Positions 1 through 7,087 of a stretch of DNA of 7,087 bases are shown here, piece by piece. Both the position numbers and the translations under genes were made by a program. The notes under the pieces were generated by a model, which worked only from the letters and a program-made list of their open reading frames with translations, made no database searches and had not been told where the DNA came from. The DNA is taken from positions 1 to 7,087 of the forward strand of contig JADHWZ010000112.1 of the NCBI GenBank assembly GCA_016783225.1, given 5' to 3'. Source of the stretch: Dehalococcoidia bacterium (GTDB lineage: Bacteria > Chloroflexota > Dehalococcoidia > GIF9 > UBA5620). Position 1 is the stretch's first letter; every line of letters starts with the position of its first letter.

Positions 1-1
1 G

Positions 2-319
2 GTCTTCAGTGCCGAACTGCTCGATAACCCTGACAGGTCCCACGCTGGATTCAAAAACGGGCATAGCACAGAAAAGCGCTACTCGTGCCAACCCTTCGAT
101 TGCCAGAATGGCTTCAAAAGCGGTCCTACCCTGTCCCTCATATTCGACAGGAATAGGTAATCCCAGGAGACCCCAGTCTGCCAGCTTCTTGAAATACTCG
201 CGGGGCATGTGCTCAGCCGTGGCTTCCCATTCCGCTACCTTCGGGCGGAACTCCTTCTCGGCTATATCGTGCACCAGCTTCTTCAGCATCTTTTGCTCTT
301 CGTTAAGCTGAAAATCCAT
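2..319 (-). CDS. Acyl-CoA dehydrogenase, N-terminal part (runs off left edge)
   Basis: This is the 5' end of a gene read leftwards and cut by the window edge, with 106 residues visible. The protein begins MDFQLNEEQKMLKKLVHDIA and continues through EFRPKVAEWE, a LADWGLLGLPIPVEYEGQG block and a stretch ending EQFGTED. This is the helical N-terminal domain of the FAD-dependent acyl-CoA dehydrogenase family; full members have about 380 residues, so roughly the first quarter is present. The family oxidises an acyl-CoA to the 2,3-enoyl-CoA and passes electrons to ETF. The catalytic Glu and the FAD-binding regions lie outside the window, so chain-length or branched-chain preference cannot be read. 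The start is well supported: AAGGAG (plus-strand 327-332) lies 7 bases before the ATG. It follows the aldehyde oxidoreductase gene on the same strand after a 148-base gap, so co-transcription is possible. The family call is firm; the substrate is unknown. Confidence 0.9.
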   Translation of the reverse strand, partial: MDFQLNEEQKMLKKLVHDIAEKEFRPKVAEWEATAEHMPREYFKKLADWGLLGLPIPVEYEGQGRTAFEAILAIEGLARVALFCAMPVFESSVGPVRVIEQFGTED

Positions 320-467
320 TCGTGAACTCCTTCAGCAAGATTTTGGGCCGCGTGTTCAAACGGCTATCTTCGCCGTGGGATGAACAACCGGCTGACTCAA
401 GAAGCGCCGCCTCCCATCCACTCACCTATCCATCTGGCATCGATTTCAGTTATGGCTATTGTTTCTC
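320..467. other. Intergenic gap between aldehyde oxidoreductase and acyl-CoA dehydrogenase
   Basis: This 148-base spacer separates two genes read leftwards. It holds the acyl-CoA dehydrogenase ribosome binding site (327-332) and a small inverted repeat, ACGGC (360-364) / GCCGT (372-376), with a 7-base loop. On the minus strand the hairpin is followed only by TTTG, so it is a poor intrinsic terminator. I see no convincing -35/-10 pair, so the dehydrogenase may be read from transcripts that start upstream of the oxidoreductase gene. Confidence 0.5.
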
Positions 468-2312
468 TTAGCCCCACAGAGCCTCGGCTACATCATCCAG
501 ACCGAGTTCGAGCAGCTTTTTCTTGCTGGGCTTGCCGCTGCTGGTATCCCAATCCCTGGCCGCGAGATAATCGTTACGCAGTGTCTCCAGTTCCACCGAC
601 CTCCCTGCAGTAGGCCCAGCCTCCAGGGGAGGACGGCCGGCAACCCTGCCAGGGAGTTTGAAATCGCTTACGCTTATCCCCTCACGGGCATTGAAAGCCT
701 GTCGCATATTGGCCACCCGCTCTCCCACCTTCAGCAAATCGTCCAAGCTACAGTCCCACCCGGTGGTGAGGTTTATAGACTCAGGAATTGCATTGGCGTC
801 CATGAGACTGTAACCAATAGAACACATCCCGGCACAGTTCACCACGTGTACCAGGTCGCTACCCATCTTATTTGCCTCACCGCGACCAGCCATAGACTTG
901 CGGTCAAAAGTGGGGAATTCCAAGCCGCTGGCAGGCCTGGCACCGTAGCTGCCCTGGTTGTGGCGAGCTGGCGTGGCATCGAGGTAGGCGGTAGCATAGT
1001 ATGGGTACCGCTTCGGATCATGCATTGGCACTTCCTGGCCGTGAACGTGGATGGCGAACTCCTCTGCCCCTTTGCCTATCTGTCGCGCTGCCGCCATAAC
1101 CCCGTCGGCGAGCACCTGCCCGAAGCCTTGCCTCCTCGCCAGCTTCTCAGTCATTTCTACTATGGCTTCATGGTTACCCCACCTGAGCTCGATGCCCTCG
1201 GTGTCCGTGTTACCGATGATGCCATTTTCATAGCATTCTATAGCGAAAGCCACAGTGGCACCAGCAGAAATAGTGTCCAGACCGTAGCGGTTGCATATAT
1301 CACTGATCTTTACTATAGACTCCAGGTTGTCGTTCAAACACATAGAGCCGAAAGCCGCTAAAGTCTCGTACTCCGGCTTGTGCACACCTGCTGGATAGCT
1401 GTATTTGCCCGTGCTTGGCTTCATCAGCCCACCACATGAAACGGGACAGCGCCAACACCCATATTTGCGCTCTTCCAAGTTGATTACACTCTGGTCACTG
1501 ATGGCAGCAGCATTGGGGAAATCAACTACGGAACCACCCCAGTTCTTGACCGGGGCATCCCCAATCTGGACTAATTGTGCCAGCCCTACTGAGGTACCAA
1601 ACTGCTTGAACACCTCCACCTGGCCACCCAGTTGCCCAAGGTGCTTCGTCCTTGCCGCCTTCAGTGCCGATTCATGAGCCACAGGAACTGCCTGTTTTCC
1701 CCTCACGGCTATGGCCTTGAGCTTTTTGGACCCCATTACAGCCCCCAAGCCGGAACGGCCGGCGGCTCTTCCTTTATCGGTAATAACACACGAAATGAGA
1801 GACAGGCTCTCTCCCGACGGGCCAATGCAGGCAACTCTAGACTCCTTGCCAAACTCAGCTTGGAGAAGGGACTCCGTCTCCCAGGTGTCCTTGCCCCAGA
1901 GCTGATCCGCCTTTCTGAGCACCGCTTTGCCATCGTCAATCAAAAGGTAGACAGGGTCAGGCGATATCCCCGTGAAGAAAACGGCATCATAACCGGCGAA
2001 CTTCAGGTGTGGACCGAAGTCCCCGCCGGAGTTAGCATCCCCCCACGTCCCAGTGAGGGGAGATTTGCCCACCACCGCATACCTTGAACCGAAGAGAGCG
2101 GGCGTGCCTGTAAGAGGGCCGGTAACGAATCCCAGCATAGCATCAGGCCCCAGGGGGTCTACCTTGGCCGCTTGCCGGCTAAACACCATCCTGGCTCCGA
2201 TGCCATAACCGCCAAGGAAATCCCGATACATACTTTCCTCAGGAACCTCCTCCGATATCCTGGCCTCTCCGAGGTCAACGAAAAGGACTTTGCCCGTGTA
2301 ACCACCAGTCAT
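468..2312 (-). CDS. aor: Aldehyde:ferredoxin oxidoreductase (tungsten/molybdenum bis-pterin enzyme)
   Basis: Complete 614-residue protein, the usual length for the AOR family (about 600-620). These cytoplasmic enzymes carry a W or Mo bis-pyranopterin cofactor and one [4Fe-4S] cluster, and interconvert aldehydes and carboxylic acids with ferredoxin as electron partner. The N-terminal domain opens GGYTGKVLFVDL and carries FLGGYGIGARM (32-42), SPLTGTWGDANSGG (84-97) and the family signature GRAAGRSGLGAVMGSKKLKA (181-200). The cluster ligands are visible as C286-x2-C289-x3-C293 plus C497 in NCAGMC. Further conserved blocks are KPEYETLAAFG (312-322), NRYGLDTIS (341-349) and EVPMHDPK (427-434). The two pterin-proximal DxxGL(C/D) motifs read N341-RYGLD and N492-CAGMC, with Asn where the archetype has Asp. 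The start is secure: AAGGAGGG (plus-strand 2319-2326) lies 6 bases before the ATG. It lies between the beta-propeller lipoprotein and acyl-CoA dehydrogenase genes. The physiological aldehyde cannot be told; W versus Mo is also not readable. Confidence 0.95.
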   Translation of the reverse strand: MTGGYTGKVLFVDLGEARISEEVPEESMYRDFLGGYGIGARMVFSRQAAKVDPLGPDAMLGFVTGPLTGTPALFGSRYAVVGKSPLTGTWGDANSGGDFGPHLKFAGYDAVFFTGISPDPVYLLIDDGKAVLRKADQLWGKDTWETESLLQAEFGKESRVACIGPSGESLSLISCVITDKGRAAGRSGLGAVMGSKKLKAIAVRGKQAVPVAHESALKAARTKHLGQLGGQVEVFKQFGTSVGLAQLVQIGDAPVKNWGGSVVDFPNAAAISDQSVINLEERKYGCWRCPVSCGGLMKPSTGKYSYPAGVHKPEYETLAAFGSMCLNDNLESIVKISDICNRYGLDTISAGATVAFAIECYENGIIGNTDTEGIELRWGNHEAIVEMTEKLARRQGFGQVLADGVMAAARQIGKGAEEFAIHVHGQEVPMHDPKRYPYYATAYLDATPARHNQGSYGARPASGLEFPTFDRKSMAGRGEANKMGSDLVHVVNCAGMCSIGYSLMDANAIPESINLTTGWDCSLDDLLKVGERVANMRQAFNAREGISVSDFKLPGRVAGRPPLEAGPTAGRSVELETLRNDYLAARDWDTSSGKPSKKKLLELGLDDVAEALWG

Positions 2313-2344
2313 TGATTTCCCTCCTTGATTTAATAGTCGTACAG

Positions 2345-2360
2345 GCGATACCTACATCGC
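2345..2360. repeat. Small inverted repeat close upstream of the aldehyde oxidoreductase
   Basis: GCGAT and ATCGC are perfect inverted copies around a 6-base loop (ACCTAC). The repeat sits 33-48 bases upstream of the oxidoreductase ATG, where a repressor operator or a leader hairpin could act. A five-base arm can occur by chance, so the function is unproven. Confidence 0.3.
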
Positions 2361-2504
2361 AGTCTTCTTGCGCGAAACAAAGCCAATACGCAGCTGAATA
2401 TTCAAACGCCAAGGGCCGCGTTGCATCAAGAAACCATGGCCGCCGTATTAACACCGGCTTTAGCATTATGCGGTTGGGCGGTGTGTTCCTTCAAGCCCGG
2501 TAGA

Positions 2505-2536
2505 CGCTCCAAGGTCTCACTGGCCTCTCAGGAGCG
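2505..2536. repeat. Inverted repeat CGCTCC/GGAGCG with 20-base loop
   Basis: A perfect six-base GC-rich stem (2505-2510 with 2531-2536) encloses a 20-base loop that can itself add an AGG/CCT pair. It lies about 195 bases upstream of the oxidoreductase start. No T-run follows on the minus strand, so it is not a normal intrinsic terminator for the lipoprotein gene. It could be an RNA leader element or a regulator site. Confidence 0.35.
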
Positions 2537-2574
2537 AAAACAAGTTTAAAACCACCACAGGTTGCTGTTAGCCC

Positions 2575-2625
2575 CCGAATTGGTCCAGCAAATGTGCGGA
2601 TTATCGATGTTACAGCCAATTCCGG
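2575..2625. repeat. Imperfect inverted repeat CCGAATTGG / CCAATTCCGG
   Basis: The left arm at 2575-2583 and the right arm at 2616-2625 are inverted copies apart from one extra C in the right arm, separated by 32 bases. It lies just past the stop of the lipoprotein gene. Nine paired bases is more than expected at this spacing by chance, but no role is evident. Confidence 0.35.
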
Positions 2626-2645
2626 AAACGTGTCTTATTGTGCCA

Positions 2646-2660
2646 GGCGTACCTCACGCC
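2646..2660 (-). terminator. Weak hairpin just after the lipoprotein stop codon
   Basis: GGCGT (2646-2650) and ACGCC (2656-2660) form a five-base stem with a five-base loop, beginning 3 bases past the lipoprotein stop codon. On the minus strand the next bases are TGGCACAATAAG, with no U-tract. It may slow or stabilise the 3' end, but it is not a canonical rho-independent terminator. Confidence 0.25.
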
Positions 2661-2662
2661 AG

Positions 2663-4342
2663 TTACTCGTGGGTGATTTTGTATACGACGTTTTCCATCG
2701 CCCCTGTCACGTAAATGGCGCCTGAATCCGAAACCTCGACATCACTCATGACACCAGTGCGAGGAGTTCCGGCTACGGGCACCAAGCCAATCGCCAAATC
2801 TTCGACCAGGGGCGTTATTGCGCCTGAATCCGGATTAATCTCGACTAGCCGTTGTAATTCAGCCTCAACCACCAGTATTTTGCCGTCCGCCTGAACCGCA
2901 ATGCCCTCCGGCATTTTTAGCCCTGAAGCCACCACTTCCTTTTCTCCGGTGGAAAGATCGACGCGTACGACATTACCACCCATAGCCTCGGTGACATAAA
3001 CCGTGTTTTCGCCCGCAAATGCAAGGCCAACTGGGCCACCTAGCTCCCCGGCAACTGCCTCACGATTCTCCCCCTCGGCTCCTGAGACTTTGAGCAAACT
3101 GCCAGTGCCCAGCTCCGCCACAAGAAAGCTTCCATCATCCAACGGCAATACATCATAGGGCACCATGAAGTCATGAAGGGTTCTAGTAGCTTCATTGGTT
3201 TTGAGGTCGAATTCCTGAACGGTTCCGGTGAACCAACTGCTCAGAAGCAGGGTATCATCTTTCACTGATGCGACAAAGGGATATTCCAGGTCACTGGCCT
3301 GCATGCGCGCCACATTCGTGACCGCTCCAGTATTCCCATCAATCTCCCACAGGCCCATGATACCGGCCACATACAATGTTTCTCCCGCAATTCCTATTCC
3401 TCCCGGGCAAGTGACATTGCCTTCGACAAAGGTCTCTACTTTGCCTGTCTTCGTGTCTACACGATAAATCCCGTTGGTGGACATGTTGGAAATGAAGAGC
3501 TCGTCTTTTGAGTTCAACGCCAGGTTGTCTACGGCTGGTATGACGTCTGCAACAACCGTTTTCTCACCGGTTTCGATACCCACTCGAACTACCTGACCTG
3601 CGGCGGTATCTACCGCGTATAGATTACCCTTGGAGTCGAAATTGACCGCTGCGGGGGTTTCGAGGCCTTCCGCCACGGTTTCCATCTTGCCAGTGTCTAC
3701 ATCAACCCGTACAACCTCTCCTTTGAACCAAAGAGGCCCGTATAACTTGTTGTCCGGGCCGAAATCAAATCCATTCAGTCCTCCCATCCCTTCGAGGATG
3801 AGCCGAGGTTTCTCTTCTCCCTTAAGGTCGATCTCGTATAGAGCGTCACCGAGGAAGACCTCAGCAACGAACAAGCGGCCCTCCTGGTTAAAGGCCAGAG
3901 AATTGGCTCCCGGTATGCCTTTGGCCAGAACTTGAATCTCGTCACCAACCTGGCGATGGACTTTGCCCACAATGTAGGATGTCCAGTACAGGTGCCCGTC
4001 CGGGCCGAACTCTAGGTCATCCGCTAAACCCTCAGGCGGGCCGATGTATTCAGTTACTTGCACTTCGCCTTCCTGGGCCACTATCTTGTAAGTTGTCTGG
4101 CCAACTACGCTGCCGGCATACAGATTATCCTCGCTATCGAACGTTAGGCCATGTACCCCGTTGAAATAGGAACCAGGAACCAGGATTTCTACCTCATAGC
4201 CCGGGGCAACTGCCGTTGGTTCAGTGGTATGAAACACAGCAGGCTCTACAGCGGAGGGGGCACACGCCACAAGTGCAGATAACGACACCAGTACCAGTGC
4301 CACGAATAGAAAGGAGGTTTTCTTGACAAGATTTCGCTTCAT
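2663..4342 (-). CDS. Secreted lipoprotein with twelve NHL/SMP-30-like beta-propeller repeats
   Basis: Complete 559-residue protein. The N-terminus is a lipoprotein signal: KRNLVKK positive region, hydrophobic segment (about 10-26), and lipobox L24-V-A-C27. The mature protein should be lipid-anchored at Cys27 outside the cytoplasmic membrane, followed by a Pro/Ala/Thr-rich linker (about 28-47). The rest is a run of twelve units of roughly 40-45 residues with the pattern G-(L/V)-x-F-(D/G)-x2-(G/D)-x-L-Y-V-(A/T)-x-(hydrophobic/G)-x4-(V/I)-x-R-V-D. They start near 62, 105, 145, 188, 229, 270, 312, 354, 394, 436, 477 and 530. Such repeats resemble NHL, SMP-30/gluconolaconase-like and virginiamycin-B-lyase-like propellers. 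No catalytic or metal-site set was recognised, so a binding or scaffold role is as likely as an enzyme. AAGGAGGG (plus 4348-4355) lies 5 bases before the ATG, and a good promoter lies just upstream. The gene reads toward the aldehyde oxidoreductase but is separated from it by 350 bases. Confidence 0.88.
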   Translation of the reverse strand: MKRNLVKKTSFLFVALVLVSLSALVACAPSAVEPAVFHTTEPTAVAPGYEVEILVPGSYFNGVHGLTFDSEDNLYAGSVVGQTTYKIVAQEGEVQVTEYIGPPEGLADDLEFGPDGHLYWTSYIVGKVHRQVGDEIQVLAKGIPGANSLAFNQEGRLFVAEVFLGDALYEIDLKGEEKPRLILEGMGGLNGFDFGPDNKLYGPLWFKGEVVRVDVDTGKMETVAEGLETPAAVNFDSKGNLYAVDTAAGQVVRVGIETGEKTVVADVIPAVDNLALNSKDELFISNMSTNGIYRVDTKTGKVETFVEGNVTCPGGIGIAGETLYVAGIMGLWEIDGNTGAVTNVARMQASDLEYPFVASVKDDTLLLSSWFTGTVQEFDLKTNEATRTLHDFMVPYDVLPLDDGSFLVAELGTGSLLKVSGAEGENREAVAGELGGPVGLAFAGENTVYVTEAMGGNVVRVDLSTGEKEVVASGLKMPEGIAVQADGKILVVEAELQRLVEINPDSGAITPLVEDLAIGLVPVAGTPRTGVMSDVEVSDSGAIYVTGAMENVVYKITHE

Positions 4343-4378
4343 TTTTTCCCTCCTTCAATTACGACCATTTTGCATTAG

Positions 4379-4407
4379 AGTATAGAGACTTCCTATCACA
4401 TCGTCAA
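4379..4407 (-). promoter_or_regulatory. Sigma-70 type promoter of the beta-propeller lipoprotein gene
   Basis: On the minus strand TTGACG (4402-4407) and TATACT (4379-4384) are separated by exactly 17 bases. Each hexamer differs from the housekeeping consensus at one position. Transcription would start near 4372, giving a leader of about 30 bases that contains the AAGGAGGG ribosome binding site. This is the best promoter in the window. Confidence 0.7.
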
Positions 4408-4459
4408 GGGCGTGCACCCACCCTTCAGGAGCAAATGCCACGGGACAGGTCGACAATAT

Positions 4460-4496
4460 CCCCTCTCCCTCGATGGGAGAGGGTAGGGTGAGGGTG
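4460..4496. repeat. GC-rich hairpin element with GGGTGAGGGTG tail (REP-like)
   Basis: CCCTCTCCC (4461-4469) pairs perfectly with GGGAGAGGG (4475-4483) around a five-base loop, TCGAT, followed by TAGGGTGAGGGTG. Hairpins of this wording, with a GGGTGAGGG tail, recur as dispersed intergenic repeats in many bacterial and metagenomic genomes. That is from memory and not checked here. It lies between two divergent promoters, so it is not at a transcript end. No T-run follows. Only one copy is in the window. Confidence 0.6.
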
Positions 4497-4617
4497 ACAC
4501 AAAATCAAAGATTGGAAATTCGCATCTATCAAGATATTGCCTTTTCGTTCTCCGGGCTAGGTCACTTCGCATAGCAGGTCACCCAAAGCTCATTGGTGGT
4601 CTTCGGCTGCGGCTCGT

Positions 4618-4647
4618 TTGACACCCTATCTGGCTTTTTGTTAAACT
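4618..4647 (+). promoter_or_regulatory. Candidate cobO promoter placing the start at GTG 4656
   Basis: A perfect -35 hexamer TTGACA (4618-4623) is followed after 18 bases by TAAACT (4642-4647), which matches the -10 consensus at four of six positions. Transcription would begin near 4653-4656, essentially at the GTG codon at 4656. This would make a leaderless or near-leaderless message and would exclude the TTG at 4593 as start. The -10 is weak, so the call is tentative. Confidence 0.42.
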
Positions 4648-4655
4648 CGCATAGA

Positions 4656-5216
4656 GTGGCAAAAGGAGAAGCCAAGACCTTACCTTCCAAAACCTCAACC
4701 AGGAGACTGGTAGAGATCTTCACTGGTGATGGAAAAGGCAAGACATCTGCAGCGCTGGGGATAGCTCTCCGTGCCCTGGGGCATGGGCTCCGCGTCCACA
4801 TCATTTATTTCATGAAAGGTGAATTTCCCTACGGAGAACAGAGAATTCTATCTCAACTGCCCAATGTCACCTTTGCCAGATTTGGGTTTGAGACTTTTGT
4901 CGACCCAGATAACGTTAAGCCGGAGGAGAAGGAGGAGGCTCGAAAAGCCCTGGAGGCCGCCAGAACAGCTATTCTCGGCTTGCAGTACGACATAGTAGTC
5001 CTGGACGAGGTAAATGTAGCCGCGGCCTGGAATCTAATTGACCTTGAAGACACAATAAAGCTGATAGGCGACAAACCAGAAAAGGTCGAACTCATACTTA
5101 CCGGCCGCTACGCTGACCCGAGGCTAATCGAGCAGGCCGACCTGGTCACCGAAATGGTCAAGGTGAAGCATCCTTACGACAAGGGAACCCTATCTCGTGA
5201 AGGTATCGACTACTGA
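4656..5216 (+). CDS. cobO: Corrinoid (cob(I)alamin) adenosyltransferase, CobO/CobA/BtuR type
   Basis: It transfers the 5'-deoxyadenosyl group of ATP to a Co(I) corrinoid to make adenosylcobalamin in the cytoplasm. With the GTG start the protein has 186 residues, within the family range. The P-loop FTGDGKGKTSAALG lies at about 22-35, followed by LRALGHGLRVHIIYFMKG (38-55), the acidic strand VVLDEVNVA (about 114-122), LILTGRYADPRLIEQADLV (146-164) and the typical family end HPYDKG..REGIDY. It appears complete. The start is uncertain: the frame is open from 4575 and could begin at TTG 4593 (207 residues), but neither start has a Shine-Dalgarno. GTG 4656 is preferred because a candidate promoter ends just before it. 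AAAGGAG occurs at 4662-4668 with no usable start codon after it. The mutase gene begins 21 bases after the stop, pairing cofactor maker with cofactor user. The family is certain; a role in salvage versus de novo synthesis cannot be separated. Confidence 0.92.
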   Translation: MAKGEAKTLPSKTSTRRLVEIFTGDGKGKTSAALGIALRALGHGLRVHIIYFMKGEFPYGEQRILSQLPNVTFARFGFETFVDPDNVKPEEKEEARKALEAARTAILGLQYDIVVLDEVNVAAAWNLIDLEDTIKLIGDKPEKVELILTGRYADPRLIEQADLVTEMVKVKHPYDKGTLSREGIDY

Positions 5217-5237
5217 AGGCTGAACCGAAGGCGCAGT

Positions 5238-6899
5238 ATGTTGGAGCAAGGCAAACCGGATGGACTGGCAGAAAAGGCCAGCCAGTGGCATGCCAGAGCC
5301 CAGGCTCTCGCGGAAAGGCAAGACTCCTTTATCACTACTTCCGGCGTCCCCGTTGAACGTCTCTATTCACCGGTAGATATCGCTGATACGGACTACCTTC
5401 AGGATTTGAGCTTCCCTGGCGAGTATCCATTTACCCGTGGTGTCCACTCTACCGGCTACAGAGGCAAACTGTGGACAATGCGCATGTTTGCTGGCTTTGG
5501 CTGTGCCGACGAGACCAATGCCCGCTACAAGTACCTGCTCGAGCATGGCGAGACCGGGCTCAGCGTTGCCTTCGACTTCCCTACTCTAAACGGCTACGAT
5601 TCTGACGACCCAGAGGCTCGAGGGGAATTTGGCAAGTGCGGCGTGGCCGTCTCTTCCTTAGCTGATATGGAGATCCTATTTGACGGCATTCCTCTCGACC
5701 AGATAACTACGTCTATGACCATCAATGGGCCAGCAGCAGTTATCTGGGCGATGTACCTAGCCAACGCTCAAAAACGAGGTATTCCCCTGGACAAACTAGG
5801 CGGCACCATACAAAATGACATCCTCAAAGAGTATATGGCACAGAACGCTTTCATCTTTCCTCCCCAACCCTCCGTGCGCCTTATCGTTGACACCTTTGAA
5901 TTCGGCATGCAACAAGTACCGCGCTGGAACACCATAAGCATCAGCGGCTACCACATTCGTGAAGCCGGATCTACGGCTGTTCAGGAGTTAGCTTTTACCC
6001 TGGCCGATGGCCTTACCTATGTTCAGGCAGGCATTGACCGCGGGCTGAAGGTAGATGACTTCGCTCCGAGGCTCAGTTTCTTTTTCAACTGTCACAATGA
6101 TTTCTTCGAGGAAATCGCAAAGTTCCGTGCTGCCCGCCGTATCTGGGCACGAGAGATGAAACAGCGCTTCAACGCCAGCGAACGCTCCCAGTGGCTCCGC
6201 TTCCACACCCAGACTGCCGGTTGTTCTCTGACTGCTCAGCAGCCAGAAAACAACATCGTCCGCACCACCATTCAAGCTCTGGCGGCCATCCTCGGTGGTA
6301 CTCAATCGCTACACACCAATTCGATGGACGAAGCTCTTGCCCTCCCCTCAGAGAAGGCGGTGACCATTGCCTTACGCACCCAGCAGATTATTGCCCATGA
6401 AAGCGGTGGCACCAATACCATTGACCCCCTTGGCGGCAGTTACTTCGTGGAATACCTAACCAATGAGACAGAAAAGGCTGTCTACGACTACTTTGCCAAG
6501 ATTGACTCGTTGGGCGGCGTCATACCCGCTCTGGAAGCCGGCTTCTTCCACAGGGAAATTGCTGATTCAGCTTACCGCTACCAGCGAGAAATAGATGGCA
6601 AGCAACGCACCATTGTCGGTGTCAACCAGTATACTATGGATGAGCCGGTCACCATTCCTATTCTGCAGATGGATAAGGAAGGTGAGAAACGACAGCTGGA
6701 GCGACTCAGCCAACTACGCCGAGAAAGGGATAATGAACTGCTTTCAGCAAGGCTCGAGGCATTGCGCCAAGCTGCACAAGACAACGACAATCTCATGCCT
6801 TATATTCTGGAAGCCGTAAGTGCCTACGCCACTTTGGGCGAAACCTGCACTGTGCTGCGCAAGGTCTTCGGAGAATATCGACTGCCAGCATTGGTATAA
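5238..6899 (+). CDS. AdoCbl-dependent acyl-CoA mutase, large (substrate-binding) subunit; methylmalonyl-CoA mutase family with altered pocket
   Basis: Complete 553-residue protein of the methylmalonyl-CoA mutase large-subunit/TIM-barrel type. It contains [19 protein letters not shown] (66-84), [11 protein letters not shown] (106-116), [15 protein letters not shown] (189-203), [17 protein letters not shown] (231-247), APRLSFFF (276-283), [18 protein letters not shown] (321-338) and [18 protein letters not shown] (353-370). It ends near 553 with no C-terminal DxHxxG cobalamin domain, so a separate small subunit is needed. Against Propionibacterium mutase numbering the offset is a constant 5: Gln197, His244 and Arg87 are kept, but Tyr89 is Phe84, Arg207 is Gln202, Arg82 is Lys77, Tyr75 is His70 and Met78 is Gly73. 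Loss of the carboxylate-binding Arg207 and of Tyr89 argues against methylmalonyl-CoA as substrate. Phe at this position and Gln for Arg207 recall isobutyryl-CoA mutases. The start ATG has a modest GAAGG (5227-5231) 6 bases upstream. It follows cobO by 21 bases and overlaps the next gene as TAATG. The family is certain; the substrate is inferred. Confidence 0.93.
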
Positions 6900-7087
6900 T
6901 GCAAAATGGCAAAGCAAAATTCAAAGAGAAATCTAAAGGACGAGTTTGCAGGTTTGCGCTGGATGTTATCGGATTTGTTGAGCGACTGCCGAAAGGGCAG
7001 GTTTCAAGTATCATCGGTGACCAGCTATTACGGAGTGCCACTAGCATTGGAGCGAATGTAGTTGAAGCACAGGGTGCGGGTTCGAGG
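6899..7087 (+). CDS. Four helix bundle protein (23S rRNA intervening-sequence protein / S23 family), N-terminal part
   Basis: The first 63 residues of a gene that runs off the right edge. The protein starts [20 protein letters not shown] and continues with a VIGFVERLPKGQ stretch and the hallmark block IGDQLLRSATSIGANVVEAQ, ending GAGSR at the edge. The QLLRSxTSIGAN..EA..A.S pattern identifies the family first described from insertions in 23S rRNA genes (Pfam 23S_rRNA_IVP), small proteins of about 115-130 residues forming a four-helix bundle. Its molecular role is not established. Here it is not in an rRNA gene: its ATG (6899-6901) overlaps the mutase stop TAA (6897-6899) as TAATG. There is no Shine-Dalgarno before it, so translation probably depends on re-initiation by ribosomes ending the mutase. 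Nothing in the family suggests it belongs to the mutase enzyme; it may be an opportunistic insertion or hitch-hiker. An ATG at 6907 in another frame gives no family match. Confidence 0.85.
   Translation, partial: MQNGKAKFKEKSKGRVCRFALDVIGFVERLPKGQVSSIIGDQLLRSATSIGANVVEAQGAGSR

Follow-up and report, generated by a model that had tools for sequence, protein, structure and literature searches.

The window analysed here, a stretch of 7,087 bases, carries on its forward strand an open reading frame (5238..6899) that starts with ATG and encodes the large subunit of a B12-dependent acyl-CoA mutase, 553 residues long, with an isobutyryl-CoA-mutase-like set of predicted pocket residues. The protein matches PF01642 over the full length of the profile (743 bits, positions 2-512 of 512) and TIGR00641 at 776 bits, which bears out its preliminary description as a B12-dependent mutase. 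It does not pass the methylmalonyl-CoA mutase (MCM) equivalog PRK09426 (638 versus 876 bits), and profile searches found no B12-binding domain in it. Only 21 bases upstream on the same strand lies a gene for a CobA-type ATP:cob(I)alamin adenosyltransferase (4593..5216; PF02572 200.9 bits, TIGR00708 170.4 bits at a cut-off of 167.75), the true start of which is uncertain. The reverse strand holds the N-terminus of an acyl-CoA dehydrogenase (2-319, by profile match), a protein of the aldehyde ferredoxin oxidoreductase (AOR) family (468-2312; AFOR_N and AFOR_C), a possible source or sink of branched acids or aldehydes, and a beta-propeller-like protein with a lipoprotein-like N-terminus (2663-4342; SMP-30 and DUF6923 matches, NHL weaker). 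Downstream of the mutase, a forward reading frame (6902-7087) resembles the 23S rRNA intervening-sequence (four-helix) family, its 28.7 bits to PF05635 lying below the cut-off of 33.8. No B12 subunit is encoded in the 188 bases that follow the mutase within the window, and a riboswitch and Rfam search of all 7,087 bases gave no match up to E = 1.

The closest solved relatives by sequence are 2-hydroxyisobutyryl-CoA mutase (HCM, 4r3u) and then the human and P. shermanii MCMs. An AlphaFold2 model of the protein, built with 29 rows, reached a mean pLDDT of 68.8; owing to values below 50 for pocket residues 53-86 and 115-119, it was set aside for pocket geometry. The letters discussed below come from alignment, and the residue numbers and roles are the established ones of P. 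shermanii MCM. Alignment confirms the constant offset of 5 to this numbering used in the preliminary description, as well as the five replacements it had placed: Tyr75 by His70 (codon at 5445..5447), Met78 by Gly73, Arg82 by Lys77, Tyr89 by Phe84 and Arg207 by Gln202 (5841..5843). Phe84 occupies the first specificity site and Gln202 the second; the codons of Met83 and Phe84, which stand for Gln88 and Tyr89, lie at 5484..5489. Leu117 (5586..5588) takes the place of His/Gln122, and Trp170 (5745..5747) that of Leu175. On the cofactor side, Gln192 (5811..5813) and His239 (5952..5954), the counterparts of Gln197 and His244, are kept as had been stated; all the codons named here are on the forward strand. 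Every cofactor-side residue checked in the alignment is retained (Gln192, Tyr238, His239, Glu242, Asn361 and Glu365), including the counterparts of Gln197, Tyr243, His244, Asn366 and Glu370, the set that we take to be catalytic.

All 80 of the 80 genome loci kept, the best of at least 581 confirmed, have Phe84 and Gln202, as do 119 of 119 database relatives from the best 120 of 7999 proteins, a sample that includes the query itself. Being fixed across both samples, these substitutions are not due to chance. His70 occurs in 76 of the same 80 loci (best of at least 581). In an alignment of 71 rows, among them 33 of the Phe/Gln clade, 24 of the Tyr/Arg type and 4 of IcmA, site 89 is Phe in all 33 clade rows and Tyr in all 24 Tyr/Arg rows, and site 207 is Gln and Arg, respectively, with the same completeness. 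Leu117 is also invariant in the clade (33/33) and shared with IcmA and HCM, the 24 Tyr/Arg rows having Gln or His. Trp170 is a mark of the clade: Trp in 33/33 of its rows, Phe in 4/4 IcmA rows, Leu in HCM and Leu or Ile in the Tyr/Arg rows. Met83 is found in 31/33 clade rows, against Gln in all four of IcmA. Among the five replacements, then, Phe84 and Gln202 are diagnostic but Gly73 and Lys77 are not, for within the 33 clade rows position 73 varies (16 Gly, 15 Met, 2 Leu), as does position 77 (17 Arg, 15 Lys, 1 Gln). Tyr and Arg at the two specificity sites mark MCM according to Jost et al., as cited in PMC7238569. Here they are Phe84 and Gln202, and with both MCM-marking sites replaced the earlier claim of a non-methylmalonyl pocket is well supported.

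Phe and Gln at these two sites are the pair that we take to be that of isobutyryl-CoA mutase. The same pair is present in four actinobacterial proteins: P0184 (HPTGYRGRT-F-Q; JGI name isobutyryl-CoA mutase large subunit), P0215 (YATGYRGRT-F-Q; NCBI name methylmalonyl-CoA mutase/isobutyryl-CoA mutase large subunit), P0123 (YPTGYRGRT-F-Q; NCBI name methylmalonyl-CoA mutase) and P0125 (HSTGYRGRT-F-Q; NCBI name methylmalonyl-CoA mutase family protein). P0125 and P0123 fall in one group with P0184 at a support of 100; source names within this IcmA group are mixed, and the majority say methylmalonyl-CoA mutase. The counterpart of His70 is His in P0184 and P0125 as well, and the protein studied here differs from the P0125 pattern only by Lys77, which is not fixed in the clade, and Met83. 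The suggestion that the residue set fits no known class was thus mistaken, since actinobacterial proteins of the isobutyryl-CoA mutase group share the Phe/Gln pair and P0125 has H-S-T-G too. As a predicted pocket, H-S-T-G...F...Q is the isobutyryl-CoA-mutase pattern, and the true oddities of the predicted set are Met83 and Trp170.

Comparison with characterized systems narrows the candidate substrates. Like IcmA of the actinobacterial IcmA/IcmB system, the protein is a free-standing large subunit with H/Y-x-T-G, Phe plus Gln, and Leu at site 122; unlike IcmA, to which it is 50-52% identical, it has Met83 and Trp170 in place of Gln and Phe, and most of its relatives' genomes show no dedicated small subunit. 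With IcmF it would share the proposed reaction, and the NCBIfam IcmF model matches at 380.8 bits; this is far under the cut-off of 1500, however, and the 553 residues comprise the mutase only, with no GTPase or B12 domain fusion, so identity with IcmF was set aside. HcmA (4r3u), the best solved relative, likewise has Gln at site 207 and Leu at 122, but its identity is 50% and site 89 is Ile, as also in Xaut_5021 and the M. petroleiphilum protein; given Phe at this site, 2-hydroxyisobutyryl-CoA mutase was set aside. Xaut_5043, which we take to be the pivalyl-CoA mutase, has Leu and Asn at the specificity sites and 39% identity to the 553-residue protein. Among the substrates put forward in the preliminary description, isobutyryl- and n-butyryl-CoA are favoured by the Phe/Gln pair, and pivalyl-CoA is not. 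MCMs (human, P. shermanii and the Tyr/Arg type of Chloroflexota) resemble the protein in the family match, in the cofactor-side residues and, in some loci, in CobA, MeaB or epimerase neighbours; they differ at Tyr89, His/Gln122 and Arg207, all of which are replaced here.

A mutase for some other uncharged branched acyl-CoA (2-methylbutyryl-, isovaleryl/pivalyl- or 2-hydroxyisobutyryl-CoA), for which the Phe/Gln pair would give general hydrophobic specificity only, is an unlikely reading, albeit one with points in its favour. The clade-specific Trp170 and Met83 differ from IcmA, and pivalyl- and isovaleryl-CoA are among the reported substrates of IcmF (PMC10481361). Yet neither the Ile of HCM nor the Leu/Asn of Xaut_5043 occurs at the specificity sites of any clade member listed (best 80 loci of at least 581; best 120 proteins of 7999).

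Other mutases with unusual pockets were encountered in the same searches. L094 and L096, from the genomes of L001 and L004, respectively, have Asn for His244 and Cys or Ser for Arg207, each with its own B12 subunit adjoining. L098, a Chloroflexota mutase also from the genome of L004, has Leu at site 89 and joins Xaut_5043 in the tree, where two long branches meet. L173 of Sinorhizobium medicae pSMED02 is an HCM-like mutase, sister to HCM, in which site 89 is Val and site 207 is Gln; it possibly represents another substrate class.

The Phe/Gln clade is large and mostly from Chloroflexota. The protein is 93% identical to P0003 and 82% to L002; its closest relative by sequence among the loci kept (best 80 of at least 581) is L001 at 94%, and the other clade loci tested share 66-79%, except one from Deinococcus at 60%. 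Chloroflexota Tyr/Arg mutases reach 62% identity to it, IcmA and HCM alike show 50-52%, and the P. shermanii and human MCMs 45-46%. The clade forms a single branch with a support of 85 in a quick tree of 71 rows and of 89 in a quick tree of 60 rows (11 long or near-duplicate rows dropped). In a careful tree of 38 rows taken from the 71, its support is 100/100 with all columns and 95/97 with the pocket columns removed. A tree of the mutase large subunits had been proposed in the preliminary description as a check, and with all columns of the 38 rows it does place the clade, together with IcmA and HCM, outside all Tyr/Arg rows (100/97); this branch, however, is lost without the pocket columns, when the split appears in 6% of bootstrap trees and the AU test does not reject a topology constrained to unite the clade with the Tyr/Arg rows (p-AU 0.39). 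In the 60-row quick tree, clade plus IcmA receives a support of 10, and clade plus Tyr/Arg is again not rejected (p-AU 0.385). The clade itself is robust, whereas it is the pocket columns that carry its link to IcmA. Because the link to IcmA and HCM is gone without these columns, the Phe/Gln pair may be convergent between the clade and IcmA, and we regard the protein as isobutyryl-CoA-mutase-like by its predicted pocket rather than by demonstrated IcmA descent. Two Phe/Gln mutases on contigs labelled Thermoplasmata (L013 and L033), with a B12 subunit and MeaB adjoining, lie inside the Chloroflexota clade, a placement due to transfer or to mislabelled bins.

On this evidence we propose, and think it probable, that the reading frame at 5238-6899 encodes the large subunit of an adenosylcobalamin (AdoCbl)-dependent isobutyryl-CoA/n-butyryl-CoA mutase whose partner B12 subunit is encoded elsewhere. 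The substrate is predicted from the residues, and the direction, the partner subunit and the pathway are likewise predictions. The adenosyltransferase encoded next door would make adenosylcobalamin, which a MeaB-type GTPase would load into a separate B12-binding subunit; the loaded subunit would then dock on the large subunit, which would bind the acyl-CoA. The predicted pocket, in which Arg207 and Tyr89 are both missing, offers nothing to anchor a substrate carboxylate, and Phe84 and Gln202, in place of the Tyr and Arg that hold the carboxylate of methylmalonyl-CoA, would let an uncharged branched acyl group fit. In the established chemistry of this family, hydrogen abstraction from the acyl group by the adenosyl radical is followed by migration of the thioester carbonyl, so that isobutyryl-CoA becomes n-butyryl-CoA. 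In the cell, isobutyryl-CoA derived from valine would be converted to n-butyryl-CoA for beta-oxidation, or the reverse. Across 11 genomes, mostly metagenome assemblies, methylmalonate-semialdehyde dehydrogenase (MMSDH) exceeds its cut-off in 3, 3-hydroxyisobutyrate dehydrogenase (HIBADH) in 1 and both in none; sub-cut-off matches exist in 8/11 and 9/11 genomes, respectively, and the controls pass the cut-offs in 5/14 (MMSDH) and 1/14 (HIBADH). These counts weakly suggest that the usual valine route may be incomplete in these genomes. Against an isobutyryl-CoA mutase stand the higher identity to Tyr/Arg mutases than to IcmA, the differences from IcmA at Met83 and Trp170, the mixed names in the IcmA group and the gene context in one genome, G004, described below.

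We examined 50 genomes (G001-G050), reached via 50 of the best 80 loci (of at least 581). A separate Tyr/Arg mutase is present in 45 of the 50 genomes that carry the Phe/Gln gene: 40 of these mutases are full-length and free-standing, one is partial (G044) and four are of MutB type (G024, G034, G036 and G041), with a fused B12 domain in three of the four, the G034 gene lying near a contig end. Two genomes (G008 and G021) yielded only an unclassifiable mutase fragment, and no Tyr/Arg type was found in three (G001, which is the genome of L001, G004 and G045). Both large subunits are encoded in one locus in L007, L008, L012, L048 and L072. The metagenome-assembled G012 (L010, L035) has twelve PF01642 matches, two or more of them of the Phe/Gln type.

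Neighbouring genes in the relatives were identified by searching with named reference proteins. Among 46 loci with 4 kb on both sides, CobA lies within 4 kb of the mutase in 6, and a B12 subunit and MeaB lie within that distance in the same 10. As in the window, CobA is directly upstream of the mutase in L002 and L004. Gene order in L008 is thiolase, carboxyltransferase, biotin carboxylase, Tyr/Arg mutase, epimerase, CobA, Phe/Gln mutase, B12 subunit and MeaB; L218, in the genome of L002, has a Tyr/Arg mutase followed by methylmalonyl-CoA epimerase and a B12 subunit. The Phe/Gln gene is clustered with carboxyltransferase genes in L006. In G004, which yielded no other mutase, its cluster includes a carboxyltransferase and a PYC_OADA-domain protein. 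A comparable cluster with an adenosyltransferase and MeaB is described for Syntrophothermus lipocalidus, a reported isobutyrate isomeriser, in PMC5017805.

These carboxyltransferase clusters in L006 and L008 and the lone mutase of G004 are what an MCM with an altered pocket, still working in the propionate pathway, would explain; overall identity is also higher to Tyr/Arg mutases, and kinship with them is not rejected. We nevertheless consider this improbable, as both MCM-marking sites are replaced in every member listed (best 80 loci of at least 581; best 120 proteins of 7999) and a separate Tyr/Arg mutase exists in 45 of the 50 genomes.

The 50 genomes were searched for B12-binding subunits with one query, at E 0.001 and E 1e-15. 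Subunits beside a third mutase were set aside, even where that mutase sat at a contig end, and G012, with its 12 mutase matches, was excluded. For some of the genomes G020-G050, the Phe/Gln position is that of the full-length match left over; G023, G025 and G033 each offered two candidates for it. In the 39 genomes with full-length Tyr/Arg and Phe/Gln genes, one B12 subunit was left in 31, none in 7 and two in 1 (G015), counts from mostly metagenome assemblies in which absences are unsure and a strongly diverged subunit could be missed. Of these 31 single subunits, 19 are solitary, 6 adjoin the Tyr/Arg gene and 6 lie closest to the Phe/Gln gene; for four of the last group (G005, G011, G014 and G016) both large-subunit genes are close. 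In G002, the genome of L002, the two large subunits are accompanied by a single B12 subunit, which is encoded at the Tyr/Arg locus. Large and small subunits number five and four in G003 and four and three in G006 (a one-contig record, CP070630.1, titled chromosome); in each of these two genomes, the large subunit that lacks a small one is the Phe/Gln type. Three of the MutB genomes, all but G036, still have a free B12 subunit.

An alternative in which the Phe/Gln protein and the Tyr/Arg mutase are partners within a single hetero-oligomer, like MutA and MutB, would account for the lone B12 subunit left to both large subunits in 31 of 39 genomes and for the shared loci L007, L008, L012, L048 and L072, but it is very improbable, given that the cofactor-side residues checked are retained and that G024, G034, G036 and G041 pair the Phe/Gln gene with a MutB-type mutase, with a free B12 subunit in all but G036. 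Sharing of a subunit between two working enzymes is the reading that we prefer for the excess of large over small subunits in the relatives: across Chloroflexota, one AdoCbl-carrying subunit may serve both the MCM and the isobutyryl-CoA-mutase-like large subunit, a proposition that we hold to be evenly balanced. This likely double use of a B12 subunit is the fresh point of this analysis. A literature search found no statement of it in the texts covered; most subscription papers lie outside that search, which makes this weak evidence of absence. For 'isobutyryl-CoA mutase' and 'Chloroflexota' together, the literature searched, mostly without subscription papers, led to a mutase cassette that belongs to a Syntrophomonadaceae bin.

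All relatives with a readable source name (among the best 120 of 7999 proteins) are called methylmalonyl-CoA mutase despite their Phe/Gln sites, as the preliminary description had anticipated in judging such an automatic label probably wrong. IcmF is already widely misannotated as MCM, according to PMC7764203, so mislabelling of this kind is known. The protein is probably a divergent, mislabelled isobutyryl-CoA-mutase-like enzyme and not one with a pocket of no known class, and many Chloroflexota proteins called methylmalonyl-CoA mutase probably perform a different reaction. As a consequence, reconstructions of the propionate pathway from Chloroflexota genomes may include the wrong gene and overlook a route through isobutyrate/butyrate (valine). 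Should the B12 subunit be shared, this would be an unusual modular use of the cofactor subunit of a radical enzyme: the two large subunits would be in competition for it, and a single CobA/MeaB set, by loading the cofactor, would apportion flux between the propionate and (iso)butyrate routes.
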